Source: Eubacteriales bacterium
Lineage (GTDB): Bacteria > Bacillota > Clostridia > Christensenellales > CAG-138
DNA length: 64,000 nt
Reading direction: 5' to 3'
Assembly (NCBI GenBank): GCA_021373115.1
Contig: JAJFTI010000035.1
Location: 1 to 64,000, forward strand
Part shown: positions 1-64,000 of the stretch, piece by piece
How positions within the stretch are numbered: position 1 is the first letter of the stretch
Layout: the number at the start of each line of letters is the position of its first letter
Translations under genes and position numbers: made by a program
Notes under the pieces: model-generated
Databases searched by the model: none
What the model was told of the DNA's origin: nothing
The model's input: only the letters and a program-made list of their open reading frames with translations

Positions 1-141
1 ATGTATGCGCGCAAGGACGAAATACCCAAGGTGCTCGGTGGCTTAGGAATCGCGATTGTTTCCACCTCGCGTGGCGTAATGACCGACCGCGAAGCGCGCA
101 AACAGGGCGTTGGCGGCGAAGTGCTGGCTTACGTTTGGTAA
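1..141 (+). CDS. rpsH: 30S ribosomal protein S8, C-terminal part
   Basis: The first 47 codons visible end in the typical S8 tail ([20 protein letters not shown] then VLAYVW). S8 binds the central domain of 16S rRNA and nucleates small-subunit assembly. The gene is cut by the window edge, so the ATG at base 1 is an internal methionine, not the start. It is followed after 103 bases by rplF, the standard order of the spc operon. Confidence 0.95.
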
Positions 142-244
142 CGAATCAGGAGCGGATGCCTCGTTTTTTGCCGGAAAATGCAGATTATCCGGTTCAGGGG
201 CGGACGTCCGCGCCCGCATGAAATACGAAAAGGAGTAAACAACA

Positions 245-784
245 ATGTCTCGTATCGGAAAACTTCCGGTCAGCATTCCTGCCGGAGTGACAATCACGGT
301 CGAAGACGGCAACGTCGTCACCGTGAAAGGTCCGAAGGGCACGCTCAGCGAGAAGGTCTCTTCGGAAATGCTGATCGAACAGAACGCTGGCGTTCTCACC
401 GTAAAGCGTCCCAGTGACGACAAACAGCATCGCTCGCTGCATGGCCTGACCCGCACGCTCATCAACAATATGGTTGTCGGCACGACGAACGGTTTTGAGA
501 AGAAACTCGAAATCGTCGGCGTTGGTTACAAGGCGCAGATGCAGGGCACGATGCTGGTCATCAACGTCGGTTATTCCCACCCCGTCAACTTTCCGGCGCC
601 CGATGGCATCAGCTTTGACGTTCCCGCGCCGACGAAGATCACGGTAAAAGGCATCAACAAGCAAAAGGTTGGCCAGACGGCAGCCGATATCCGCGCGGTG
701 CGTCCGCCCGAACCCTATAAGGGCAAAGGCATTCGCTATGAGAACGAGGTCGTTCGCCGCAAGGAAGGCAAGACCGGTAAGTAA
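245..784 (+). CDS. rplF: 50S ribosomal protein L6
   Basis: Starts [15 protein letters not shown], the hallmark L6 N-terminus, and ends in the conserved [20 protein letters not shown] segment before a lysine-rich tail. 179 residues is the normal length. L6 binds helix 97 of 23S rRNA near the factor-binding site. AAAGGAG at 230-236 precedes the ATG. It lies between rpsH and rplR in the spc operon. Confidence 0.98.
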
Positions 785-805
785 AGCAGGAAGGAGTGAC
801 AAAAG

Positions 806-1174
806 ATGTTAAAAATGATTGATAAGAACGCGATTCGCGTCGCGCGTCATTACCGCCAGCGCAAGAATATTGCGGGTACGCAGGAACGTCCGCGTTTGAA
901 CGTTTACCGCAGCACGAGCCACATCTATGCGCAGGTGATCGATGATACCGTTGGAAACACCTTGGTCGCAGCTTCCACGCTGGACGCCGAAATCAAGGGC
1001 AAGATCGAGGGCAAGAACAAGGTTGAGCAGGCGGCGCTCGTTGGAGAGCTCATTGGAGCGCGCGCCAAGGCTAAGGGGGTTACCAAGGTTGTGTTCGACC
1101 GCGGAGGTTACCTCTATACCGGACGTGTTGCTGCTCTCGCGGACGGCGCTCGCAAATCCGGGCTGGACTTCTAA
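806..1174 (+). CDS. rplR: 50S ribosomal protein L18
   Basis: 122 residues. The core [18 protein letters not shown] and the C-terminal [20 protein letters not shown] are diagnostic for L18, which carries 5S rRNA into the large subunit. GAAGGAG stands upstream of the ATG. A second in-frame ATG three codons later (815) is possible but is further from that site. Part of the spc operon, 21 bases after rplF. Confidence 0.98.
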
Positions 1175-1186
1175 GGAGGAACGAAC

Positions 1187-1696
1187 ATGCAAAATAACAG
1201 AAGATTCGAGAAAGAGCCCGCCGAGTTCAAGGAACGCCTCGTCTCCATTAACCGCGTTGCCAAGGTCGTTAAGGGCGGCAAGAACTTTCGGTTCACCGCA
1301 CTGATGGTTGTTGGAAACGAAAAGGGGAAAGTCGGCGTTGGTCTTGGCAAAGCTGCGGAAATTCCCGAGGCGGTTCGCAAAGGCGTGGAAGACGCAAAGC
1401 GGCATATGGTCGAGATCCCCATTGTGGGAACGACGATTCCGCACGCCGTGGAAGGCAGATTCGGTAAGGGTCATGTTCGCATGCTGCCCGCCGAAGAGGG
1501 CGCAGGCGTTATCGCGGGAGGACCCGCGCGCGCCGTGCTCGAGATGGCCGGAATTCGAGATATCCGCACGAAGTCCTATGGCTCCAACAATCCCAGCAAC
1601 TGCGTGAAAGCCACGATTGACGGATTGAGCCAGCTTCGCACCGCGGAGCAGATTGCAAAAGCCCGCGGCAAGTCCGTGGAAGAAATCCTGGGTTAA
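1187..1696 (+). CDS. rpsE: 30S ribosomal protein S5
   Basis: 169 residues with the double-stranded RNA-binding N-terminal domain ([19 protein letters not shown]) and the conserved VMEMAG-type block seen here as [21 protein letters not shown]5 takes part in decoding fidelity. AAGGAGG stands 7 bases before the ATG. Twelve bases separate it from rplR, and rpmD follows after 13 bases. Confidence 0.98.
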
Positions 1697-1709
1697 GGAG
1701 GACGGCACA

Positions 1710-1913
1710 ATGGCAAAAGCGAAAGTGGCGGAGGCCAAAAAACTCAAGATCACGCTCGTGAAAAGCACGATTGGCTGTCTGAAAGATCAGCAGGACACGG
1801 TCGTCGCGCTGGGCCTTCATAAGCTCCACAGCACCGCTATCCAGCCGGATAACGCCTGCACACGCGGCAAGATCTTTAAAGTCAAACACCTCGTAACGGT
1901 GGAAGAAGTTTAA
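1710..1913 (+). CDS. rpmD: 50S ribosomal protein L30
   Basis: 67 residues. The start is set at [19 protein letters not shown] because an AAGGAGG lies just upstream and L30 proteins are about 60 residues; a longer frame would run back into rpsE. The pattern [20 protein letters not shown] is the classical L30 signature. Canonical place between rpsE and rplO. Confidence 0.97.
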
Positions 1914-1934
1914 GGCAGGAGGACGTGCATCATC

Positions 1935-2378
1935 ATGAAACTGCATGAATTATCGCCCGCCCCAGGATCGGTCAAAGCCCCCAAGCGCGTTGGTCGCGGT
2001 ACCGGCAGCGGTATGGGCAAGACCTCAACGATGGGTCACAAGGGCCAAAAGGCGCGCAGCGGGAGCAAGAAAAACGGTTTTGAAGGCGGCCAGATGCCGC
2101 TGCCACGCCGTCTGCCAAAGCGGGGCTTTACCAATATCTTTGGAAAAGAATACACGATTATCAACGTTTCCGACCTGAACGGTCTGGAGAACGGTACCGT
2201 AGTGACGGCTGAACTGCTCAAAAAATCGGGCATCATCAGCAAGATTGAAAAGGACGGCCTCAAGGTTTTGGGCGGCGGCGAGCTGACGAAGAAACTGGAC
2301 GTTAAAGCGGCAAAGTTCTCTCAATCCGCTCAGACCGCAATCAAGACTGCGGGTGGAAGTGTTGAGGTGATCGGCTAA
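1935..2378 (+). CDS. rplO: 50S ribosomal protein L15
   Basis: 147 residues. N-terminal [20 protein letters not shown] and the glycine-rich RNA-binding stretch ([19 protein letters not shown]) identify L15, a late assembly protein that contacts 23S rRNA deeply. The last base of its TAA is the first base of the secY ATG, so the two genes are translationally coupled. Confidence 0.98.
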
Positions 2379-3634
2379 TGTTCCAGACATTCATCAACGC
2401 GTTTAAGATCAAGGAGATTCGCAAGAAGATCATTATCACGCTTGTGTTGATCGTGGTCTACCGGCTCGGCTGCTTCATTCCGATTCCGGGCGTAAACACC
2501 GCGCTGCTCAAGGAAGCCGTTTCGTCTTACGATATCCTCGGTTTCCTCGATCTGCTCACAGGCAGTTCGTTCAGCCAGTTTACGATCTTCGCGATGGGCA
2601 TTTCGCCGTACATTAACGCGTCGATCATCCTGCAGCTGCTCACCATTGCGATTCCCTCGCTGGAGCGGATGAGCAAGGAAGAGGACGGCAAGGTCAAGAT
2701 CGAAAAGATCACCCGTTACACGGGAATTGCGCTGGCAATGGTTCAGTCGATCGGTATCTTCATTGGCCTTGGCAGCAAGTATCTGGTTGATACGAGCATC
2801 CTGACCTATGCCACCATCGGCATTTGCTCCACGGCGGGCACCGCGTTTTTGATGTGGCTTGGCGAGCGTATCACGGAGGATGGCATTGGCAACGGCGTTT
2901 CGATGCTGATCTTTGCTTCCATTGTATCGCGCGTGCCGAAAACGTTCATCAATCTCGGCGAGCAGCTCTTTGTGGGCGTGCTTCCGTGGTGGGAACTGAT
3001 CATTCTGATCGTTGCGGTCGTCGGGCTTATCACCCTGGTGACGCATGTGGACCAGGCGCAGCGCCGCATTCCCGTTCAGTATGCAAAACGCGTGGTCGGA
3101 CGCAAGATGTTCGGCGGGCAGAGCACATATCTGCCGATCAAGGCGAATTCAAACGGCGTTCTGCCGCTGATCTTTGCCTTAACGTTTCTCCAGTTCCCGG
3201 GCATGATCGCCCAGTTCTGGCCGAACGGTGCGTTCTACACGTTCTACAAAGCGTATCTCGGCACATCGAGCGCGGTGTACTACATCATCTACGCGCTGCT
3301 CATTGTCGGGTTCGGGTTCTTCTATTCGAGCGTGACGTTCAATCCGATCGAAATGTCGAAGAACCTTCAGCAGAACGGCGGTTTCATTACGGGCATCCGT
3401 CCGGGCAAGCCGACGAGCGATTATCTTGGCAAGATCTCCGGGCGCCTGACCCTGTTCGGTTCTCTCTTCCTCGCGGTGGTTGCGATTGTTCCGCAGCTGA
3501 TGATGCGAGGAATGGCGGAGTCCAGCGCGTTTGGTGCGACAAGCGTACTGATCATGGTCAGCGTTGCGCTTGAAACAACCACGCAGCTCGAGAGCCACAT
3601 GTTGATGCGCCATTACAAGGGCTTCCTCAACTAA
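2378..3634 (+). CDS. secY: Preprotein translocase subunit SecY
   Basis: 418 residues with ten predicted membrane helices; forms the protein-conducting channel with SecE and SecG. Signature segments are visible: [12 protein letters not shown] near the start, [20 protein letters not shown] for helix 2, and the cytoplasmic loop [13 protein letters not shown]. The ATG overlaps the rplO stop by one base. It is the last gene before a 175-base gap that precedes adk. Confidence 0.98.
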
Positions 3635-3673
3635 GGCTCGGGGCGTAAGGATTCAAACGATTTGCGGTTCTCT

Positions 3674-3700
3674 GGCGTGCCGGTATTTCGCCGGCGCGCC
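3674..3700 (+). other. Stable hairpin in the secY-adk gap
   Basis: A 10-bp stem with one G-T wobble (GGCGTGCCGG / CCGGCGCGCC) around a 7-base loop, with no U-tract. Two further small hairpins follow around 3729-3756. It may slow RNA decay or partly terminate between secY and adk. Function is inference only. Confidence 0.5.
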
Positions 3701-3809
3701 GGTTCCGCGGTTTGAGCGGCAGAATACGCCGCAGCAATGCGGGGAAGTCCCCGACGAACGGACTTCGACAATCGGATTCCAATTGCCGTGCTCCGGGGAG
3801 GATTTCGGT

Positions 3810-4427
3810 ATGAAATTGATCTTTTTAGGTCCGCCAGGCGCCGGAAAAGGCACGCAGGCGGTCAAGATCGCAGCCCGCTTCGGGATTGCGCATATCTCTA
3901 CGGGAGATATGCTGCGCGCGGAGATTCGCGAGGGAACCGAACTTGGCAACGCCGCGAAGAGCCTGATCGACCGGGGCGAACTCGTTCCGGACGATGTGAT
4001 CCTTGGCATGGTGAAGAACCGTATCCAGCGGGAAGACTGTAAAAACGGGTTCCTCTTCGACGGATTTCCGCGTACGATTGCGCAGGCGGAAGCGCTGGAA
4101 GCAATCAGCGCGATCGACCATGTAATTAACCTTGACGTTCCCGTTGAGCGGCTCATCAGCCGGATCAGCGGGCGCAGGATGTGCCCCGACTGTGGAGCCG
4201 CATACCACGTTTCCACGCGGGAGAGCGGTGCCTGCGACTGCGGCGCAACCCTGTACCAGCGCGACGACGACAAGGAAGAAACGGTGCGCAACCGCCTTGT
4301 GGTTTATGAACGCTCCACGAAGCCGTTGATCGACTATTACGCGGGCAAAGGCCTGCTCCATACGATCAGCGGGGACGCGGATATTGACACCGTAGACGCC
4401 AGAATTCGAGAAGTGATTTCAAAATGA
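3810..4427 (+). CDS. adk: Adenylate kinase, zinc-type LID
   Basis: 205 residues; interconverts ATP plus AMP with two ADP. P-loop [10 protein letters not shown] at residues 8-17, AMP site FDGFPRT at 83-89. The LID carries four cysteines C125, C128, C142 and C144, so it probably binds zinc, but the second pair is C-x-C rather than the usual C-x2-C. The start was chosen at [10 protein letters not shown] because GGGGAGG lies just upstream; an earlier in-frame ATG lacks a site. It overlaps map by four bases (ATGA). Confidence 0.97.
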
Positions 4428-5209
4428 GGGAGCAAAAAGGGATTACGATCAAGTCCGCGGCGGACGTTGAAAAAATGGATGTTGCCGGGCGAATCGTAGA
4501 AGACACGCTGAATCTGCTCTCGAAGGCTGCGACCGCAGGCATGTCCACGGCGGAGCTGGACGAAATCGCAGTCGAGTTTATGAAAAGCCGCGGAGCGGAA
4601 GCCTCGTTTCTGGATTACAACGGGTATCCGAAGAGCATCTGCACTTCGGTGAACGAACAGGTGGTCCACGGCATCCCCGGCAAGTACCGGCTCAAAGATG
4701 GCGACATTCTTTCGCTGGACGTAGGCGCCTATATCGGCGGCTTTCACGGGGACGCGGCGCGAACGGTACTCATTGGAACCGTGCCGGAGGAAGTGCAGCA
4801 GCTCGTTCGTGTGACGAAGGAGTGTTTCTTCGAAGGCATCCGCTGCGCGAAACCCGGTTACCGCATTTCGGATATAGCAAAGGCGGTACAGAAACACGCG
4901 GAAAGCCACGGTTACGGGGTGGTCCGCGAACTGGTCGGCCACGGAATCGGCAGGCAAATGCACGAAGATCCCGAGGTTCCGAACTATTGGGACGATTCGC
5001 GGTTCGGTCGCGGCGTCCGGCTCGAAGCGGGAATGACCATTGCGGTGGAACCGATGATCAACATGGGTACCGCGCGTGTGTATCAGCTCGACGACGGCTG
5101 GACGGTTGTCACTGCGGACGGGAAACCCTCCGCTCATTATGAGAACACCGTGCTGATCACGGAGGGGGAACCAAGGCTCCTGACGCTGCACGAGGGGGCG
5201 AACGCATGA
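4424..5209 (+). CDS. map: Type I methionine aminopeptidase
   Basis: 261 residues; removes the initiator methionine from new proteins. Metal ligands are visible in order: aspartates in [13 protein letters not shown], histidine in [12 protein letters not shown], glutamates in VEPMIN and YENTVLI. It lacks the N-terminal zinc finger found in some forms. It is coupled to adk and to the KOW gene by ATGA overlaps on both sides, a typical Bacillota arrangement. Confidence 0.97.
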
Positions 5210-5490
5210 ACGAACCGGTCATCGGCACCGTATGCACCTCGCGCGCGGGACGGGACAAAGGACGCGCCTTTGTGATATTGGGAATCTGCGACGAGAACCA
5301 TGTGCTGCTCTGCGACGGCGAAACGCGCCGGGTTGAGCGGCCGAAGAAAAAGAAGCTGATGCACCTGCATATCGAACCGTGCCATGCGGACGAGATCGGC
5401 AAGCGGGTGACCGAGGGAGCAAGTCTGCTGGACGCGGATGTGCGAAAAGCGCTGAACCGACTCGGCTACAACGTGAACAAAGGCAATTAG
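5206..5490 (+). CDS. KOW-domain RNA-binding protein
   Basis: 94 residues beginning with a KOW-like segment ([20 protein letters not shown]) followed by a basic [11 protein letters not shown] stretch. Proteins of this type, resembling ribosomal L14E, are regularly encoded between map and infA in Clostridia and are presumed ribosome- or RNA-associated; the exact role is not known. It overlaps map by four bases and ends ten bases before the infA start. Confidence 0.85.
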
Positions 5491-5500
5491 GAGGGATAGT

Positions 5501-5722
5501 TTGTCAAAACAGGACGTTATTGAAGTTGAAGGTGTCGTTTCGGATTCCTTCCCGAACGCAATGTTCGAGGTAAAGCTCCAGAACGGGCACAAGATACTTG
5601 CAACGATTTCGGGGAAACTGCGGATGAACTTCATCCGTATCCTGCCGGGCGACAAGGTCACCGTCGAGCTATCCCCGTACGATTTATCCCGCGGGCGTAT
5701 CACCTGGCGCGGAAAAAGCTGA
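5501..5722 (+). CDS. infA: Translation initiation factor IF-1
   Basis: 73 residues, an S1/OB-fold protein ([20 protein letters not shown] ... [20 protein letters not shown]). IF-1 occupies the A site during initiation. The start codon is TTG at 5501, preceded by GGAGGG 9 bases away; no ATG or GTG in this frame gives the family N-terminus. Sits between the KOW gene and rpmJ. Confidence 0.97.
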
Positions 5723-5784
5723 AAAAAAGGGAATACCTTTTTAACAAACCGGATTTACGAACAGGAATCGAAAGGAGAACCACC

Positions 5785-5898
5785 ATGAAAGTAAGACCGA
5801 GTGTGAAACCCATTTGCGAGAAATGCAAGATCATCAAGCGCAAAGGCCGCATCATGGTTATCTGCGAGAACCCCAAGCACAAGCAGAAGCAGGGTTAA
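5785..5898 (+). CDS. rpmJ: 50S ribosomal protein L36
   Basis: 37 residues, exactly the family length: [20 protein letters not shown] then a short basic tail. The zinc-binding set C11, C14, C27 and H32 is complete, so this is the zinc-dependent form. AAAGGAG precedes the ATG. Small genes like this are easily missed by length filters. Confidence 0.98.
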
Positions 5899-5911
5899 GA
5901 CGAAAACAAAA

Positions 5912-5960
5912 CCGCCGGAGCGGCTGCGCGGATGGGCATTCCTGTTTGCGTTTCCGGCGG
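5912..5960 (+). promoter_or_regulatory. Hairpin leader before rpsM
   Basis: The 115-base gap between rpmJ and rpsM has perfect 8-bp arms CCGCCGGA (5912-5919) and TCCGGCGG (5953-5960) around a 33-base loop with further pairing potential. In many bacteria the rpsM-rpsK-rpsD-rpoA group is autoregulated by S4 binding a leader here. Whether this hairpin does that is inference. Confidence 0.4.
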
Positions 5961-6013
5961 ATGGAATATAGATCAACACCATTTACGACTATTTACGGAG
6001 GTAAAGGAACGAT

Positions 6014-6382
6014 ATGGCACGTATTTCTGGCGTAGACCTTCCCAGGGACAAACGGGTTGAGATCGGTTTGACCTACATATTTGGGATCGGCCGCAAAACC
6101 GCTACGGAAATATTGGCCGCGACCGGCGTCAGCCCTGACGTCCGTGTGCGCGACCTGTCCGAGAGCGATGTTTCGAAACTCAGAGACTACATTGACCACA
6201 ATGTCAAAGTGGAAGGCGATCTTCGCCGTGAAACTTCCATGAACATCAAGCGGCTGATCGAGATCGGCTGCTACCGCGGCGTCCGCCATCGCAAAGGATT
6301 GCCCGTCCGCGGACAGAGCACCAAACAGAACGCCCGCACGCGCAAAGGTCCGAAGCGCTCGCAGGGCGGCAAGAAGAAATAA
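6014..6382 (+). CDS. rpsM: 30S ribosomal protein S13
   Basis: 122 residues. Helix-two-turn-helix start [20 protein letters not shown], the GIGRKTA loop, and the basic C-terminal [15 protein letters not shown] tail are diagnostic. S13 forms intersubunit bridges and contacts tRNA in the P site. A near-perfect GGAGG precedes the ATG. First gene of the alpha operon block. Confidence 0.98.
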
Positions 6383-6397
6383 GGAGGAACAGCGAAC

Positions 6398-6805
6398 ATG
6401 GCAGCAGCAAAGCAAGTGAAGAAAACCGCCACCACGCGGAAACGTCGCGAGCGCAAGAACATCGAGCGCGGTGCGGCGCACATTCGTTCCTCCTTCAACA
6501 ACACCCTCGTAACAATCACCGACCTGCAGGGCAACGCCCTGAGCTGGTCGAGCGCGGGTTCGCTTGGGTTCCGCGGCTCCAAGAAATCCACCCCGTTTGC
6601 GGCGCAGATGGCGGCGGAAACCGCGGCGCGCGGAGCGATGGAGCATGGGCTGAAAACCGTTGAAGTCTACATCAAGGGACCGGGTTCCGGCCGTGAGTCG
6701 GCTATCCGCGCCCTGCAGACCGCGGGTCTCGACGTCAACATGATCAAGGACGTGACGCCCATTCCGCATAACGGGTGCCGCCCGCCGAAGCGCAGAAGGG
6801 TTTAA
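6398..6805 (+). CDS. rpsK: 30S ribosomal protein S11
   Basis: 135 residues. After a lysine/arginine-rich start, the segments [33 protein letters not shown] and [16 protein letters not shown] are classical S11. It helps select tRNA in the E-site platform. AAGGAGG upstream; 15 bases after rpsM. Confidence 0.98.
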
Positions 6806-6821
6806 AGGAGGATAAAGCGTA

Positions 6822-7448
6822 ATGGCTAGATATACAGGTTCCGTCTGCAGGCAGTGCCGCAGAGAAGGCGCGAAACTCTTCCTTAAGGGCGACCGTTGCT
6901 ACGGCGAAAAGTGCGCGATCAACAAGCGCCACACACCGCCGGGCATGCATGGCCAGGGCAGGAAGAAACAGAGCGAGTACGGGATTCAGCTTCGTGAGAA
7001 GCAGAAGGTTCGCAGAGCCTACGGCGTACTCGAGTCCCAGTTTGCGAAATACTACGAAATGGCTTCCAACATGCGCGGCATCACCGGTGAAAATATGCTC
7101 TCGCTGCTCGAACGCCGTCTCGACAACGTTTGCTATCGCCTGAACTTAGGCGATTCCCGTCCCATGGCGCGCCAGATGGTCACGCACGGCCACATTCGCG
7201 TCAATGGCAAGAAGGTTGATATCGCTTCCTACCTCGTGAAGGAAGGCGACGTGATCTCCGTTCGCGAAAAGAGCGGGGACGTTGAATTCTTCAAGACCCT
7301 CAAAGAGCAGGGCGCAGCCAGAACGATTCCGAAATGGCTCGAACTGGACGCCGAAAAGCTCACCGGTAAGGTCGTCGCTCTCCCGGCACGCGGCGATATC
7401 GACTTGACGATCGAAGAGCATCTCATCGTTGAGTACTACTCCAGGTAA
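6822..7448 (+). CDS. rpsD: 30S ribosomal protein S4, zinc form
   Basis: 208 residues. Four N-terminal cysteines C9, C12, C26 and C31 make the zinc-binding version. The S4 RNA-binding domain ([31 protein letters not shown]) follows. S4 is a primary 16S rRNA binder and in many species represses its own operon. Located between rpsK and rpoA as usual. Confidence 0.98.
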
Positions 7449-7498
7449 GCCATGCAAACTTGGCGGACCGCAACATACAAACCGAAGGAGGGTATGCA

Positions 7499-8440
7499 AT
7501 GTTAGAGATCGAAAAGCCCAAACTCGAATGTGTTGAACTGACGGAAAACTATGGCAAGTTTGTTGTAGAACCGTTGGAGCGCGGATTCGGCACCACGCTT
7601 GGCAATTCCATGCGCCGCGTACTGCTCTCGAGCCTGCCGGGTGTGGCGGTTACGAGCGTGCGTATCGACGGAGTGCTCCACGAGTTTTCGATTATCGAAG
7701 GTGTGAAGGAAGACGTAACCGAGATCGTGCTCAACCTCAAAGAGCTGTGCTGCAAGATGTATTGCGACGGCCCCAAGAAGGTGATTATCGATGCGGCGGG
7801 CGAGGGTGAAGTGCTGGCAAAGGACATCCTGCCGGATTCCGACGTTGTCATCATCAATCCCGAGCTGCATATTGCGACGCTGGACAAGGGCGCGAAGCTT
7901 CACATGGAGATCATGCTCGAGCACGGGCGCGGCTATGTTCCGGTGGAACGCAACAAGCGGCATGACATGCCCATTGGAGAAATCGCGGTGGACTCGATTT
8001 TCACCCCGATTTCAAAGGTGAATTTCTCCGTCGAGAATACACGCGTCGGGCAGATTACGGACTTTGATAAGCTCACGCTCGAAATCTGGACCAACGGCAG
8101 CATCAAGCCGGACGAGGCGGCGAGCCTCGCGGCAAAGATTCTGACCGAGCATCTCGCGCTCTTCATCAATTTGACCGACCATGTTGTCGGCGTTGAAATT
8201 CTCGTTGAGAAGGAAGAGAGCAAGAAGGAACGAATTCTGGAGATGAACATCGAGGATCTCGACCTCTCCGTCCGTTCCTACAACTGCCTCAAACGCGCAG
8301 GTATCAATACGGTGGAAGAGCTTGTACAGCGTGACGAGGAAGAGATGATGAAGGTTCGAAATCTCGGCCGGAAATCGCTCGAAGAAGTTCAGGCAAAACT
8401 GAGTGCGCTGGGTCTTTCACTTCGCGCACATGATGAATAA
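7499..8440 (+). CDS. rpoA: RNA polymerase alpha subunit
   Basis: 313 residues. N-terminal dimerisation domain ([20 protein letters not shown]) and C-terminal domain ([20 protein letters not shown]) are both complete. Alpha dimers nucleate RNA polymerase and contact UP elements and activators. Start at [10 protein letters not shown], with GAAGGAGGG upstream; a frame reaching back to 7460 has no ribosome site. Confidence 0.98.
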
Positions 8441-8452
8441 GGAGGAAGCACA

Positions 8453-8962
8453 ATGGCGAACCGCAAACTGGGTAAGCCCTCGGATCAGCGTGTCGCTCTG
8501 TTGAGGAGTCAGACCACTGCGCTTCTTTGGAACGGTAAGGTCGTTACGACCGAAGCGCGCGCCAAGGAAGTCCGGTCGATTGCCGAAAAGATCATTACGC
8601 TGGCCGTTCGGGAATACGATAACAGCGAAACCGTGGAAAAGGAATCCCGCAACGAGAAGTCGCAGATTGTCAAGCGCGACGTCGTAAACGACAAGCCGAG
8701 CAAACTTGCTGCGCGTCGTGCAATGATGGCATATCTCTACGATATTCCGGAAGCGAAGGCGAACAAGGAGAGCAAGAGCGAATATACGGAGCGCACGAAA
8801 GAACGCGCGCATCCGGTCGTTGAAAAGCTTTTCCGGGATATTGCGCCGAAGTACGCAAAGCGTACCGAGAGCGGCAAAAAGGGCGGCTATACGCGTATGT
8901 ATAAGCTGGGGCCCCGCCGTGGAGACGCCGCCGAGATGGTGGTTCTCGAGCTGGTTGACTAA
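8453..8962 (+). CDS. rplQ: 50S ribosomal protein L17, extended form
   Basis: 169 residues. The start [20 protein letters not shown] and end [20 protein letters not shown] are L17. Typical bacterial L17 is about 115-130 residues; here a lysine/glutamate-rich insertion lies in the middle (roughly residues 55-130, with [19 protein letters not shown]). The insertion continues the frame cleanly. Last gene of the superoperon; AAGGAGG upstream. Confidence 0.96.
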
Positions 8963-8976
8963 CAGCAACGTTTACG

Positions 8977-9013
8977 ACAGCCCTGCGGTTTCCCGCGGGG
9001 CTGTTTCATTTTT
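8977..9013 (+). terminator. Terminator of the ribosomal superoperon
   Basis: 12-bp stem ACAGCCCTGCGG / CCGCGGGGCTGT with one G-T pair, loop TTTC, then TTTCATTTTT. It lies 15 bases after the rplQ stop. Confidence 0.9.
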
Positions 9014-9044
9014 GGGAAAATTGCACCGCGAAGGTCAGACAGGC

Positions 9045-9072
9045 TTGCATTTTTCCTTGAAACACGTATGAT
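9045..9072 (+). promoter_or_regulatory. Sigma-A-type promoter
   Basis: TTGCAT (9045-9050), 16-base spacer, TATGAT (9067-9072). Because the -10 covers the ATG at 9068, that ATG cannot be the start of the next gene. Confidence 0.65.
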
Positions 9073-9106
9073 AAGGAATTGGACGAATTCACTGGGAGGA
9101 ATGGAA

Positions 9107-9988
9107 TTGGACAACCCCATTCGATTGGTATCCTTTGGTCGGCACACGCGCCTGGGGGACGTGCTGGAACACGCGTTCGAAGGGCTGCCGTTTCAAACGG
9201 CGGACGTTGCGGATCTGCCCGAAAAAGGGCTGGAACATCATAAGGTCCTTTTTGCCGTAAGCGCGGATTCCCTTGGTGAAAATGAGGAAATGCGGGGATT
9301 TACGGCGCGGCTGCTGCGCGGGGAATGCCGGCTTGAAGGCTCGGTCTGCGCGATGGTTGCGGACGGGGAGCAGGGCGGAGCGGTGCATACCGACGCGCTT
9401 CGGCTACTGCTTGCGGCAAACGGCACCGGTGCGGGACTTCTTTCGCTGGCGCTGCTGGAGTCCGGCAGAGACATACGAAACCTGCAAAAAACGCCGGGTA
9501 AGGTGCGTGAAACGCCGTTTGAGCGGTATTGCATGCTGGCAAAATCGCTTGCGACGCGCTTATTTGAATACGATCCGCATCCAGTTGAGCGAGCAAAATT
9601 TCACTTCTGTACCGCACTTTCAGAGGGAACCGAACAGGACTGGCGGAGCGCGTTTGCACACCGGGTTGACCACGACCTCGTCTTTTCCGAAACGGAAAAC
9701 GCCGATAATACGCTCCTGCTGGCCGAGAATAGAACGGGGATGCCGGACGAACGGACGCTTGCGCTGCTGCAGCGGGGGAAAGGACGGCTTGGATGCCTGA
9801 TTGCCTCGCCGGAAACGGGAAGTGATTTTTACGCGCTCGCGCTGCTGGATCAAGCGTGCGCGCGCGGAAGGTTTTCGCTTGCACCGGAGGGAATGCTCCT
9901 GTTTAACGGAATGAGCGCCGTCGAGGTGCTTGCAAGCAAACCCGCACTCGAGAGGGCGAATCAAGCTATAAAGCGAATGCTGCGGTAA
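9107..9988 (+). CDS. Uncharacterised protein
   Basis: About 293 residues; no family recognised. No signal peptide or membrane segment is apparent; it looks like a soluble cytoplasmic protein with an alternating beta/alpha character (PIRLVSFGRHTRLGDVLEHA at the start, LLFNGMSAVEVLASKP near the end). The best-spaced start is TTG at 9107, seven bases after GGAGG; ATG 9101 is too close to it and ATG 9068 lies inside the promoter. It is a single-gene unit between two terminators. Confidence 0.75.
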   Translation: MDNPIRLVSFGRHTRLGDVLEHAFEGLPFQTADVADLPEKGLEHHKVLFAVSADSLGENEEMRGFTARLLRGECRLEGSVCAMVADGEQGGAVHTDALRLLLAANGTGAGLLSLALLESGRDIRNLQKTPGKVRETPFERYCMLAKSLATRLFEYDPHPVERAKFHFCTALSEGTEQDWRSAFAHRVDHDLVFSETENADNTLLLAENRTGMPDERTLALLQRGKGRLGCLIASPETGSDFYALALLDQACARGRFSLAPEGMLLFNGMSAVEVLASKPALERANQAIKRMLR

Positions 9989-10009
9989 AGATACGCAAAA
10001 AACAAACAG

Positions 10010-10040
10010 CCTCCCGCCCGGAGAACGGACGGGAGGTTTT
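10010..10040. terminator. Bidirectional terminator
   Basis: CCTCCCGCCCG / CGGACGGGAGG stem with one mismatch and loop GAGAA. TTTT follows on the plus strand, and a T-rich GTTTGTTTTTT follows on the minus strand, so it can serve both the unknown gene and the convergent hydrolase operon. Confidence 0.85.
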
Positions 10041-10055
10041 CTATCGGAGTTGACG

Positions 10056-10910
10056 TTACCAGTTTTTTTGAATGAATTCGTCAACAACCCGGACGAACTC
10101 CTCCGGACGTTCCTTCTGTGCCCAGTGCTTGCAGCCCTTCATGAGATAGAGCTGTCCATGCGGAACGGTTTTTGACGCAACCCGGACGGCAGCCCGGGGT
10201 ACGAGCGAGTCTTTCTCTCCGTTGATGAACAGCACGGGCATGGCTAAATCGGGAAAGCGCGCGGTATAATCCGGCGTAACGCCCGTTTTCGAGATGGAAC
10301 TCGCCTGATAATCCAGCATCGCCTGCTCGGCATGCGGCTTGGCGGCAAGTTCGACGATCTCGTCCACAAGCGAATCGGTAATCCGGCCTGCATCGCCAAA
10401 AAGCGAGGAGCGGATGCTCCATCGAGCCATCCAGCGTGAGTTGGCGACCCAGCGGAAGGAATCCTTCATCATCGGCGAACGAATCAGCCAGTAATAAAAA
10501 CGGTGGTGCGGCATCCGGCTGACCAACCCCCAGGAATCGACGGGGATCAGAGCGGCAATCTGCTCCGGATGGCGCAGCGCGTATCCAATTGCAAATGCGC
10601 CTCCAAGGGAAAGACCCGCGAGACAAAAACGCGTTAGCCGGAGCTGCGAGACCACGTCCTCCAAACAGGCAAGATGCTTTGAGTAGAACGCTTCGCCCGC
10701 CATGCCCTCCGGTTTGTCGCTTTTTCCATATCCCAGCATATCGACCGCGTAAGCTGTATACGAGGCCGGCAGCGTCTCCATGACTTCCTTCCAGGAAAGC
10801 ATGGCGGAGTCGAGTCCTGCGCCGTGCAGCAAAACGAGCGGAATCGCGCCGGATCCGCAAGTATAAACCTGAATCGAATGCCCCTGGTGTAATAGTGTGC
10901 GCTCCTGCAT
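10056..10910 (-). CDS. Alpha/beta-fold hydrolase
   Basis: 284 residues. Oxyanion motif LVLLHGAGLDSAMLSW, nucleophile elbow GLSLGG, acidic residue in FINGEKDSLVP and histidine in GCKHWAQKE complete a Ser-Asp-His triad. Substrate unknown; such proteins cleave esters, lactones or C-C bonds. Start at MQERTLLHQG, with AAAGGAG about 8 bases upstream. Third gene of a minus-strand operon after the GNAT and cyclase-like genes. Confidence 0.9.
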   Translation of the reverse strand: MQERTLLHQGHSIQVYTCGSGAIPLVLLHGAGLDSAMLSWKEVMETLPASYTAYAVDMLGYGKSDKPEGMAGEAFYSKHLACLEDVVSQLRLTRFCLAGLSLGGAFAIGYALRHPEQIAALIPVDSWGLVSRMPHHRFYYWLIRSPMMKDSFRWVANSRWMARWSIRSSLFGDAGRITDSLVDEIVELAAKPHAEQAMLDYQASSISKTGVTPDYTARFPDLAMPVLFINGEKDSLVPRAAVRVASKTVPHGQLYLMKGCKHWAQKERPEEFVRVVDEFIQKNW

Positions 10911-10942
10911 ATAAAAAATGCTCCTTTGAATAATCGTTCCGT

Positions 10943-11773
10943 TCATTCGGACAGACGTTTTTGAATTTCGAGATAGCGTTCGGTTGCGAGCACGCTGGGT
11001 TCGCCTTTTTGACAAATGGAAAGCGCGCGGAGTTTCAGGTGCGGGCGCTCGACGATCATTTGCCCGCCTATGCATTTTTTCTGCAAAACATCCAGCGCCT
11101 CGAGAAAGCGACGGTCGCGCTTTGCCGCGTTATAAAACGAGAGGACATACACATAGTAGAAGAGATTGTATGTTGAAAACGGAAAGGTGGTCTGCTGAAA
11201 CAACGTCCCTATGCCATAGTGACAGGGACCGAGCGGCACGCGTGTCTCCCAGTGATTCAGCAGGAACTGCACCGCCTGATCGAGCCGTGCGTCCTGATTG
11301 TACAGCCCGGTGAAACGGAATGCGTCCAGCGCCGTTAAAGTGGGTCCGGGGTTGGAGAACTCGGTTTCCGGCCCGTGTCCAAAGAAAAACTTTTTGCAGC
11401 GCCAGCCGCCGTCTCCATGCTGAATTTCGAGCAGGTGCGCAAAGGTTCGCTGCAGCCTTGCATCTGCCGAATAACCAAGCGCGCAGAGCGTTCTTGCCGC
11501 GTAAATTGTCTGGCAGGGAAAGATGGTACTTTTCGGTACGAGCTGGAACCTGCCGTCCTCGCGCCAGGCATTCCAAATGAGCGAACTCGCGCCAGCCAGC
11601 GCTTCCTCCTCATGCTTTAGGTCGGCGCCCAGTTCCATAAGCAGATAAGACGCCTCCAGCGTGGAAAACGGGCCGCCCTTCAGGAGATTTCCTTCCGGCG
11701 TCGCCCAGAAATCCGCGCCGTTGTCCTTCCGGTGCGAGAGTATAATCTGAATGTCGTCCTCATAACGTGCCAT
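10943..11773 (-). CDS. Terpene cyclase/prenyltransferase-like repeat protein
   Basis: 276 residues. Contains alpha-toroid type repeats with the QxDGGW-like motif (HLLEIQHGDGGWRCKKFF) and TIYAARTLCALGY, FQTTFP-type blocks. Such folds occur in squalene cyclases and prenyltransferases, but the DxDD catalytic motif of cyclases was not found, so activity is uncertain. Start MARYEDDIQI has GGAGG 8 bases before it and overlaps the upstream GNAT gene by 14 bases, implying coupling. Confidence 0.7.
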   Translation of the reverse strand: MARYEDDIQIILSHRKDNGADFWATPEGNLLKGGPFSTLEASYLLMELGADLKHEEEALAGASSLIWNAWREDGRFQLVPKSTIFPCQTIYAARTLCALGYSADARLQRTFAHLLEIQHGDGGWRCKKFFFGHGPETEFSNPGPTLTALDAFRFTGLYNQDARLDQAVQFLLNHWETRVPLGPCHYGIGTLFQQTTFPFSTYNLFYYVYVLSFYNAAKRDRRFLEALDVLQKKCIGGQMIVERPHLKLRALSICQKGEPSVLATERYLEIQKRLSE

Positions 11774-12302
11774 CGGTGTTTCCTCCGGAAGCAGGATCCA
11801 ATGCTTCTTGCAGCTTCTTTTCGTAAAAATAGAATAAACCTTTTCGAAAATGCACTTCGCCAGCGCGCTCGTAACCGAGCGATTCATACAGGCGAAGTGC
11901 GGTTGGATTCAACGAGAATGCGTCCAGCCGCAGAACCTGATATCCGCGCCGGAGCAGCGATTGTTCGATATACAGCATCGTCTCGCGCGCCACGCCGCGG
12001 CCTTGCGCGTCCGGATGGACGCAAAGGCGATGCAGCACACAGTGCCGCTCGTTGGGAAAGCGCCAGTTTCCGAGCGCATATTCCTTGTCGCATTCTTCGC
12101 TGAGTGTAAACGCAACCAGGATGCGCCCTTCCATACAGCCCACCTGCAGTTCGCCTTGCAGAAGATCCGCGCGTAAAACATCGCGCGAAGGGTAGATTTC
12201 ATCCCATTGGAAAATGCCCCGGGCGTCCATATGCCCGATTGCGGCGCGATACAGCGCGAATAGCTCATCCAGATCCGATGTCCGGGCAAATGAAAATTCC
12301 AT
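11760..12302 (-). CDS. GNAT-family N-acetyltransferase
   Basis: 180 residues. Acetyl-CoA loop HPDAQGRGVARETMLYIEQS and the C-terminal ALRLYESLGYERAGEVHFRK are typical of GNAT enzymes. Acceptor unknown. Start at MEFSFARTSD with AAGGAG just upstream. First gene of the operon leading into the cyclase-like and hydrolase genes. Confidence 0.92.
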   Translation of the reverse strand: MEFSFARTSDLDELFALYRAAIGHMDARGIFQWDEIYPSRDVLRADLLQGELQVGCMEGRILVAFTLSEECDKEYALGNWRFPNERHCVLHRLCVHPDAQGRGVARETMLYIEQSLLRRGYQVLRLDAFSLNPTALRLYESLGYERAGEVHFRKGLFYFYEKKLQEALDPASGGNTDGTL

Positions 12303-12329
12303 ACACACTCCTTGTGTTCCGGATATATT

Positions 12330-12359
12330 ATTATAACGCGAACGAGGCGGAATGCGCAA
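12330..12359 (-). promoter_or_regulatory. Promoter of the GNAT operon
   Basis: On the minus strand TTGCGC (12359-12354), 18-base spacer, TATAAT (12335-12330). Confidence 0.65.
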
Positions 12360-12388
12360 AAGAAAACGGACGCCGTAGAGCGTCCGTT
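12355..12388 (-). terminator. Terminator of the peptidoglycan-binding gene
   Basis: Perfect 9-bp stem AACGGACGC / GCGTCCGTT with a 6-base loop; on the minus strand the 3-prime side runs into TTTTCTTTT. It abuts the next promoter. Confidence 0.85.
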
Positions 12389-12407
12389 GTTTCATACAGT
12401 CGATTCG

Positions 12408-14033
12408 TTATGGAACCGGGGTTACCGTTGGCAGTGCGCTCGGCGTGACGGTTGGCGTTGTGCCGCTCGGAGTGGTCAACCCTGCGGAAACGCCGGGGGT
12501 TGGCGACATCTTTGACTTGTTGTTCGCCTTGCCGGTTGTGGCATCCATCGCGTCGGTACTGTAGATGAGCTTCAGCGTCGCCTGACCGGCCTTGCCGTCG
12601 ATCGGTGCAAGCCCGTGGTATTCCTGGAAATTCTGTACGGCCTGCACGGTGGTGTTGCCATAGAGCCCAGTTGCGCTACCGGGCGTAAGATAGCCAAGCT
12701 CAATGAGACGATTCTGAAGTTTATTGACGTCTTCAACGAGCTTCGTAATAACCTTTGTTCGGTCGTCGCCGTCGCCACGGGTAAGGTAGTATGCCTTCGC
12801 CTGATCGCTCATCAGCAGGTTGTAGGTGCCCTGGCCGATGATGCCATCCCAGTCATCCGAACTGTCGAAATTCTTCACCTGGAACAGACGGATGGCCGTT
12901 TTTGTTGTCGGACCGTATTTCGTCGTATAGCCGCCCTCCGGCTCTTCCATATAGCCAAGTTCGACAAGGCGCTTCTGAATATCCGGCATTAATTCGCTGA
13001 CCGTGCCCGCCGCGCTGATATTATCGCTTAGGGTAGGCAATTCGGGCGTTGGCGTGACGGCCTCGGTAGGCGCGGGCGTATTGGTTGGCGCGATCGAAGG
13101 CGTTGGGGTGAGATCCGTAAGCGCGAGCTGACCGTTGTCCGGTTGTACGGCACGATCGCTTTTCGGCAGCAGTACGGCGAGCAGAATGATAGCGACAAGC
13201 GCCATTGCGAAGGTACCGCCGATTACGACGAGCGTCTTTGCGGGCATTTGCGCAAGATAGAGCCCGAGCGCATGCATGAATTTACCGAACTTGCTGCGCT
13301 TCTTTTTACCGCCGCGCGGCGCGCGTGGTTCCCGGTCGTACAGATCGTCGTCCTCATACTCACGGTTGTTTTGCGGGTAGCGGGTACGGGATGTATTCCC
13401 GCGGGACGAATACTGGCCGTCCTGCGGCATGCTCATGCGAGAGGTAGTTCCGCGCGAAACGTAAGCGTATTCCTCCTCGTTATGCGGCATGGCCGTACGC
13501 GAGGTATTGGAACGGGGAGGGTAGGAATAACCGTCGTCACTGCGCGGTATGCTTGTACGCGCCGTATTTCCGCGCGGTGTATATCCCGCGTTGTCGTTTG
13601 CGGAGGGATAACGCGAGTCGTATGCATTCTCCGAATCGGGATAGCCTTGAGAGGCCTTGCGGGTGGCATACGGATCGGCCGGCGTACCCGCGTAAGCGTC
13701 CTGCGGCGCATAAGGATCGGAGTTGAGCGGAGCGTACTCGTTTCCAGTTCCATAGCCGGCCGAGGCACGCGGCGGGTAGGAAGGATCCGTGCCGCCATAG
13801 TTGGTTCTGGAACGGTGCGCCGTATAATCCGGGTCGTAAGAATCCGCGGGCGCGGAGGGGTAGCCGCCGTAGGCCGTTCCGTAAGGGGAGGCATCCTGCC
13901 CGTAGCCGGACGGGTTTGCGCCGTACGCGGCGGGATCATCGCGATAAGGGCGCTGCGCGTTTGGATCTTGTCCGGCCGCGTTCGGGTCCTCATCATAAGG
14001 GGGGTATCCATATTTGCCGTTCTGGTAATCCAT
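12408..14033 (-). CDS. Membrane protein with two peptidoglycan-binding domains
   Basis: 541 residues. About 230 N-terminal residues are disordered, rich in Tyr, Pro, Gly and Asp, with four degenerate repeats around RGNTSRT; a basic GGKKKRSK patch; one membrane helix (LVVIGGTFAMALVAIILLAV) near residue 280; a Pro/Thr linker; then two PG_binding_1 domains (IQKRLVELGYMEEPEGGYTT and LQNRLIELGYLTPGSATGLY). The tail is again Pro/Thr rich. No catalytic domain, so a wall-anchoring or scaffold role is inferred. GAGGAG lies before the ATG. Confidence 0.88.
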   Translation of the reverse strand: MDYQNGKYGYPPYDEDPNAAGQDPNAQRPYRDDPAAYGANPSGYGQDASPYGTAYGGYPSAPADSYDPDYTAHRSRTNYGGTDPSYPPRASAGYGTGNEYAPLNSDPYAPQDAYAGTPADPYATRKASQGYPDSENAYDSRYPSANDNAGYTPRGNTARTSIPRSDDGYSYPPRSNTSRTAMPHNEEEYAYVSRGTTSRMSMPQDGQYSSRGNTSRTRYPQNNREYEDDDLYDREPRAPRGGKKKRSKFGKFMHALGLYLAQMPAKTLVVIGGTFAMALVAIILLAVLLPKSDRAVQPDNGQLALTDLTPTPSIAPTNTPAPTEAVTPTPELPTLSDNISAAGTVSELMPDIQKRLVELGYMEEPEGGYTTKYGPTTKTAIRLFQVKNFDSSDDWDGIIGQGTYNLLMSDQAKAYYLTRGDGDDRTKVITKLVEDVNKLQNRLIELGYLTPGSATGLYGNTTVQAVQNFQEYHGLAPIDGKAGQATLKLIYSTDAMDATTGKANNKSKMSPTPGVSAGLTTPSGTTPTVTPSALPTVTPVP

Positions 14034-14235
14034 TGATTCACGCTCCTCACTGGGAATCGGCCTGTTTTCCGCAGAACCGAAGCATTTACGACAAAAATCG
14101 CATATTCACCCATTCAATACGATTATAGTTTACCATATTCTCGGGGGGGGAATTATCGAGTTTAATGTGAAGAATCTATGGATAAATTGTTAATCATTCC
14201 ACCGAAAACACGGGCAGGGTGGGGGAGAAATATCG

Positions 14236-14275
14236 AAAAAAGGAGCCAATTGCGCGCTATTTCGCAAAGGACTCC
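14236..14275 (-). terminator. Terminator after deoC
   Basis: On the minus strand GGAGTCC ... GGCTCC with an inner TTGCG / CGCAA pairing, followed by TTTTTT. The rest of 14034-14369 holds only a weak -10 for the upstream gene (ATTATA at 14122) and a run of eight G near 14142. Confidence 0.75.
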
Positions 14276-14369
14276 CTTTCAAACAGAACTTGAAACAACA
14301 GTAGCGCTTTTTTCGGATTTAATCAAACAACGAAAGAAAACCGGGTTGTCAAAGCCGCAGTACAGGAGG

Positions 14370-15011
14370 CTACTCCATAATTTTTCTGGTCGAACTGCAG
14401 CCGATTCGCGTTGCTCCGGCTTGGATCATCGCTTCGGCCTGCTCGCGGGTTCTTACGCCGCCGCTCGCTTTAACGCCCATTTCGGAACCGACCGTATGCC
14501 GCATCAGCGCGATATCCTCAACGGTGGCGCCGCCGGTGGAAAACCCGGTTGAAGTTTTTACAAACGCCGCGCCCGCCGCTTTTGCCGCCAGGCAGGCTTG
14601 TACCTTTTCGTCATTCGTCAACAGACAGGTTTCGAGGATCACTTTTACAATGGCGGGCTTGGCTGCGAGTACGACGGCCGCAATATCGGTTTGAACAGCG
14701 TTCCAGTCGCCGGACTTGGCAAGGCCGATGTTCATGACCATATCGACTTCTTCCGCACCGTCCCGCACCGCCAGAGCGGCTTCGAGCGCCTTCGAGCCGG
14801 TGGCCATTGCTCCGAGCGGAAAGCCGACGACGACGCAGGTTTTCACCCCGCTGCCTTTCAGCGCGTTTGAAACGAGCGACGCATAGCAGGCGTTTACGCA
14901 GACGCTGGCTGTTTGGTAGGCGATCGCCTCGGTGATTACGTTTTGAACGTCCTGCGGCGTTGCATCCGCTTTCAGCAGCGTATGGTCCAGATAGGTGTTT
15001 AGCGCGTTCAT
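14370..15011 (-). CDS. deoC: Deoxyribose-phosphate aldolase
   Basis: 213 residues; splits 2-deoxyribose-5-phosphate into glyceraldehyde-3-phosphate and acetaldehyde. The Schiff-base lysine lies in [18 protein letters not shown] and a second catalytic lysine in [11 protein letters not shown]. The start overlaps the rubrerythrin stop by four bases (ATGA), an uncommon pairing. Terminator about 95 bases downstream. Confidence 0.96.
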
Positions 15012-15553
15012 GCGAAAAACCTCGTCAGGAGACCTTCAAAACCCTTCCCGTGGCGTGCTTCGTCCCGTGCCATTTCATGAACGGTGTCGTGAATCGCGTC
15101 GAGATTGAGCTCCTTTGCGCGCTTAGCCAGCTTGGTTTTACCGTCGCAGGCGCCAAACTCCGCCGCGGCGCGCAGTTCGAGATTTCGCTTGGTGGAGGTC
15201 GTTACAACCTCGCCGAGCAACTCGGCAAAACGGGAGGCATGGTCGGCCTCTTCAAACGCATAGCGGCGGAACGCTTCCGAAATTTCGGGATATCCTTCGC
15301 GGTCGGCAATGCGCGCCATGCAAAGGTACATGCCAACCTCGGTGCATTCTCCGGAAAAATTCATGCGCAGCCCTTCCAGCACTTCGGCATCCACGCCGGC
15401 GGCAAGGCCGACCACATGCTCCGATGCGTAATGCTTTTCACCGGCAGAAATTTCCGTGAAGGAATCGCCCGGCGCCTTGCAAACCGGGCAAACGTCCGGC
15501 GCGGAGTCCCCAATGTGAATATACCCGCAAACGGGGCAGCGAAATTGTTTCAT
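15008..15553 (-). CDS. Reverse rubrerythrin
   Basis: 181 residues. N-terminal rubredoxin domain with two Cys pairs ([24 protein letters not shown]) followed by the ferritin-like di-iron domain ([44 protein letters not shown]). The domain order is reversed relative to classical rubrerythrin, typical of Clostridia, where it reduces hydrogen peroxide and oxygen. Start is the ATG at 15553 with AAAGGAG upstream; a TTG one codon earlier is less likely. Confidence 0.93.
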
Positions 15554-15649
15554 CAATCAATCGCTCCTTTCCATTTCTAAAACGAGACTGACGGGAAAAC
15601 GTCCGGCAAAGCGCTGTTTTGCTCTCCGGCCAATACAAGTTCTGCATTC

Positions 15650-15678
15650 AGTATATCGTTCGGGGAAGCAACAATCAA
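15650..15678 (-). promoter_or_regulatory. Promoter of rubrerythrin-deoC
   Basis: On the minus strand TTGATT (15678-15673), 17-base spacer, TATACT (15655-15650). The 95-base leader contains a GCAAA/TTTGC hairpin near 15617-15633. Confidence 0.7.
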
Positions 15679-15841
15679 TCCTTAAAGTGGGAAGGGAGAT
15701 CGTTCGCCAGCCGCGCAGAACATCCGTAAAACGTGGATTCAGAATGGAAGGAATTGTTCGCCCGCGGGTTATCCCATGCGGTATGGAATGTTAACAATCA
15801 ATCACAAAAGCGAAAAACATCTACCAAATCCGGCGCTATTT

Positions 15842-15850
15842 TGTTATACT
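15842..15850 (+). promoter_or_regulatory. Extended -10 promoter
   Basis: TGTTATACT matches TGnTATAAT (extended -10); no good -35 is visible. It lies 35 bases before the carboxypeptidase ATG. Confidence 0.55.
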
Positions 15851-15884
15851 GCAAAGCAATGAGCACAAATTATGGGGGATAGGA

Positions 15885-17333
15885 ATGAAACGATTCCTTG
15901 GTATTTTCCTGGTACTGGCGATCCTGCTGACGCCAGTCTCCGCATTGGCGGACTATGATTACAACTCCATTCCCTCTCCGAACGTCATTGTGGTGGACGG
16001 CGATGATCCGGGCGTCGTGTTCTACGAAAAGAACGCGGATCAGAAGGTTTATCCCGCGAGTACGACAAAGATTATGACTACTTTGATCGCGCTGGAAAAG
16101 GGCAATCTCGACGATTCGTTTATGGTTGGCGAAGAGGTGCTCGGCACGACCATTAAGTTCACGAGCTATTCCTCGTTAATGGGCATTCAACCCGGTGAAA
16201 CGCTGACGCTGCGGGATCTAGTCTACGGCCTTATGCTCGTTTCCGGAAATGACGCCGGAGAAGCGATTGCCAAACACGTTGCGGGTTCGATCGACGCGTT
16301 TGTCGCGCTGATGAATCAGAAAGCGGCCGAACTGGGCATGACGAATACGCATTATACCAACCCGCATGGCGTTCAGAACGAGGATCACTATACCACCGCG
16401 CGCGACATGGCAAAGCTCATGGCGTATGCGCTGAAAAACGAAACGTTTCTGGAGATCGCATCCACAAAAACATACACGGTTCCGGCAAACAACGTCCGTG
16501 CCACGGAGCTGAATTTGGTGAATACGGATCGTCTGCTCAATGCGGTGGAGGGTGATCCGGTGCAGACCGTATACCCTTACGCAATCGGCGGAAAAACGGG
16601 GGACACGGACGATGCGGGCAAATGCCTCGTCTGCGCCGCCGAAAAGGACGGCGCGCGCGTGATCTATGCATCGTTCGGGGATAAAGCCGAGCTATATAAC
16701 GGGGATAAGGTAACGACGAATCTCTCGCGGTTTGTCAACGCGGCCAAGGTCTTTGAATATGTGTTTGACAACAATTTTCAAAAGGTAACGGCCGCCGAAC
16801 TGGGATTGCAGAAAACGTTTACGACGGGCGTGGTCGGTGCAGAGGAGTCGGATCTGGCGGACGGCCAGCTTACGATGAGCGCGCTGCTGGACAACGTTGC
16901 GGTTCGCGCGTTACCGGATCAGATATCGTACTATAAATCAAATGCGGGTTCGATTACGGCAAACGTTGTGCTCACAACGGACGCGCAGGCGCCGATTACG
17001 GCCGGCCAGAGCATGGGCAGCGTCGAATACAAAATTGGGGACAAGGTCGTCTGCACCGCTCCGCTCGTTGCGGACTTTGCGGTGGACAAGGTGTTGGGCG
17101 TGGAGTCCCTGCAGCCGCAGGAAACCGCGGTTGTTTCCGTTTCGCCGGACAGCACGCCCCTGATTGACAAAGGCCACAAGGACTGGGAAGCGGGCGATTA
17201 CCTGACGCTGACGTTCGTGCTTTTGATCGTCCTGCTGATTGCCCTTGTGGTGATCTTTGTGCTCTCCGAACGCAAGCGCCGCTATGAGCGCAAGCGCCGC
17301 AGCGCGCGCGCCAAGAAGCGCAGACCATATTGA
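15885..17333 (+). CDS. D-alanyl-D-alanine carboxypeptidase (PBP5 type)
   Basis: 482 residues. Signal peptide to about A22 (LVLAILLTPVSALA). Active-site S59-x-x-K62 (STTK), S120-G-N122 and K237-T-G are complete, so it should trim the terminal D-Ala of peptidoglycan stem peptides outside the cell. A C-terminal membrane helix (residues about 440-463) and a very basic tail (RRYERKRRSARAKKRR) anchor it, instead of the amphipathic helix of E. coli PBP5. Resembles Bacillota DacF/DacA. Confidence 0.95.
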   Translation: MKRFLGIFLVLAILLTPVSALADYDYNSIPSPNVIVVDGDDPGVVFYEKNADQKVYPASTTKIMTTLIALEKGNLDDSFMVGEEVLGTTIKFTSYSSLMGIQPGETLTLRDLVYGLMLVSGNDAGEAIAKHVAGSIDAFVALMNQKAAELGMTNTHYTNPHGVQNEDHYTTARDMAKLMAYALKNETFLEIASTKTYTVPANNVRATELNLVNTDRLLNAVEGDPVQTVYPYAIGGKTGDTDDAGKCLVCAAEKDGARVIYASFGDKAELYNGDKVTTNLSRFVNAAKVFEYVFDNNFQKVTAAELGLQKTFTTGVVGAEESDLADGQLTMSALLDNVAVRALPDQISYYKSNAGSITANVVLTTDAQAPITAGQSMGSVEYKIGDKVVCTAPLVADFAVDKVLGVESLQPQETAVVSVSPDSTPLIDKGHKDWEAGDYLTLTFVLLIVLLIALVVIFVLSERKRRYERKRRSARAKKRRPY

Positions 17334-17349
17334 ACAGGTGAAACAGACA

Positions 17350-17377
17350 AACCGTCGTGCACTGCGCGACGGTTTTT
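17350..17377. terminator. Terminator after carboxypeptidase
   Basis: AACCGTCG / CGACGGTT stem, 9-base loop, then TTT. The preceding GACAAA on the other side makes it weakly bidirectional for the convergent HAD gene. Confidence 0.8.
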
Positions 17378-17414
17378 ATATGTCCTGTGAACCGGGATTT
17401 TGTTCGCGCGTTTT

Positions 17415-18224
17415 TTACAGTCCCAACGCGGCTTCCAGAAAACGGGCGACACAGTTGTGATTGTTATCGACGGAAAGAACAATATCCGCGGCGGCCTTCA
17501 CTTCGTCAATCGCGTTTGCCGGAGCGCCGCCAATGTCGGCAAGCGAGACCATGTCCAGATCGTTGTTATAGTCGCCAATTGCGAGGATTTTCGTCACATC
17601 GCCGCAGTGCGCGCGAACATCCTCCAGTGTGGTGCCTTTGCTGATGCCTTTCGCTACGAGCTCCAGATAGGTATCCGAAGAGCGAAACGCCGAGATGTCG
17701 CTGAGCATCCCGTCCTGCTCAAGCGCGGAGCGGAGGGTTTCCAGCTCCGAGGAAGCGTTCGCAACCAGAACCTTGAGCAGCGGGCCGGAAACACAGGGAA
17801 ACGGCAGGGATAGGGTTGGAATCTGCTCCCGGACGGTTTGCGGGTCGTCCCGCTGGTCCGGATTGATTTCGTAAATTGCAGTATCCGTGAAGACCTGCAC
17901 ACAGGTCTCCCGATCCAGTGCGATTAAGCGCTCGGTCGCGCGCGCGATAGGATCGCGGTCGATCGGATGCATGGCAAGGAATTTTTGCCCGGCTAGATCG
18001 TAAAGTCCCGCTCCGTTAAAAAGAATACACGGCGCGTTGACCGGCAGGTCGTGCTCGACCGCGCCGATGAGGGAGGGAACGCGTCCGGTTGCAACGCCGA
18101 AATGCCCGCCCTGCTCGATGAACGAAAGGATCGCGCTGCGATTTTCCGACGAAATACGCTTTTCGTCGTCCAGAAGCGTTCCGTCGAGATCACAGTAGAG
18201 ATAATAGCCGTCGCAGGCTCCCAT
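17415..18224 (-). CDS. Cof-type HAD-superfamily hydrolase
   Basis: 269 residues. Nucleophile aspartates in YCDLDGTLLD, threonine motif in GVATGRVPS, and AIGDYNNDLDMV with the magnesium ligands; C2-type cap in between. Probably a sugar-phosphate or nucleotide phosphatase. Start at MGACDGYYL chosen because GGGAGG lies 5 bases upstream. Monocistronic, minus strand, divergent from psuK. Confidence 0.92.
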   Translation of the reverse strand: MGACDGYYLYCDLDGTLLDDEKRISSENRSAILSFIEQGGHFGVATGRVPSLIGAVEHDLPVNAPCILFNGAGLYDLAGQKFLAMHPIDRDPIARATERLIALDRETCVQVFTDTAIYEINPDQRDDPQTVREQIPTLSLPFPCVSGPLLKVLVANASSELETLRSALEQDGMLSDISAFRSSDTYLELVAKGISKGTTLEDVRAHCGDVTKILAIGDYNNDLDMVSLADIGGAPANAIDEVKAAADIVLSVDNNHNCVARFLEAALGL

Positions 18225-18418
18225 TTTAGCCTCCCTGATCTGGTGGAAAAAAACCACAGTTCTGCGCATCGGTTTCGAATGAAAAACGGCGCAATTTCGT
18301 TTATTCTAAACAACTTGTCCCAAAAAGGCAAGAAGAAACGAACGCGCGGGTGGAATTCTGCATTTTTCTGGCGGTATACTGTTCGTATAGCAGGGCTGGG
18401 TCGCGATTCCGAAGTCGC

Positions 18419-18447
18419 TTGTTTTTGCGTATTCGGGCGCGTATACT
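18419..18447 (+). promoter_or_regulatory. Promoter of psuK-psuG
   Basis: TTGTTT (18419-18424), 17-base spacer, TATACT (18442-18447). The rest of the 319-base divergent gap 18225-18543 shows no other feature I can support. Confidence 0.6.
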
Positions 18448-18543
18448 GTATTTTACGGTCGGATTGGCGCGCGGAGAAACGGAAATCATCCTGGTTCGAA
18501 ACAAGCGGATTGCGCGGGAACGGCGCGGAGAGGAGCTTGCAGA

Positions 18544-19491
18544 TTGAGCGAACCGATACAACGGTGGATCGTTGGCGTTGGCGCCGCCAATGTGGACATT
18601 CACGGGCGCAGTCGAAACGCGATTGTAATGCGGGACTCCAATCCCGGCTATCTGGCAACGTCTGTCGGCGGGGTTACGCGGAACATTCTTGAAAACCTCG
18701 CGCGGCAGGGCGTCCGCGCGACGCTTCTTTCCGCCGTCGGGGATGATCTTTTCGGCAATATGATCGTTTGTGACAGCGAGAAGGCGGGCGTCGATCTCTC
18801 CCGCGTGCTGCGGGTACCCGGCGCGGTATCCTCCAGCTATGTTGCGATTCTTGACGAGCGGGGCGATATGCTGCTCGGCATGTCGGATATGCGCATCATC
18901 GAAAACCTTTCCGGCGCCTATCTCGAAGGAAATTCGGCGCTGCTGAGGGAGGCGGGCGCTATTGTTTGCGACGCGTGCCTGCCCTGCCCGGTTCTGGAGC
19001 GGCTTTTGGAGATTGCGGGGCAGGATACGCCTGTTTTAATCGACCCGGTTTCCACGGCGTATGCGCGGCGGATGAAACCGCTGGCGGGACGGTTCCACGC
19101 AATTAAACCAAACGAACTGGAGCTTTCCATTCTCTCCGGATTGCCGGCAAACAGCGAGGCGGAGATTGAGCGAGCCTGCGAGGCGCTGCTGAACCGCGGG
19201 ACGAAGAGCGTGGCCGTCAGCCGGGGGGATAAGGGCTGTTATTATGCGGATGCGGCGGGAAATCGCATGTTCCGCGCGCTTCAGCCGATTCGGAACATGG
19301 TGAACGCTACGGGCGCGGGAGACGCGTTTATGGCGGGGTTTGCGCATGGGCTGGTGGATGGCCTGCCGGTTGAGGAATGGCTTGATTACGCGCTGGCTTC
19401 GGGCATAACGGCGATTTTGAGTTTGACCACGATCAATCCCGCCATGAGCGATGCGCTTGTTCGCGAGAACATGAAACGATACCGTATTTAA
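18544..19491 (+). CDS. psuK: Pseudouridine kinase (PfkB family)
   Basis: 315 residues. PfkB signature 1 region SVGGVTRNILENLARQG and signature 2 NATGAGDAFMAGF with the catalytic Asp. It would phosphorylate pseudouridine to its 5-phosphate; the assignment rests on psuG directly downstream (30-base gap). The start codon is TTG at 18544, with GAGGAG eight bases before it. Confidence 0.9.
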   Translation: MSEPIQRWIVGVGAANVDIHGRSRNAIVMRDSNPGYLATSVGGVTRNILENLARQGVRATLLSAVGDDLFGNMIVCDSEKAGVDLSRVLRVPGAVSSSYVAILDERGDMLLGMSDMRIIENLSGAYLEGNSALLREAGAIVCDACLPCPVLERLLEIAGQDTPVLIDPVSTAYARRMKPLAGRFHAIKPNELELSILSGLPANSEAEIERACEALLNRGTKSVAVSRGDKGCYYADAAGNRMFRALQPIRNMVNATGAGDAFMAGFAHGLVDGLPVEEWLDYALASGITAILSLTTINPAMSDALVRENMKRYRI

Positions 19492-19521
19492 ACGCAGGAT
19501 ACGAAAAGGAGATCACGAGAG

Positions 19522-20436
19522 ATGAAGCAGTATTTAGATGTTTTGCCGGAGATTCAGCGCGCGCTGGATGGGAATAAGCCCGTGGTCGCGCTGGAAAGCA
19601 CGATTTTAAGCCACGGCATGCCATACCCCGAAAACGTCGCTTTTGCGGCCGAGGTGGAGAAGGTTGTTCGCGCGGAGGGCGCGGTGCCCGCGACCACGGC
19701 GCTGATTGCCGGGCGGATTAAGGTGGGACTAACGAGCACGGAACTGGAAGTGATGTGCAGGGCCGAAAACGTTGCCAAGGTGAGCCGCCGAGACATGGCA
19801 ACCTGTCTCGCGCTTGGTAAAAACGGCGCGACAACCGTTGCAACAACGATGATCTGCGCGGCTATGGCGGGGGTAAAGGTGTTTGCGACCGGCGGCATTG
19901 GCGGCGTGCACCGCCACGGCGAGGTTACAATGGATGTTTCCGCCGATCTGCAGGAGCTCAAGCAGACCCCCGTTGCGGTGGTTTGCGCCGGTGCAAAACA
20001 GATTCTGGATATCGGGCGCACACTGGAATATCTGGAGACGATGGGCGTACCTGTGCTGGGCAACGGCACGTCCGATTTTCCGGCGTTCTATTGCAGAAAG
20101 AGCGGGTTCGGGGTTGATTATGCCGCGAAGGACGAAGCGGAGATTGCCTCAATTATCAAGACCAAATGGGAGCTCGGCTTGCAGGGAGGCGTTCTGATTG
20201 GCAACCCGATTCCGGAGGAATATGCGCTGGATTTCGATTTTATGGAAGGCGTAATCAATGAGGCACTTGCCGAGGCGGACGAAAAGAGTATTCGCGGGAA
20301 GGACATAACGCCGTTTTTGCTCGCAAAAATCAAAGAGATCACCAAGGGTGTGTCCTTTGCGTCCAACGTGCAGCTTGCCTACAACAACGCTCGTGTTGCG
20401 GCAAGAATCGCGAAAGCCCTCTGCGAGCTCGCATAA
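19522..20436 (+). CDS. psuG: Pseudouridine-5-phosphate glycosidase
   Basis: 304 residues; cleaves the C-C glycosidic bond of pseudouridine 5-phosphate to uracil and ribose 5-phosphate. Family blocks are clear: [64 protein letters not shown]. Paired with psuK this is a complete two-step salvage or disposal route for RNA-derived pseudouridine. Confidence 0.96.
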
Positions 20437-20451
20437 GGGGTATCGTAAACA

Positions 20452-20484
20452 AAGAGGGGAGCCACGCGGGCTCTCCTCTTTTTC
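20452..20484 (+). terminator. Terminator after psuG
   Basis: AGAGGGGAGCC / GGCTCTCCTCT stem (one G-T pair), loop ACGCG-like, then TTTTTC. Confidence 0.88.
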
Positions 20485-20521
20485 TTGCTTGACAGGATTG
20501 ATCGCGGTGGCTCATAGAAAG

Positions 20522-21319
20522 TCAGCCCAGCGCGACATCGAGAATCATCATGATGAGAAAGCCGGCCATCACGCCAAGCGTGCCGACATTGGAGTGGTCG
20601 CCAAGGTGTGCTTCCGGTATGAGCTCTTCTACGACGACATACATCATTGCGCCCGCCGCGAATGAGAGCATCCAGGGCATATATGGCGCAATCAGCGCGG
20701 AAACCAGTACGGTAAGGAGGCCAAAGATCGGCTCAACGATCCCGCTGAGCGTTCCGTAGAGAAACGACTTGCCAACGGAAAATCCTTCCTGCCGGAGCGG
20801 AAGAGAGATGGCCGCGCCTTCGGGGAAGTTCTGAATTCCGATGCCAAGCGCGAGCGCGAGCGCCGCCGCGAAGGCCGAAGGCGCGTTTGCGCCGTGTTGC
20901 GCCGCGAGAGCAAACGCGAGGCCGACCGCCATGCCCTCCGGAATGTTATGCAGCGTAACCGCCATAACGAGCAACGACGTGCGTTTCATTGAGGAGGAGG
21001 GCCCTTCTGCATCCTTCGAACCGGGATGTAAATGGGGAATCAGCTGATCGAGCACAAGCAGGAATACGATGCCAAGGATAAACCCGCCCGCGGCCGGTAT
21101 CCAGCCGATTTTGCCCGCTGCTTGCGCTTCTTCAATGGCGGGGATCAGCAGACTCCAGACCGAGGCGGCGATCATGACGCCGGCGGCAAAGCCGAGGAAA
21201 ATCTTCTGCGCATTGCCGCTCATTGTCTTGCGAAAGAAAAACACCATGGCCGCGCCAAGCGTTGTCATGAGAAAGGTAAAACCGGTTCCGGCGGCCGCAT
21301 AGAGCAAAGCCTGATTCAA
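20522..21319 (-). CDS. ZIP-family metal transporter
   Basis: 265 residues with about eight membrane helices. Metal-site motifs HNIPEG (helix 4) and QNFPEGAA (helix 5), plus a further EELIPEAH in helix 7. Resembles the GufA branch that imports zinc, iron or manganese. The start appears to be TTG at 21319, since an in-frame stop lies two codons upstream; no strong Shine-Dalgarno is visible. Stands alone. Confidence 0.9.
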   Translation of the reverse strand: MNQALLYAAAGTGFTFLMTTLGAAMVFFFRKTMSGNAQKIFLGFAAGVMIAASVWSLLIPAIEEAQAAGKIGWIPAAGGFILGIVFLLVLDQLIPHLHPGSKDAEGPSSSMKRTSLLVMAVTLHNIPEGMAVGLAFALAAQHGANAPSAFAAALALALGIGIQNFPEGAAISLPLRQEGFSVGKSFLYGTLSGIVEPIFGLLTVLVSALIAPYMPWMLSFAAGAMMYVVVEELIPEAHLGDHSNVGTLGVMAGFLIMMILDVALG

Positions 21320-21432
21320 AATCGATCACCATCTTTCCTGAAAATACGAAAAAACATAAGTATCAATTGGCTTGATCGTAGCGCCTTTCCGCTTTTCCGT
21401 CAAGATGAAACAGTGCTGCCCAAAACGGAATC

Positions 21433-21502
21433 GTCCCCGTGCGCTGCTTTTCGAAACGAACCGCGTCATCCTTCGGTTGGTTTGCCGGCAGCGCACGGGG
21501 AC
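21433..21502. repeat. 15-bp perfect inverted repeat, REP-like
   Basis: GTCCCCGTGCGCTGC (21433-21447) and GCAGCGCACGGGGAC (21488-21502) pair exactly across 40 bases. Inside, AAACGAACCG and CGGTTGGTTT pair with one mismatch, giving one long cruciform-forming unit. It is in the 488-base gap 21320-21807, where no credible gene exists. No second copy was noticed in the window and no U-tract follows, so it is more like a REP element or a stray repeat than a simple terminator. Confidence 0.6.
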
Positions 21503-21611
21503 AATTCGAGGAGAGAGGATGAGAAAAACGAGTTCACCCATCCGTGTTTCCACACGCCGTACCGCCGAACGGCGGCAAAACCGGACAGGAGAGGGAAAGC
21601 GCCAACGGTTC

Positions 21612-21664
21612 AAAAAAACGGATACGGCTCGGAAACGAGCCCCAAAGGGCTTACCGAGTATCCG
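21612..21664 (-). terminator. Terminator of the xyl locus
   Basis: On the minus strand CGGATACTCGG pairs with CCGAG-CC-GTATCCG around an inner AGCCC/GGGCT hairpin, followed by seven T. It lies about 145 bases past the xylA stop, the correct side for ending xyl transcription. Confidence 0.8.
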
Positions 21665-21807
21665 CCTGCGCGGGCTGCCGCGATTCCGGAGCCGGGCATC
21701 GAACGATTCCGGCAGCCGGGAAAGCGGCGCGCTCCGTGCGCTCAAACCGCGGTGCGGAAGGTCTGTGCTTGTGCGGGGGCGCCGAATACCGGATCGAAGC
21801 GGATGAG

Positions 21808-23124
21808 TCAGCTCTCGAAAATGTACTGGTTGAGCAGCGACTCCAGATATTCCTGCCGGCCGGAGACATTCGGCGTTGCGCCGTGAATCAGCGCGTAGGC
21901 CTCGAGTTCGTGAAATCCCACGCGGCCGTTTACAATATCCTTTCCGATTCCTTCCGTATAGCTTTCATAACGCTTTTCTTTGAATGCTTCCAGCACGCCG
22001 TCCTCCAGCAAGCGCGCGGCGACGCGGAGGCCTCTTGCAAACGTATCCATGCCCGCAATGTAGGCAAGGAAGAGGTCGTCCTCTTCGAAGGAGGCGCGGC
22101 GCACCTTTGCGTCGAAGTTCAGTCCGCCTGTGGTAAAACCGCCGGCTTGCAGGATTTCGTACATCGCGAGCGTCGTATCGTAGATGCCGGTTGGAAACTG
22201 GTCGGTATCCCAACCGAGCTGCGGATCGCCGGTATTTGCGTCTACACTGCCGAACACACCGTTGATGCGCGCCATGTTCAGCTCATGCTGAAAGGTGTGG
22301 CCGGCGAGCGTCGCGTGATTTGCTTCGATATTGAGCTTGAAATACGGCTCCAGCTCGTATTTACGCAGAAACGACAAAACGGTTTGCGCGTCAAAGTCGT
22401 ACTGGTGCTTGGTGGGTTCCTTCGGCTTGGGTTCAATGAGAAACTGTCCCGTAAAGCCGATTTTTTTCGCATAGTCCACCGCCATGTGCAATAAACGCGC
22501 GAAATTATCCAGCTCAAGCGCGGTATTGGTGTTCAGCAGCGTTTCGTAGCCTTCCCGTCCGCCCCAGAACACGTAATTTTCTCCGCCAAGTTCCTGCGTT
22601 ACCTCGATTGCTTTCTTAATCTGCGCGGCCGTATAGGCAAACACGCTCGCGTTGCAGGAGGTAGCCGCGCCATGGACGAACTTATCGTCCCCAAAACAAT
22701 TCGACGTACCCCAAAGGCATTGAATCCCCGTACGCTTCATTTCCTGTTTGATAACGGCAACAATCTCATCGAGCACACGGTTTGTTTCGAGCAGATTACT
22801 TCTGCGCGGGGCAAGGTCCGCATCGTGAAAGCAGAAATAGCCGATCTGCATCTTCTCCATGAACTCAAACGCCGCGAAAACACGCTCTCTGGCGCGCTCC
22901 GCATCGTTTTCCGAACGGTCCCACGGGCGATGGATCGTAGCGCCGCCAAAGGGATCGCCCCCGCCATAGGTAAACGTATGCCACCAGGACATGGAAAAGC
23001 GCAGGTGATCCTTCATGGATTTGCCGGCAATTTGCTCGGTCGGATTATAATACTTAAAGGAATACGGGTTTTTGCTCGCAGCTCCTTCATATACAATTTT
23101 GCCGGTCTGATGAAAGTATGCCAT
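21808..23124 (-). CDS. xylA: Xylose isomerase (class II)
   Basis: 438 residues; converts D-xylose to D-xylulose. Catalytic pair in [10 protein letters not shown], metal ligands in [21 protein letters not shown] and [17 protein letters not shown]. Length fits class II enzymes. Start [10 protein letters not shown] has AAAGGAG upstream. Last gene of the minus-strand xylose locus, separated from xylH by a strong hairpin, so it may be expressed at a different level. No xylulokinase is adjacent; the nearest candidate is the FGGY kinase at 40297-41835. Confidence 0.97.
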
Positions 23125-23187
23125 TGATCGGTTGCTCCTTTGCCTGGATTCCGGTGTCGTTCGATCCGAAAACGGAGTATCTGGAAG

Positions 23188-23214
23188 AAGAGCGTCTCGC
23201 CGCGAGACGCTCTT
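23188..23214. other. Perfect hairpin between xylH and xylA
   Basis: AAGAGCGTCTCG / CGAGACGCTCTT, 12 bp with a 3-base loop. The minus-strand 3-prime side is only weakly U-rich (CTTCTTCC), so it may be a partial terminator or an RNA-stabilising hairpin. Confidence 0.7.
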
Positions 23215-23222
23215 TCTTAACA

Positions 23223-24416
23223 TTACGCGAGGGATTTGATTGCGCGGCGCTTGGAGACCACGTCGAAGATAACGGCGGCGAGCAGCACGAGGCCCTTAAC
23301 CACCTTCTGGAAGTTGGAGTCCACACCGATAATGTTCATACCAAGGTTCAGTACGCCCATGAGAACAGCTCCGATCACCGCGCCGCTGACCTTGCCGATT
23401 CCACCGTATGCGGAGGCGCCGCCGATGAAGCAGGAACCGATCGCGTCCAGCTCATAGTTCGTACCGGCCGCCGGGTTTGCGGAAGTAAAGCGCGCCGAGA
23501 CAACGAGCGCGGCAAGCGCCGCCAGGAAGGACACGTTGACATAGGCCGAGAAGTAGATCCGGTTCGTATTGATGCCGGAGAGCTTGGTAGCCTTTTCGTT
23601 TCCGCCGAGGGCATAGAAGTGGCGGCCGAACGTGGTCTTCGCCGTGATGTAGGTATAGATTGCGACGATTCCGATCAGCCAGAGCAGAATGTAGGGGATT
23701 CCCTTATAGAGCGAGAGCTTGTACATCAGCAACATAACGATACCGCTGATGACCACAATCTTGGGGTAGAGGGAACTCGGCTTCTCAGCGGCGTAACCCT
23801 TGCGCTTTTTGCTGATGTTTGTCCAAATCGTCACGATGATATAAACAGCACAGCAGAGGATGCCGAAGATGACGCAGGAGAGCTTCATTACTCCGCTGTC
23901 CAGAGCGGGAATATTAACATAATTGTTGAAAATGGCGAGATAGCTATCAGAGAATCCGGAGATGGTAAGCCCGCCGAGAATTGCTTGCGCGAGCCCGCGG
24001 AAGAGCAGCTGGCCGGCGAGGGTAACGATGAATGGCGGGACACGGACATAGGCGATCCAGAACCCCTGCCAGACGCCGATGGCGACGCCGACGGCGAGAC
24101 AGATCAGCATGCTGACGTAGATGTTCCAGCCGAGGTTCACCATCAGGACGCCGGCGATTGCGCCTACGAGGCAGACCGTAGCACCTACGGACAGGTCGAT
24201 ATTGCCGCCGGTCAGAATGCAAAGCAGCATGCCGACCGCGAGAATGACCACGTAGGAGTTCTGCATGATCAGGTTGTTCACGTTTTGCGGCAGGAACATG
24301 CGCCCTTCCGACTGAATAATGAAAAACAGATAGACCAGCACGAGGGCGATGATCATTGTGTTTTTCAGCAGGAACGATTTCGTTTTTTCCCAGAGGATGG
24401 ATTTGTTGCTGCTCAT
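23223..24416 (-). CDS. xylH: Sugar ABC transporter permease, XylH type
   Basis: 397 residues, roughly ten membrane helices. Family blocks: [57 protein letters not shown]. The long form with an extra cytoplasmic/periplasmic stretch in the middle matches XylH/GguB/MmsB rather than RbsC. Pairs with XylG, whose stop is three bases upstream of its ATG. Confidence 0.93.
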
Positions 24417-24419
24417 GGC

Positions 24420-25958
24420 TTATGCTCCTTTGTTTACGCTGAGTATTCTGGACATGATGCGCTCCTGCGTGGCGTCGCGCGCATCCATTTCACCCACGAT
24501 TTTTGCCTGGCTCATGACATAGATCCGGTCGCACATGCCAAGCACCTCCGGCATTTCGGAAGAGATCATGACGACCGACTTGCCGGCGGCGACAAGGTCG
24601 TTGATGATGCAGTAGATTTCGTATTTGGCGCCAACGTCGATTCCGCGCGTCGGTTCGTCCAGAATCATGATATCCGGCTCGGCAAACATCCATTTCGAGA
24701 GCAGTACTTTCTGCTGGTTCCCGCCGGAGAGATTGCCGACTTCCTGTTCAACCGTGGTGCTCTTGATACCGAGCTTCTCTTTCATGTTGACTGCCATTTC
24801 GTGCTCCAGGTCGAGGTCGAGCACGTGGTGGTGGCTGACCTTATCAAGCCTTGCAAGAGTGATGTTGACGCGGATCGGGTTGCTCAGGATCAGGCCGTTG
24901 CCCTTGCGGTCCTCGGTGACGTAGGCCAGCCCGTGCCGGATCGCGTCCTGTTCGCTCGCGAGGTTTACTTCTTTTCCGTGAATCTTCAGCGTTCCGCGAA
25001 TGTCGTTGCCGTAGCTTCTGCCAAAGATGCTCATGGCGAGCTCGGTTCGCCCGGCGCCCATCAGCCCTGCGATTCCGACCACTTCGCCGCGTTTGACGTA
25101 GAATGAAACATCGTCCACGACCGTACGGTCGGAGTAAAGCGAGTGCTGTACGAACCAGTGGTCCACTTCAAGAACGACTTCTTCCGATATATGCGGTTCC
25201 CGCTTGGGGAATCGGCTGGTCAGCTCCCGGCCGACCATGCCGCGGATAATGCGCGATTCATCCACCTTGCCTGAGGTAGCGTCCAGCGTTTCGATGACCG
25301 CACCGTCGCGGATGATGGTGATTTGATCCGCCACATATGCAATCTCGTTGATCTTGTGTGAAATAATGATCGAGGTGACGCCCTTTTTCTGGAACTCCTT
25401 GAGCAGGTTCAGGAGCTTCATGGAATCGCTCTCGTTGAGGGATGCGGTCGGCTCGTCGAGAATGAGCAGTTTCACGTCCTTGGAGAGCGCTTTGGCAATT
25501 TCCACGAGCTGCTGCTTGCCGACGCTGATATCTTTGATGAGCGTACGGGACGATTCCTGCAAGCCGACAATCTTCAACAAATCGTCCGCTTTTGCATAGG
25601 TTTCGTTCCAGTTGATATTCAGCGAACTGCCGCGCTCGTTGCCAAGGAACATGTTTTCCGCGATGGAGAGGTAGGGCACCAGCGCCAGTTCCTGATGGAT
25701 GATAACGATGCCGACGTTTTCACTGTCGCGTATCTTTTGAAAATGGCAGGGTTTGCCGTCGAAGACGATCTCACCGGAATAGCTCCCGAACGGATATATA
25801 CCGGAGAGTACGTTCATCAGCGTGGATTTTCCCGCGCCGTTTTCACCGACGATACCGTGAATCTCCCCGCGACGAACTTCCAGACTGACGTCGTCCAGCG
25901 CTTTTACGCCGGGGAACTCCTTTGTAATATGTCTCATTTCGAGAATGCGATCCGACAT
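24420..25958 (-). CDS. xylG: Sugar ABC transporter ATPase, XylG type
   Basis: 512 residues with two ABC domains. First: Walker [10 protein letters not shown], Walker [12 protein letters not shown]. Second: degenerate Walker [10 protein letters not shown], intact signature LSGGNQQKV and [11 protein letters not shown]. This tandem layout is that of XylG/MmsA/GguA importers. GGAGGG before MSDRIL. A 197-base gap with a strong hairpin separates it from the binding-protein gene. Confidence 0.95.
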
Positions 25959-26101
25959 ACTGTCCCTCCAAGTTGCTTACTGTATCAAACGAGCCTAAAT
26001 AAAAAAGGCGCGCTGTGTATATAAGTTTTGCCATAGAGATTTCGCTGTGCCAAACCGGTATGGATTGACATACCGAAATCTTCATGTTGCCGGAAATGGT
26101 T

Positions 26102-26132
26102 CAGAGGGCGGGCGGAAAACGCCCGCCCTCTG
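26102..26132. other. Intercistronic hairpin after xylF
   Basis: CAGAGGGCGGGCG / CGCCCGCCCTCTG, 13 perfect base pairs, 5-base loop, 24 bases past the xylF stop. With no U-tract on the minus strand it probably protects the xylF message, giving more binding protein than membrane subunits, as seen in other binding-protein operons. Role is inference. Confidence 0.7.
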
Positions 26133-26155
26133 ATAGGAACGTTTTTTCTACAGGT

Positions 26156-27211
26156 TTACTTGAGTTTATCTTCGGTGTAGTAACCGGAGTCGATCAGCAG
26201 TTCCTTGTAGTTGTTGACATCCGCAAACACCGGCGAGCAGAGGAAGGTCGGGATAATGCCCGTGCCGTTGTCGTAGGTTGTCGTGTCGTTGACTTCCGGC
26301 GTCTTGCCGGCAAGGATATCGCTGGCCATCGTAACGGTCTGTGCCGCGAGGGTACGGGTATCCTTGAAGACGGACATGCTCTGTTTGCCCGCGATCATAT
26401 CCTTCGTGTTGGCAATGTCGCAGTCCTGACCGGTGACGATCGGGTATTTGCCGGTGTAGGAGCTGGCCAGAGCGTTCGTAACGCCCTTCGCGGTGGAGTC
26501 GTTGGAGCAGAGGCAGGCGTCAAGCTGCGTTCCGTCGGCATAGAAGGACGCAAGGATGGCTTCCATACGGGCCTGGGATTTCTCGGTGCTCCAGTCCGGC
26601 GTCGCAACTTCTTCAAACTTGACTTGGCCGGAAGGTACCTTCAGCACGCCGCTGTCGATGTAGGGCTGCAGAACATCCATGGCGCCCTTGAAGAAGAACG
26701 GGGCATTGTTGTCTGCGGGGTCGCCAGTCGTGAGCTCGATGTTGTAGCTGCCGCCTTCGTCCAGCTTCAACTGATCCTTGATGTACTGGCCCTGAATCGT
26801 GCCGACCTTGAGGTTGTCAAACGTGCAGTAGTAGCTGACGGCGTCCGTATCCATGATCAGACGGTCGTACGCGATCACCGCGATTTTCGCATCTTTCGCG
26901 GTTCCCAGAACCTGGGTCAGCGTTTTGCCGTCGATGGCCGCGATGACGAGAACTTTGACGCCTTCGGAAATCATGTTCTCAATCTGGCTCACCTGCGTGG
27001 CAACTTCGTTGTTCGCATACTGCAGATCTACTTTGAAACCGGCCGCCTCGAACTTTTCTTTCATGTTCGCGCCGTCCTGATTCCAACGCTGGAGGTCCTG
27101 GGTGGGCATGGAAATACCGACATACTTGTCGTTCTTCGCGCCCGCGCCTGCGCACGCTGCCATTGAGAACAGCAACGCCACAACTAGGAGTACGGTGATG
27201 AGTTTCTTCAT
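26156..27211 (-). CDS. xylF: Sugar-binding lipoprotein, XylF/ChvE type
   Basis: 351 residues. Lipoprotein signal peptide with cysteine at about residue 20 (ALLFSMAACAG). Periplasmic-binding fold: VGISMPTQDLQRWNQDGANM, VLVIAAIDGKTL, VIAYDRLIMDTDAVSYYCTF, VTGQDCDIANTKDMIAGKQS. These are ChvE/XylF blocks, so an aldose such as xylose or arabinose is likely. AAGGAGGAG before the ATG. Feeds the XylG-XylH pair directly downstream. Confidence 0.93.
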   Translation of the reverse strand: MKKLITVLLVVALLFSMAACAGAGAKNDKYVGISMPTQDLQRWNQDGANMKEKFEAAGFKVDLQYANNEVATQVSQIENMISEGVKVLVIAAIDGKTLTQVLGTAKDAKIAVIAYDRLIMDTDAVSYYCTFDNLKVGTIQGQYIKDQLKLDEGGSYNIELTTGDPADNNAPFFFKGAMDVLQPYIDSGVLKVPSGQVKFEEVATPDWSTEKSQARMEAILASFYADGTQLDACLCSNDSTAKGVTNALASSYTGKYPIVTGQDCDIANTKDMIAGKQSMSVFKDTRTLAAQTVTMASDILAGKTPEVNDTTTYDNGTGIIPTFLCSPVFADVNNYKELLIDSGYYTEDKLK

Positions 27212-27425
27212 GGTTAAGTTTCTCCTCCTTAAGATTTGATATGTTTGATATGCCGACCTGGCTGTACTTACAAGTTATCACAGCGGAATGCAACCAGAAA
27301 CAGGAGATATCGGTGAATTTCTGCTTAAAATTGGCTTATTTAATATTAAAATGTTAAGTAATAGCACAATATTGTTCGAGTCCGCGAAAAGAGACGCAAT
27401 ATTATCCAGACCAGCAAGAAAATAC

Positions 27426-27468
27426 GAAAAAATAAAACAGACATCCGGTAAAAAGAACCGAATGTCTG
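27426..27468 (-). terminator. Terminator after the second binding lipoprotein
   Basis: On the minus strand CAGACATTCGGT / ACCGGATGTCTG with one mismatch, followed by TTTTATTTTTT. It separates the sensor block from xylFGH, implying xylF has its own promoter in 27212-27425. Confidence 0.82.
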
Positions 27469-27513
27469 CTGAATTTCGCGGAAACGATGGAAATGACGCG
27501 GGATGTAAAACGA

Positions 27514-28563
27514 TTAATCCAAGTTCAGATAAACCTGTTCACGGCGATGAAACCCGCCGTCAATAATGACCTCGTCGATGTTCTCCCGTGTGACCATGAT
27601 GGGGGAGAGCTTTTCATAGGGCACATAGTATTTGCCGTCGTAAATCGTTGAAGAAACCTGCGGTTGGTTTCCCCGAATTATTTTTACGACAAGCTCTGCG
27701 GCTTCCTTAGCGAGCTTTTCCACGGGTTTATAGACGGTCATCAGCTGCGTGCCTTCCACGATTCGCTGGCAGGCGGCGAGATCCGCGTCCTGCCCGACAA
27801 GGCAGACGTTGCTCGCGAGCCGGTGCTCGGAGAGCGCGAGAAACGCCTGGCTGGCCAGGTCGTCGTTTCCGCAGCGGACGCCGTCGAAGGTCATTCCGTC
27901 CGCAATGGTTTTATTGATTACGTTATACGCGATTTCGGCGAGCCAGTTCGGCGCATATTCCTGAACGATGACATGCAGGTCGCTCTGGCCGATCACCGCG
28001 TCGAACCCCTTTTGTGCCTGCGCCACGTTCTGATCCGTCGGCGAGCCAGCAATGCTGACAATATTTCCGCCGCTCGGTACGTTTGCAACGAGCGCCTCGG
28101 CCATCATGGTGCCAACCATTTCGTTGTCGAAGGAGATATATAGATCGGTATTGGCGTTCATAACCAGCCGGTCATAGGAAATAATATAGATGCCGGCGTC
28201 GTGCGCCTTCTGGACGATGTCCGCAAGGCCGTAACAATCCACCGCGACAACGACGATCGCATCCACGTCCTTCTGAATGAAGTATTCAATCTGTGCAATC
28301 TGCTCCTTTACGTCTCCGTTTGCGATCTGAACGTTGACCTCCGCGCCAAGTTCGCTTGCGGTGGAAACGAACACGTCCCGATCCCGCTGCCAGCGCTCGA
28401 TTAGAAACGAGTCGAAGGAAATGCCGATGAGCGGTTTCTCTTCGTTGTTTTCCGTATGATTCTGCTGCGCGCCGTTCTGCGAACAGCCCAGGGGCACGAC
28501 GCAGAGCAACAGGCAGATTAAAAAAAGCGATATACCCTGCCGACAGCGCTGAATAACGCTCAT
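27514..28563 (-). CDS. Second sugar-binding lipoprotein, XylF-like
   Basis: 349 residues. Lipoprotein signal LICLLLCVVPLGCSQNG. Core GISFDSFLIERWQRDRDVFV, VVVAVDCYGLADIV, ISYDRLVMNANTDLYISFDN and LVGQDADLAACQRIVEGTQL parallels the xylF product. It sits between the response regulator and the real transporter binding protein and is followed by a terminator, so it could be an alternative-substrate receptor or part of sensing. Which one cannot be told from sequence. Confidence 0.88.
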   Translation of the reverse strand: MSVIQRCRQGISLFLICLLLCVVPLGCSQNGAQQNHTENNEEKPLIGISFDSFLIERWQRDRDVFVSTASELGAEVNVQIANGDVKEQIAQIEYFIQKDVDAIVVVAVDCYGLADIVQKAHDAGIYIISYDRLVMNANTDLYISFDNEMVGTMMAEALVANVPSGGNIVSIAGSPTDQNVAQAQKGFDAVIGQSDLHVIVQEYAPNWLAEIAYNVINKTIADGMTFDGVRCGNDDLASQAFLALSEHRLASNVCLVGQDADLAACQRIVEGTQLMTVYKPVEKLAKEAAELVVKIIRGNQPQVSSTIYDGKYYVPYEKLSPIMVTRENIDEVIIDGGFHRREQVYLNLD

Positions 28564-28674
28564 GTTCGATGCTCCTTCCGATAATCGTTCTGCAAATTCA
28601 TCCGGCCCTGGACGCTTTGTTCCGACAGGAACCGTTTGGTTCAGGATCGGCCGCGCTATGCGGACCGCGCCTGC

Positions 28675-30273
28675 TCAGACGCCCGTTCCCTTTACATTCT
28701 GGTCGCGGTATTCCGTAGGGGTAACCCCTTCAAAGCGCTTGAACAGGCGAGAAAAATAGTTCGGATCGTTGTAGCCGATTTCCGTGCAGATGTTTTTTAC
28801 GTTCAGCTTTCCGTCCAGCAGAAGCTGTTTGGCGGTTTCGATGCGGCGCAAAGTGAGGTAGTTGATAAAGTTTTCCCCGGTTTGCTCCTTAAACAGCTTG
28901 CTGAAATAGTAGGGACTCACGTGCACCTCGCGGGATACTTCTTCAAGCGTCAGGTCGCGCTGAAAATTCCGGTCGATAAATGTGCGCGCTTTGGTCACAA
29001 TTCGGTTCGCTTTTTCATCCGCCTTGGAGGAAACGTTTCGCGCGCTTTCCGCGATTTTTCGCAGGAACCAGGTTCGCAGCTCGTCGTAGTTCTCCGTTGC
29101 AAGAACGGCTTGCAGATAATCGTCCCGATCCAGAAAATGGTATTTTACGCCGCCTTCATGAAACATGCTGTATTCCGCGCGCATGACGAACTCCAGCACC
29201 TTAAGCCGGATTGCCATAGTGTGATTCGGGTATTGCTCAACCATCCACTGGAAGAAGAGCTCCGCGTCCGCGGTGGCGCTTTGCGCGTCCCCCTTGAGAA
29301 TCATCTCCTCCAGATGCCTTTCGCGCTCCATCGGATAGCCTGCTTCGCAGGTCGGCGCGATGGGTAAATCGTTAAAATGCGAGACGATCCCCTTGCAGTG
29401 CTTAACGGCTTTTACCGCCTGCGAATAGCTTTCGCCAAGCTTTCCGACGGGCGCGGTTGCCCCGATGCCGAGCTTGCACTCCACGCCGATTTTGTCCTCA
29501 ATGCGGTGCGCGAGCGTTCGGCCCTGCTCAATAAGGAGCAGACGCTCGTAATACTCGTTCTCCGGTTCGGCGGTCGGGCGAACCAGAATCACCCGGTTTG
29601 CCATGGCGGGACCCACGACGCAGGTGAGGGACTCCTTGACCAGATCCCGAATCGCCGTATGCACCTCGCTCGCCTTCAGATCCAGATCGAGAATGTCCCC
29701 GCCGATGATCTTGGTCAGTTCGAGCACCATGACGGTTCCGTAGGTTGACTCGATCCCCATTGCTTCGAACAATTGCTGATAGGAAGCGGAATCCTCGCTC
29801 TGCATGAGCAGCATATAGACAAAGCTGTTTTCGAGTACGGGAATCATGTTCTCCAGGCGTTCGCGGTTCTTCAGCGCGGCGTTCCGCACTTTTCGTTCCG
29901 AATCCACCCGGTTCATCGCGCGGTGTATCGCATCCGCAAAGATCATCCGATTCACCGGCTTGGTCAGGAACTCGAACACGGAAAGGCGGATGGCTTCCTT
30001 CGCATATTCAAATTTATCGTATGCGGTCAGCACGATGAAAAGGATGCCCGGGTGGAACGATTGCATCGCCTGAATCGCTTCTATGCCGTTGATGCCCGGC
30101 ATACGGATATCCATCACCGCGATATCCGGGCGAAAGCGCTCCGCAAGCTCAACGGCATCGTAACCGGTCTTTGCGGTTTCGATGGCGCATTGACTGCCGA
30201 AGTTTTTTTCGAGGATGAAACTCAACGCGTCGAGCTCGATACCCTCATCGTCAACCAGAAGAATTTTGTACAT
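28675..30273 (-). CDS. AraC-type response regulator, YesN type
   Basis: 532 residues. Receiver domain with phospho-acceptor D55 in IAVMDIRMPGINGIE and K105 in FLTKPVN. A long central region, then a double helix-turn-helix AraC domain at the C-terminus (LEEVSREVHVSPYYFSKLFK, ICTEIGYNDPNYFSRLFKRF). Expected to activate the xylose transporter genes when phosphorylated by the adjacent kinase. Start MYKILLVDDE is preceded by TTGGAG; a GTG three codons earlier is possible. Confidence 0.94.
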   Translation of the reverse strand: MYKILLVDDEGIELDALSFILEKNFGSQCAIETAKTGYDAVELAERFRPDIAVMDIRMPGINGIEAIQAMQSFHPGILFIVLTAYDKFEYAKEAIRLSVFEFLTKPVNRMIFADAIHRAMNRVDSERKVRNAALKNRERLENMIPVLENSFVYMLLMQSEDSASYQQLFEAMGIESTYGTVMVLELTKIIGGDILDLDLKASEVHTAIRDLVKESLTCVVGPAMANRVILVRPTAEPENEYYERLLLIEQGRTLAHRIEDKIGVECKLGIGATAPVGKLGESYSQAVKAVKHCKGIVSHFNDLPIAPTCEAGYPMERERHLEEMILKGDAQSATADAELFFQWMVEQYPNHTMAIRLKVLEFVMRAEYSMFHEGGVKYHFLDRDDYLQAVLATENYDELRTWFLRKIAESARNVSSKADEKANRIVTKARTFIDRNFQRDLTLEEVSREVHVSPYYFSKLFKEQTGENFINYLTLRRIETAKQLLLDGKLNVKNICTEIGYNDPNYFSRLFKRFEGVTPTEYRDQNVKGTGV

Positions 30274-30330
30274 GATTACCACTCCAAAGGACCAATGTCT
30301 GTTTTTTCAGAACGCCGGGGGGAAAACGCG

Positions 30331-31839
30331 TTAAAGCGCGTGGCCGCTCTGTTTCGGAAGGATGATGCTCACGCTGGTGCCTTTTCCCGGTCCATCGCTC
30401 GTAATATCGAATACGTCGCGTATGCCGTAGTAGATGCGGAGCCGCTCAATCACGTTTTTCAGCCCCGTTCCGCGGTGCTGCTGGCCATCCATTTCGATTG
30501 GCATCGGCTGACCGACGAGAACGGCCTCAATTTCCTGCCGCGTCATGCCTTTTCCGTTATCGGTAATGGTAACGCGAATTCGGTCGTCAACTTCACAGGT
30601 GCTCAGCACAATGTGCTTTTCCCATTTGACGTCCCGCAGGCCATGATTGATTGCGTTTTCCACAATCGGCTGCAGGATGACCCCCGGAATGGCGACGTGG
30701 TCGATCGATCCGGTGATGGTCTTTAAATACCGGATTTCGCCGGAAAACCGGACGTTGATGATATGCAGATAGGTTTCCACCTGACTGATCTCATCCGCGA
30801 GCGTAGACGTCTGACCGGTGTGCTTTACGCTGTAGCGGAAGAAATCCGCGAGGTTTTCAATGAACAGCGTGGTCTTTTCCGCGCCTTCCAGCATGGCGAG
30901 CTGCGCGCCCGCGTTCAGTGTATTATAAAGGAAATGCGGGTTGATCTGGGACTGCAGGAAGATCAGCTGGCTTTCCTTCAGGCTGCTTTCCATGCGGAGC
31001 TGCGTTTCTTTCAGCCTGCTTTCTTCGGCCATGCGCGCCCGGATTTGAAACACATGTTCCTTCAGGCTGGCGGTCATCTTGTTGAACGTGTCCGCCAGCA
31101 CGCCGATTTCATCCTTTGTTTCAACAGAGATGAAATCGATGTCGAAATCGCCTTTGCCAACCTGATCGGCTTGACGGGCAAGTTCCGTGAGCGGTTTCGT
31201 GATTGCGCTTGACAGAAGCATGAGGATGAACATATTGCCCGCGATTGCAAAAAACAGAACCAGGGTGCTGAAGGTCTGCATATAGCCAAGCGATGCCCGA
31301 AAGGTATTGTAGATGGTCGCGTTGGACTGAAAGCGGTCGTTGTTGAGTTCGCTGATATACACGCGCAGATAGCCGTAGAGGCGGTTTGCATCCTCGTAAA
31401 CCGAACGGTAACGCTCTACGTCGCGCCCACGCTTGGCGGCGACGGCGGCGCCGGTGAGCTGAAGGTATTCTTCGGAGATGTTGCGGATGTTCTTTTCCGA
31501 GATTTTCAGCGGATTATCCGTTGCGCTGCCGTTGAGACTCATGATCTGCTCATTGTAGGACTGCTCGCTGACATAATAATCGTTCAGCGCGGAAGTGCTC
31601 TTGGTGTTGAGATAGCGGAACATATTGTCCTGAACATCGTCCAGCGTGTTAAGAAGCCGGTTGAGGCTGATATTGCTTGCGTAGACCTTGTCGATCGTAT
31701 CGACCACGCTGTTGATGCTGACCTGCATGTAGATGTTGACGAAGCCGACCATGATCATAGTAAACATAAGCACGAGAACGAGCTTGGTGCGAAGCGGCAG
31801 ATTTGCGAATTTACGCTGCAGCGAAGGAAGCAGTTTCAT
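30331..31839 (-). CDS. Sensor histidine kinase, YesM/LytS type
   Basis: 502 residues. Two membrane helices (about 20-42 and 192-213) frame an extracytoplasmic domain; HAMP follows; His_kinase block QSQINPHFLYNTLNA has the phospho-acceptor H302; ATP site has ITDNGKGM and GTGLKNVIERLRIYYG. The start overlaps the upstream sensor gene by four bases (ATGA) and the response regulator follows after 57 bases, so the three form one signalling unit. Confidence 0.95.
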   Translation of the reverse strand: MKLLPSLQRKFANLPLRTKLVLVLMFTMIMVGFVNIYMQVSINSVVDTIDKVYASNISLNRLLNTLDDVQDNMFRYLNTKSTSALNDYYVSEQSYNEQIMSLNGSATDNPLKISEKNIRNISEEYLQLTGAAVAAKRGRDVERYRSVYEDANRLYGYLRVYISELNNDRFQSNATIYNTFRASLGYMQTFSTLVLFFAIAGNMFILMLLSSAITKPLTELARQADQVGKGDFDIDFISVETKDEIGVLADTFNKMTASLKEHVFQIRARMAEESRLKETQLRMESSLKESQLIFLQSQINPHFLYNTLNAGAQLAMLEGAEKTTLFIENLADFFRYSVKHTGQTSTLADEISQVETYLHIINVRFSGEIRYLKTITGSIDHVAIPGVILQPIVENAINHGLRDVKWEKHIVLSTCEVDDRIRVTITDNGKGMTRQEIEAVLVGQPMPIEMDGQQHRGTGLKNVIERLRIYYGIRDVFDITSDGPGKGTSVSIILPKQSGHAL

Positions 31840-32882
31840 TTTTCATCCTCCGGAACGGCGGTTCGCAGACGGTATTCCGCTACGTTGGCGGTGGTGACGA
31901 CATTCAGGTCAACAGGGGTAAAGTCGCTCGTGCGGCTGAACTGGAGATATTCAATCAGCGCGTCCACGCTTGCGGCGCCGACACGGTTCGCGTCCACGGC
32001 GACGGTCGCCTGAATGATGCGTTTTTCCACCGCACTGAGAATTTCCTCCGAATCATAGTACCCGAGGATTTGAATATCGCCGACCTTATTGTGGTCAACG
32101 ACCGCCTGATATGCGCAAATGGTGTTCGTAGCGTTGAGGCAAACCAGAATATCCGGGGCTGCTGAACTCCCGGAAGGCGAAGAAACGACAAGCTCGCGAA
32201 TTGCTTCTTCGGCCGAGAAAACATTTGTATTATCAATGGCCAGCACATCAAGCGTAACGTTTGCGCCTTCCAGACTTTCCACCATGCTGGAGTAGATGAT
32301 ATTCTGCGCGTTTTCCGAAAAGTCGCCGCCAAAGAGAACGACGGCGTGGCAGTCGATCGGCGCCTGTGCCATTGCGATGCGCACCTGCTGGCCGTAGAGC
32401 TGGCCTAGATCGTAACTGTTGTACCCAACGAAACCCTGGCGGCCGCTGCCGGAAGCGTCCGACATGACGGTGATGACCGGAATGCCCTGGTCAATTGCGG
32501 CCGAGATCAGCCGTGTAATCTCAACCGATCCGTCCGGTTGAATCAGAATGCCGTCCACCTTGGCGGCGAGAGCCATTTCCATCTGTGTGGCAAGCGGGTA
32601 TTGCTCGGTAAACGAACTGCCGATCCATTCGACGTAAGCGTCCTTCAGCGCGCCTTCCTGATTGGCCGCGAGCCAGACATTCTTCCAGAAAGGATCGGAC
32701 TGCGACTCGGTAATCATTGCGAGATGGTAGGTATAAAACGTATTGCCGCCGGATTCCAGCTTCATGGTGCGGCGAATCAGCGCGCGAAAAAGGAATACAC
32801 TCGCAAGTGTGACGAGCGTCATAACAATGATCGCGATGACGGAGAGGTTCGTCATATAGGCGCTGGATTTCTTTGTTCTCAT
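31836..32882 (-). CDS. Membrane-anchored sugar-binding sensor, XylFII-like
   Basis: 348 residues. One uncleaved N-terminal helix (NLSVIAIIVMTLVTLASVFL) and no lipobox, then a periplasmic-binding fold (DGILIQPDGSVEITRLISAA, VVLFGGDFSENAQNI, DILVCLNATNTICAYQAVVD, LGYYDSEEIL). In Clostridium beijerinckii a similar anchored protein, XylFII, binds xylose and activates the kinase LytS next to it. The four-base overlap with the kinase gene supports the same role here. Start MRTKKSSAYM has AGGA upstream. Confidence 0.85.
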   Translation of the reverse strand: MRTKKSSAYMTNLSVIAIIVMTLVTLASVFLFRALIRRTMKLESGGNTFYTYHLAMITESQSDPFWKNVWLAANQEGALKDAYVEWIGSSFTEQYPLATQMEMALAAKVDGILIQPDGSVEITRLISAAIDQGIPVITVMSDASGSGRQGFVGYNSYDLGQLYGQQVRIAMAQAPIDCHAVVLFGGDFSENAQNIIYSSMVESLEGANVTLDVLAIDNTNVFSAEEAIRELVVSSPSGSSAAPDILVCLNATNTICAYQAVVDHNKVGDIQILGYYDSEEILSAVEKRIIQATVAVDANRVGAASVDALIEYLQFSRTSDFTPVDLNVVTTANVAEYRLRTAVPEDEK

Positions 32883-33013
32883 TCTGGATTTCCTGTTTAT
32901 CCGGTTAAAGATGGCGTTTGAATACGCGCAGGGAGAAGAAGGGGACTCGAACATCAGGATGGAAAACCGTTTGAAGATCCTTGCAAATTTCGCGCGTAAT
33001 TTTCCATTGGCTT

Positions 33014-33024
33014 ATCATATCATA
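33014..33024 (-). promoter_or_regulatory. Possible -10 of the sensor operon
   Basis: On the minus strand TATGATATGAT gives two overlapping -10 candidates about 135 bases before the sensor start; the -35 is poor. The divergent gap 32883-33195 shows nothing else I can support. Confidence 0.35.
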
Positions 33025-33195
33025 ACGTTGCCCGGATTTCCACAAGGGCGGAGGGGACGGCGCGGCGGGAAACGGGCAAAATGGAATTTGCTCCGCGAAT
33101 GGGAATCCCCGCTTTCTCCCGATAAGAAAGTATGGTATTCTTCTAGGTATGATATCTATAGAAGATGAACTTAGCGAGAGGGAATAAAGGAAACG

Positions 33196-33669
33196 GTGAG
33201 AAGAACGGATCGTGAGATAGGGGATCTTTCCGAAATTGCCGGCGTGCTCCGCCGCTGCGATACGATACGTCTCGGCATTGCGGATGCAAAGGCGCCTTAC
33301 GTGGTTCCCGTTTCATTCGGATATGAACTGCAAGGCGGCAGGATTGCCGTTTATTTCCATGGAGCTCTGGCGGGCAGGAAGGCGGAACTGCTCCAAGAAC
33401 GCCCGCTCGTCTGCGTGGAAGCCGATCTTTGCCATGGTTTCGTCGAAAACGGTCACGGCGGGCTGACCTGCGATTTTGAAAGCGTGATCGGGTATGGAAC
33501 CGCCGAACTGCTGGAAGGCGAAGAGAAGCGGCACGGCCTAGAGCTTCTGCTGGAACACTGCGGGGTACCGCATTATCAATGCACGCCGGAGGTGACGGCC
33601 GTGACCGCCGTCTACCGGATTGTACTCGACACGGTTACCGGCAAGCGCAGGTTTGAAAATCGTTCCTGA
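33196..33669 (+). CDS. Pyridoxamine 5-phosphate oxidase-like flavoprotein
   Basis: 157 residues. The split-barrel FMN-binding pattern of the NimA-like group is visible: LRRCDTIRLGIADAKAPYVV, VPVSFGYELQGGRIAVYFHG, CVEADLCHGFVENG. NimA relatives reduce nitro compounds or bind haem/FMN; the natural substrate is not known. GTG start at 33196 with AAAGG five bases upstream. Confidence 0.88.
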   Translation: MRRTDREIGDLSEIAGVLRRCDTIRLGIADAKAPYVVPVSFGYELQGGRIAVYFHGALAGRKAELLQERPLVCVEADLCHGFVENGHGGLTCDFESVIGYGTAELLEGEEKRHGLELLLEHCGVPHYQCTPEVTAVTAVYRIVLDTVTGKRRFENRS

Positions 33670-33747
33670 CCGTTACCGCGCGCTGCGAACGGCGCGGGCG
33701 GATTCATTCGTAGCGAAACCGGACGAAGAAAGAAAGGCGGTACCTTC

Positions 33748-34467
33748 GTGCTCTATTCACTGCCATTGGTGGCGATTGTCATCATCTATCTGCTCGCAGC
33801 TTTGCTGCCGGCGCTGTTCTTGATGCGCTATATTTATAAAAAAGACACAATCGAGAAAGAACCGCCGGGACTGCTGACCGGACTGGTCTTTCTGGGCGTG
33901 GCGGCGGCGCTGGTTGCGGTTGTGCTTGAAACGCTGGGGCAGGGCGTGCTGAACGCGTTCGTGTCGGAAGACGATCCGGCGTATACCATCATCTTTGCGT
34001 TTTTGATTGTTGCCGTTGTGGAGGAAGGGGCGAAGTTCCTCTTTCTGCGCTGGCGCACCTGGCGCGACCCGAACTTCAATTACCGTTTCGACGGCATTGT
34101 TTACGCGGTGTTTCTCTCGCTCGGGTTCGCGGCGTTTGAAAATATCAGCTATGTCATGGGATATGGTCTGACGGCGGCGCTCTATCGCGCCCTGCTTGCA
34201 ATTCCCGCGCATATGGGTTTTGCCGTGTTCATGGGGCTCTTCTATTCGCGGGCGAAGCTCTGTTCGGACGTCGGGAATCCGGCGAAAAGGCGACTGAACC
34301 TCTGGGCGGCGTTCCTGATTGCAGTCGTGCTGCATGGATTTTACGACGCTTGCGCGATGATGGGAACCATACTCTCCACACTGCTGTTTACGGCGTTCGT
34401 TATCGCCATGTATATCATCGTCATTCGGCTTGTGAAAAAGGAATCGAAATCCGACGAACCCGTGTAG
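33748..34467 (+). CDS. PrsW-family intramembrane metalloprotease
   Basis: 239 residues, about eight membrane helices. The family motifs EEGAK (in VAVVEEGAKFLF), FENISYV (in GFAAFENISYVMGY), HMGFAVFMG and HGFYDA are present, giving a complete metal site. In B. subtilis PrsW cuts an anti-sigma factor; no sigma or anti-sigma gene is nearby here, so the substrate is unknown. GTG start at 33748, with AAAGGCGG upstream. Confidence 0.92.
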   Translation: MLYSLPLVAIVIIYLLAALLPALFLMRYIYKKDTIEKEPPGLLTGLVFLGVAAALVAVVLETLGQGVLNAFVSEDDPAYTIIFAFLIVAVVEEGAKFLFLRWRTWRDPNFNYRFDGIVYAVFLSLGFAAFENISYVMGYGLTAALYRALLAIPAHMGFAVFMGLFYSRAKLCSDVGNPAKRRLNLWAAFLIAVVLHGFYDACAMMGTILSTLLFTAFVIAMYIIVIRLVKKESKSDEPV

Positions 34468-34487
34468 AACGATCAAACTTCGATTAC

Positions 34488-34510
34488 CGCCGCGTAAGCG
34501 GCGTTTTTTT
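34488..34510 (+). terminator. Terminator after prsW-like gene
   Basis: CGCCGC GTAA GCGGCG stem-loop followed by seven T. Confidence 0.88.
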
Positions 34511-34567
34511 ATGGGAGTATGATAAAAAAGATGAAGAAAGGCAAAATAAAGATTGCGCGCAATATAA

Positions 34568-34594
34568 ACAGCACTCTAACACGATGAGTGCTAG
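34568..34594 (+). promoter_or_regulatory. CIRCE operator (HrcA site)
   Basis: ACAGCACTC-N9-GAGTGCTAG matches the CIRCE consensus TTAGCACTC-N9-GAGTGCTAA at 15 of 18 arm positions, with the inner six bases of each arm exact. It lies 163 bases before the hsp20 ATG, so HrcA repression of the heat-shock gene is expected. A TATGAT at 34645-34650 is a possible -10 downstream; the -35 is unclear. Confidence 0.8.
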
Positions 34595-34756
34595 ATTTCA
34601 CAATTCGATTACAACGCGTCTGTTTTTTTGTAAAAATTCTTTTGTATGATACAGATGTTCCAAATAGAAAGCCGCTCTACAGTTGGGAGAACCCATCCGG
34701 AGAGTATGGCAAACCGACAATACCATCCATATTTTTCCAAAGGAGGAGAATGAATT

Positions 34757-35191
34757 ATGTTCGAACTCGTACCCTATAGCAGAAAGCGTAATCTGACGTT
34801 CTACAACCCGTTTGACGAACTCGAAGAGATGCAGCGCCGCTTCTTTGGCGAAACGGCGGTGCGGGATTTCAAGACGGATATCCGCGACGAAGGCGACCAG
34901 TACCTGCTGGAAGCGGATCTACCCGGATTCAAAAAGGAAGATATCAGCGTGAACATTGAAGGCGAAACGCTGACCATCCGTGCCGAGCACAGCGAAAGCA
35001 CCGAAGAAAAGGACAGCAAGGGGAACTACATTAAACGTGAACGCAGTTATGGCAGCTTCAGCCGGAGCTTTGACATGACCGGTATCCGTACGGAAGATGT
35101 TGCCGCCGCCTATGAAAGCGGCGTGCTCAAGCTGACTCTGCCGAAGAAACAGGAAACGCTGCCGACTTCTCGTAAGCTGGAGATTGCATAA
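34757..35191 (+). CDS. Hsp20 small heat-shock protein
   Basis: 144 residues. Alpha-crystallin domain: FKTDIRDEGDQYLLEADLPG, FKKEDISVNIEGETLTIRAE, GSFSRSFDMTGIRTEDVAA and YESGVLKLTLPK. It holds unfolding proteins soluble without ATP. The C-terminal IxI-type motif is replaced by a short TSRKLEIA end. AAAGGAGGAG precedes the ATG. CIRCE upstream links it to HrcA control. Confidence 0.96.
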   Translation: MFELVPYSRKRNLTFYNPFDELEEMQRRFFGETAVRDFKTDIRDEGDQYLLEADLPGFKKEDISVNIEGETLTIRAEHSESTEEKDSKGNYIKRERSYGSFSRSFDMTGIRTEDVAAAYESGVLKLTLPKKQETLPTSRKLEIA

Positions 35192-35229
35192 GAATCCATC
35201 AACTGAAGATAAAATCCCTTGGGGAGCAG

Positions 35230-35261
35230 GAGCCGCCGGAAATGACGGCTCTTGTTTTGTT
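35230..35261 (+). terminator. Terminator after hsp20
   Basis: GAGCCG / CGGCTC stem, 10-base loop, then TTGTTTTGTTTT. Confidence 0.82.
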
Positions 35262-35351
35262 TTCCACCCGGAAAGAAAGCGCAAGAAGTGGATATCCGGT
35301 TAAATAAATCCTTGTATTGATTGGCATAATTGGAAAATATGATAATAGTTC

Positions 35352-35380
35352 TTGACATTGATTATAATATTGTTTACAAT
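35352..35380 (+). promoter_or_regulatory. Strong promoter of the peroxidase operon
   Basis: TTGACA (35352-35357), exact 17-base spacer, TACAAT (35375-35380). The spacer contains TTATAAT, one half of a PerR-type box, but the other half does not match, so PerR control is only a possibility; OhrR encoded downstream is another. Confidence 0.82.
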
Positions 35381-35432
35381 CGAATTGAAAGAAATGAACT
35401 GCGGCATGCAGTTCTTGAAAGGACGAATCATC

Positions 35433-35906
35433 ATGGGAATCTATGATATAGCAGTCAAGGACCGCTCGGGAGCGGATGTTTCGCTTTCCGAGTATAAAGG
35501 CAAGGTACTCTTAATTGTCAACACGGCGACGGGTTGCGGTTTCACGCCGCAGTATGAAGGGCTGCAAAAGCTCTATGACGCTTATCAGGGCAAGGGCTTT
35601 GAGATTCTCGATTTTCCCTGCAACCAGTTCGCCGGGCAGGCGCCGGGAACCATTGAGGAAATTCAGAGCTTCTGCACGCTGAATTACGGGACAACGTTCC
35701 CGCGGTTTGCCAAAATCGATGTGAACGGCAGAAACGCCAGCCCGCTGTTTGCATACCTCAAAAAGCAGAAGAAGGGCGCGCTTGGCGCAACGATTCAATG
35801 GAACTTCACGAAATTCCTGATCGACCGGGAGGGAAATGTTGTGGGCCGGTATGCGCCTGCGGACACGCCCGCCAGTATCGAGCCGGACCTTCTCAAGCTC
35901 CTGTAG
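35433..35906 (+). CDS. Glutathione peroxidase family protein
   Basis: 157 residues. Catalytic C35 in NTATGCGFTPQY (cysteine, not selenocysteine), glutamine in FPCNQFAGQAPG and tryptophan in IQWNFTKFLID complete the tetrad. Bacterial forms usually take electrons from thioredoxin and reduce lipid or organic hydroperoxides. Start MGIYDIAVKD follows GAAAGGA. Probably one operon with the OhrR-like gene 37 bases on. Confidence 0.95.
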   Translation: MGIYDIAVKDRSGADVSLSEYKGKVLLIVNTATGCGFTPQYEGLQKLYDAYQGKGFEILDFPCNQFAGQAPGTIEEIQSFCTLNYGTTFPRFAKIDVNGRNASPLFAYLKKQKKGALGATIQWNFTKFLIDREGNVVGRYAPADTPASIEPDLLKLL

Positions 35907-35943
35907 AGAATGGTCTGCGGGGAACGGAAAGGCGGCGTAAAAC

Positions 35944-36405
35944 ATGACGAAGAAACCCATCGATTCGGACGCAAGCGGCATCTGCGAAGGACTTCTGCTG
36001 AAGAATCAGCTGTGTTTTCCGCTTTATGCGGCGTCCAAAGAGGTCGTAAGGCTGTATAAGCCGTTTTTGGATGAAATCGGGCTGACGTATACCCAGTACA
36101 TTGCCATGATGGCGCTTTGGGAATCCCGTGCGCTGAGCGTGAAAGAACTTGGCGAGCGGCTCTACCTCGACAGCGGAACGCTGACGCCGCTGCTGAAGAA
36201 AATGGAGGCACAGGGGCTGGTTTTGCGCAAGCGCAGCGCGGCGGACGAACGCAGCGTTATCGTTACCCTGACGGATCAAGGCGAAGCGCTCAAGCAGCGC
36301 GCAAAAAACATTCCTGCCAACATCGGCGGCTGTATTCCGCTTTCCCGCGATGAGGCGAACACACTCTACGACCTGCTTTATCGCGTGTTGAAAGCGGCCA
36401 GGTAA
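35944..36405 (+). CDS. ohrR: OhrR-type organic peroxide sensor (MarR family)
   Basis: 153 residues. The OhrR signature LCFPLYAASKEVVRLYKPFL and LTYTQYIAMMALWE holds the reactive C24; a second cysteine, C130, is where two-cysteine OhrR proteins (Xanthomonas type) have their partner for disulfide formation. Expected to repress the peroxidase operon until oxidised. Winged helix LYLDSGTLTPLLKKMEAQGL and RKRSAADERS are present. Confidence 0.88.
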   Translation: MTKKPIDSDASGICEGLLLKNQLCFPLYAASKEVVRLYKPFLDEIGLTYTQYIAMMALWESRALSVKELGERLYLDSGTLTPLLKKMEAQGLVLRKRSAADERSVIVTLTDQGEALKQRAKNIPANIGGCIPLSRDEANTLYDLLYRVLKAAR

Positions 36406-36439
36406 CAGCGGGGAACCAAACAAGCGACATGCAAAAAAG

Positions 36440-36478
36440 ACCGCTGTGTGCAGTGTAACACCACACAGCGGTTTTTTT
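36440..36478. terminator. Terminator after ohrR
   Basis: ACCGCTGTGTG / CACACAGCGGT 11-bp stem followed by T7; AAAAAAG on the 5-prime side makes it usable by the convergent GntR gene as well. Confidence 0.92.
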
Positions 36479-36499
36479 ACAGCGTTACGGAGCAGAGGA

Positions 36500-37219
36500 C
36501 TAGATCAGAATATCCAGCGTGTATTTCGCGCCGCTGTATACGGAATGCGAGGCGGCAATCGGTTTGAGCCCCTTCCCGTAATCCACGCTTCGAATGCGGA
36601 GCGCGACCCCCTTTTTCGCATGGAACAGCAACTGAGCATCCTCGCCTTCCAGCGTGATGGCATTGATCTGCTGCTTGGAGTATTCGGTTTTCACCCCGTA
36701 TTCGCGCCGGAGCACGTCGTAGAGGGATTCCTGCGAAAAGTCGTATTGCGTAAGAAGGGGGAAACGCTTGAGCGAGATCCAGACGCGTTCGATTGCGATA
36801 GGCTCCTGATCCGCAAGACGGATGCGTTTGAGGCAAAAGACCGGTTCGTCCGGCTCAAGTTCGAGGTGGCTGCGGATCATGTTATCCGCGGCGCATTCGC
36901 CGATATAGAGCACGCGGCTGGACGGGCGCATGCCAAGGGAGAGCATATTGCTGGAAAAGCCGTGCTTTTGATAGGTCTTATTCAACTCCAGATGGGAAAC
37001 AAACGTGCCTTTGCCCTGCACGCGAAACAGCTTGCCCTCGTTGACCAACGCGTCGATTGCGCGGCGCACGGTCATGCGGGTTGTGTCAAACAGCCGGCAA
37101 AGTTCGGGTTCGGAAGGGATTGCTTCTCCGCGGGTATAAATGCCGGATTCGATGCCGGAATTGATTCGATCGATGATTTGCCGGAAGATTGGCTGCTCAT
37201 TCGTATTCAACCCTGTCAT
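36500..37219 (-). CDS. GntR/HutC-family regulator
   Basis: 239 residues. Winged helix IPSEPELCRLFDTTRMTVRR with KLFRVQGKGTFV, then a UTRA effector domain (SSRVLYIGECAADNMIRSHL, VFCLKRIRLADQEPIAIERV). Usually senses a phosphorylated sugar or amino acid. The ATG at 37219 has GAGAGGG directly before it; TTG at 37210 has better spacing, so the true start may be three codons later. Targets are not evident; it has no operon partner. Confidence 0.9.
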   Translation of the reverse strand: MTGLNTNEQPIFRQIIDRINSGIESGIYTRGEAIPSEPELCRLFDTTRMTVRRAIDALVNEGKLFRVQGKGTFVSHLELNKTYQKHGFSSNMLSLGMRPSSRVLYIGECAADNMIRSHLELEPDEPVFCLKRIRLADQEPIAIERVWISLKRFPLLTQYDFSQESLYDVLRREYGVKTEYSKQQINAITLEGEDAQLLFHAKKGVALRIRSVDYGKGLKPIAASHSVYSGAKYTLDILI

Positions 37220-37409
37220 CCCTCTCAGATAAAATTTGGCTATTTGAATTGTATATACACATTCTATCACTATTTTGTCGGTTTGCAAGAATCGCTTTAT
37301 ATCAGGCATTTTTTGGTTTTTCAAGGCATTTGTATGGACGAAAACCGGACGGGAAGGAATGGAAAAGACGCGGGCCGAACGCAGCCCGCGCCTTGCCGGA
37401 ACCGGACGA

Positions 37410-38150
37410 TTAATCCAGAATCTCGCCGTCCGTGCCAATGGTGACCACCTGCCAGGGGATCATCTTTCCGCTGCCTTGCAGCGCGGCTTTCACCGCGTGT
37501 TCAATTCCGCCGCAGCAGGGGACCTCCATCCGCACGACCGTAATGCTTTTGATCTCATTGTTTCGCAGAATCTCCGTGAGCTTTTCCGCATAGTCCGTCA
37601 TGTCCAGCTTGGGGCAGCCGATCAGCGTAACATGGTTCTGAATAAAGCGCTCGTGAAAATCCGCGCGGGCATAGGCCGTGCAGTCCGCGGCAACGAGCAG
37701 ACGCGCGCCGTTGAAATACGGGGCGTTGACCGGCACCAGTTTCATCTGCACCGGCCACTGGCTCAGCCGGGACGGCGCGGAGGAACAGGCGCAGGAATCA
37801 TGCTTGGGCGCGGGAGTATCCGCGCGCTCGATGCGGCGGCTGTGCGTACCCGGACAACCGCAGGCGAGCGGTTTTGGCTCCGCCGCGGGGGTTGATTGCT
37901 CAGCCGCTTTTGCGGACGCAAGGTGCGCCTGCACCGCTTCCTGATCGTAAGCTGCCGCTTCGCGTTCCACAAACGAGATTGCCCCCGTCGGACAGGCGGG
38001 CAGACAGTTGCCAAGACCGTCGCAGTAGTCGTCCCGGATCAGCTTTGCCTTACCGTTGACCATGGTAATTGCCCCTTCGTGGCAGGCGTTGGCGCAGGCG
38101 CCGCAGCCGTTGCATTTCGCTTCGTCAATTTGAATCATCTTTCGAATCAT
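37410..38150 (-). CDS. Two [4Fe-4S] ferredoxin-domain protein
   Basis: 246 residues. Two cluster motifs, CNGCGACANACHEGA and CDGLGNCLPACPTGA, then a linker with CGCPG and CAC clusters, and a C-terminal domain (LLVAADCTAYARADFHERFI, LIGCPKLDMTDYAEKLTEIL, VPCCGGIEHAV). Proteins of this build are found near Hcp and Crp/Fnr genes in anaerobes and may act in nitrosative stress; no hcp is seen here. AAAGG precedes the ATG. Divergent from the Crp gene. Confidence 0.85.
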   Translation of the reverse strand: MIRKMIQIDEAKCNGCGACANACHEGAITMVNGKAKLIRDDYCDGLGNCLPACPTGAISFVEREAAAYDQEAVQAHLASAKAAEQSTPAAEPKPLACGCPGTHSRRIERADTPAPKHDSCACSSAPSRLSQWPVQMKLVPVNAPYFNGARLLVAADCTAYARADFHERFIQNHVTLIGCPKLDMTDYAEKLTEILRNNEIKSITVVRMEVPCCGGIEHAVKAALQGSGKMIPWQVVTIGTDGEILD

Positions 38151-38204
38151 ATCGTTTCATCCTTTCGCGCGGTGACCGCGCATTCTGCCTGAAGAAATAT
38201 CCTC

Positions 38205-38233
38205 TTGCTCATCCAGCGACAGCATACTATACT
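38205..38233 (+). promoter_or_regulatory. Promoter of the Crp/Fnr gene
   Basis: TTGCTC (38205-38210), 17-base spacer, TATACT (38228-38233). Confidence 0.7.
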
Positions 38234-38235
38234 AT

Positions 38236-38258
38236 TAATAACAAATACGTTGTTATTA
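38236..38258. promoter_or_regulatory. Palindromic operator, Crp/Fnr type
   Basis: TAATAACAA-N5-TTGTTATTA, a perfect 9-bp inverted repeat immediately after the -10 of the crp promoter and between the two divergent genes. Size and symmetry suit a Crp/Fnr dimer; the position suggests autorepression of crp and control of the ferredoxin gene. Confidence 0.7.
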
Positions 38259-38277
38259 CAACGACGAGGAAAGAAAA

Positions 38278-38952
38278 ATGCAGGCATCCTATGCGTTTTT
38301 GAAGAAAACATCCCTGTTTCGCGGAACGACGGAGGAGGAACTTCCCGTTCTGCTGGATTGCCTCGCGCCGAGCTATCGGGATTACGCGAAGAACGAGATC
38401 ATCCTGCGGCAGGGTGAGGATGTTACCGCCGTCGGATTGGTGCTTTCGGGCAGGGTGCAGGTGATCGAGGAGGACTTTTGGGGAAACCGCAATATCCTGG
38501 CGGACGTTTGGCCGGGGGACCTTTTTGCGGAGTCGTATGCGTTTTTACCCGGAGAGTTTCTCCGCGTGAGCGTGCTTGCGAGCGAGCCGTGCCGGGTTAT
38601 GCTGGTGGACAGCAAGCGCATGCTCGACATCTGTTCGAGTGCCTGCCGGTTCCACACGAGGCTGGTGCAGAACATACTTGCGGAAAGCGCGAGAAAGAAT
38701 CTCGCGCTCACGCGAAAGCTGGAGCATATGAGCAAGCGCTCCACACGGGAAAAACTCCTCTCTTATCTTTCCGGGCAGTCGATTGCGGCGGGCAGCGAGG
38801 CGTTTGAGATTCCCTTTAACCGTCAGCAGCTTGCGGACTATCTCTGCGTGGATCGCAGCGCCATGAGCAACGAGCTTTGTAAAATGCGGGACGAAGGCTT
38901 GCTGACTTTTGACCGCAGCAGTTTTCATTTAAGGAGCGAAATTGAGCGGTAA
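38278..38952 (+). CDS. Crp/Fnr-family regulator
   Basis: 224 residues. Cyclic-nucleotide-like sensor domain (IILRQGEDVTAVGLVLSGRV, WPGDLFAESYAFLPGE) and a Crp helix-turn-helix (FNRQQLADYLCVDRSAMSNE). The Arg and Glu that hold cAMP in true Crp are not clearly conserved, so the ligand is more likely haem, a gas or an organic acid. Probably acts at the palindrome upstream of its own gene. Confidence 0.93.
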   Translation: MQASYAFLKKTSLFRGTTEEELPVLLDCLAPSYRDYAKNEIILRQGEDVTAVGLVLSGRVQVIEEDFWGNRNILADVWPGDLFAESYAFLPGEFLRVSVLASEPCRVMLVDSKRMLDICSSACRFHTRLVQNILAESARKNLALTRKLEHMSKRSTREKLLSYLSGQSIAAGSEAFEIPFNRQQLADYLCVDRSAMSNELCKMRDEGLLTFDRSSFHLRSEIER

Positions 38953-38968
38953 GAATAATGAACCAGAA

Positions 38969-39006
38969 AAAAGACGCTCGCAGGATTCCTCCTCAAGCGT
39001 CTTTTC
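38969..39006. terminator. Bidirectional terminator
   Basis: AAGACGCT / AGCGTCTT stem with A-run before and TTTT after; ends crp on the plus strand and the aldolase cluster on the minus strand. Confidence 0.85.
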
Positions 39007-39027
39007 CGGCTGTATATCCAGCTTGAA

Positions 39028-40254
39028 TTATTCCAGCCCCAGCTGCTCCCCCGCCGCTTGTTCGGCGGCTTTGCAGGCGCGATAGGCCTGCTCCAGATCG
39101 CTTCCGCAGCAGAGTACTCCGTGGTTCATCAGCAGGCAACCGTTCCGGTTTTCCAGCGCGCTGAGCGCAACCTTCGAAAGCTTCTTTGTGGAAGGCAGCG
39201 CGTGTCCCGCGCAGCGCATCTCGGCGCCGACCAGCTCCTTCATTTCGCCGGAGATACAGCAGAGCGTCTTACACGCGGCGGCAAACACACCGCAACGCTT
39301 CGCGTGGGTATGAATGCTCGCGCCCACGTCCGGACGCGCGGCGAACAGATCGCGATGCAGCCGCTTCTCGCTCGTCGGCTTGCGCTGACTGCCAAACTCC
39401 AGCGTCGCGAGATCGACCTTCACAATATCGTCCGGCGTGAGGTAATGGTAAGCCAGCCCGCTCGGCGTGCAGAGCATGGACGTCTCGTCCAGCCGCACGG
39501 CGATGTTGCCCCACGTGCCCTGCACAAGGCCTTCGTCCACAAGTCGAATCCCGCAGGCGACAATCGCCTCGCACAGTTCCTGCTCGCGCTTGGAACGCTC
39601 CGGCTGTTCGGCGGCCGGTTTCGGCTGCTTCGCTTCCGCGCGGACGGATTCTTCCTCCAGATTGATTTTCGAATACTTCTTTTGATAGATCGAGTGCATC
39701 AGCGCGGCGGAGAACAGCGGCACGCGCTTCGCTCCGCCGATCTGTTTTGCGAGGATATGCGTCATCGCCGCTTTTTCAAGCAGAATTGCGCCGGTCATCG
39801 CTTCGCTCGCCGCGCGCCCGGTCAGGAGCATGCCCTGATTGCGTACAAAGCAGCTGTTGCGGTTCTTCAGGCAGCGCGAAAGTTCGCTTTCCGAGAGCGA
39901 CTTTGCTACGCGCGCGGTCAACCCCACGATCTGCGCCATATCGTCCAGTTCGGCGGTCAGATAGTTGCTGGTTTCCGCAATGCGCAGCGCGTAGGTTCCA
40001 CAAAGCAACAGCAGCGCTTTCGCTTCCGGCTTGATGAAAAACGCACGGAGGAACGGCTCGTCCGCCTCTTCTATTCTGCATTCCTGCACGGTAAGATCGT
40101 TTGCGCTCGCACCGTACAGCCTGGCGTAATACGCCATGCCATCGTCCCCGCGCAGCGCCGCCTTAACCACGCCCATTCCGTCGTTTAGCAGTTGTTCATG
40201 CCGCAGCTGTGCGGCTATTTCCAGAAAGATTTGAATCGCTTCCGGTTTCGTCAT
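39028..40254 (-). CDS. Two-domain class II aldolase family protein
   Basis: 408 residues. The C-terminal half is a complete class II aldolase/epimerase: GTWGNIAVRLDE, SIHTHAKRCG with the HxH zinc ligands, NHGVLCCG with the third histidine. The N-terminal half has the same layout but degenerate (NDLTVQECRIEEADEPF, CFVRNQGMLLTG) with no zinc histidines, so it looks like a fused inactive copy. A charged linker (EEESVRAEAKQPKPAAEQPE) joins them. Likely splits or epimerises a sugar phosphate made by the adjacent kinase. Confidence 0.85.
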   Translation of the reverse strand: MTKPEAIQIFLEIAAQLRHEQLLNDGMGVVKAALRGDDGMAYYARLYGASANDLTVQECRIEEADEPFLRAFFIKPEAKALLLLCGTYALRIAETSNYLTAELDDMAQIVGLTARVAKSLSESELSRCLKNRNSCFVRNQGMLLTGRAASEAMTGAILLEKAAMTHILAKQIGGAKRVPLFSAALMHSIYQKKYSKINLEEESVRAEAKQPKPAAEQPERSKREQELCEAIVACGIRLVDEGLVQGTWGNIAVRLDETSMLCTPSGLAYHYLTPDDIVKVDLATLEFGSQRKPTSEKRLHRDLFAARPDVGASIHTHAKRCGVFAAACKTLCCISGEMKELVGAEMRCAGHALPSTKKLSKVALSALENRNGCLLMNHGVLCCGSDLEQAYRACKAAEQAAGEQLGLE

Positions 40255-40296
40255 TCTGTCATTCGTCCTTTTCTGCTTTGTTCGCGAGATATCCGC

Positions 40297-41835
40297 CTAT
40301 TCGTTCACTTCTTCGGTAAAGCGATTGCCGTTCGCTTCCGTATACAGATCCGCCAGCGAGCGATAGAGTTTTTGATACTGCCCGAACAGAGTATCATAAA
40401 TCGCTTTGTTTTCCAAGTTCGGCGAGAACGTTGCGCTCACGCGGACAAACTTCTTTGCCGCCGGGAAATCCGGCAGTTCGCCAAGACCGATGAGCGCGAC
40501 AACCGCCGCGCCAACCGCGCCCGCGTTGCGCGGGTTTTCCACCACGCTGATCTTGCGCCCGGTTACGTCGGAAAGAATCTGCATCCATCCCTGATCCAGC
40601 GCGCCGCCACCTATAACGCGGACATCCGCGCAGGCGATGCCGTAATCCTTGCAGTAATTCTGCAGAATCCAGCGGATGTTGTAGGCAATTCCCTCGTAAA
40701 CCGCGCGCATGAGGTGCTCGCGCGTATGCACCATGGAGATGTTAAACAGCGTGGCGCGCGTGGTCGTGCTCGAAACGGGGCAGCGCTCGCCCAGCATCCA
40801 CGGTGTGCAGATCAGCCCGTCGCTGCCCGGCGGCACGGTGGCGATCACCTTGTCCATGTAGTTGAACACGCCGTTGCCGTATTGTTCCTTCTCGTGGCGG
40901 AAGAACTGGTCTCGAATCCACTCGATGTTCGCGCCCGCGCTCTCCGTAATCCCCGCGATGAGGTTCATGCCCGGGTCCGCGCTCTGAATCGCCGCCGCGC
41001 CGTGCCTGAACGCATCGCCCGTTTTCGTTGCCGCCGCAACCCATGCGGACGTGCCGAGGTAAACGTGAACGTCCCCGTCCTCCTGCTGTCCCGCACCGAC
41101 CGCCGCGGCCTGTACGTCGTCGCAGCCGCCGAACACGGGCGTGCCTTCGAGCAAGCCCGTTTCATGCGCGGCCCCGGCGGTCAGACCGCCGATGTTATCC
41201 GTGCTCCTGACCAGCGGCGGGAGCTTCTTCATATCGATCCCCGCAAGCGGAAGGACGCTCATCCAGGTCTTCTTTTTTAGGTCGAAGCCGTAGCCGCTCG
41301 CGCCGGAAAGCTCGGTGACCATTTTGCCGGTGCAGCGGAATTTGAGGTAGCCGTTTACGTCCAGAATCCGGAAAGCGCTGTTATAAACGTCCGGCCGTTC
41401 TTCCTTGAGCCAGATGATCTTTGCGATGCAGTCCTTGCCCATAATCGGCGTTCCGGCGAGCAGCGTAAACACGCGTCTTCCGCCGACCTTCTTCATTATT
41501 CCCTGCGCCTGCTTTTCCGCGCGCCCGTCCACCCAGGTGATGTTCGGGTAGAGAACGGTTCCATCCTCCGAAACGGGGATAACGCCCTGCGCCTGCGTGG
41601 AAAATACCACGCCCGCAATGCTTTCCGGCGAAACATCGTTGTCCGAGAGCACCCGTCTGCTCGTCTCGCAAACGGCCTTCCAGTAGTCCGCAGGGTCCTG
41701 CTCGACCCAGGCGGGATGCGGGTAATACGTCGGGTACGGCGCGCTCGCCGTTGCGCGAATCGATCCGTCAAAGCGAACGAGCACCGCCTTGTCCGAGCTG
41801 GTGCCGATATCGTGAGCTAAGATATAGCGTTCCAT
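40297..41835 (-). CDS. FGGY-family sugar kinase
   Basis: 512 residues. N-terminal phosphate motif AHDIGTSSDKAVLV, FSTQAQGVIPV and ITWVDGRAEKQA, then DDVQAAAVGAGQQEDGD, VYLGTSAWVAA and VIGGGALDQGW. This is the xylulokinase/gluconokinase/fuculokinase family; the substrate cannot be fixed, but a ketopentose is plausible given two xylulose-forming isomerases in the window. GGGAGG before MERYILAHDI. Confidence 0.92.
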   Translation of the reverse strand: MERYILAHDIGTSSDKAVLVRFDGSIRATASAPYPTYYPHPAWVEQDPADYWKAVCETSRRVLSDNDVSPESIAGVVFSTQAQGVIPVSEDGTVLYPNITWVDGRAEKQAQGIMKKVGGRRVFTLLAGTPIMGKDCIAKIIWLKEERPDVYNSAFRILDVNGYLKFRCTGKMVTELSGASGYGFDLKKKTWMSVLPLAGIDMKKLPPLVRSTDNIGGLTAGAAHETGLLEGTPVFGGCDDVQAAAVGAGQQEDGDVHVYLGTSAWVAAATKTGDAFRHGAAAIQSADPGMNLIAGITESAGANIEWIRDQFFRHEKEQYGNGVFNYMDKVIATVPPGSDGLICTPWMLGERCPVSSTTTRATLFNISMVHTREHLMRAVYEGIAYNIRWILQNYCKDYGIACADVRVIGGGALDQGWMQILSDVTGRKISVVENPRNAGAVGAAVVALIGLGELPDFPAAKKFVRVSATFSPNLENKAIYDTLFGQYQKLYRSLADLYTEANGNRFTEEVNE

Positions 41836-41876
41836 TTTATCGCCTCCCAAACCGTTTATTTCAGAAAGGACAGGGT

Positions 41877-43364
41877 TTAGTTTTTGCCGGTATTGACCAC
41901 ATGCGAAAACACGTGTTCAAAACGGTTGAGTGCGTCGCTTATGACCTCGTCCGTATCCGCAAGCGACGTATACAGGCGGCTGCCCGCGAGCGTAACGATG
42001 CCGTTTGCCATATAGGCCGCGCCCATACGCTCCATGGAGTCCTTGCGGCGCGTCATCATATCCTTGTTCTTGAGCAGATTGATGGCGGACTTCGCAAAGC
42101 TCATGGACGAGAAGTCAAAGCTCATGGCGCCCGTGCATTCGAGGTGCACAATCGACCCCTGGTTGTAGGCAACGAACGGCAGACTGTACTTCGCGATCAG
42201 ACCCTTGAGCCCGTCGGTGAGTTTGTCGCCCTGGCGGCCCGCAATTTCACAGGCGTTTGTGCGCTCAATTTCGCGAATCGCGGTGTATCCGGCAATCGAC
42301 GAAAGCGGGTTTGCCGCCAGCGTTCCGCCGACGTACGCGCGGTGTTTGCCGGTCGCAACGCCCGCCGCCATGAGCGAGGCGTATTCCTTTTTGCCACCGA
42401 CGCCGCCCGCCGCCGGATAGCCGCCCGCGACGATTTTGCCAAAGACCGTAAGGTCCGGCACGACGTTGAAGTATCCCTGCGCGCCGGAAAGACCGACGCG
42501 GAACCCGGTAACCACCTCGTCGAAGATGAACAGCGCGCCGTATTTATCGCAGAGCATGCGCACGTTCGCGTTATAGTCCTGCGCGACGGGGCGCGTGCCG
42601 CTCTCGGGACCGACGGGTTCTACGATGACCGCCGCCGTGCCGCCTTTGAGGCGGTTAAGCCGGAGCATCGCTTCGAGCATGTTCAGATCGTTTGGACGCA
42701 CCTCGTCCGTAAGCGCGTAGCTCGAACCCGGAATCCCGTGGGACTCCAGCAGCGCGCGGCTGCCGGGAATCTTGAGCCCGTAGACCATTTGATCCGACCA
42801 GCCGTGGTACGCGCCGCCGATCTTGATGATGCGCTTGTGCCCCGTGGCGATGCGCGCAATACGAAGCGACGCCATCACGGCCTCCGTGCCGCTGCCGAGC
42901 ATGCGGAACATCTCGACGGCGGGCATATGCCGGTGAATCTCCCTGGCGATGAGCAGTTCCGCCTCATGCAGGAGCCCGGTTACGGGGCCGCACTCGTTGA
43001 TGAGCTTCTGCGCGGCCTTGCGAACCGTCTCGTTGTTGCTGCCGAGAATGGTCGGCCCGCCCGCCTGCAGAAAATCGATGTAGCGGTTGCCGTCCGCGTC
43101 AAACAGATAGGCTCCCTCCGCCTTGTCCACGCAGATGGGAAACGGCTTGTTGAACGCGAGGTTGTGCTGCACGCCGCCGGGGATATACTCCTTGGCTTCC
43201 TCAAAAACCGCCCGCGAACGGGCGCACTGTTCCTCGAAATAGCGCATAACATCGTTGCTGTAGTATTCTTCTGTTACTTCGTGGATGGGCGCGCCGGTGA
43301 GCGCCTTGAGCTGGTCGTTGATGATCTTCGGGTCGTCCCAGCGGCTGATTCCGCAGTTGTTCAT
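41877..43364 (-). CDS. Class III aminotransferase, GSA-aminomutase-like
   Basis: 495 residues. PLP lysine in LTVFGKIVAGGYPAAG, Asp in FIFDEVVTGFRVG, substrate region YHGWSDQMVYGL and VGGTLAANPLSSIAGY. Sequence is nearest to glutamate-1-semialdehyde 2,1-aminomutase, but it is longer and sits next to a sugar kinase and aldolase, not haem genes, so a catabolic transamination is more likely. Start MNNCGISRWD follows AAAGGAG. Confidence 0.9.
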   Translation of the reverse strand: MNNCGISRWDDPKIINDQLKALTGAPIHEVTEEYYSNDVMRYFEEQCARSRAVFEEAKEYIPGGVQHNLAFNKPFPICVDKAEGAYLFDADGNRYIDFLQAGGPTILGSNNETVRKAAQKLINECGPVTGLLHEAELLIAREIHRHMPAVEMFRMLGSGTEAVMASLRIARIATGHKRIIKIGGAYHGWSDQMVYGLKIPGSRALLESHGIPGSSYALTDEVRPNDLNMLEAMLRLNRLKGGTAAVIVEPVGPESGTRPVAQDYNANVRMLCDKYGALFIFDEVVTGFRVGLSGAQGYFNVVPDLTVFGKIVAGGYPAAGGVGGKKEYASLMAAGVATGKHRAYVGGTLAANPLSSIAGYTAIREIERTNACEIAGRQGDKLTDGLKGLIAKYSLPFVAYNQGSIVHLECTGAMSFDFSSMSFAKSAINLLKNKDMMTRRKDSMERMGAAYMANGIVTLAGSRLYTSLADTDEVISDALNRFEHVFSHVVNTGKN

Positions 43365-43435
43365 AAGAAAATTCTCCTTTATCGATCGATCGGGTTTCCC
43401 CATTTTTTGATTAATTCTTGTCAGGCAGCTTTGGT

Positions 43436-44020
43436 TTATTCGCTCGCCTTTGCATAAAGGCGGCACTTCAGCAGGCAGTCCAGCATGGTATGCATGTCGC
43501 TTCGCATCTTCTCCGCCTCAAACGGAAGGCCGTAGGCGAGCAGGTGATTGACCTGCCCGTAGTAGAGCCCCATCGTCATCTGCGCGAGCAGCTCCGGCGA
43601 AACGCTTGCGTCCGGCGTAAACTTGCCAAATTCGATTTCATAATTCCGCGCGATCAGCCGCTCTATCTCGCCGACCCGCCCGCTCTCGCCGCCGAGGATC
43701 GTTGCGTTTGTGAGCCGCGCCATCACGCGCGGATAGTTCGCCGTATCGTCAATGAGCTTGTCGAGCAGCGCCGTGATCAAATTCAGTCCGGTCTTATGCG
43801 ACTGCTCGCCAAATTCAATCAGTTCGCCAATTTCTGCAACGGCCAGCGCCTGCTGCAGCTCGCCCGCGTCCGCAAAGTGGTTAAATACCGTCGTGCGGCA
43901 AACGCCCGCCGCGTCGGCGATGTCGTCAAACGGAATCCCGCCGACGCCGTGTTTTTCGTAGAGCCCTTTCGCCGCGTGCAGAATTGCGCGCTGGGTCTTT
44001 GTTCGCTTTTTTTCGCTCAT
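43436..44020 (-). CDS. TetR-family regulator
   Basis: 194 residues. N-terminal helix-turn-helix RAILHAAKGLYEKHGVGGIP, FDDIADAAGVCRTTVFNHFA. The rest is a variable effector domain. The ATG at 44020 (MSEKKRTKTQ, with GGAG upstream) overlaps the gtrA-like stop by four bases, so both are co-transcribed, and the aminotransferase follows after 71 bases. Probably controls this catabolic cluster. Confidence 0.92.
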   Translation of the reverse strand: MSEKKRTKTQRAILHAAKGLYEKHGVGGIPFDDIADAAGVCRTTVFNHFADAGELQQALAVAEIGELIEFGEQSHKTGLNLITALLDKLIDDTANYPRVMARLTNATILGGESGRVGEIERLIARNYEIEFGKFTPDASVSPELLAQMTMGLYYGQVNHLLAYGLPFEAEKMRSDMHTMLDCLLKCRLYAKASE

Positions 44021-44478
44021 TCCGTTTTCTCCTGCAGTTTCGCCTCTTCCTTTGCCTGGCGGCGCTTTGCAATGGCATTTGTGTTGATGCTGTTCTTGTA
44101 TACGACGAGCCGCCAGAAGAGGAACTCCGTCGTCAGGTTCACCAGCATGGTGCCAAACAGAACGATGTATTCGTTCCAGCCCGCGTTTGTCAGCGCCGTG
44201 CCCCAGAGCGTGGAGAGCGGGGTAAAGACGCAGTAATACCCGGCGACCATGAGCATGGCTTTCGGCACGTTTGCTGCGCTCTGGAAGGTAAAGGCGCGGT
44301 TGAGCGTAAAGTTCCAGAGCACGCTGAGCACCAGCGCAATCAGGTAACACGGCCAATACGGCCACCGGACGATCTCGTTGAGCAGGGTGAAGGCCAGTGT
44401 TTGGATGAGTCCCGCCGAAGCCGAAAACAGCACGTACTTGACCACGCGCCGGATTTCCTCTTTTTTCTCCTTTTGCAT
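44017..44478 (-). CDS. GtrA-like membrane protein
   Basis: 153 residues, four membrane helices. The family pattern VVKYVLFSASAGLIQTLAFT, LSVLWNFTLNRAFTFQSA and FLFWRLVVYKNS is clear. GtrA-like proteins are implicated in flipping lipid-linked sugars or in wall glycosylation. AAAGGAG is 11 bases before the ATG. Coupled to the TetR gene. Confidence 0.9.
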   Translation of the reverse strand: MQKEKKEEIRRVVKYVLFSASAGLIQTLAFTLLNEIVRWPYWPCYLIALVLSVLWNFTLNRAFTFQSAANVPKAMLMVAGYYCVFTPLSTLWGTALTNAGWNEYIVLFGTMLVNLTTEFLFWRLVVYKNSINTNAIAKRRQAKEEAKLQEKTE

Positions 44479-44550
44479 AGGGGTTCACGCTCCTTTGCCT
44501 TTTTTGTTTTGTGAAATTGTGTATTTAAATATGGACTTTAGTACAGAAAA

Positions 44551-44579
44551 AAGTTATCACGTTTTCCCGGTACAGTCAA
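44551..44579 (-). promoter_or_regulatory. Promoter of gtrA-tetR
   Basis: On the minus strand TTGACT (44579-44574), 17-base spacer, TAACTT (44556-44551). CTGTAC occurs at both ends of the promoter (near 44571 and 44540) and could be part of the TetR operator. The rest of the divergent gap 44479-44803 shows no other feature I can support. Confidence 0.6.
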
Positions 44580-44803
44580 TAGACTTTTCGTCCAATTTTC
44601 GCGTTTTTCCAGGCTTTTTTTAGGTGCTGAATCGAGTAACCGCTTTGCGGGATACTCTTTCGAACCGTCAACCGTTGGTTGAATCGCAGGATACGTCTTT
44701 TTTGCAAAATTAACGTAAGGTTGATTGTTATTTGAGACAATATCTGATAGGATATCCGTTAGTGTGTTAACCGCTTCATACACTCAACGGGAGGAACCAA
44801 CCA

Positions 44804-45901
44804 TTGCAGACCGAATTCAATCTGGATCAATATCTTTCGGAGGGCGTGGAGACCATTATCAAGGACGCGCTTGCCGCAAGTTTGAAGAACCCGAAGGAGA
44901 CAGCCTTTCTGCTCTCCTACGCGCTCAGCGCCAAAAAGGCGGAGAACGCGCGTGCCCGTTTTGCCAAAGAAGGACGGCACATTCCGTCCTTCCTGATCGC
45001 CAGCATCACGAACCGCTGCAACCTGCACTGCGCGGGCTGCTATGCGCGCGCGAATCACATTTGCCACGACGGCGAGCAGGATGCGCTGTTGACCGACGAC
45101 GAGTGGAACCGGATCTTTTCGCAGGCGGAGCAGATTGGCGTTTCGTTCATTCTCCTCGCGGGCGGCGAACCGATGCTCCGGCGCGGGGTTGTCGAACGCG
45201 CGGCAGGGCATCGTGACCTGCTTTTTCCTGTGTTTACAAACGGAACGCTGCTCAGCGACGGCATGCTTCGCCTGCTGGACGAGCACCGCAACCTCGTGCC
45301 CATCGTGAGCATTGAGGGCAATCCGGAGCAGACGGATGCGCGGCGCGGAGCAGGCACGTACGAAGCGCTCACGCGTCATATGGAGCAAATGCGCGACCAG
45401 GGCATTCTCTTTGGCGCTTCCGTTACGCTGACAACGGAGAATTTCTCCGTGGTCACCGGTGACACGTTCCTGAAGGACCTCCGCTCCCTTGGCGCAAAGG
45501 TCGTCTTTTTCGTCGATTACGTCCCCGCGGATGCGGGCACGGAGGCACTCGCCCCCGGCGAGCGTGAGCGGGAAGCACTCGCCGCACGGCTGGATCATCT
45601 CCGCGCCAAGCAGGACGGCACGATCTACGTCTCCTTTCCGGGGGATGAACAGTATTCCGGCGGTTGCCTCGCGGCGGGACGCGGCTTTTTCCATATCAAC
45701 CCCACCGGCGGCGCGGAGCCCTGCCCGTTCTCGCCGGTTTCGGACACAAGCCTGCGCCAGGTCTCGCTGCTGGAAGCGCTTGACTCGCCGCTGTTTCAGC
45801 GGCTCCGCGCGAGCGATTTCATGAAAGAGCAGCACACCGGCGCCTGCGCGTTGTTCGGCAAGGACGATGAACTGGCCGCTCTTTGCGGCACGCAAGCCTA
45901 G
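44804..45901 (+). CDS. Radical SAM protein
   Basis: 365 residues. Radical SAM cluster C72-x3-C76-x2-C79 in NRCNLHCAGCYARAN; glycine-rich LLAGGEPMLR follows. The C-terminal end has further cysteines (GGCLAAGRGFF, NPTGGAEPCPFSP, TGACALFGKDDE, ALCG), a SPASM/twitch-like auxiliary-cluster arrangement seen in peptide-maturing enzymes and heme or cofactor enzymes. TTG start at 44804 with GGGAGG eight bases before. Followed by hemolysin III. Confidence 0.9.
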   Translation: MQTEFNLDQYLSEGVETIIKDALAASLKNPKETAFLLSYALSAKKAENARARFAKEGRHIPSFLIASITNRCNLHCAGCYARANHICHDGEQDALLTDDEWNRIFSQAEQIGVSFILLAGGEPMLRRGVVERAAGHRDLLFPVFTNGTLLSDGMLRLLDEHRNLVPIVSIEGNPEQTDARRGAGTYEALTRHMEQMRDQGILFGASVTLTTENFSVVTGDTFLKDLRSLGAKVVFFVDYVPADAGTEALAPGEREREALAARLDHLRAKQDGTIYVSFPGDEQYSGGCLAAGRGFFHINPTGGAEPCPFSPVSDTSLRQVSLLEALDSPLFQRLRASDFMKEQHTGACALFGKDDELAALCGTQA

Positions 45902-45930
45902 CGAAATATATCCGGAATATTGGAGAATCC

Positions 45931-46599
45931 ATGCGAATTCCTTTGACCGACCGTCTCCTGCCGAACTATACCCGCGCGGAGGAGATCTTCCATATGGTGT
46001 CCCACATCGCGGGCGGCGTATTTGCGTTTGTCGCGCTGCTGTTCTGCGTCATTAAAGCGTCGCTCGGCGGTGATTTCGCCGCGATTGCCGCGTCCGTCGT
46101 CTACGGCGTAACCATGATCGTGCTCTACTGCATGTCCAGCATCTATCACGGGCTGAAGCCTTCCCTCGGCAAAAAAGTATTACAGGTACTCGACCACTGC
46201 TCGATTTATTTCATGATCGCGGGAACCTACACACCGATTTTGCTCGTCGCCCTGCGCCCGCTCAATCCCGTGCTCGCGTGGGCCGTATTTGGCGCGGAAT
46301 GGGCGCTGACCGTGCTGGCGGTGACGTTGACGGCCATCGACCTCAAGCAGTACCGCGTGTTTTCAATGTTCTGCTACCTCTTTATGGGTTGGGCGGTCGC
46401 GTTTTTCGCGCCGTACGCCATCCGCGCCATGTCGGCAGCCGGGTTCTGGCTGCTGCTTTCCGGCGGACTGGCCTATACCACCGGCGCGGTTCTCTATGGC
46501 ATCGGCTCAAAACGCCGCTGGTTCCATGGCATGTTCCACGTCTTCGTGCTCGCGGGCAGCATCCTTCAGTTTTTAGCGATCTTTCTATACGTTCTATAA
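45931..46599 (+). CDS. Hemolysin III family membrane protein
   Basis: 222 residues, seven membrane helices. Conserved PAQR/HlyIII residues: SHIAGGVFAFVALLF, SSIYHGLKPSLGKKVLQVLD, HCSIYFMIAGTYTP and FHGMFHVFVLAGSI with metal-binding His. Despite the name, a role as membrane hydrolase or sensor is likely. Start MRIPLTDRLL follows GGAG. 30 bases after the radical SAM gene, so probably one transcript. Confidence 0.92.
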   Translation: MRIPLTDRLLPNYTRAEEIFHMVSHIAGGVFAFVALLFCVIKASLGGDFAAIAASVVYGVTMIVLYCMSSIYHGLKPSLGKKVLQVLDHCSIYFMIAGTYTPILLVALRPLNPVLAWAVFGAEWALTVLAVTLTAIDLKQYRVFSMFCYLFMGWAVAFFAPYAIRAMSAAGFWLLLSGGLAYTTGAVLYGIGSKRRWFHGMFHVFVLAGSILQFLAIFLYVL

Positions 46600-46697
46600 A
46601 AACGGGCGGTATATCATAATTTTCCACAATCTTCCTGTACGTTTTGTAGGCTTGCCGTCAATCGTTCCAGTCCGGGAGCCGCGCTTTAAAGGAAAAC

Positions 46698-46780
46698 GAA
46701 GCATAACCTTCTCTTTTTCTCGTAATGGCTTGAACAACCTTAATGTACAAGTTTTGAAGCGGTTATGCTTCTTCTTTTTT
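46698..46780 (+). terminator. Long-range terminator hairpin
   Basis: GAAGCATAACC (46698-46708) pairs exactly with GGTTATGCTTC (46761-46771) across 52 bases, followed by TTCTTTTTT. It lies 100 bases after hemolysin III; the remaining gap to 46957 has nothing else recognisable. Confidence 0.65.
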
Positions 46781-46957
46781 AACCTGCCTCAATCCAGAGC
46801 GTAGAGCCTTTTCTCGATTGCAACTTTCGATTGAGGTAAGCCGAATAATCGCGACTATATTGTAAAAAGGAGAACAAATTCCCGATTTGCGATTTCCGGC
46901 CGGACGGCGACGAGAGCAGAAAAGCAGGATCGTCGATTGAAGAAGGAGAGAAAGCGC

Positions 46958-47764
46958 ATGAAATCCCGCGGGTTGTCATGGAAAACGAATACGCAGCTCT
47001 TTTTGCGGTTTCTGCTGGACTCCGCGCTACGCATTTTGAAACGGGGATTGATTACGGCGGGAATTCTCGCAACGCTCGCTCTGGTTTACTGGTCCCACCG
47101 GCCGTTTAACGAGAAGATTTTTACATGCGGTTTGGTGTTCGTTTCCGCCGCGCTCTATTTGATCTACTGCGGCTACCGGGGATTGCCGGGTTTCGCCGAG
47201 TACAGGCGGCGGGCGGCAGTTCGTACAAAACGACAGGATCTGCTGTCGGAACTGGCCAGACTGGACCGAAATGCTTGCGTTCGGGTGGAAGCCGCGAAGC
47301 GGCTGACCGACCAAACCCTGCTGGAAACAATCGCGCGTAATGATGAAAATGTTGAAGTCCGGTCGGCGGCGGCGGGCGGACTCGCCTCGCGGGATCTTCT
47401 GCTTAATGTTGTAATCGCTTCGAAAAATTTGCAGATGTGGCGGTATTGCTTTCCCTATCTGCTCCGGGCGCTCCCGGCGGACGAGACGTTTGCTCAGAAC
47501 CTGCGCGCCGCGGTTTACGGTTCGGAATTTGCGGAGGAGTTGCTCCGGCAGCCGGTCTGTAAATTCTGCGGCGGATGGGTTGAACGCGAAACAAGAGAGC
47601 AACTGCAGTGGCCGGAAGAAGACTTGTATCAACCGGATAGCAAGCGCAAAGAGGAACCGGAATTGGTTCGGTATCAGGTCTATTGCTGCAGAAAATGCGG
47701 CGGGGAATCCACGGTCGGTTTTTCGGTGCCGTTTGCTTCCTTTTTGCCGAAGCAGACGGTATGA
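46958..47764 (+). CDS. HEAT-repeat membrane protein with zinc-ribbon end, paralogue A
   Basis: 268 residues. Order: GLSWKT near the start, two membrane helices (about 31-46 and 54-72), two HEAT-like units (RLDRNACVRVEAAKRL, RNDENVEVRSAAAGGLAS), a block WRYCFPYLLRALPADE, then two Cys pairs C201/C204 and C244/C247 and an end FSVPFASFLP. The two pairs suggest a zinc ribbon. No family recognised; no catalytic motif. Start ATG 46958 has AAGGAGAG upstream. First of three tandem paralogues. Confidence 0.75.
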   Translation: MKSRGLSWKTNTQLFLRFLLDSALRILKRGLITAGILATLALVYWSHRPFNEKIFTCGLVFVSAALYLIYCGYRGLPGFAEYRRRAAVRTKRQDLLSELARLDRNACVRVEAAKRLTDQTLLETIARNDENVEVRSAAAGGLASRDLLLNVVIASKNLQMWRYCFPYLLRALPADETFAQNLRAAVYGSEFAEELLRQPVCKFCGGWVERETREQLQWPEEDLYQPDSKRKEEPELVRYQVYCCRKCGGESTVGFSVPFASFLPKQTV

Positions 47765-47843
47765 TTGCGATTGTGGGAGAACCCTCGCGGGCGGATTGCA
47801 TTGGTGGAAAAACGGAACTCTATTTCGAAAGGCGACGAACAGA

Positions 47844-48851
47844 ATGAAACCGAAAGGACTGTCCATAAAAACGCGGATCGGGCTGCGAACGTGGCATATC
47901 GGCAGAACCGCGCTGCTGGTCCTGCCAATCGCGCTGATGCAGGCCATCGTAATCGCGGTTGTATACCTTATTGTGCGTTCAGATTTGCTGCGTATAGCAA
48001 AAACGATGCTCGTCCTGATCGATCTGTGGTTCGGCGAGTCGCTCGTATACGGAGTTTGGTTTGTGCTGCAGGAGAAGTTCATGGACTATCAGGCGTTTCG
48101 GCAGAAAGTCGCGCGGGAAACGAAGCGCGCGCGCTTGCATCAGGAACTGCTGACGAACGATCCGGACGAGGAAGTCCGCCTGGCGGCGGTCGAAAAGGTT
48201 TATGAAATAAACCGTCTGAACGATATCGCGCTGAACGACGAAAATTGGCGCGTACGCGCGGCGGCGGCGGCTGGCATTCATCATCCAGGCGACGCGGAGG
48301 CGCTTCTTCGCGCGTCCGGCGATCCGGACGTGAGAATGCTTGCTATGTTGAAGATTTGCGATGTCGCGGTTTTACGGGAATATGCGCTGAATGATCCGGA
48401 TTACAGAGTCCGCGCAGCCGCGGCCGGAAAAATCGAATCTCCCGAAATCCTGCTGGAGATCATCGACGGTGAGCAAAGCGAGAGTGTTTGGCGGGTTTGC
48501 CTGCCAAAGCTGATCCGGAAAAGCAAGGTGGACGGAATCATTCCGGAAAACGTCCGAACGGCGATTCGAAACGCGAAATACGTGGAAAAGATGTTAAACC
48601 TAAAGGTTTGCCCCGATTGCGGCGCGGAAGTCTTTATGCATGAAGAATGCAGGGATGTTGACATCGACAACATCAGCGAATACGACGATGATCCGATACT
48701 GGTCGAGCATTATCACTTCTATAAATGTAGTGGTTGCAGGAGGGAAGAAGAGTGGCGCCGCTGGCTAGAACCATTTGACCGGGGCTTCGCGGTTCCGCTT
48801 GCTTCCTTTCTGGACGAGGCGGACAAAAAGGCTGAGGATCATGAAAATTAG
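47844..48851 (+). CDS. HEAT-repeat membrane protein with zinc-ribbon end, paralogue B
   Basis: 335 residues. Same architecture as paralogue A: MKPKGLSIKT, two membrane helices (about 24-44 and 54-75), but four HEAT-like units of about 27 residues (for example NDENWRVRAAAAAGI and NDPDYRVRAAAAGKIES), WRVCLPKLIRKSKVD, Cys pairs C256/C259 and C295/C298, end FAVPLASFLD. Start at 47844 fits the paralogue alignment, though its ribosome site (AAAGG) is weak. The extra repeats compared with A and C indicate module gain or loss. Confidence 0.75.
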   Translation: MKPKGLSIKTRIGLRTWHIGRTALLVLPIALMQAIVIAVVYLIVRSDLLRIAKTMLVLIDLWFGESLVYGVWFVLQEKFMDYQAFRQKVARETKRARLHQELLTNDPDEEVRLAAVEKVYEINRLNDIALNDENWRVRAAAAAGIHHPGDAEALLRASGDPDVRMLAMLKICDVAVLREYALNDPDYRVRAAAAGKIESPEILLEIIDGEQSESVWRVCLPKLIRKSKVDGIIPENVRTAIRNAKYVEKMLNLKVCPDCGAEVFMHEECRDVDIDNISEYDDDPILVEHYHFYKCSGCRREEEWRRWLEPFDRGFAVPLASFLDEADKKAEDHEN

Positions 48852-48973
48852 CCAAACGTTTTCGAAGCCCGTTTTGAATGTTCGACGGATGGCAGCAGAA
48901 TGATCCATCATTCGTTTAGCCGGAAGGTCGCTCGTCCGGCTTGCGCAGGATGAAACAGAAAGGCGGAAACAAA

Positions 48974-49693
48974 GTGAAACCCAGCGGATTATCCCGAAAG
49001 ACGGATCTCCGGTTCCGGACGAATTATTTCTTGAGAAAGGTGCTTCGTGTTTGCGGCATCGCTTTATTTACTGCGGCTTTTTTAGCCTTGATATGGGTCA
49101 TAATCCGATCCGGTATTTCGCTTGCCGGGAAGATCGAACTCGGAATTTTAACCGCGCTGCCCATGATTATCGTTCCAGGCGCTTTTCTAATGGAAGAAGC
49201 GGAATTCACCTTTGACGTATTTCGCGAGGAAGCGGTCAAGCGCACTTCCGATGCGGTTCTATTGGAAGAAATTGCGTTGCTGGATAACGATCCGGTTGTC
49301 CGATGGAACGCCGCCTCGCAGGTGCGAGATGCGGAACTGGCGGAGAAGCTGATTCGCTCATCGAAAGACGCGTTGGTTTGCTGCAATTGCCTACCGGTGC
49401 TGATTCGCGCGAATGTAGTGGACGGAAGGCTTTCCGGCCGGATTGGAACCCTGATCAACGCTTCAGCCTGCGCGAATACGTTCCGGGAAAGACCTCTTTG
49501 CCAAGATTGTTATAACTTGGTTACACAACGGGAAGCCAGAGTACAGAGATACCTCTACTGTTCGACGGATACCGTGGTCTGCGATGAAGATGACGTTTTT
49601 ATCGAATATATCTGTACGCATTGCGGGCGTGTGTCCGAGGAGGACTTTTCCATTACGCTGGATTCCCTTTTGCCAGACGATTCTCAAATATAA
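48974..49693 (+). CDS. HEAT-repeat membrane protein with zinc-ribbon end, paralogue C
   Basis: 239 residues. (V)KPSGLSRKT aligns with the starts of A and B, so GTG at 48974 (GGCGG upstream) is preferred over ATG 48941 or 48950. Two membrane helices (about 26-45 and 54-72), one HEAT-like unit (LLDNDPVVRWNAASQVRD), CLPVLIRANVVDG, Cys pairs C176/C179 and C214/C217, end SITLDSLLP. 122 bases after B, same strand. Ends at a bidirectional hairpin. Confidence 0.75.
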   Translation: MKPSGLSRKTDLRFRTNYFLRKVLRVCGIALFTAAFLALIWVIIRSGISLAGKIELGILTALPMIIVPGAFLMEEAEFTFDVFREEAVKRTSDAVLLEEIALLDNDPVVRWNAASQVRDAELAEKLIRSSKDALVCCNCLPVLIRANVVDGRLSGRIGTLINASACANTFRERPLCQDCYNLVTQREARVQRYLYCSTDTVVCDEDDVFIEYICTHCGRVSEEDFSITLDSLLPDDSQI

Positions 49694-49697
49694 ATTG

Positions 49698-49728
49698 AAT
49701 ACGGAGGGGCGATCCACCCCTCCGTATT
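49698..49728. terminator. Bidirectional hairpin after paralogue C
   Basis: AATACGGAGGGG / CCCCTCCGTATT, 12 perfect base pairs, 7-base loop, placed between convergent genes. U-tracts are weak on both sides (minus side CAATTTATATTT). Confidence 0.75.
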
Positions 49729-49737
49729 GAAATCCGA

Positions 49738-50400
49738 TTATTTTCGATCCGCAAATCCGGTTTCCGGCGCCCAGACGCAATTGCCCGTCATTTCATAATG
49801 GCAATTGCAGCAGTCGTCTCCGTCTCCCAGCGTTTTTGTACGGGAAAACCCATTGGAGAGACGGTTTGCAAAGAGGTAATCCATGCGACAGATGCCCGGC
49901 AGCAGGCCGGCAACTCCAAATTGAGCGGACAGCTTCTGGAACGGACAGGTCAGGATATCGATTTCAAACGCCTCTTCGGACAGCTTTCGGTAGGCGATTC
50001 TCCAGTCGAGCGGGTGCAATTGATTCTGCTCCTGCCTGCTCAGGTGCAGCGCGGCTTTCTTTTGAAAGGAGCGGTAATAGGACCTTCCAATCGCTTTGGA
50101 AAGCCAGCGGGGGACGTTTGCGACCATCCGGTCGTTCATCATCCAGATACAGCGGTCAATCTCGGCCGGAGCCAGCTCCAGATCGCGAAACGCGCGGTAC
50201 CAGGCGACATAGGCCGGGACGAAACGGTAGTTCAGGGAGAAGATGCTTTTGCCGATATCCGGAACCTGAGGCGCTACCTCTTTAAAATAGCGCAGCGAAA
50301 GCGAGCGGAACGTTTTCCAAAAAGCTTTGCCGTATTGCCGAATCAGAGTCCGGCGGCTTTGCAGCATGGTGTACCTGAAAATGACAGATGAACGAAGCAT
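49738..50400 (-). CDS. ATC hydrolase-like protein
   Basis: 220 residues. The end CRMDYLFANRLSNGFSRTKT followed by LGDGDDCCNCHYEM matches the pattern of L-2-amino-thiazoline-4-carboxylic acid hydrolase family proteins, whose members other than the Pseudomonas enzyme have unknown roles. The helical N-terminal half fits as well. The start is uncertain: ATG 50400 has AAAGGAA about 14 bases upstream; a TTG at 50451 would add 17 residues but has no site. Confidence 0.75.
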   Translation of the reverse strand: MLRSSVIFRYTMLQSRRTLIRQYGKAFWKTFRSLSLRYFKEVAPQVPDIGKSIFSLNYRFVPAYVAWYRAFRDLELAPAEIDRCIWMMNDRMVANVPRWLSKAIGRSYYRSFQKKAALHLSRQEQNQLHPLDWRIAYRKLSEEAFEIDILTCPFQKLSAQFGVAGLLPGICRMDYLFANRLSNGFSRTKTLGDGDDCCNCHYEMTGNCVWAPETGFADRK

Positions 50401-50602
50401 AGGGAAGGATACCGTTCCTTTCGTAAAATAGTTGATGATGCGAAAAATCAAAAAAAAAGGCTGGATTTACAGCTCTGGATATTATTATACAGGAGTCACG
50501 GCAAAAAAAGAAGGGGGGAATTGTTCACCAATACCCGTGAGATGATGTCCAGACCGACGCGATTTCGAGTGAACTTAACCGCTTCGGCCAATCGATTTTC
50601 CG

Positions 50603-50630
50603 TTGCAGGAGCAATCAAATCGTGTATAAT
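50603..50630 (+). promoter_or_regulatory. Promoter of the GntR gene
   Basis: TTGCAG (50603-50608), 16-base spacer, TATAAT (50625-50630). The rest of 50401-50787 holds nothing else recognisable. Confidence 0.65.
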
Positions 50631-50787
50631 AATAGAAATTAGGCGGCGGATTTACGATTAAAGCCGGTTGCACCGTATGAAAAACGGTATTCCAAGGGAT
50701 GCGATACAATCGCAGGAGAAGCGCGCGGGCTTTTTTGCGCACAATCCATCCATGATTGCATTCGAAAAATTGCGGGGGAGCGGCGAT

Positions 50788-51555
50788 ATGGATTGGAATG
50801 AACTAAGGATTGTCTGGACGGAGGAAGCGCCCGTCTATCAGCAGCTGGCCAACTATTTCAGCGCGCGGATTTCCTCTGCGGAGCTGAAGGAAGGGGACGC
50901 GCTGCCAACGGAGACCGCGCTGTGCAAGACGCTTGGCATCAGCCGCTCGACGGTGCGCCAGGCATTCCAGATGCTGGAGGACGAAGGCGTAATCATTCGA
51001 AAAAAACGGGTTGGAACGCGCGTCTGCAAGCCGAAACTGAAGCGAAACATCAATAATCTCTATAATTTCACGACCGAAATGCATGCGCTTGGTCTCGCGC
51101 CAAGTTCGCGGCTGATTTCGTTTTCCACCGTTCACCCGCCGGTAAAGATTGCGGAGCTTCTGAACCTTTCTTCCGGCGACACCACGTTTCGAATCGAGCG
51201 GCTGCGCCTGGCGGACGGCGAACCGCTGCTGCTGGAGACAGCGTATATTCCAACATATATCTGCCCGGCGCTGGCGAAGGAACAGCTCAACGATTCGCTC
51301 TATGAAACGATTCGGGAGTGCTCCGGTTCTTCGCCGATGGAAGCAACGGAGATATATGAGGCGGTCATGCTGAACAAGCGTGACGCGGAGCTTATGAAAC
51401 TGCGCGCGGGCGAGCCGGGGTTCCGTGTTCAGCGTATTTCGAAAAACACGGCGGGCGAAATCTTTGAATACTGTGTTGAGCTAGCGCGCGGGGATCGGAA
51501 CAAGTTTCAAATCGTACTGAAGAATTCCGGCATCCAGTATTCGCGCGTTCTATGA
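50788..51555 (+). CDS. GntR/HutC-family regulator
   Basis: 255 residues. Winged helix LPTETALCKTLGISRSTVRQ and VIIRKKRVGTRV, then UTRA domain (LAPSSRLISFSTVHPPVKIA, TFRIERLRLADGEPLLLETA). Effector unknown. Start MDWNELRIVW follows GGGGGAG. Monocistronic; a weak hairpin with T-rich tail (51559-51590) follows. Confidence 0.92.
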   Translation: MDWNELRIVWTEEAPVYQQLANYFSARISSAELKEGDALPTETALCKTLGISRSTVRQAFQMLEDEGVIIRKKRVGTRVCKPKLKRNINNLYNFTTEMHALGLAPSSRLISFSTVHPPVKIAELLNLSSGDTTFRIERLRLADGEPLLLETAYIPTYICPALAKEQLNDSLYETIRECSGSSPMEATEIYEAVMLNKRDAELMKLRAGEPGFRVQRISKNTAGEIFEYCVELARGDRNKFQIVLKNSGIQYSRVL

Positions 51556-51934
51556 AAAGCGCCAAAATCGCGCTGGATTTTTGCTTTTCTTCGTGCTACA
51601 ATAAAACTTGATCGATTCCTTGAAGGAAGCGCCGGGCATATCGGGAACTCGCATTCTTTGGTTCGAGGATCCAATCCCAGACGGCTGCCGAATTCAAGCC
51701 AAAGAGGGAATACCAAATTTAAAAGTTTCTTACGCCGTTATGTAGTAGCATACGGCTAATTGTGGTTTTGGAGGATGGTAATTCCAGCGTCAAATAGCGC
51801 TTTAGGCCGAACTTCATACCATACATAATCGGAAAAACGCCGAATGAGACATGGAAATTCACAATTCTGCCACCTCAATTTTACTTATTTCGTATGTTAT
51901 GGAAGAATAGTCACAAAAAAGAGCGGAATAGTGG

Positions 51935-51963
51935 TTGATTCTATCGCAAATAGAAAGTATAAT
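51935..51963 (+). promoter_or_regulatory. Promoter of the HPr-fold-like gene
   Basis: TTGATT (51935-51940), exact 17-base spacer, TATAAT (51958-51963). The preceding 51591-51934 contains no gene I can support. Confidence 0.85.
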
Positions 51964-51997
51964 AGCATCGAAGACTAGGAAAGGAGAAAACAGTACA

Positions 51998-52273
51998 ATG
52001 CTGAAGATCAACGTTACGAATCTCAGACGATTCTTTGAAGTCGTCAATGCCTGCGAAAGCTCAGTGCAGCTTATCGTTGCAGAGCGCGAACCGGAAGAAC
52101 TCCGCGGAAACGGTTTTGTGCAGAACCTGCTGCTCGGCACGCAGAACGGAGTAACCAAGCTCTCAATTACGACCAGTTCCGACAAGGACACGGTCAAGCT
52201 GATTCGCTTCATGATGGAAGACGGAATCGCCAACGACGAAGCTACGGGCTCTGCGCTCGTTTCCGTCGCCTGA
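51998..52273 (+). CDS. Small HPr-fold-like protein without catalytic histidine
   Basis: 91 residues. The predicted order beta-alpha-beta-beta-alpha-beta-alpha (INVTN; LRRFFEVVNACES; VQLIVAE; ELRGN; FVQNLLLGTQNG; TKLSITTSSD; KDTVKLIRFMMEDG) equals that of the PTS phosphocarrier HPr. But the H15 loop (GIHARP in HPr) reads NLRRFF, and the S46 region is not conserved, so it cannot carry phosphate in the usual way. Could be a regulatory HPr relative. AAAGGAG upstream; strong promoter. Confidence 0.7.
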   Translation: MLKINVTNLRRFFEVVNACESSVQLIVAEREPEELRGNGFVQNLLLGTQNGVTKLSITTSSDKDTVKLIRFMMEDGIANDEATGSALVSVA

Positions 52274-52344
52274 CAGGACCCGATCATCAACAAGGTTCGT
52301 TCCTGAGGCGGAGGAATTCCACCGACGGGCGAATCCGGGTCCTG
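52274..52344 (+). other. Long hairpin directly after the HPr-like gene
   Basis: CAGGACCCG (52274-52282) and CGGGTCCTG (52336-52344) pair exactly over 53 bases that include a palindromic GGAATTCC. It begins one base after the stop codon and precedes a separate true terminator, so it is a structured 3-prime element or a small RNA candidate. Confidence 0.5.
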
Positions 52345-52369
52345 GGCCGGAAAACAATTGAATAGCACA

Positions 52370-52398
52370 GAGTCCGCGAGAGTTCGCGGACCTTTTTA
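52370..52398 (+). terminator. Terminator of the HPr-like gene
   Basis: GTCCGCG / CGCGGAC stem, 6-base loop, followed by CTTTTT. Confidence 0.85.
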
Positions 52399-52500
52399 TA
52401 TTCGCAGATGATTCTGCCATTTGGCAGGAAAGGATAAAACAAGGACTCCATACGAAATGTACGGAGTCCTTACTGATTATAGATCGCCTGGATGCAGACT

Positions 52501-53637
52501 TTACTTAAACAGAGCGAGCAGTACGCCGGCTGCAACGGCGGAACCGATAACGCCGGCCACATTGGGGCCCATGGCGTGCATCAGCAGGTAGTTGGTGGGC
52601 TTTGCTTTTTGCCCTTCAACATGCGAAACGCGCGCCGCCATAGGCACGGCGGAGACGCCCGCAGAACCGATCAACGGGTTGATCTTTCCGCCAGAGAGCA
52701 CATACATGAGCTTGCCGATCAGCAGACCACCGACCGTGCTGAAGGTGAAAGCGAACAGACCCAGGCCGATGATCATCAGCGTACGCGGCTGCAGAAATGT
52801 TTCCGCGGATGCGGTTGCACCGACCGTTACGCCGAGGAAGATGGTTACGATATTGATCAGGGCGTTTCGCGACGTATCGGAGAGACGCTCGACAACGCCG
52901 GATTCCCGGAAAAGGTTTCCGAGCATCAGCATACCAATGAGCGGAGCAACCGAGGGGAGAAGCAGGATACAAAGCATCGAAACGACGATTGGGAAGCAAA
53001 CGCGCTCGATTTTCGAGACGTGGCGGAGCTGCACCATCTCGGTTTCGCGTTCTTTTTTTGTCGTCAGCGCGCGCATGATCGGCGGCTGAATAATCGGGAT
53101 CAGCGCCATGTAGGAATACGCGGCAATTGCGATTGCGGGCAGCAGATCCGGCGCAAGCCGCGTCGTAAGATAGATGGCGGTCGGGCCGTCCGCTCCACCG
53201 ATGATGCCGATCGAAGCGGCTTCGCCGGGCGTAAAGCCAAGCAGGTTTGCGACGATGAACGCGATGGCGATGCCGAACTGCGCGCCCGCGCCCATGAACA
53301 GGCTACTGGGTCTGGCGATCAACGGCCCGAAATCCGTCATTGCGCCAATACCGAGGAAGATCAGCGAAGGATAAATGCCGAGTTTGACGCCCTGATAGAG
53401 GTAATACAGCAAACCGCCGGGCGAGGACTGGTCAATGGGTTTATCCATCAGTCCGGTAATTGGCAGATTCGCAAGCAGAATGCCAAAAGCAATTGGGAGC
53501 AGCAAGAGCGGCTCAAACTGGCGAACGATCGCTAAATAAATCAGAACGCAGGCAACCAGCAGCATGACACCATGCTGCCAGGTGAAAGAGGTGAATCCAG
53601 AAGACTGGATTAATACGTCAAGAGCATGACCAAACAT
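52501..53637 (-). CDS. oadB: Sodium-pump decarboxylase beta subunit
   Basis: 378 residues, about ten membrane helices. The sodium-site motif GIIGGADGPTAIYLTTR is intact, as are GNLFRESGVVERLSD and AMGPNVAGVIGSAVAAGVLL. The family (OadB/GcdB/MmdB) couples biotin-carboxyl decarboxylation to sodium export. The carboxyltransferase and biotin subunits are not in this window. Start MFGHALDVLI has AGGAGG upstream; GTG/ATG further upstream lack a site. Confidence 0.94.
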   Translation of the reverse strand: MFGHALDVLIQSSGFTSFTWQHGVMLLVACVLIYLAIVRQFEPLLLLPIAFGILLANLPITGLMDKPIDQSSPGGLLYYLYQGVKLGIYPSLIFLGIGAMTDFGPLIARPSSLFMGAGAQFGIAIAFIVANLLGFTPGEAASIGIIGGADGPTAIYLTTRLAPDLLPAIAIAAYSYMALIPIIQPPIMRALTTKKERETEMVQLRHVSKIERVCFPIVVSMLCILLLPSVAPLIGMLMLGNLFRESGVVERLSDTSRNALINIVTIFLGVTVGATASAETFLQPRTLMIIGLGLFAFTFSTVGGLLIGKLMYVLSGGKINPLIGSAGVSAVPMAARVSHVEGQKAKPTNYLLMHAMGPNVAGVIGSAVAAGVLLALFK

Positions 53638-53735
53638 GGGACCTCCTAATTGATGTGCGCCGTTAATTGCAAAAGTTGCGATCAAAACGCGGTTGTGCAG
53701 AGAAATGGTTCAATCGATTTCGTGATAAAAATCGG

Positions 53736-53894
53736 TTAGTGCTGGGAGCGCAGCCGGCGTTTTTTCTTTTGCACATTTTCGGCTATGGCAAAAATCTGCG
53801 ATAAGAACTCGATGAATAAATAGAGTCCCAGCAGAACCAGAAACACAACTGCCATTAGGAATAAGGCGACGAGTAAGCTGTCGATTACTGACAT
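53736..53894 (-). CDS. Small OadG-like (gamma) membrane subunit
   Basis: 52 residues, too short for length-filtered gene lists. One N-terminal membrane helix (LLVALFLMAVVFLVLLGLYL) followed by a basic tail (QKKKRRLRSQH), the layout of gamma subunits of sodium-pump decarboxylases. It lies 98 bases upstream of the beta gene on the same strand with GGAAGG before the ATG. Assignment rests on size, topology and neighbour. Confidence 0.7.
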   Translation of the reverse strand: MSVIDSLLVALFLMAVVFLVLLGLYLFIEFLSQIFAIAENVQKKKRRLRSQH

Positions 53895-54095
53895 ATGAGT
53901 TTTTTCCTTCCTTCCGTTATTTAAAACTGAAAACTATAAAAAAAGGAGACTCCGATAAGAAGCTCCCGATTTGGTCCCTCAACTTGAAAGTCGATGATAA
54001 CGGAGTAATCCGGTTCTTCCCTGATAAAGCTTCCGCAAACGCTGTCGAGCAAAAAACCAAACAATTCGTTTAGCCTGAATTCAACAAAAATTCAC
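53895..54095 (-). promoter_or_regulatory. Structured leader of the decarboxylase operon
   Basis: About 200 untranslated bases from the promoter at 54103-54131. Near 53940-53968 the minus strand reads GGAG ... CTCC followed by TTTTTTT, a terminator-like end. An upstream ACTCCG (near 54000) pairs with CGGAGT lying inside that hairpin, so the two pairings exclude each other or form a pseudoknot: the look of an attenuator. No known riboswitch class was recognised. Confidence 0.5.
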
Positions 54096-54102
54096 TAGGA
54101 GA

Positions 54103-54131
54103 ATCCTAGCCTGTTTCGGCGTTTTTGTCAA
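54103..54131 (-). promoter_or_regulatory. Promoter of the decarboxylase operon
   Basis: On the minus strand TTGACA (54131-54126), exact 17-base spacer, TAGGAT (54108-54103). Confidence 0.75.
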
Positions 54132-54385
54132 TCAAAATAACGACGAACCGGTCGATTTGTGTATGATTGTATATTTTTAAGGATATCCCGGTTCTTTATA
54201 ATGGGACTTATCCATAGCGGCGCGAGCGCCGGCGCCGCCGTGAATGGAGAACGCAAGAAGGTTGGAGATGGTTGTCGTCAGCTTGCGCCGATACCTTTCA
54301 TCCTAGTTTTTGCCGAAAAGCAGTCGAAACGAAATTGAGAACTTACGAAAGAAAGTGATAATGATTACATAAGCAAATTCGATCC

Positions 54386-54414
54386 TTGACAACCCGGAGT
54401 GCCCTTTCTAGAAT
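54386..54414 (+). promoter_or_regulatory. Promoter of the oxidoreductase
   Basis: TTGACA (54386-54391), 17-base spacer, TAGAAT (54409-54414). Upstream, 54132-54385 holds only a GC-rich self-complementary stretch around 54219-54241. Confidence 0.8.
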
Positions 54415-54460
54415 GGAGAAAAACGGACAATCGATTCCATTCGAAACGGAGCGGAAGAAT

Positions 54461-55453
54461 ATGAGCGAACCCATTCGCATTGGCGTCGTCGGGACGAACT
54501 TCGTGAGCGATTGGATCTGTGAGGCGGCGGCTTTCACGGAAAACTGCGAAATTGCCGCGGTCTGTTCGCGGGACGAGGAACGCGGCGCGGCCTTTGCGAA
54601 AAAACACGGGATAGCCGCATACTTCTATGAGGAGGAAGCATTCCTATCCAGCCCCGATTTGGACGCCGTCTATCTTGCGAGCCCAAACGTTGCACATTAC
54701 CGGCAGACCCTGCTTGCGCTGGGGTATGGCAAGCACGTGCTCTGCGAAAAACCGCTCGCCCTGAACGCCGCGCAGGCGGAACGGATGATGGAAGCCGCGC
54801 GGGATCGCGGCCGGGTTCTGCTGGAAGCGATTCGCCCGGTTTACGACCCGTTCCTCGCAGTTGTGAAAGAAAATCTGCCGAAAGTCGGGCGGATTCGGCG
54901 CGCGACATTTGAATTCTGCCAATACTCCTCCCGCTACGATCGGCTGAAAGCGGGCGAACGGCCAAACGTGTTTGAAGCATATCTGGGCAACGCCGCGCTG
55001 ATGGATCTTGCGGTGTACTGTCTGCATGTATGCGTCGCACTGTTCGGCATGCCGATTTCGCTGCGCGCGGGCGCAACCTTTCTCGAAAACGGTACCGAGG
55101 CGGCGGGAACAATCCTGCTTGATTATGGCGATCAGCAAACAACCGTCTCCTACTCCAAGGTGACGGATTCGATCTACCCAAGTATCATTCAGGGCGAGGA
55201 AGGCACGATTGCGTTCGATACGTTGAATCAGCCAAGCTATATACGCCTGCACCGCCGCGACAAGCAAGTTGAGGAACTGCCGTTTTCGCCGGCGCAGAAC
55301 AATATGGTATACGAGTTGAACGTGTTTGCGGATAAAATCCGCACCGGCGCGTTTACCACGCGATTTGACGAACAGAGCCTGCGGGTGCTGCGCTTGCTGG
55401 ACACGGTGCGAAAGCAGACCGGAATCGACTTTGGCGCCGGGGAAGAACTATAA
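54461..55453 (+). CDS. Gfo/Idh/MocA-family oxidoreductase
   Basis: 330 residues. Rossmann start IRIGVVGTNFVSDWI, then AVYLASPNVAHYRQTLLAL, and the catalytic GKHVLCEKPLALN. The C-terminal domain (AAGTILLDYGDQQTTVSYSK) is the usual substrate half. Such enzymes oxidise sugars, inositols or dihydrodiols with NAD(P); the substrate is unknown. Start MSEPIRIGVV follows GGAGCGG; earlier in-frame codons lie inside the promoter. Confidence 0.93.
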   Translation: MSEPIRIGVVGTNFVSDWICEAAAFTENCEIAAVCSRDEERGAAFAKKHGIAAYFYEEEAFLSSPDLDAVYLASPNVAHYRQTLLALGYGKHVLCEKPLALNAAQAERMMEAARDRGRVLLEAIRPVYDPFLAVVKENLPKVGRIRRATFEFCQYSSRYDRLKAGERPNVFEAYLGNAALMDLAVYCLHVCVALFGMPISLRAGATFLENGTEAAGTILLDYGDQQTTVSYSKVTDSIYPSIIQGEEGTIAFDTLNQPSYIRLHRRDKQVEELPFSPAQNNMVYELNVFADKIRTGAFTTRFDEQSLRVLRLLDTVRKQTGIDFGAGEEL

Positions 55454-55470
55454 CGTTTTTTTCGGGATTT

Positions 55471-55492
55471 ACGCTCTTCGGAGCGTTTTTTT
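55471..55492 (+). terminator. Terminator of the oxidoreductase
   Basis: ACGCTC TTCG GAGCGT stem with a stable UUCG loop and six T. Confidence 0.93.
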
Positions 55493-55502
55493 CTTTTTGG
55501 TA

Positions 55503-55531
55503 TTGACTTTTGGGAAAATAGGTAATATATT
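55503..55531 (+). promoter_or_regulatory. Promoter of marR-flavodoxin
   Basis: TTGACT (55503-55508), 17-base spacer, TATATT (55526-55531), the -10 being part of the first operator. Confidence 0.78.
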
Positions 55532-55560
55532 ACATAGCTGAAAAGGTAATGCATTACATA
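55521..55560. promoter_or_regulatory. Twin palindromic MarR operators
   Basis: GGTAATATATTACATA (55521-55536) and GGTAATGCATTACATA (55545-55560): each contains a perfect 12-bp palindrome, spaced 24 bases centre to centre. The first covers the -10, the second the start of transcription, so a bound repressor would block RNA polymerase. Confidence 0.85.
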
Positions 55561-55577
55561 TTTGCGGAGGGATTGCT

Positions 55578-56039
55578 GTGGAGCAGATTCAAAACGCACT
55601 GGAAGGGATGGAGGATCGAACATTTGTGTTCGGTTCGCTGTTCGTTGCGGCAAACCGACTGGAAACGCTGCTGGACCGCGCGTTTGCACCGTATGGAATC
55701 ACGAGCAAGCAATGGCTGCTGCTGATCACAATACAGTCGCTGTTTCGCGAGCCGCCAACGATCACGCAGGCTGCGTCAGCGATGGGAACCTCGCATCAAA
55801 ACGTGAAACAGGTTGCACGGAACCTCGAGCGAAGCGGTTTCCTAAAGCTGGAAAAGGACGCCCGGGACGCGAGGACGACCCGGCTGATCCCGACCGAAGC
55901 ATGCCACGCATTCGCAGAAGATACCAGGCAGGCGGGCGAGCAGTTTATGCGGGAGGCGTTTGACGGCGTGTCCGACGACGAAGCGCACGGCGCGCGGAAC
56001 ACACTGCTGACCCTCTGGCAAAACACGCTGAAGATGTAA
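55578..56039 (+). CDS. MarR-family regulator
   Basis: 153 residues. Winged helix TITQAASAMGTSHQNVKQVA and RSGFLKLEKDARDARTTRLI. GTG start at 55578 with GGAGGG upstream. Almost certainly binds the twin palindromes immediately before it and controls itself and the flavodoxin gene 47 bases downstream. It lacks the OhrR cysteine motif, so the signal is different from the peroxide sensor at 35944. Confidence 0.92.
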   Translation: MEQIQNALEGMEDRTFVFGSLFVAANRLETLLDRAFAPYGITSKQWLLLITIQSLFREPPTITQAASAMGTSHQNVKQVARNLERSGFLKLEKDARDARTTRLIPTEACHAFAEDTRQAGEQFMREAFDGVSDDEAHGARNTLLTLWQNTLKM

Positions 56040-56086
56040 CGAACAAAAAACCGCGCCTGTCGCGGTGAAAAGAAGGAGAAAGAGAA

Positions 56087-56575
56087 ATGAATACTTTGGT
56101 TTTATACGCATCGCAATACGGGTTCACCGCGGACTGCGCGCTGCAATTGAAAGGCCAGCTGGACGGGAAAGCTACGCTTGTGGATCTTGTGAAAGAGAGT
56201 GCGCCGGATCTTGCAGGGTATGATACGGTCATCATTGGCGGCTCCATCTACATGGGCAAGGTGCAGGAGCAGGTTTCGGCCTTTTGCATGGCAAAGCAGA
56301 CGGAGATGCTGAGCAGGAAACTCGGATTGTTCCTTTGCTGCGGCCTGCCGAAGAATCTGGAACAGAGCCTTGCCGCGTCGTTTCCGGAAGCGCTTCGAAA
56401 AAGCGCAAAAGCCGTTGGCTGTTTCGGCGGCGAGCTTCGGACAGACCGCATGAAGCCTATGCACAAGCTCATTGCCAAGATGATGCAAAAGGCTGGCGCG
56501 AAGGATGGAATTGAGCCGCCGAGGGCGAACCCGCAGGCGATTACGGAATTTGCGCGGGCGATGAAAGCGGCGTGA
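56087..56575 (+). CDS. Flavodoxin-domain protein
   Basis: 162 residues. FMN phosphate loop LYASQYGFTADCA, then TVIIGGSIYMGKVQEQVSAF and LFLCCGLP. It resembles the HemG-type flavodoxins rather than classical short ones. Carries electrons or acts as a menaquinone/protoporphyrinogen-type oxidase; the partner is unknown. AAGGAG before the ATG; co-transcribed with the MarR gene. Confidence 0.9.
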   Translation: MNTLVLYASQYGFTADCALQLKGQLDGKATLVDLVKESAPDLAGYDTVIIGGSIYMGKVQEQVSAFCMAKQTEMLSRKLGLFLCCGLPKNLEQSLAASFPEALRKSAKAVGCFGGELRTDRMKPMHKLIAKMMQKAGAKDGIEPPRANPQAITEFARAMKAA

Positions 56576-56606
56576 TTGCCTGAAAAACGAAATGAACATG
56601 AAAAAG

Positions 56607-56634
56607 CCGTTCGCTGGAACCGAACGGTTTTTTG
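56607..56634 (+). terminator. Terminator after flavodoxin
   Basis: CCGTTCG / CGAACGG stem, 7-base loop, then TTTTTT. Confidence 0.9.
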
Positions 56635-56792
56635 CACAATTAGCGCAGTTTTTTAATCCGTAACCGGCACCGCTGCTACACGGCTGCGCGGCATGCGTTC
56701 CGCCCCGGAGAACCGCCCGCAGGGCGGGCAGATTTAAAAAGCGGTAACGGCGCGGAAAATCCTTTGGAAAGCCTTGTTCCCGAACGGAATAT

Positions 56793-57638
56793 TCATCCGG
56801 AAAAAGCGCTTTCGCGTGAACGGAGAATCTGGCGAATGGCCCAGACCGCACCGTCGCAGTTGTTCGGCGGCGCTACGAGATCCGCGCGCGCGCGAACGTT
56901 CTCCAGCGCGTTTTCCATGGCGATGGAAAGTCCAACCTGCTCGAACATTGCGATATCCGCCATGCCGTCTCCAACCGCGGCTGTTTCTGCGGGTGAAATC
57001 CCGAGATATTCGCACAGCGCGAGAAGGCCGCTGCCTTTTTCCACGCCTTTCTGATTGACTTCGAGACCGTCATGAATCGAAACGACGAGATCAACCGGGA
57101 AACGCTCGCAAAACGAGCGGAGCTTCGGCAGATCGGCGGTATCCCGAAATGAGATATAGAGCTTTTCGATGTCGCTTTTACGTTCGTCCAACAGGTCGCC
57201 TACGCTCTCGACCGGAACGCGCCCCTTTACGAGCGAAGGATGATGCAGGAACTCCGCCGTATAAAGCTCGCTGTGCTCCCAGCAATCGCGGTTGACATAG
57301 GAGATGTCGTCCGCGTATACCTCGGTCATGACGGGGTACTTTCGTGCTTCGCGCTCCACGGCGCGAGCGATTGCCAGCGGCAGGAGCTTCTCGTAAAAAC
57401 GTGTGTTCGTTTGCGTATCCAGACCCGTTGCGCCGTTGCTGACCACGAAGTACCGAATCCACGGCAGCGACTCGCGAAAGGCGATCAGTTCACCCATGCT
57501 GCGGCCGGTCACAATGGCAACTTCAACGTCTGCATCGCGCAGGTTTTGCAGGGATTGTACGACAGAAGGTGAGAGGGAAAGGTCGCTGCGCACCAGGGTA
57601 CCATCTACGTCCAGCGCGGCTAGTTTGATGTTCGGCAT
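56793..57638 (-). CDS. Cof-type HAD-superfamily hydrolase
   Basis: 281 residues. LAALDVDGTLVRSD nucleophile motif, VAIVTGRSMGELIAF, and AAVGDGMADIAMFE metal loop, with a C2 cap. Start three bases after the lyxose isomerase stop, with AAAGGA inside that gene, so the two are one transcript. Probably dephosphorylates a sugar phosphate in the same pathway. Confidence 0.93.
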   Translation of the reverse strand: MPNIKLAALDVDGTLVRSDLSLSPSVVQSLQNLRDADVEVAIVTGRSMGELIAFRESLPWIRYFVVSNGATGLDTQTNTRFYEKLLPLAIARAVEREARKYPVMTEVYADDISYVNRDCWEHSELYTAEFLHHPSLVKGRVPVESVGDLLDERKSDIEKLYISFRDTADLPKLRSFCERFPVDLVVSIHDGLEVNQKGVEKGSGLLALCEYLGISPAETAAVGDGMADIAMFEQVGLSIAMENALENVRARADLVAPPNNCDGAVWAIRQILRSRESAFSG

Positions 57639-57641
57639 TCG

Positions 57642-58328
57642 TTAATCCTTTGCGGCAGGGTATTCGTTACAGAGCAGGCGATAGGCGGGTTCGTCCTCCT
57701 CAATGGTGGAAAAACGCCCGAGCGGTTCGTAGAACCGGTTATCGTGGACGTCGTCGTTGCACATGCTGACCTCGCCGAGCAGCACGGGGCCGGAACCCGT
57801 TTCCACGTTAAAGTCGTGATACAGGGAAGGCTGAATCGAAATACTCTCGCCGGGCGTCAGCCGAATTCGCGTTCCGGCGGGAACGGTGAAGGATCGCCCG
57901 TCGCAACGCAGCAGGACGTCGCTCCGGTCGAAACGTTCGTCCGGCGTGGAGTTGTAAACCTGAATGTATACGTTTCCGCCGCCGCGGTTGATGATATCCT
58001 CCATCTTGTTCCAGTGGAAATGCATTGGAGAATACTGCCCCTCTTCCAGATAAAGCAGCTTTTCCGCATACGGCTTGGGATAGAGCTCATGCCTGGAAAA
58101 ATTCCCGTTTCGGATGGTTACGAGCGAAAACCCCATACGCGAGAAATCACCCGCGCCATAATCGGTTACATCCCAGCCGAGCATGTTGTCGCGAATTTCG
58201 TCGAACTCGCGGTTCTTTTGCCGCCATTCTTCCGGCGTCCAACCGCAGAACGGCGGAAGCGCAAAACCGTGTTTCGCGGCAAATGCCTCCATACGGCGGA
58301 TGGCGGAATTGATTTCGGAGCGCTTCAT
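57642..58328 (-). CDS. D-lyxose ketol-isomerase
   Basis: 228 residues, cupin fold. Signature blocks EIRDNMLGWDVTDYGAGDF, YPKPYAEKLLYLEEGQYSP, MHFHWNKMEDIINRGGGNVY with the metal ligands His-x-His and Glu, and YHDF. Interconverts D-lyxose and D-xylulose (some also D-mannose and D-fructose). Start MKRSEINSAI follows AAGGAGG. Divergent from the DeoR regulator. Confidence 0.92.
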   Translation of the reverse strand: MKRSEINSAIRRMEAFAAKHGFALPPFCGWTPEEWRQKNREFDEIRDNMLGWDVTDYGAGDFSRMGFSLVTIRNGNFSRHELYPKPYAEKLLYLEEGQYSPMHFHWNKMEDIINRGGGNVYIQVYNSTPDERFDRSDVLLRCDGRSFTVPAGTRIRLTPGESISIQPSLYHDFNVETGSGPVLLGEVSMCNDDVHDNRFYEPLGRFSTIEEDEPAYRLLCNEYPAAKD

Positions 58329-58425
58329 TTGGGACGATAACCTCCTTGCCAGGATACGGAGCCGTAAGGATACGGCTGATATGCGGCTCATTCGCGAAGG
58401 GTACGTTCCGCGTTCGCGCGCATCC

Positions 58426-58454
58426 ATCATAGCGCATAGGGGTGAAATTTGCAA
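58426..58454 (-). promoter_or_regulatory. Promoter of the lyxose isomerase operon
   Basis: On the minus strand TTGCAA (58454-58449), 17-base spacer, TATGAT (58431-58426). Confidence 0.78.
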
Positions 58455-58544
58455 TCGCGGGAATTCGTTCAAAAGCAACGGTTCCTGTTCGGGATTGTTT
58501 ATTCCCTGGACGAGCGGGCGGATCGCGTTCCATTCACGAAATCG

Positions 58545-58572
58545 TTGCAACCGTTTTACGCACTGCTATAAT
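58545..58572 (+). promoter_or_regulatory. Promoter of deoR-type gene
   Basis: TTGCAA (58545-58550), 16-base spacer, TATAAT (58567-58572). It faces the lyxose isomerase promoter across 90 bases. Confidence 0.75.
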
Positions 58573-58648
58573 AGAAATCAGCCGGGTTTCATAGGAATCA
58601 AATATCCGGCAACAGAAAGAATGCTAAAGAATGCTCGGGAGATCGAAA

Positions 58649-59392
58649 ATGAATCAGCGCTGCCTCGCCATATTGGAGCTGCTTAACCGGGAAGATTCGC
58701 TGGATGTTCATGATCTCGCGGGGGAACTCGAAGTCTCCGCGGTAACCGTGCGCAAGGATCTCGCAATTCTGGAAAACAAGGGACTGCTGCGCCGTCAGCA
58801 CGGCTGCGCCACGCGCGTATCCCCAAACGACGCAGGATATCGCATGATGTTCGATTATGAGGTCAAGCGGCGGATTGCCCGGCGCGCGGCGGACATGGTG
58901 CAAAACGGCGAAGCGGTGATGATTGAATCCGGCTCAACCTGCGCATTGCTGGCCGAGGTGCTGGTACGAATGAAAAGGGATGTGAAGATTATAACAAACT
59001 CTGCGTTTCTAGCGGGGTATGTACGCGCCATCCCCGGCGCGCGCGTAGTGCTGCTTGGCGGGTCCTACGACCCGGACGCGCAGGTGATGAGCGGGCCGCT
59101 CGTCGGAAAATGCGCCGAGGAATTTTATGTGGATAAATTCTTTATCGGCACGGATGGTTACGAACCGAACCAGGGCTTTTCTAACGTGGATATGCTCCGT
59201 GCGGAGGCGGTTCGCGCCATGGCCCGGCGTGCGGACAAGCGAATTATTCTGGCCGACGCGAGCAAGTTCAACAAGCGCGGCGTTGTGCAGCTGATGCCCG
59301 TTTCTCAAGTGACGCACGTCATTACCAACGAAATTCCCGAGAACTGCCGGCTCGCGCTCGCGCAAAGCGGAGTGGAGATCGTGATGTCCTGA
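58649..59392 (+). CDS. DeoR-family regulator
   Basis: 247 residues. Helix-turn-helix LDVHDLAGELEVSAVTVRKD, then a sugar-phosphate sensor domain (MIESGSTCALLAEVLVRM, DKFFIGTDGYEPNQGFSNVD, ILADASKFNKRGV). Usually represses sugar operons and is released by a phosphosugar; the divergent lyxose isomerase/HAD pair is the likely target. Start at MNQRCLAILE with GGGAG seven bases before; an ATG at 58631 is less well placed. Confidence 0.93.
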   Translation: MNQRCLAILELLNREDSLDVHDLAGELEVSAVTVRKDLAILENKGLLRRQHGCATRVSPNDAGYRMMFDYEVKRRIARRAADMVQNGEAVMIESGSTCALLAEVLVRMKRDVKIITNSAFLAGYVRAIPGARVVLLGGSYDPDAQVMSGPLVGKCAEEFYVDKFFIGTDGYEPNQGFSNVDMLRAEAVRAMARRADKRIILADASKFNKRGVVQLMPVSQVTHVITNEIPENCRLALAQSGVEIVMS

Positions 59393-59471
59393 TCTTGCTC
59401 GGAAGAACCAAATCCGCATCCGGAGCCGAACAAGCCGTATAACGCCGGGAGAGTCTTTTTCCTATATAGTA

Positions 59472-59497
59472 AACCACCGATTTTCCGGTGGTTTTAC
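59472..59497 (+). terminator. Terminator after deoR-type gene
   Basis: AACCACCG / CGGTGGTT stem, 6-base loop, short TT tail; perfect symmetry. Confidence 0.75.
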
Positions 59498-59648
59498 CAC
59501 AGGGATTCCTGTCGGGTTTTTCTGGCGGAACGCGAAGAACACGCTGACAGGAAATACGATAAAAATTTAAAAATGGAATGCGCAATAAAACATCCCCGTT
59601 GTGCTATACTCATTTTCGAAGGGCAAAAATCGAAGAGGAGCTCGCGCC

Positions 59649-60404
59649 ATGATTTACTTTTTTTCCGGTACAGGCAACTCAAGGTGGATTGCCGAAGAAC
59701 TTGCGCGCCTTACGGGCGAACAGGCACTGAGCATTCCCGATCTGGTGAAGGATGGTCCGACCGCCGTCTATGCAGGCGCGGGTTCCAGCATTGGAATCGT
59801 TTTTCCGGTCTATGCCTGGGGAGCGCCTCTGCTGGTTGAGCAATTCTGCAAGGCAATCTCCGTTTCCGAAGGGGCCTATGTATATGCCGTTTGTACCTGC
59901 GGGGATGAAGCGGGGTTTGCCATGCGGCGGCTGAAGCGGTTTTACCCGCTGCAGGCCGCGTGGTCGTTTACCATGCCGAACAACTACATCGTTGGGTTCG
60001 ACGTGGATGCTGCGTCACTGGAGCAAAAAAAGATTGATGCCGCACGCGAGCGGCTCGGCCGCGTTTCGGCCGGCATTCTTGCCCGGAAAACGGAATTCGA
60101 CGTGCATACGGGGCCTGCCGCCTGGCTGAAGACCGCCGTTATACGGCCGATGTTCAATACGTTTGCCAGACGAACCAAACCGTTTTATGCAACAAGCGAC
60201 TGTAACGGCTGCGGCATCTGCGAGCGCGGCTGCCCAACCGAAACAATCGTTATGCGGCAGGGGAGACCTGCTTGGGTCAACCGGAACTGCGCGCAGTGCA
60301 TGGCCTGTATCAACCGCTGTCCGAAGAAAGCGATTCAATATGGAACGGGCACCTTGCACCGAGGACGGTACTATTTTGGCAACAATAAAACGAATAACGG
60401 TTAA
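59649..60404 (+). CDS. EFR1-family ferredoxin-flavodoxin protein
   Basis: 251 residues. Flavodoxin-like N-terminus MIYFFSGTGNSRWIAEELAR, FPVYAWGAPLLVEQF and MPNNYIVGFD, then two 4Fe-4S motifs CNGCGICERGCPTE and CAQCMACINRCPKK. Fusion of FMN and iron-sulfur domains for electron transfer in anaerobes; the redox partner is unknown. Start MIYFFSGTGN has GAGGAG eight bases upstream. Confidence 0.93.
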   Translation: MIYFFSGTGNSRWIAEELARLTGEQALSIPDLVKDGPTAVYAGAGSSIGIVFPVYAWGAPLLVEQFCKAISVSEGAYVYAVCTCGDEAGFAMRRLKRFYPLQAAWSFTMPNNYIVGFDVDAASLEQKKIDAARERLGRVSAGILARKTEFDVHTGPAAWLKTAVIRPMFNTFARRTKPFYATSDCNGCGICERGCPTETIVMRQGRPAWVNRNCAQCMACINRCPKKAIQYGTGTLHRGRYYFGNNKTNNG

Positions 60405-60589
60405 AAAACAGCGATCATTCGGCTAGATTCCGCTATTGTTCTCCGGCTCGCAGAGACCCGGAACGGACGGATAACACGCCGCCGGTGTTCGGGAAAAGCC
60501 GAAACAATGCGCCTGCGTAATTTGAAACGCCGCGTGCGTTTCGGAATTCGAATCCTAAAAATGATCGTTGCGACAGGCGTCCGTTTTTC

Positions 60590-60618
60590 TTGCGTGTGCA
60601 TAATGGACGCGATATAAT
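60590..60618 (+). promoter_or_regulatory. Promoter of the 60682 gene
   Basis: TTGCGT (60590-60595), exact 17-base spacer, TATAAT (60613-60618). Confidence 0.8.
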
Positions 60619-60681
60619 GAATGGAAAAAGCATAAAGTTACAGAAGCATATCATCGGGGCAAAACGGACAAGGAGAACAGA

Positions 60682-61320
60682 ATGGAAGAGAAGCGCGGTA
60701 CCGCGAACGATTGGCAGGCACTGATCTCGAAACTCGGCGGTGTTTTTTCCGCTCATGTTGTGTTCTCGGAGACGCAGGAGCCAACGGAAATTCATGTGTT
60801 GGCCAGCAACCGGCGAAACGTAAAATCCATTGTTCGGGATGTACAATCTGCGATTGCCGCCCGCTATAATGTGGATGTGGATTACCATATTATCAGCGTT
60901 GCGCAGGTTTCGCCCGGCATGCTCGCAAGCGCGAATTACCGGCTGAACTATTCCGGTATCCATATGCATACGAACGGGAAAGAAGTGGAGGTTTCCGTTT
61001 CGCTTGCGCGGGACGCGGAACAGTACCTAGGAACGGCAATCGGAAGCGCGGCTCCTTTTTCGAGGATGCGCTGCATTGCGCAGGCCACGCTTGACGCGGT
61101 GAAAGCCTGTACCGGGGGGACGGCCGTATTCGAGCTGGCAAGCACGGAGACGATCCATTCCAACGGGCGCGCAATCGTTGTTTCGCAGGTGTTCTGCCTG
61201 CCGGAGATGACGCCTCTTGTCGGGTGTGTCTTTACGGATCCGGATCCGGATGCGGCAGTTGCCCAAAGCATATTGGATGCGATTAATCGGAAACTATCTC
61301 TCTATTCGCAGGAAGACTAA
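60682..61320 (+). CDS. Uncharacterised protein
   Basis: 212 residues; function not recognised. The first third has a pattern I have seen in hypothetical proteins of several phyla: FSAHVVFSETQEPTEIHVLA, NVKSIVRDVQSAIAARYNVD, DYHIISVAQ. No membrane helix or signal peptide. The second half repeats a similar beta-alpha pattern (EVSVSLARDAEQYLGTAIGS). AAGGAG before the ATG and its own strong promoter. Lies upstream of the HD-domain gene. Confidence 0.8.
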   Translation: MEEKRGTANDWQALISKLGGVFSAHVVFSETQEPTEIHVLASNRRNVKSIVRDVQSAIAARYNVDVDYHIISVAQVSPGMLASANYRLNYSGIHMHTNGKEVEVSVSLARDAEQYLGTAIGSAAPFSRMRCIAQATLDAVKACTGGTAVFELASTETIHSNGRAIVVSQVFCLPEMTPLVGCVFTDPDPDAAVAQSILDAINRKLSLYSQED

Positions 61321-61404
61321 GAAAACGAGCGGATCATACGGAGACGTGAAAATAGAAAATCCGGGTGTTTTTTGAAAACTTAACAGGTCCGGTAAGAGCG
61401 AAGC

Positions 61405-61461
61405 GGATATAGCCTGTTCGAAATAGCGGAGAACAGAGCCTTGAAGAAGGAGGCTATATCC
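61405..61461 (+). promoter_or_regulatory. Inverted repeat that can hide a ribosome site
   Basis: GGATATAGCCT (61405-61415) pairs exactly with AGGCTATATCC (61451-61461). The right arm contains the AGG of the AAGGAGG that precedes the 25-residue ORF, so the stem would block translation. An upstream AACAGG (61382-61387) can instead pair with CCTGTT (61413-61418), which takes the left arm away: two exclusive states. Confidence 0.55.
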
Positions 61462-61463
61462 AA

Positions 61464-61541
61464 ATGAAGAAGGTTCTCATGGCACTTGCATCCCTGGCTG
61501 CTCTTGTTCTTGCCAGCGGCGCGTATTTCTACGTCAGATAA
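61464..61541 (+). CDS. 25-residue hydrophobic peptide
   Basis: Starts MKKVLMALASLAALVLASGA and ends in a short YFYVR tail, so it is a single-helix or secreted-like peptide. AAGGAGG stands about 11 bases before the ATG. No family recognised. It could be a leader peptide for the HD-domain gene 90 bases downstream, or a free membrane peptide. Too short for most gene callers. Confidence 0.55.
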   Translation: MKKVLMALASLAALVLASGAYFYVR

Positions 61542-61630
61542 GACCGGTAGAAAACAAAGGACACAGAATCTCCTTAGCCGGATCTGTTAAGCTTTACCGC
61601 GAGACGGTAGTATGAGGGCACGATAGAATC

Positions 61631-62953
61631 ATGAAGAAACAGCAACAATATACCACGTTTGTCAGCCTGTGTGGCATTGCGGTTTTCGGGGCTGGGTTAT
61701 ACCAGTCCGCCGCCCTGTTTGCAGACCCTCAATCGCTTTGGAACACAATTTTATATTGTGTTGTCATGGTTGCGTTACTGTCGCTTTGCCACATGCTTCC
61801 GATCTACATCACGGCGGACAAGACGATGGAGATCAGTTTTGTTCCCGTTGTCGCATGCATTGTTACAAAGGGAGTGGCGCTCTCGATAGTTTTGTATGTG
61901 ATTTCTTCCATGCTCGTCTTTTTGCACGATCCGCAAAAACGAAAGTATTACTCGCCCTGGCTTCGTTCGCCGCTGAAGGAACTCTTCAATGTTTCCAATG
62001 TGCTGGTTGCAAACTGGATCGGCGGATCCGTCTACAATTTGATTGCGGTTGATGCGAACGGTTCCGTATTCTCCTGGCATGTTGTTATTGGCGCGGTCGC
62101 GTTTTCGTTTATCGCGATTTTCGGGAATCTCGTTTTCTTCATTCTCTATTATAAATTAGGGGACGAGGGGCGCTTCTTCGCTCTGCTGCGGGACAACATT
62201 GGCGGGATTATTCCGAATATTCTTGCGACGGTTCCGCTGGGACTCATGATTGGCTATCTGCTGATGCAGGAAAACGCATATCTCTGGATTATCCTCTTTA
62301 TGGGCCCGCTTCTGCTGGCACGATATTCGTTTAAAGTGTATCTGGACAGCCACATGATTTTGCTGCGCACCGTAGCTTCGCTGGTCGAAGCAATCGAAGC
62401 GAAGGATCCCTATACGCACGGGCATTCGCAGCGCGTCGCCTACATCAGCACGGAAATCTGCAAAGCGATGAAATGCTCCCGTTCGTTTACCGATCAGGTC
62501 AAGATGGCCGCGCTGCTGCATGATACGGGGAAAATCGGCGTGGAGGACGCGGTGCTGCGAAAACCGGGTCCGCTCACCACGGAGGAATACGACATTATCA
62601 AGCAGCATCCCGTCGTCGGCCGGAGGATCATCGAAAGCATCAACCTATCCAACGTGGTAAACGACGCGGTGCTTTACCATCATCATCGCTATGACGCGGC
62701 GGGCTACCCGGAAGAGGGACCGGCGCCGGGTGAGCTGCCTCTTTCGGCTGCGATCCTTGCGGTGGCGGATACATACGATGCGATAATTTCCGACCGTCCG
62801 TATCGCGCGGGGCTGACAAAGGAGCGGGCAAGGGAGATCCTGCTGGAGGTATCCGGCTCGCAGCTGAATCCGGAGGTCGTGAAAACGTTTCTTGCCATTG
62901 AACCGAACCTGCGCCCGGAGGACGCGGATAAATTCCTCTTATATACCGTATGA
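61631..62953 (+). CDS. Membrane HD-domain phosphohydrolase
   Basis: 440 residues. About eight membrane helices in residues 10-235, then an HD-GYP-like domain: H263-x-H265, LLHDTGKIG with H297-D298, VVGRRI, and HHHRYDAAGYP at 350-360. The GYP end is kept, so it may cleave cyclic di-GMP or a related dinucleotide, though some HD-GYP glycines are changed. The last four bases overlap the DUF5317 gene. No strong Shine-Dalgarno; GAGGG 11 bases upstream. Confidence 0.92.
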   Translation: MKKQQQYTTFVSLCGIAVFGAGLYQSAALFADPQSLWNTILYCVVMVALLSLCHMLPIYITADKTMEISFVPVVACIVTKGVALSIVLYVISSMLVFLHDPQKRKYYSPWLRSPLKELFNVSNVLVANWIGGSVYNLIAVDANGSVFSWHVVIGAVAFSFIAIFGNLVFFILYYKLGDEGRFFALLRDNIGGIIPNILATVPLGLMIGYLLMQENAYLWIILFMGPLLLARYSFKVYLDSHMILLRTVASLVEAIEAKDPYTHGHSQRVAYISTEICKAMKCSRSFTDQVKMAALLHDTGKIGVEDAVLRKPGPLTTEEYDIIKQHPVVGRRIIESINLSNVVNDAVLYHHHRYDAAGYPEEGPAPGELPLSAAILAVADTYDAIISDRPYRAGLTKERAREILLEVSGSQLNPEVVKTFLAIEPNLRPEDADKFLLYTV

Positions 62954-63504
62954 TCCTGCTGTTGTCCGCAATTCTGGGATTGGCGCTTGGCTTGCTCGCC
63001 GGCGGATCGCTCGCGCGGGTACGCTCGTATCCGCTCAAGGGGCTGCTGCTGCCAATTCTGGCGCTGCTGATCAAGGCGGGCGCCGCCTATTTGCTGAAAC
63101 CGCAGTTTGGCGCAATGCTCGTCTGCGTTTTGCAGTACGCGCTGATTTTTCTGTTTTTGTCGCTGAATTACAAACGGCCGGTCTGGCCCGTTTTTGCTTT
63201 TTTGGGTTCGCTCGGTAATTTTCTTGTGATCCTGCTCAACGGCGGCTGCATGCCTGTTTCCGCCGCGCTGATTGGGTCGGGGTCGGCGCGCCTGGAACTG
63301 CTTGCACAAAACAGGATTTATGCGTATTGCCTGGCCGGCGAACAGACAAAACTTCCCTTCTTCGGGGACATTCTGCGTCTTGGCCCCGCCGGCGTTCCGT
63401 TTGGTTTTGCGAGCGCAGGGGACGTGCTCCTTTGTGTTGGAGTGCTGATTCTGTTTATACAGCTTGTAACCTATCTGCCGGACAAACCGCAAACAGCCGA
63501 ATGA
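62950..63504 (+). CDS. DUF5317-family membrane protein
   Basis: 184 residues, about six membrane helices (start MILLLSAILGLALGLLAGGS; conserved LGNFLVILLNGGCMPVSAAL). Such proteins of unknown role are often encoded next to HD-domain phosphohydrolases, and here an ATGA overlap couples it to one. It may modulate that partner. Confidence 0.8.
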   Translation: MILLLSAILGLALGLLAGGSLARVRSYPLKGLLLPILALLIKAGAAYLLKPQFGAMLVCVLQYALIFLFLSLNYKRPVWPVFAFLGSLGNFLVILLNGGCMPVSAALIGSGSARLELLAQNRIYAYCLAGEQTKLPFFGDILRLGPAGVPFGFASAGDVLLCVGVLILFIQLVTYLPDKPQTAE

Positions 63505-63612
63505 GCGAGCCCGCGGAATATACGACTTCTGCCGCATATGGACTGTTTACTGAGTTTTGTGCATAAATGGGCTTAAATTTTTGTCGAAAAGATGATGTTT
63601 TTCGATTTTTGG

Positions 63613-63640
63613 TTGAAATTACAATATTATTGTGTAGAAT
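63613..63640 (+). promoter_or_regulatory. Promoter of the truncated gene
   Basis: TTGAAA (63613-63618), 16-base spacer, TAGAAT (63635-63640). Confidence 0.72.
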
Positions 63641-63654
63641 GTAGAAAGTGACTT

Positions 63655-63800
63655 CATTTTTCGTGTGTTGTTTCATCCGGTGAATCAAGAGCGCGTGAAG
63701 GCGCGAATGGTTCCGCAGAACCCTGCGGGAGCGGGCCTGAAACGGTGACGCGGGGCGGGAAACCTTACTAAACGATGCTTTGCGATCGATAGGTGAATAG
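63655..63800 (+). ncRNA. Structured leader RNA, unclassified
   Basis: The 155-base leader folds as a junction: P1 GTTTCA (63670-63675) with TGAAAC (63738-63743); P2 GCGC/GCGC (63691-63704); P3 TTCCGCAG with CTGCGGGA (63711-63730, loop AACC). A conserved-looking tail GGGGCGGGAAACC follows. It has the look of a riboswitch but matches no class I can recall. Confidence 0.4.
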
Positions 63801-63802
63801 AA

Positions 63803-64000
63803 TTGCCGAGGGTGCACGACGAGACAATGATTGTGCGTAGCGAGGACCTCCACACTGCGTACGGTGCATATAAGCTGCGAACAGCGCAGAATTATATCTA
63901 CATACTGGCGATTATCGCCAGTGTGTTCAGTGTTTTGCTCATCATATGCGACCTCAATTTTGCGAATAACCAATCTTCACGCCTTGTGGTGGCGCTCATT
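63803..64000 (+). CDS. Membrane protein, 5-prime part
   Basis: 66 codons, cut by the window edge. The start is TTG at 63803 (AGGTG seven bases before) or GTG 63812 or ATG 63827 in the same frame. A soluble start (SEDLHTAYGAYKLRTAQN) is followed by a membrane helix (YIYILAIIASVFSVLLIICD). Signalling proteins often begin so, but the family cannot be told from this part. Confidence 0.6.
   Translation, partial: MPRVHDETMIVRSEDLHTAYGAYKLRTAQNYIYILAIIASVFSVLLIICDLNFANNQSSRLVVALI

Follow-up and report, generated by a model that had tools for sequence, protein, structure and literature searches.

The locus examined here raises the question of what is encoded by three adjacent genes whose products each carry a membrane hairpin, a short array of helical repeats and a four-cysteine end, and whether proteins built in this order belong to any known family. 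The genes lie in a window of 64,000 nucleotides, the whole stretch of DNA that was analysed (contig JAJFTI010000035.1), from the genome of a Eubacteriales bacterium that is 89% complete with 2% contamination. All three are on the forward strand, and the coordinates given in the initial annotation were right: gene 1 spans 46958..47764 (268 aa, with three HEAT-like units of 26 residues between the hairpin and a CxxC/CxxC ribbon), gene 2 spans 47844..48851 (335 aa, with five such units in the same setting) and gene 3 spans 48974..49693 (239 aa from a GTG start, with two). The intergenic gaps measure 79 bases (gene 1 to gene 2) and 122 bases (gene 2 to gene 3), no frame is interrupted, and before each start lies a purine-rich stretch resembling a ribosome-binding site (AAGAAGGAG, AAAGGCGA and AGAAAGGCGG, respectively).

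Aligned with MAFFT, the three proteins show pairwise identities of 29-32% and are thus diverged paralogues. Residues G5, L6, S7, K9 and T10, both C-x2-C pairs, the C, P, L and R of the CLP-LIR block and a terminal F..S.L motif are invariant, bearing out the shared GLSxKT start, the two cysteine pairs and the VPxASFL-like end described initially. The conserved end is also detectable at the DNA level as a direct repeat family (D1), with the copy encoding GFSVPFASFL in gene 1 at 47717..47746 and further copies at 48783-48812 and 49643-49672. Shuffle tests find homology among the three genes in their C-terminal parts (z = 9-20) and in their N-terminal parts (z = 5-15), the weakest N-terminal pair being gene 1 and gene 2 (z = 5.0; 50 observed against a shuffle maximum of 48).

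Hydropathy analysis reveals two hydrophobic stretches in each of the three proteins, and in the AlphaFold2 models of genes 1 and 2 these coincide with long N-terminal helices (8-46 and 53-74 in gene 1, 8-45 and 51-77 in gene 2), in line with the two membrane helices proposed at the outset. The resulting hairpins occupy residues 24-74 of gene 1 (47027..47179), residues 18-77 of gene 2 (47895..48074) and, from hydropathy, residues 19-75 of gene 3 (49028..49198). The N-terminus carries a net charge of +4 to +7 and a basic stretch follows the second helix, a distribution that, under the positive-inside rule, suggests that both ends of each protein face the cytoplasm.

The hairpin is followed by the repeat array, whose unit is a 26-residue helix pair. 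In autocorrelation, genes 1 and 3 peak at 26 residues and gene 2 at 52, with 26 next, and cutting the proteins every 26 residues yields a clean register in which the last unit always ends in a C-[LF]-P-x-L-[IL]-R block. The HEAT-like units recognized initially are therefore present, but the earlier counts of two, four and one become three, five and two once the diverged last unit is included: residues 92-169 in gene 1 (47231..47464, the last unit diverged and ending in CFPYLLR), 95-224 in gene 2 (48126..48515) and 93-144 in gene 3 (49250..49405). Gene 2 scores above the Pfam gathering thresholds for HEAT and HEAT_2 (46.3 and 31.1 bits; HEAT E 2.5e-12), with genes 1 and 3 below them; in these two, the repeat is shown by the register and by a unit profile built partly from the units of the three genes themselves. 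In the AlphaFold2 models, which cover genes 1 and 2 and were built from the three sequences, the helix pairs fall exactly on the 26-residue units, with pLDDT mostly at 85-95 in the repeats and reduced in the hairpin and the ribbon loop. Together with the register, the models place helix-turn-helix units in a stacked solenoid, as in the HEAT superfamily.

Because the modelled helix pairs coincide with the 26-residue units, the CLP-LIR block, whose conserved residues had been noted, is in the models not a separate element but forms helix two of the diverged unit that caps the array. The paralogues differ in length by whole repeats, as the remodelling originally put forward implies, but remodelling at present is not supported: internal copies within gene 2 are at most 55% identical at the DNA level over 75 nt, which makes the change in repeat number an old one, and this comparison lends no support to a recent repeat duplication.

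Each protein then presents four cysteines in two pairs: C201, C204, C244 and C247 in gene 1 (47558..47698), C256, C259, C295 and C298 in gene 2 (48609..48737) and C176, C179, C214 and C217 in gene 3 (49499..49624), all of them invariant in the alignment. The models of genes 1 and 2 set beta strands beside both C-x2-C pairs, the arrangement of CxxC pairs on beta hairpins that defines a zinc ribbon, and the residues between the pairs are poorly modelled. Matches to zinc-ribbon profiles are weak (Pfam E 0.03-0.4; archaeal Zn-ribbon RNA-binding proteins E 0.09), so that zinc binding by the four-cysteine end is no more than likely.

Searches of Pfam, NCBIfam, PHROGs and PADLOC returned only HEAT for the three proteins, so a known family for the whole protein was rejected; the strong match to a characterised family that the initial annotation had set as the test of its proposal did not appear at whole length for any of the genes. 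The fold common to the set that it had expected, a HEAT array followed by a ribbon, is predicted in both models. With Foldseek, the best match of the gene 2 model is the HEAT protein YibA (E 0.012), with PP2A PR65, alphaRep and CpcE also ranking high (E 0.01-0.1); none passes E 0.001, and the gene 1 model, which has fewer units, gave no significant match. The three proteins share stacked two-helix units with HEAT alpha-solenoids at large (Pfam HEAT PF02985 and HEAT_2 PF13646; YibA, PP2A PR65, CpcE), whereas their unit has only 26 residues, their units are few and the array stands between a hairpin and a ribbon. Short helical units also occur in alphaRep and in the leucine-rich repeat variant (1LRV), with weak sequence matches (E 0.003-0.1) of which none goes beyond the 0.001 threshold; LRV differs further in its N-terminal iron-sulfur part. 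In literature searches, no account of an architecture joining membrane hairpin, HEAT repeats and ribbon came up, and searches for RNA families in the region found none.

The full order of modules was absent outside its own genome in searches of the genus (8 genomes, own included), of 103 family, 396 order and 391 class genomes, and was found neither elsewhere among 84,980 species genomes (two pattern scans) nor in viral contigs (one pattern scan), phage or plasmid records. Genome searches with the ribbon or the hairpin alone gave weak, scattered matches, and two ribbon-only matches that were examined lacked the architecture. As judged from these searches, the three-gene set is restricted to one species among those sampled, consistent with the lineage-specific set first suggested, and the recurrent tandem copies of the same architecture that had been predicted for relatives were not found. 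Because a pattern scan detects only those relatives in which the chosen peptides are kept, others that are more distant or unsampled may exist.

Pairs of the modules do occur in related genomes, as revealed by scanning the fetched loci with the HEAT-26 unit profile, hydropathy and cysteine spacing, and all three come together only in genes 1-3. Within the scope of the searches, the claim that no described family has this order thus holds for the complete order; for its component pairs it does not. Soluble proteins in the same genome (C33, P0004) and in two others (G345, P0005; G101, C14) have, like genes 1-3, two C-x2-C pairs after the repeat unit, but they lack membrane helices and the VPxASFL tail, their cysteine pairs are spaced by 30-32 rather than 38-43 residues, their ribbon profile aligns weakly with that of genes 1-3 (hhalign probability 67%) and no overall similarity is detectable beyond the repeat and this weak ribbon match. 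In G101, the HEAT-26 and CxxC protein adjoins a two-membrane-helix, CxxC-rich protein (L096:4368-6290), so that the three modules are present there as two genes. In G219 (L097), from another family of the order, proteins resemble genes 1-3 in their tandem arrangement, N-terminal hairpin, repeat type and differing repeat counts, yet they lack the four-cysteine ribbon and, unlike genes 1-3, are encoded next to a twin radical SAM gene. Homology between their hairpins and those of genes 1-3 is not detectable (hhalign probability 0.4%), and hairpin and repeat may therefore have been joined more than once. Several other genomes encode HEAT-26 proteins alone.

The set is best read as a new combination of known modules, with no part new in itself. 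We propose, with a probability of about one half, that genes 1-3 encode a lineage-specific paralogous set of small membrane-anchored protein-binding scaffolds, or adaptors, facing the cytoplasm. This reading draws on the paralogy, on hydropathy and charge, on the helix-pair solenoids of the models, on the Foldseek and Pfam HEAT matches, on the module pairs in relatives and on the fact that HEAT solenoids are in general protein-binding. The positively charged N-terminus and the two-helix hairpin would put both protein ends in the cytoplasm; the short alpha-solenoid of three, five or two units would offer a protein-binding surface differing in length between paralogues; the putative zinc ribbon and the conserved tail may cap the solenoid or make a second contact; and each paralogue would thereby tether a cytoplasmic partner of its own to the membrane. 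With only one species carrying the set, conservation cannot show which solenoid surfaces matter. No partner gene tied to the set was found among the neighbours, as the right-hand one, encoding an ATC hydrolase, is unique to its own genome within the genus and those to the left occur in congeners without the three genes.

The surroundings bear on an alternative that we hold to be unlikely, namely that the set is a variable component of anti-phage defence or of conflict between bacteria, serving as an effector or recognition scaffold bound to the membrane and acquired within a variable locus. To the left, the order GtrA-rSAM-HlyIII is common to congeners (72-86% identical), and the two congeners whose loci were read in detail have, next after HlyIII and in place of the three genes, a Crp-type regulator, a ferredoxin and a GntR regulator, named from their translations. 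The three genes hence sit, as a species-restricted set, at a point of changed gene order. Their third-position GC (0.55-0.64) is below that of the left flank (0.76-0.78), and prokaryotic conflict systems have been reported with HEAT repeats and membrane-linked zinc ribbons (PMC7159879). Against this, the third-position GC of right-flank genes (0.64-0.70) comes near that of genes 1 and 2, PADLOC gave no weighty match (best E 0.019), no phage or plasmid record matched and the annotated neighbours include no nuclease, NTPase, integrase or other effector. A mobile or phage origin was rejected, phage, plasmid and viral contigs having given no matches, and contamination is unlikely because the syntenic left flank (72-86% identity) is on the same contig. 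Across 46600-52500, no congener that was checked has the same gene order right of HlyIII, and in the congeners OadB is found on other contigs, marking a rearrangement point. The ATC hydrolase-like gene (PF14196; 49741-50451, reverse strand) is convergent with the array and was absent from the congeners searched. A nearly perfect 14-pair hairpin in the interval between it and gene 3 (49698..49728), terminator-like on the reverse strand, is likely to act as a two-way terminator. Upstream, an inverted pair followed by a T run (46693..46776, forward strand) is a possible terminator of the HlyIII gene and would make the three genes a separate unit; the count of terminator-like elements in the region is not above that of shuffles.

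Two further readings involve radical SAM enzymes in relatives. In G095 (C2, L102:116-5369), of the same genus, and in G219 (C25, L097:4622-10099), HEAT-26 genes in tandem stand on either side of, or after, a twin-domain radical SAM/SPASM enzyme; the two enzymes are 37% identical over 760 aa and related to TIGR04083, whose cut-off the G219 enzyme passes. It is decidedly improbable, in our estimate, that genes 1-3 represent a new Clostridia-like adaptor family in which whole 26-residue repeats gained and lost between tandem paralogues tune partner choice, with the modules on separate genes in relatives and in some of these connected with a twin radical SAM enzyme that modifies peptides. The homologous enzymes beside HEAT-26 tandems in both genomes, one of them above the TIGR04083 cut-off, would also allow genes 1-3 to be related to that system or left over from it, serving peptide modification as an enzyme or substrate scaffold. 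We regard this as very doubtful, given that their own genome yields just one weak match to the twin radical SAM enzymes and none at this level, and that the radical SAM gene at 44804 is of a different, single-domain type, which congeners keep without adjoining HEAT genes. A link to this gene and HlyIII was rejected, as congeners keep the pair without genes 1-3.

We give least credence to the reading of the set as ordinary HEAT proteins that were duplicated and are now decaying, with little or no present function; this would accord with the single species, the strong divergence and the few repeats of gene 3, the fewest in the set, but the three intact frames with start signals and the cysteine pairs and terminal motifs left invariant at about 30% overall identity argue for selection.

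If the scaffold reading is true, the three proteins would constitute a compact natural series, with two, three and five repeats on one frame, for studying how solenoid length sets partner choice at the bacterial membrane, and membrane anchor, HEAT solenoid and zinc ribbon would be modules that are shuffled separately within one bacterial order.

Follow-up and report, generated by a model that had tools for sequence, protein, structure and literature searches.

Gene order and genomic context of the element

In the window (the whole stretch of DNA that was analysed, 64,000 nucleotides) we identified an RNA cassette of 213 nt (61379-61591, plus strand), intergenic between two genes that we term U and H. 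Gene U (60682-61320, plus strand) encodes a protein of 212 amino acids and is always found directly upstream of the element. Gene H (61631-62953, plus strand) encodes an HD-GYP protein, and gene D (62950-63504, plus strand) a DUF5317 protein (Pfam PF17248, E 1.4e-20). The cassette comprises a structured leader, a short ORF and two distant arms that pair with each other. The first-pass annotation of this DNA had placed a possible translation switch at 61382-61541; the site proved real, but its span had been drawn too short.

The HD gene that had been claimed downstream of the short peptide was identified as HD-GYP by Pfam, with a match of H to HD_5 at an E-value of 5.1e-30 (104.9 bits vs. a cut-off of 27.2). 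The N-terminal half of H is hydrophobic (~235 residues), and its translation shows both HDTGK and GYP. Judged by its domain and these residues, H is a putative HD-GYP phosphodiesterase, with hydrolysis of cyclic dinucleotides as its predicted activity; its structure prediction had a pLDDT of 40. Gene U had no family at cut-off in Pfam or NCBIfam and no sequence match in PDB, and its structure prediction (pLDDT 50) gave no PDB fold match at E 0.001. We take its C-terminal half to be reminiscent of the LeuA regulatory domain. For DUF5317, no paper was found in the open-licence literature.

Just 5′ of the 5′ arm lies TTTGAAAA (61371-61378), which is constant across the genus apart from one change in G001. 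In our judgement it resembles the boxA found in rRNA operons of Firmicutes; rRNA was not detected in any of the 8 genus assemblies, which therefore offered no boxA for comparison. The pattern TTTGAAAANTNAACA occurs once in the source genome, at the element. Further downstream, a GC-rich region with hairpin-like repeats (63660-63800), in the gap before an ORF starting near 63803, looks structured; it had no Rfam match.

Distribution of the element and its neighbours

Orthologues within the genus were located via the HD protein. All 7 genus members with an upstream region, the source genome counted in, carry the element; the eighth genus genome (59% complete) yielded a C-terminal piece of the HD gene only and no element match. 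A covariance model of the leader (R1) detected three distant members among 396 genomes of the order. A second leader model (R2, 77 positions, built from ten sequences) gave a single match in each of 3/8 genomes of one family, 20/200 genomes of another family and 42/391 genomes class-wide. Sixty fetched R2 loci and the seven genus loci made up a set of 67 loci with 66 distinct sequences, all 67 of which R2 rematches. Weak R2 matches were left out of this set, namely G504, where the peptide is present, G598, where it is absent, and the class-level matches G744 and G769, which have neither U nor the peptide.

Across this set the order is fixed as U, the element, the membrane HD-GYP gene (H) and the DUF5317 gene (D), and the element has a median span of 214 nt. 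A U homologue lies upstream of the element in 67/67 loci, H downstream in 63/67 and DUF5317 downstream in 60/67. Three of the four loci lacking H are those in which the sequence ends within 1 kb of the element. The other, L133, is the sole locus with ample downstream sequence yet no recognisable H; U, the element and DUF5317 are present there. One family has the module bounded by what we take, from the sequences, to be hpf and secA, in the order hpf, U, element, H, DUF5317, secA. At a locus of this family, a raiA RNA (RF03072; L155, 716-922) was seen ~0.8 kb upstream of hpf, and at another locus a c-di-GMP-I riboswitch (L232, 3376-3462) lies on the strand opposite to U, ~1.2 kb upstream of it.

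A profile of U matched 46 of the 391 class genomes that had been searched with R2, and 40 of the 42 genomes matched by R2 also carry U. The remaining two R2-matched genomes have neither U nor the peptide and were taken as false matches. All six U genomes missed by R2 show, directly after U, a leader that has diverged and a short ORF, and five of them have a long helix scoring above shuffles; taken together, U and the element occur jointly in 46/46 U-bearing genomes of the 391. In a phylum sample U was found in 160/398 genomes. Eighteen new phylum loci were opened, and the peptide follows U in 17 of them; in the remaining one it comes after the second of two U genes. That tandem pair lies at 1501-2971 of L229, and two or three U matches were also counted in several further genomes of the phylum. 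H follows in 23/23 loci found by U alone. Among 72,556 plasmid records, U was detected in two. U, always adjacent to the element, is a candidate binder of the RNA motif described below.

A named carrier of the cassette is Natranaerobius thermophilus JW/NM-WN-LF, in which the peptide and both arms lie in 322 bases without a listed gene, between the hypothetical protein V2B37_RS00320 and the next listed gene. The leader and the peptide are also present in a Subdoligranulum variabile record that carries no annotation. A search of viral contigs gave zero exact matches to an 18-base core pattern. A mobile element was considered and rejected, as the cassette is single copy and occupies an orthologous site in the 7 genus genomes.

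Covariation supports a three-way junction in the leader

The leader contains an exact 11-bp stem between GGATATAGCCT (61405-61415) and AGGCTATATCC (61451-61461), which the first-pass annotation had described as covering part of a Shine-Dalgarno (SD) sequence. The stem is indeed exact, and it covaries in the 67 loci. Perfect stems of at least 11 bp with a loop of 3-40 nt occur six times in the whole window and 0 or 1 times in each of ten block-shuffled windows; given six comparable stems in the window, this one is by itself unusual, not unique, and a modest observation. The folding z-score was -2.0. Within the genus the stem, termed P1, is identical in 7/7 relatives; as both P1 and a second helix, P2, are invariant there, the genus gives no information for or against pairing at these positions.

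The wider comparison shows, by covariation across the 67 loci, that the leader folds as a three-way junction of helices P1, P2 and P3, all on the plus strand. P1 (61405-61415 with 61451-61461, the 3′ strand placed by genus comparison and covariation) has 9 bp in the consensus and 11 bp in this sequence. P2 pairs CTGTTC (61414-61419), whose first two bases are common to the 11-bp form of P1, with GAACAG (61431-61436), and is followed by a conserved AG (61437-61438) that is the same in 65/66 sequences. P3 (61439-61450) pairs CCT (61439-61441) with AGG (61448-61450) and overlaps the SD.

In the covariation alignment (A6), which was fitted to the model structure and so favours pairing, and in which kinship among the sequences inflates the counts, standard pairs occupy 90.8% of the pair cells of the three helices and double changes occur in 15/18 pairs (66 distinct sequences). 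Double changes were found in 8/9 counted pairs of P1 and in 6/6 pairs of P2, and P3 is the weakest helix, with 76% of its cells paired. P1, for instance, goes from GGATATAGC/GCTATATCC to GAGTTTGCC/GGGCAAAC or GGAACAACC/GGTTGTTC. None of 500 shuffles reached the observed values in any of the five measures of covariation, and sliding the partner by 1-3 columns cut leader pairing to 26-55%. Covariation in relatives was the check put forward with the original proposal, its absence counting against the structure; the structure came through it.

The SD of the micropeptide, AAGGAGG (61447-61453, plus strand), lies within P3 and P1, overlapping the 3′ strand of P1. Its mean pairing probability was 0.75 vs. 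0.60 in shuffled context in the 61 loci of this test (six of the 67 missing), and pairing above 0.8 was reached in 18/61 loci and in 1/61 for the shuffles. The predicted masking of the SD is moderate, and we regard it as supportive, not strong.

Two unpaired blocks are near copies of one motif

Conserved sequence was also found outside the helices. An unpaired AGCGNAG block (61397-61403, plus strand) precedes P1, and its six fixed positions are the same in 66/66 distinct sequences. The loop of P2, UAGCGGA (61424-61430, plus strand), is conserved as well, with its UAGCG positions the same in 65 or 66 of the 66. Both blocks closely follow a single motif, UAGCGRA(G). As the R2 search model itself contains motif bases, the loci found by U, which involve no RNA model, provide a check free of it: the 5′ AGCG was present in 23/23 of them and the loop AGCG in 20/23.

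Of the features tested as marks of a conserved cis-regulatory RNA, both covarying helices beyond chance and conserved unpaired positions suited to binding a ligand or protein were present. From the invariant unpaired blocks we infer a response to a ligand, and the same invariant sequence argues against a simple RNA thermometer.

A long-distance helix encloses the leader and the ORF

A further helix had been overlooked in the first-pass annotation. Its 5′ arm CTTAACAGGTCCGGT (61379-61393) pairs with the 3′ arm GCCGGATCTGTTAAG (61577-61591), which is located downstream of the peptide stop codon (both plus strand). Of the 15 pairs of this helix, 3 show double changes within the genus. In each locus we took the best ungapped helix that could form from the 70 nt upstream of the core and the 110 nt downstream of the stop codon (65 loci, two being short of sequence). 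The best helices were of 10-23 bp (median 14 bp), with a mean score of 35.6 compared to 17.8 (sd 4.1) for swapped partners and 25 for the 99th percentile of shuffles. That percentile was exceeded in 63/65 loci; L173 is a locus where it was not. The arm sequences vary between families (TTAACAGGTCCGGC, AAGCCAAAACATC, AGGCCAAACC, TTGACCGGCAT, GTGGCCGACATATT and others), each with its match on the far side. In the loci found by U, the helix was above the 99th percentile of shuffles in 18/23, the others being L217, L221, L222, L233 and L235. The non-Watson-Crick positions within the helix comprise 23 G.U and 9 A.C, an excess of G.U that is as expected for pairing in RNA. A whole-length duplex energy test, which admits long loose duplexes, left no swapped partner as good in only 20/65 loci. 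By covariation, the long helix is shown to enclose the leader and the ORF.

The stop codon of U lies a median of 14 nt from the 5′ arm (n=65), and the end of the 3′ arm a median of 16.5 nt from the SD of H (n=52); the distance from the peptide stop codon to the 3′ arm varies by locus, from 3 to 88 nt. The long helix made no difference to the predicted pairing of the peptide SD, which was 0.75 whether or not the arms were included (61 loci).

The 5′ arm contains the AACAGG (61382-61387) that the first-pass annotation had paired with CCTGTT (61413-61418), as a competing structure that would free the SD. Both sequences are present, but their pairing is not conserved: one pair is broken in one genus member, and in 65 loci the 5′ flank scored 14.7 against its own leader and 14.8 against the leaders of other loci. 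The conserved partner of AACAGG is the region past the peptide stop codon (61577-61591), where compensatory changes were found. Of the RNA control of the peptide as originally conceived, the SD-masking structure before the HD gene thus stands, and the switch through AACAGG/CCTGTT does not.

The micropeptide

The ORF of 25 codons (MKKVLMALASLAALVLASGAYFYVR, 61464-61541, plus strand) ends 89 nt upstream of the start of the HD-GYP gene (61631). The ORF for a 25-residue peptide upstream of the HD gene was confirmed, and a peptide ORF is present in 67/67 loci. The called ORFs encode 21-34 residues, most commonly 25. Their layout comprises lysines or arginines first (in most cases), one hydrophobic span, a small-G-A motif and a short tail, which past the last G-A is exactly 5 residues long in 58/67 loci and includes a tryptophan in 50/67. 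The peptide of L216 has no G-A motif. Within the genus, 9 of the 25 codons vary synonymously only, and 4 show a residue change. No match at cut-off was found for the peptide in Pfam or NCBIfam. On sequence grounds it would suit either a one-span membrane partner of H or a precursor from which the tail is released.

A proposed mechanism and competing explanations

We propose that the element acts in cis as a regulatory RNA cassette of ~210 nt, within an operon, that gates a membrane micropeptide beside a cyclic-dinucleotide phosphodiesterase, with a ligand and a target that are both inferred; this we consider fairly probable. The P1/P2/P3 junction, whose fold is given by covariation, is predicted to hide the SD of the 25-codon ORF and would in this way gate translation of the peptide. 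A ligand or a dimeric RNA-binding protein probably recognises the two copies of UAGCGRA(G) and would thereby open or lock the junction. The long helix may insulate this gate from the flanking genes and bring the stop codon of U close to the start of H, and thus U and H could be produced together, with the peptide under separate control. The start region of H had a predicted pairing of 0.52, and as it shows no clear masking, we regard control of H by the element as a candidate only.

What the peptide would do is harder to predict. Its likeliest target would be the membrane half of the putative HD-GYP phosphodiesterase next to it, to which its position ties it, a suggestion that we hold with somewhat less than even confidence. 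The fullest version, in which the doubled UAGCGRA on the looped-out RNA is the binding site of U or of a metabolite, the membrane peptide (or its five-residue tail) is translated and HD-GYP activity is set accordingly, all in a widespread Clostridia-type module, is offered tentatively. If true, RNA sensing, a micropeptide and cyclic-dinucleotide signalling would be joined in one cassette.

Alternatively, the ORF might be a leader peptide (uORF) that acts in cis while being made, by stalling or coupling ribosomes, and sets the translation of H, leaving the free peptide jobless. The short ORF immediately precedes H, the short distance from the 3′ arm to the SD of H (median 16.5 nt) would suit such coupling, and the C-terminal residues and tail length are conserved close to the stop codon. 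We consider this unlikely, as the N-terminal lysines and the full hydrophobic span, needless for a stall motif, are conserved as well, the spacing between the peptide stop codon and the 3′ arm ranges widely (3 to 88 nt), and pairing at the start region of H is inconsistent.

The layout of the peptide also brings to mind a secreted signal, a precursor resembling a signal sequence whose tail after the G-A would be cleaved and released as a pheromone for the membrane half of H. The lysines, the hydrophobic core, the small residues at -1 and -3 and the tail of exactly 5 residues in 58/67 loci are consistent with this, as is a sub-threshold likeness to Phr, NprX and AimP precursors (E 0.03-1.6). 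The likeness, however, stays below the NCBIfam cut-offs (AimP 14.5 bits vs. 35, Phr 11.3 vs. 25, NprX 13.4 vs. 75), and no recurrent dedicated protease or exporter was seen in the gene order inspected. Pheromone tails usually diversify, and here the tail is nearly constant within the genus. A signal of this kind is accordingly improbable in our view.

The long helix might instead be cut by RNase III or act as a long-range terminator, and in either case keep the transcripts of U, the peptide and H apart. The helices reach 23 bp, and a T run (four consecutive T within the 9 nt after the 3′ arm) was found in 16/64 loci compared to a background of 8%. The run is absent in 48/64 loci, among them the source window, and termination was rejected as a general role of the long helix because a U tract right after the 3′ arm is confined to those 16. 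Processing or termination would, moreover, leave the conserved leader and peptide unexplained, and we find it quite unlikely.

A small hydrophobic peptide, a masked SD and a helix joining both flanks of the ORF are also the hallmarks of the aapA mRNA as excerpted from PMC6733600, and in a type I toxin-antitoxin-like system the peptide would be silenced by the 5′-3′ long-distance interaction and the SD hairpin, as for hok and aapA. Such a system is very unlikely here, given one copy per matching class genome, a fixed operon position across many families and the co-occurrence with U (46/46); in addition, the SD is held in P1/P3 and not by the long-distance helix, unlike that of aapA, and a simple consensus scan of 60600-63000, which is weak evidence, found no promoter-like site on the minus strand. 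Finally, inverted repeats that lie ~200 bp apart ahead of a phosphodiesterase gene might be recombination sites that flip the segment between them, as for pdcB, an idea made barely credible by the constant orientation relative to U (67/67 loci and 24 loci found by U), by the ORF with covarying RNA helices between the repeats and by the excess of G.U over A.C in the arms.

We thus return to a gated membrane micropeptide as the preferred explanation. A cassette so common and so constrained probably has some central function, and its adjacency to HD-GYP poses the question of whether the peptide or the gating RNA sets the levels of cyclic dinucleotides.

Comparison with known systems

Rfam 15 gave no matches at gathering score in the window and none up to E 5 for 61321-61640, and its five matches in 20 related loci do not overlap the coordinates of the element; membership in a described Rfam family was rejected, as no match covers the element. 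RNAs encoding short peptides are often met in RNA screens (PMC6429828, from its main text in part), and we saw no mention of the cassette in that portion of the main text. A prior description was not found in the open-licence literature, where absence is not proof. The cassette appears to be undescribed and recurrent in many Clostridia-type bacteria. It brings together in one order three apparently undescribed parts: a structured RNA that Rfam lacks, a micropeptide whose shortness keeps it from being annotated and a protein family, U, with no entry in Pfam or NCBIfam.

The pdcB switch of Clostridioides difficile, as outlined in a section of PMC9286219, spans 174 bp with imperfect 19-bp repeats, and the element resembles switches of this type in having inverted repeats ~170-210 bp apart upstream of a phosphodiesterase gene. 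It differs from the pdcB switch, as presented there (PMC9286219), in showing one orientation in all loci, in arms that act as RNA pairs and in the conserved peptide encoded between them.

With translation-controlling riboswitches the element shares covarying helices, invariant unpaired blocks and an SD within a helix. Unlike them, it would control a micro-ORF, with leader and ORF together inside a long-range helix; it has no Rfam 15 match, and its ligand is a prediction. KdpF, CydX and MgrB are small membrane-protein partners of larger membrane proteins. Like these, the micropeptide has a single hydrophobic span and is encoded beside a membrane protein; here, in contrast, the partner is putative and a structured RNA would gate production.

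Among known systems, the closest in architecture are the hok/aapA type I toxin mRNAs, whose ends pair and whose SD is masked (PMC6733600, in the excerpt consulted). In the aapA mRNA, by the same excerpt, it is the long-distance pairing that hides the SD, with the toxin kept silent by an antisense RNA (PMC6733600). Unlike in hok/aapA, the long helix here encloses an independent SD-masking junction, and the whole belongs to a stable gene cluster, with invariant unpaired motifs and no known antitoxin.
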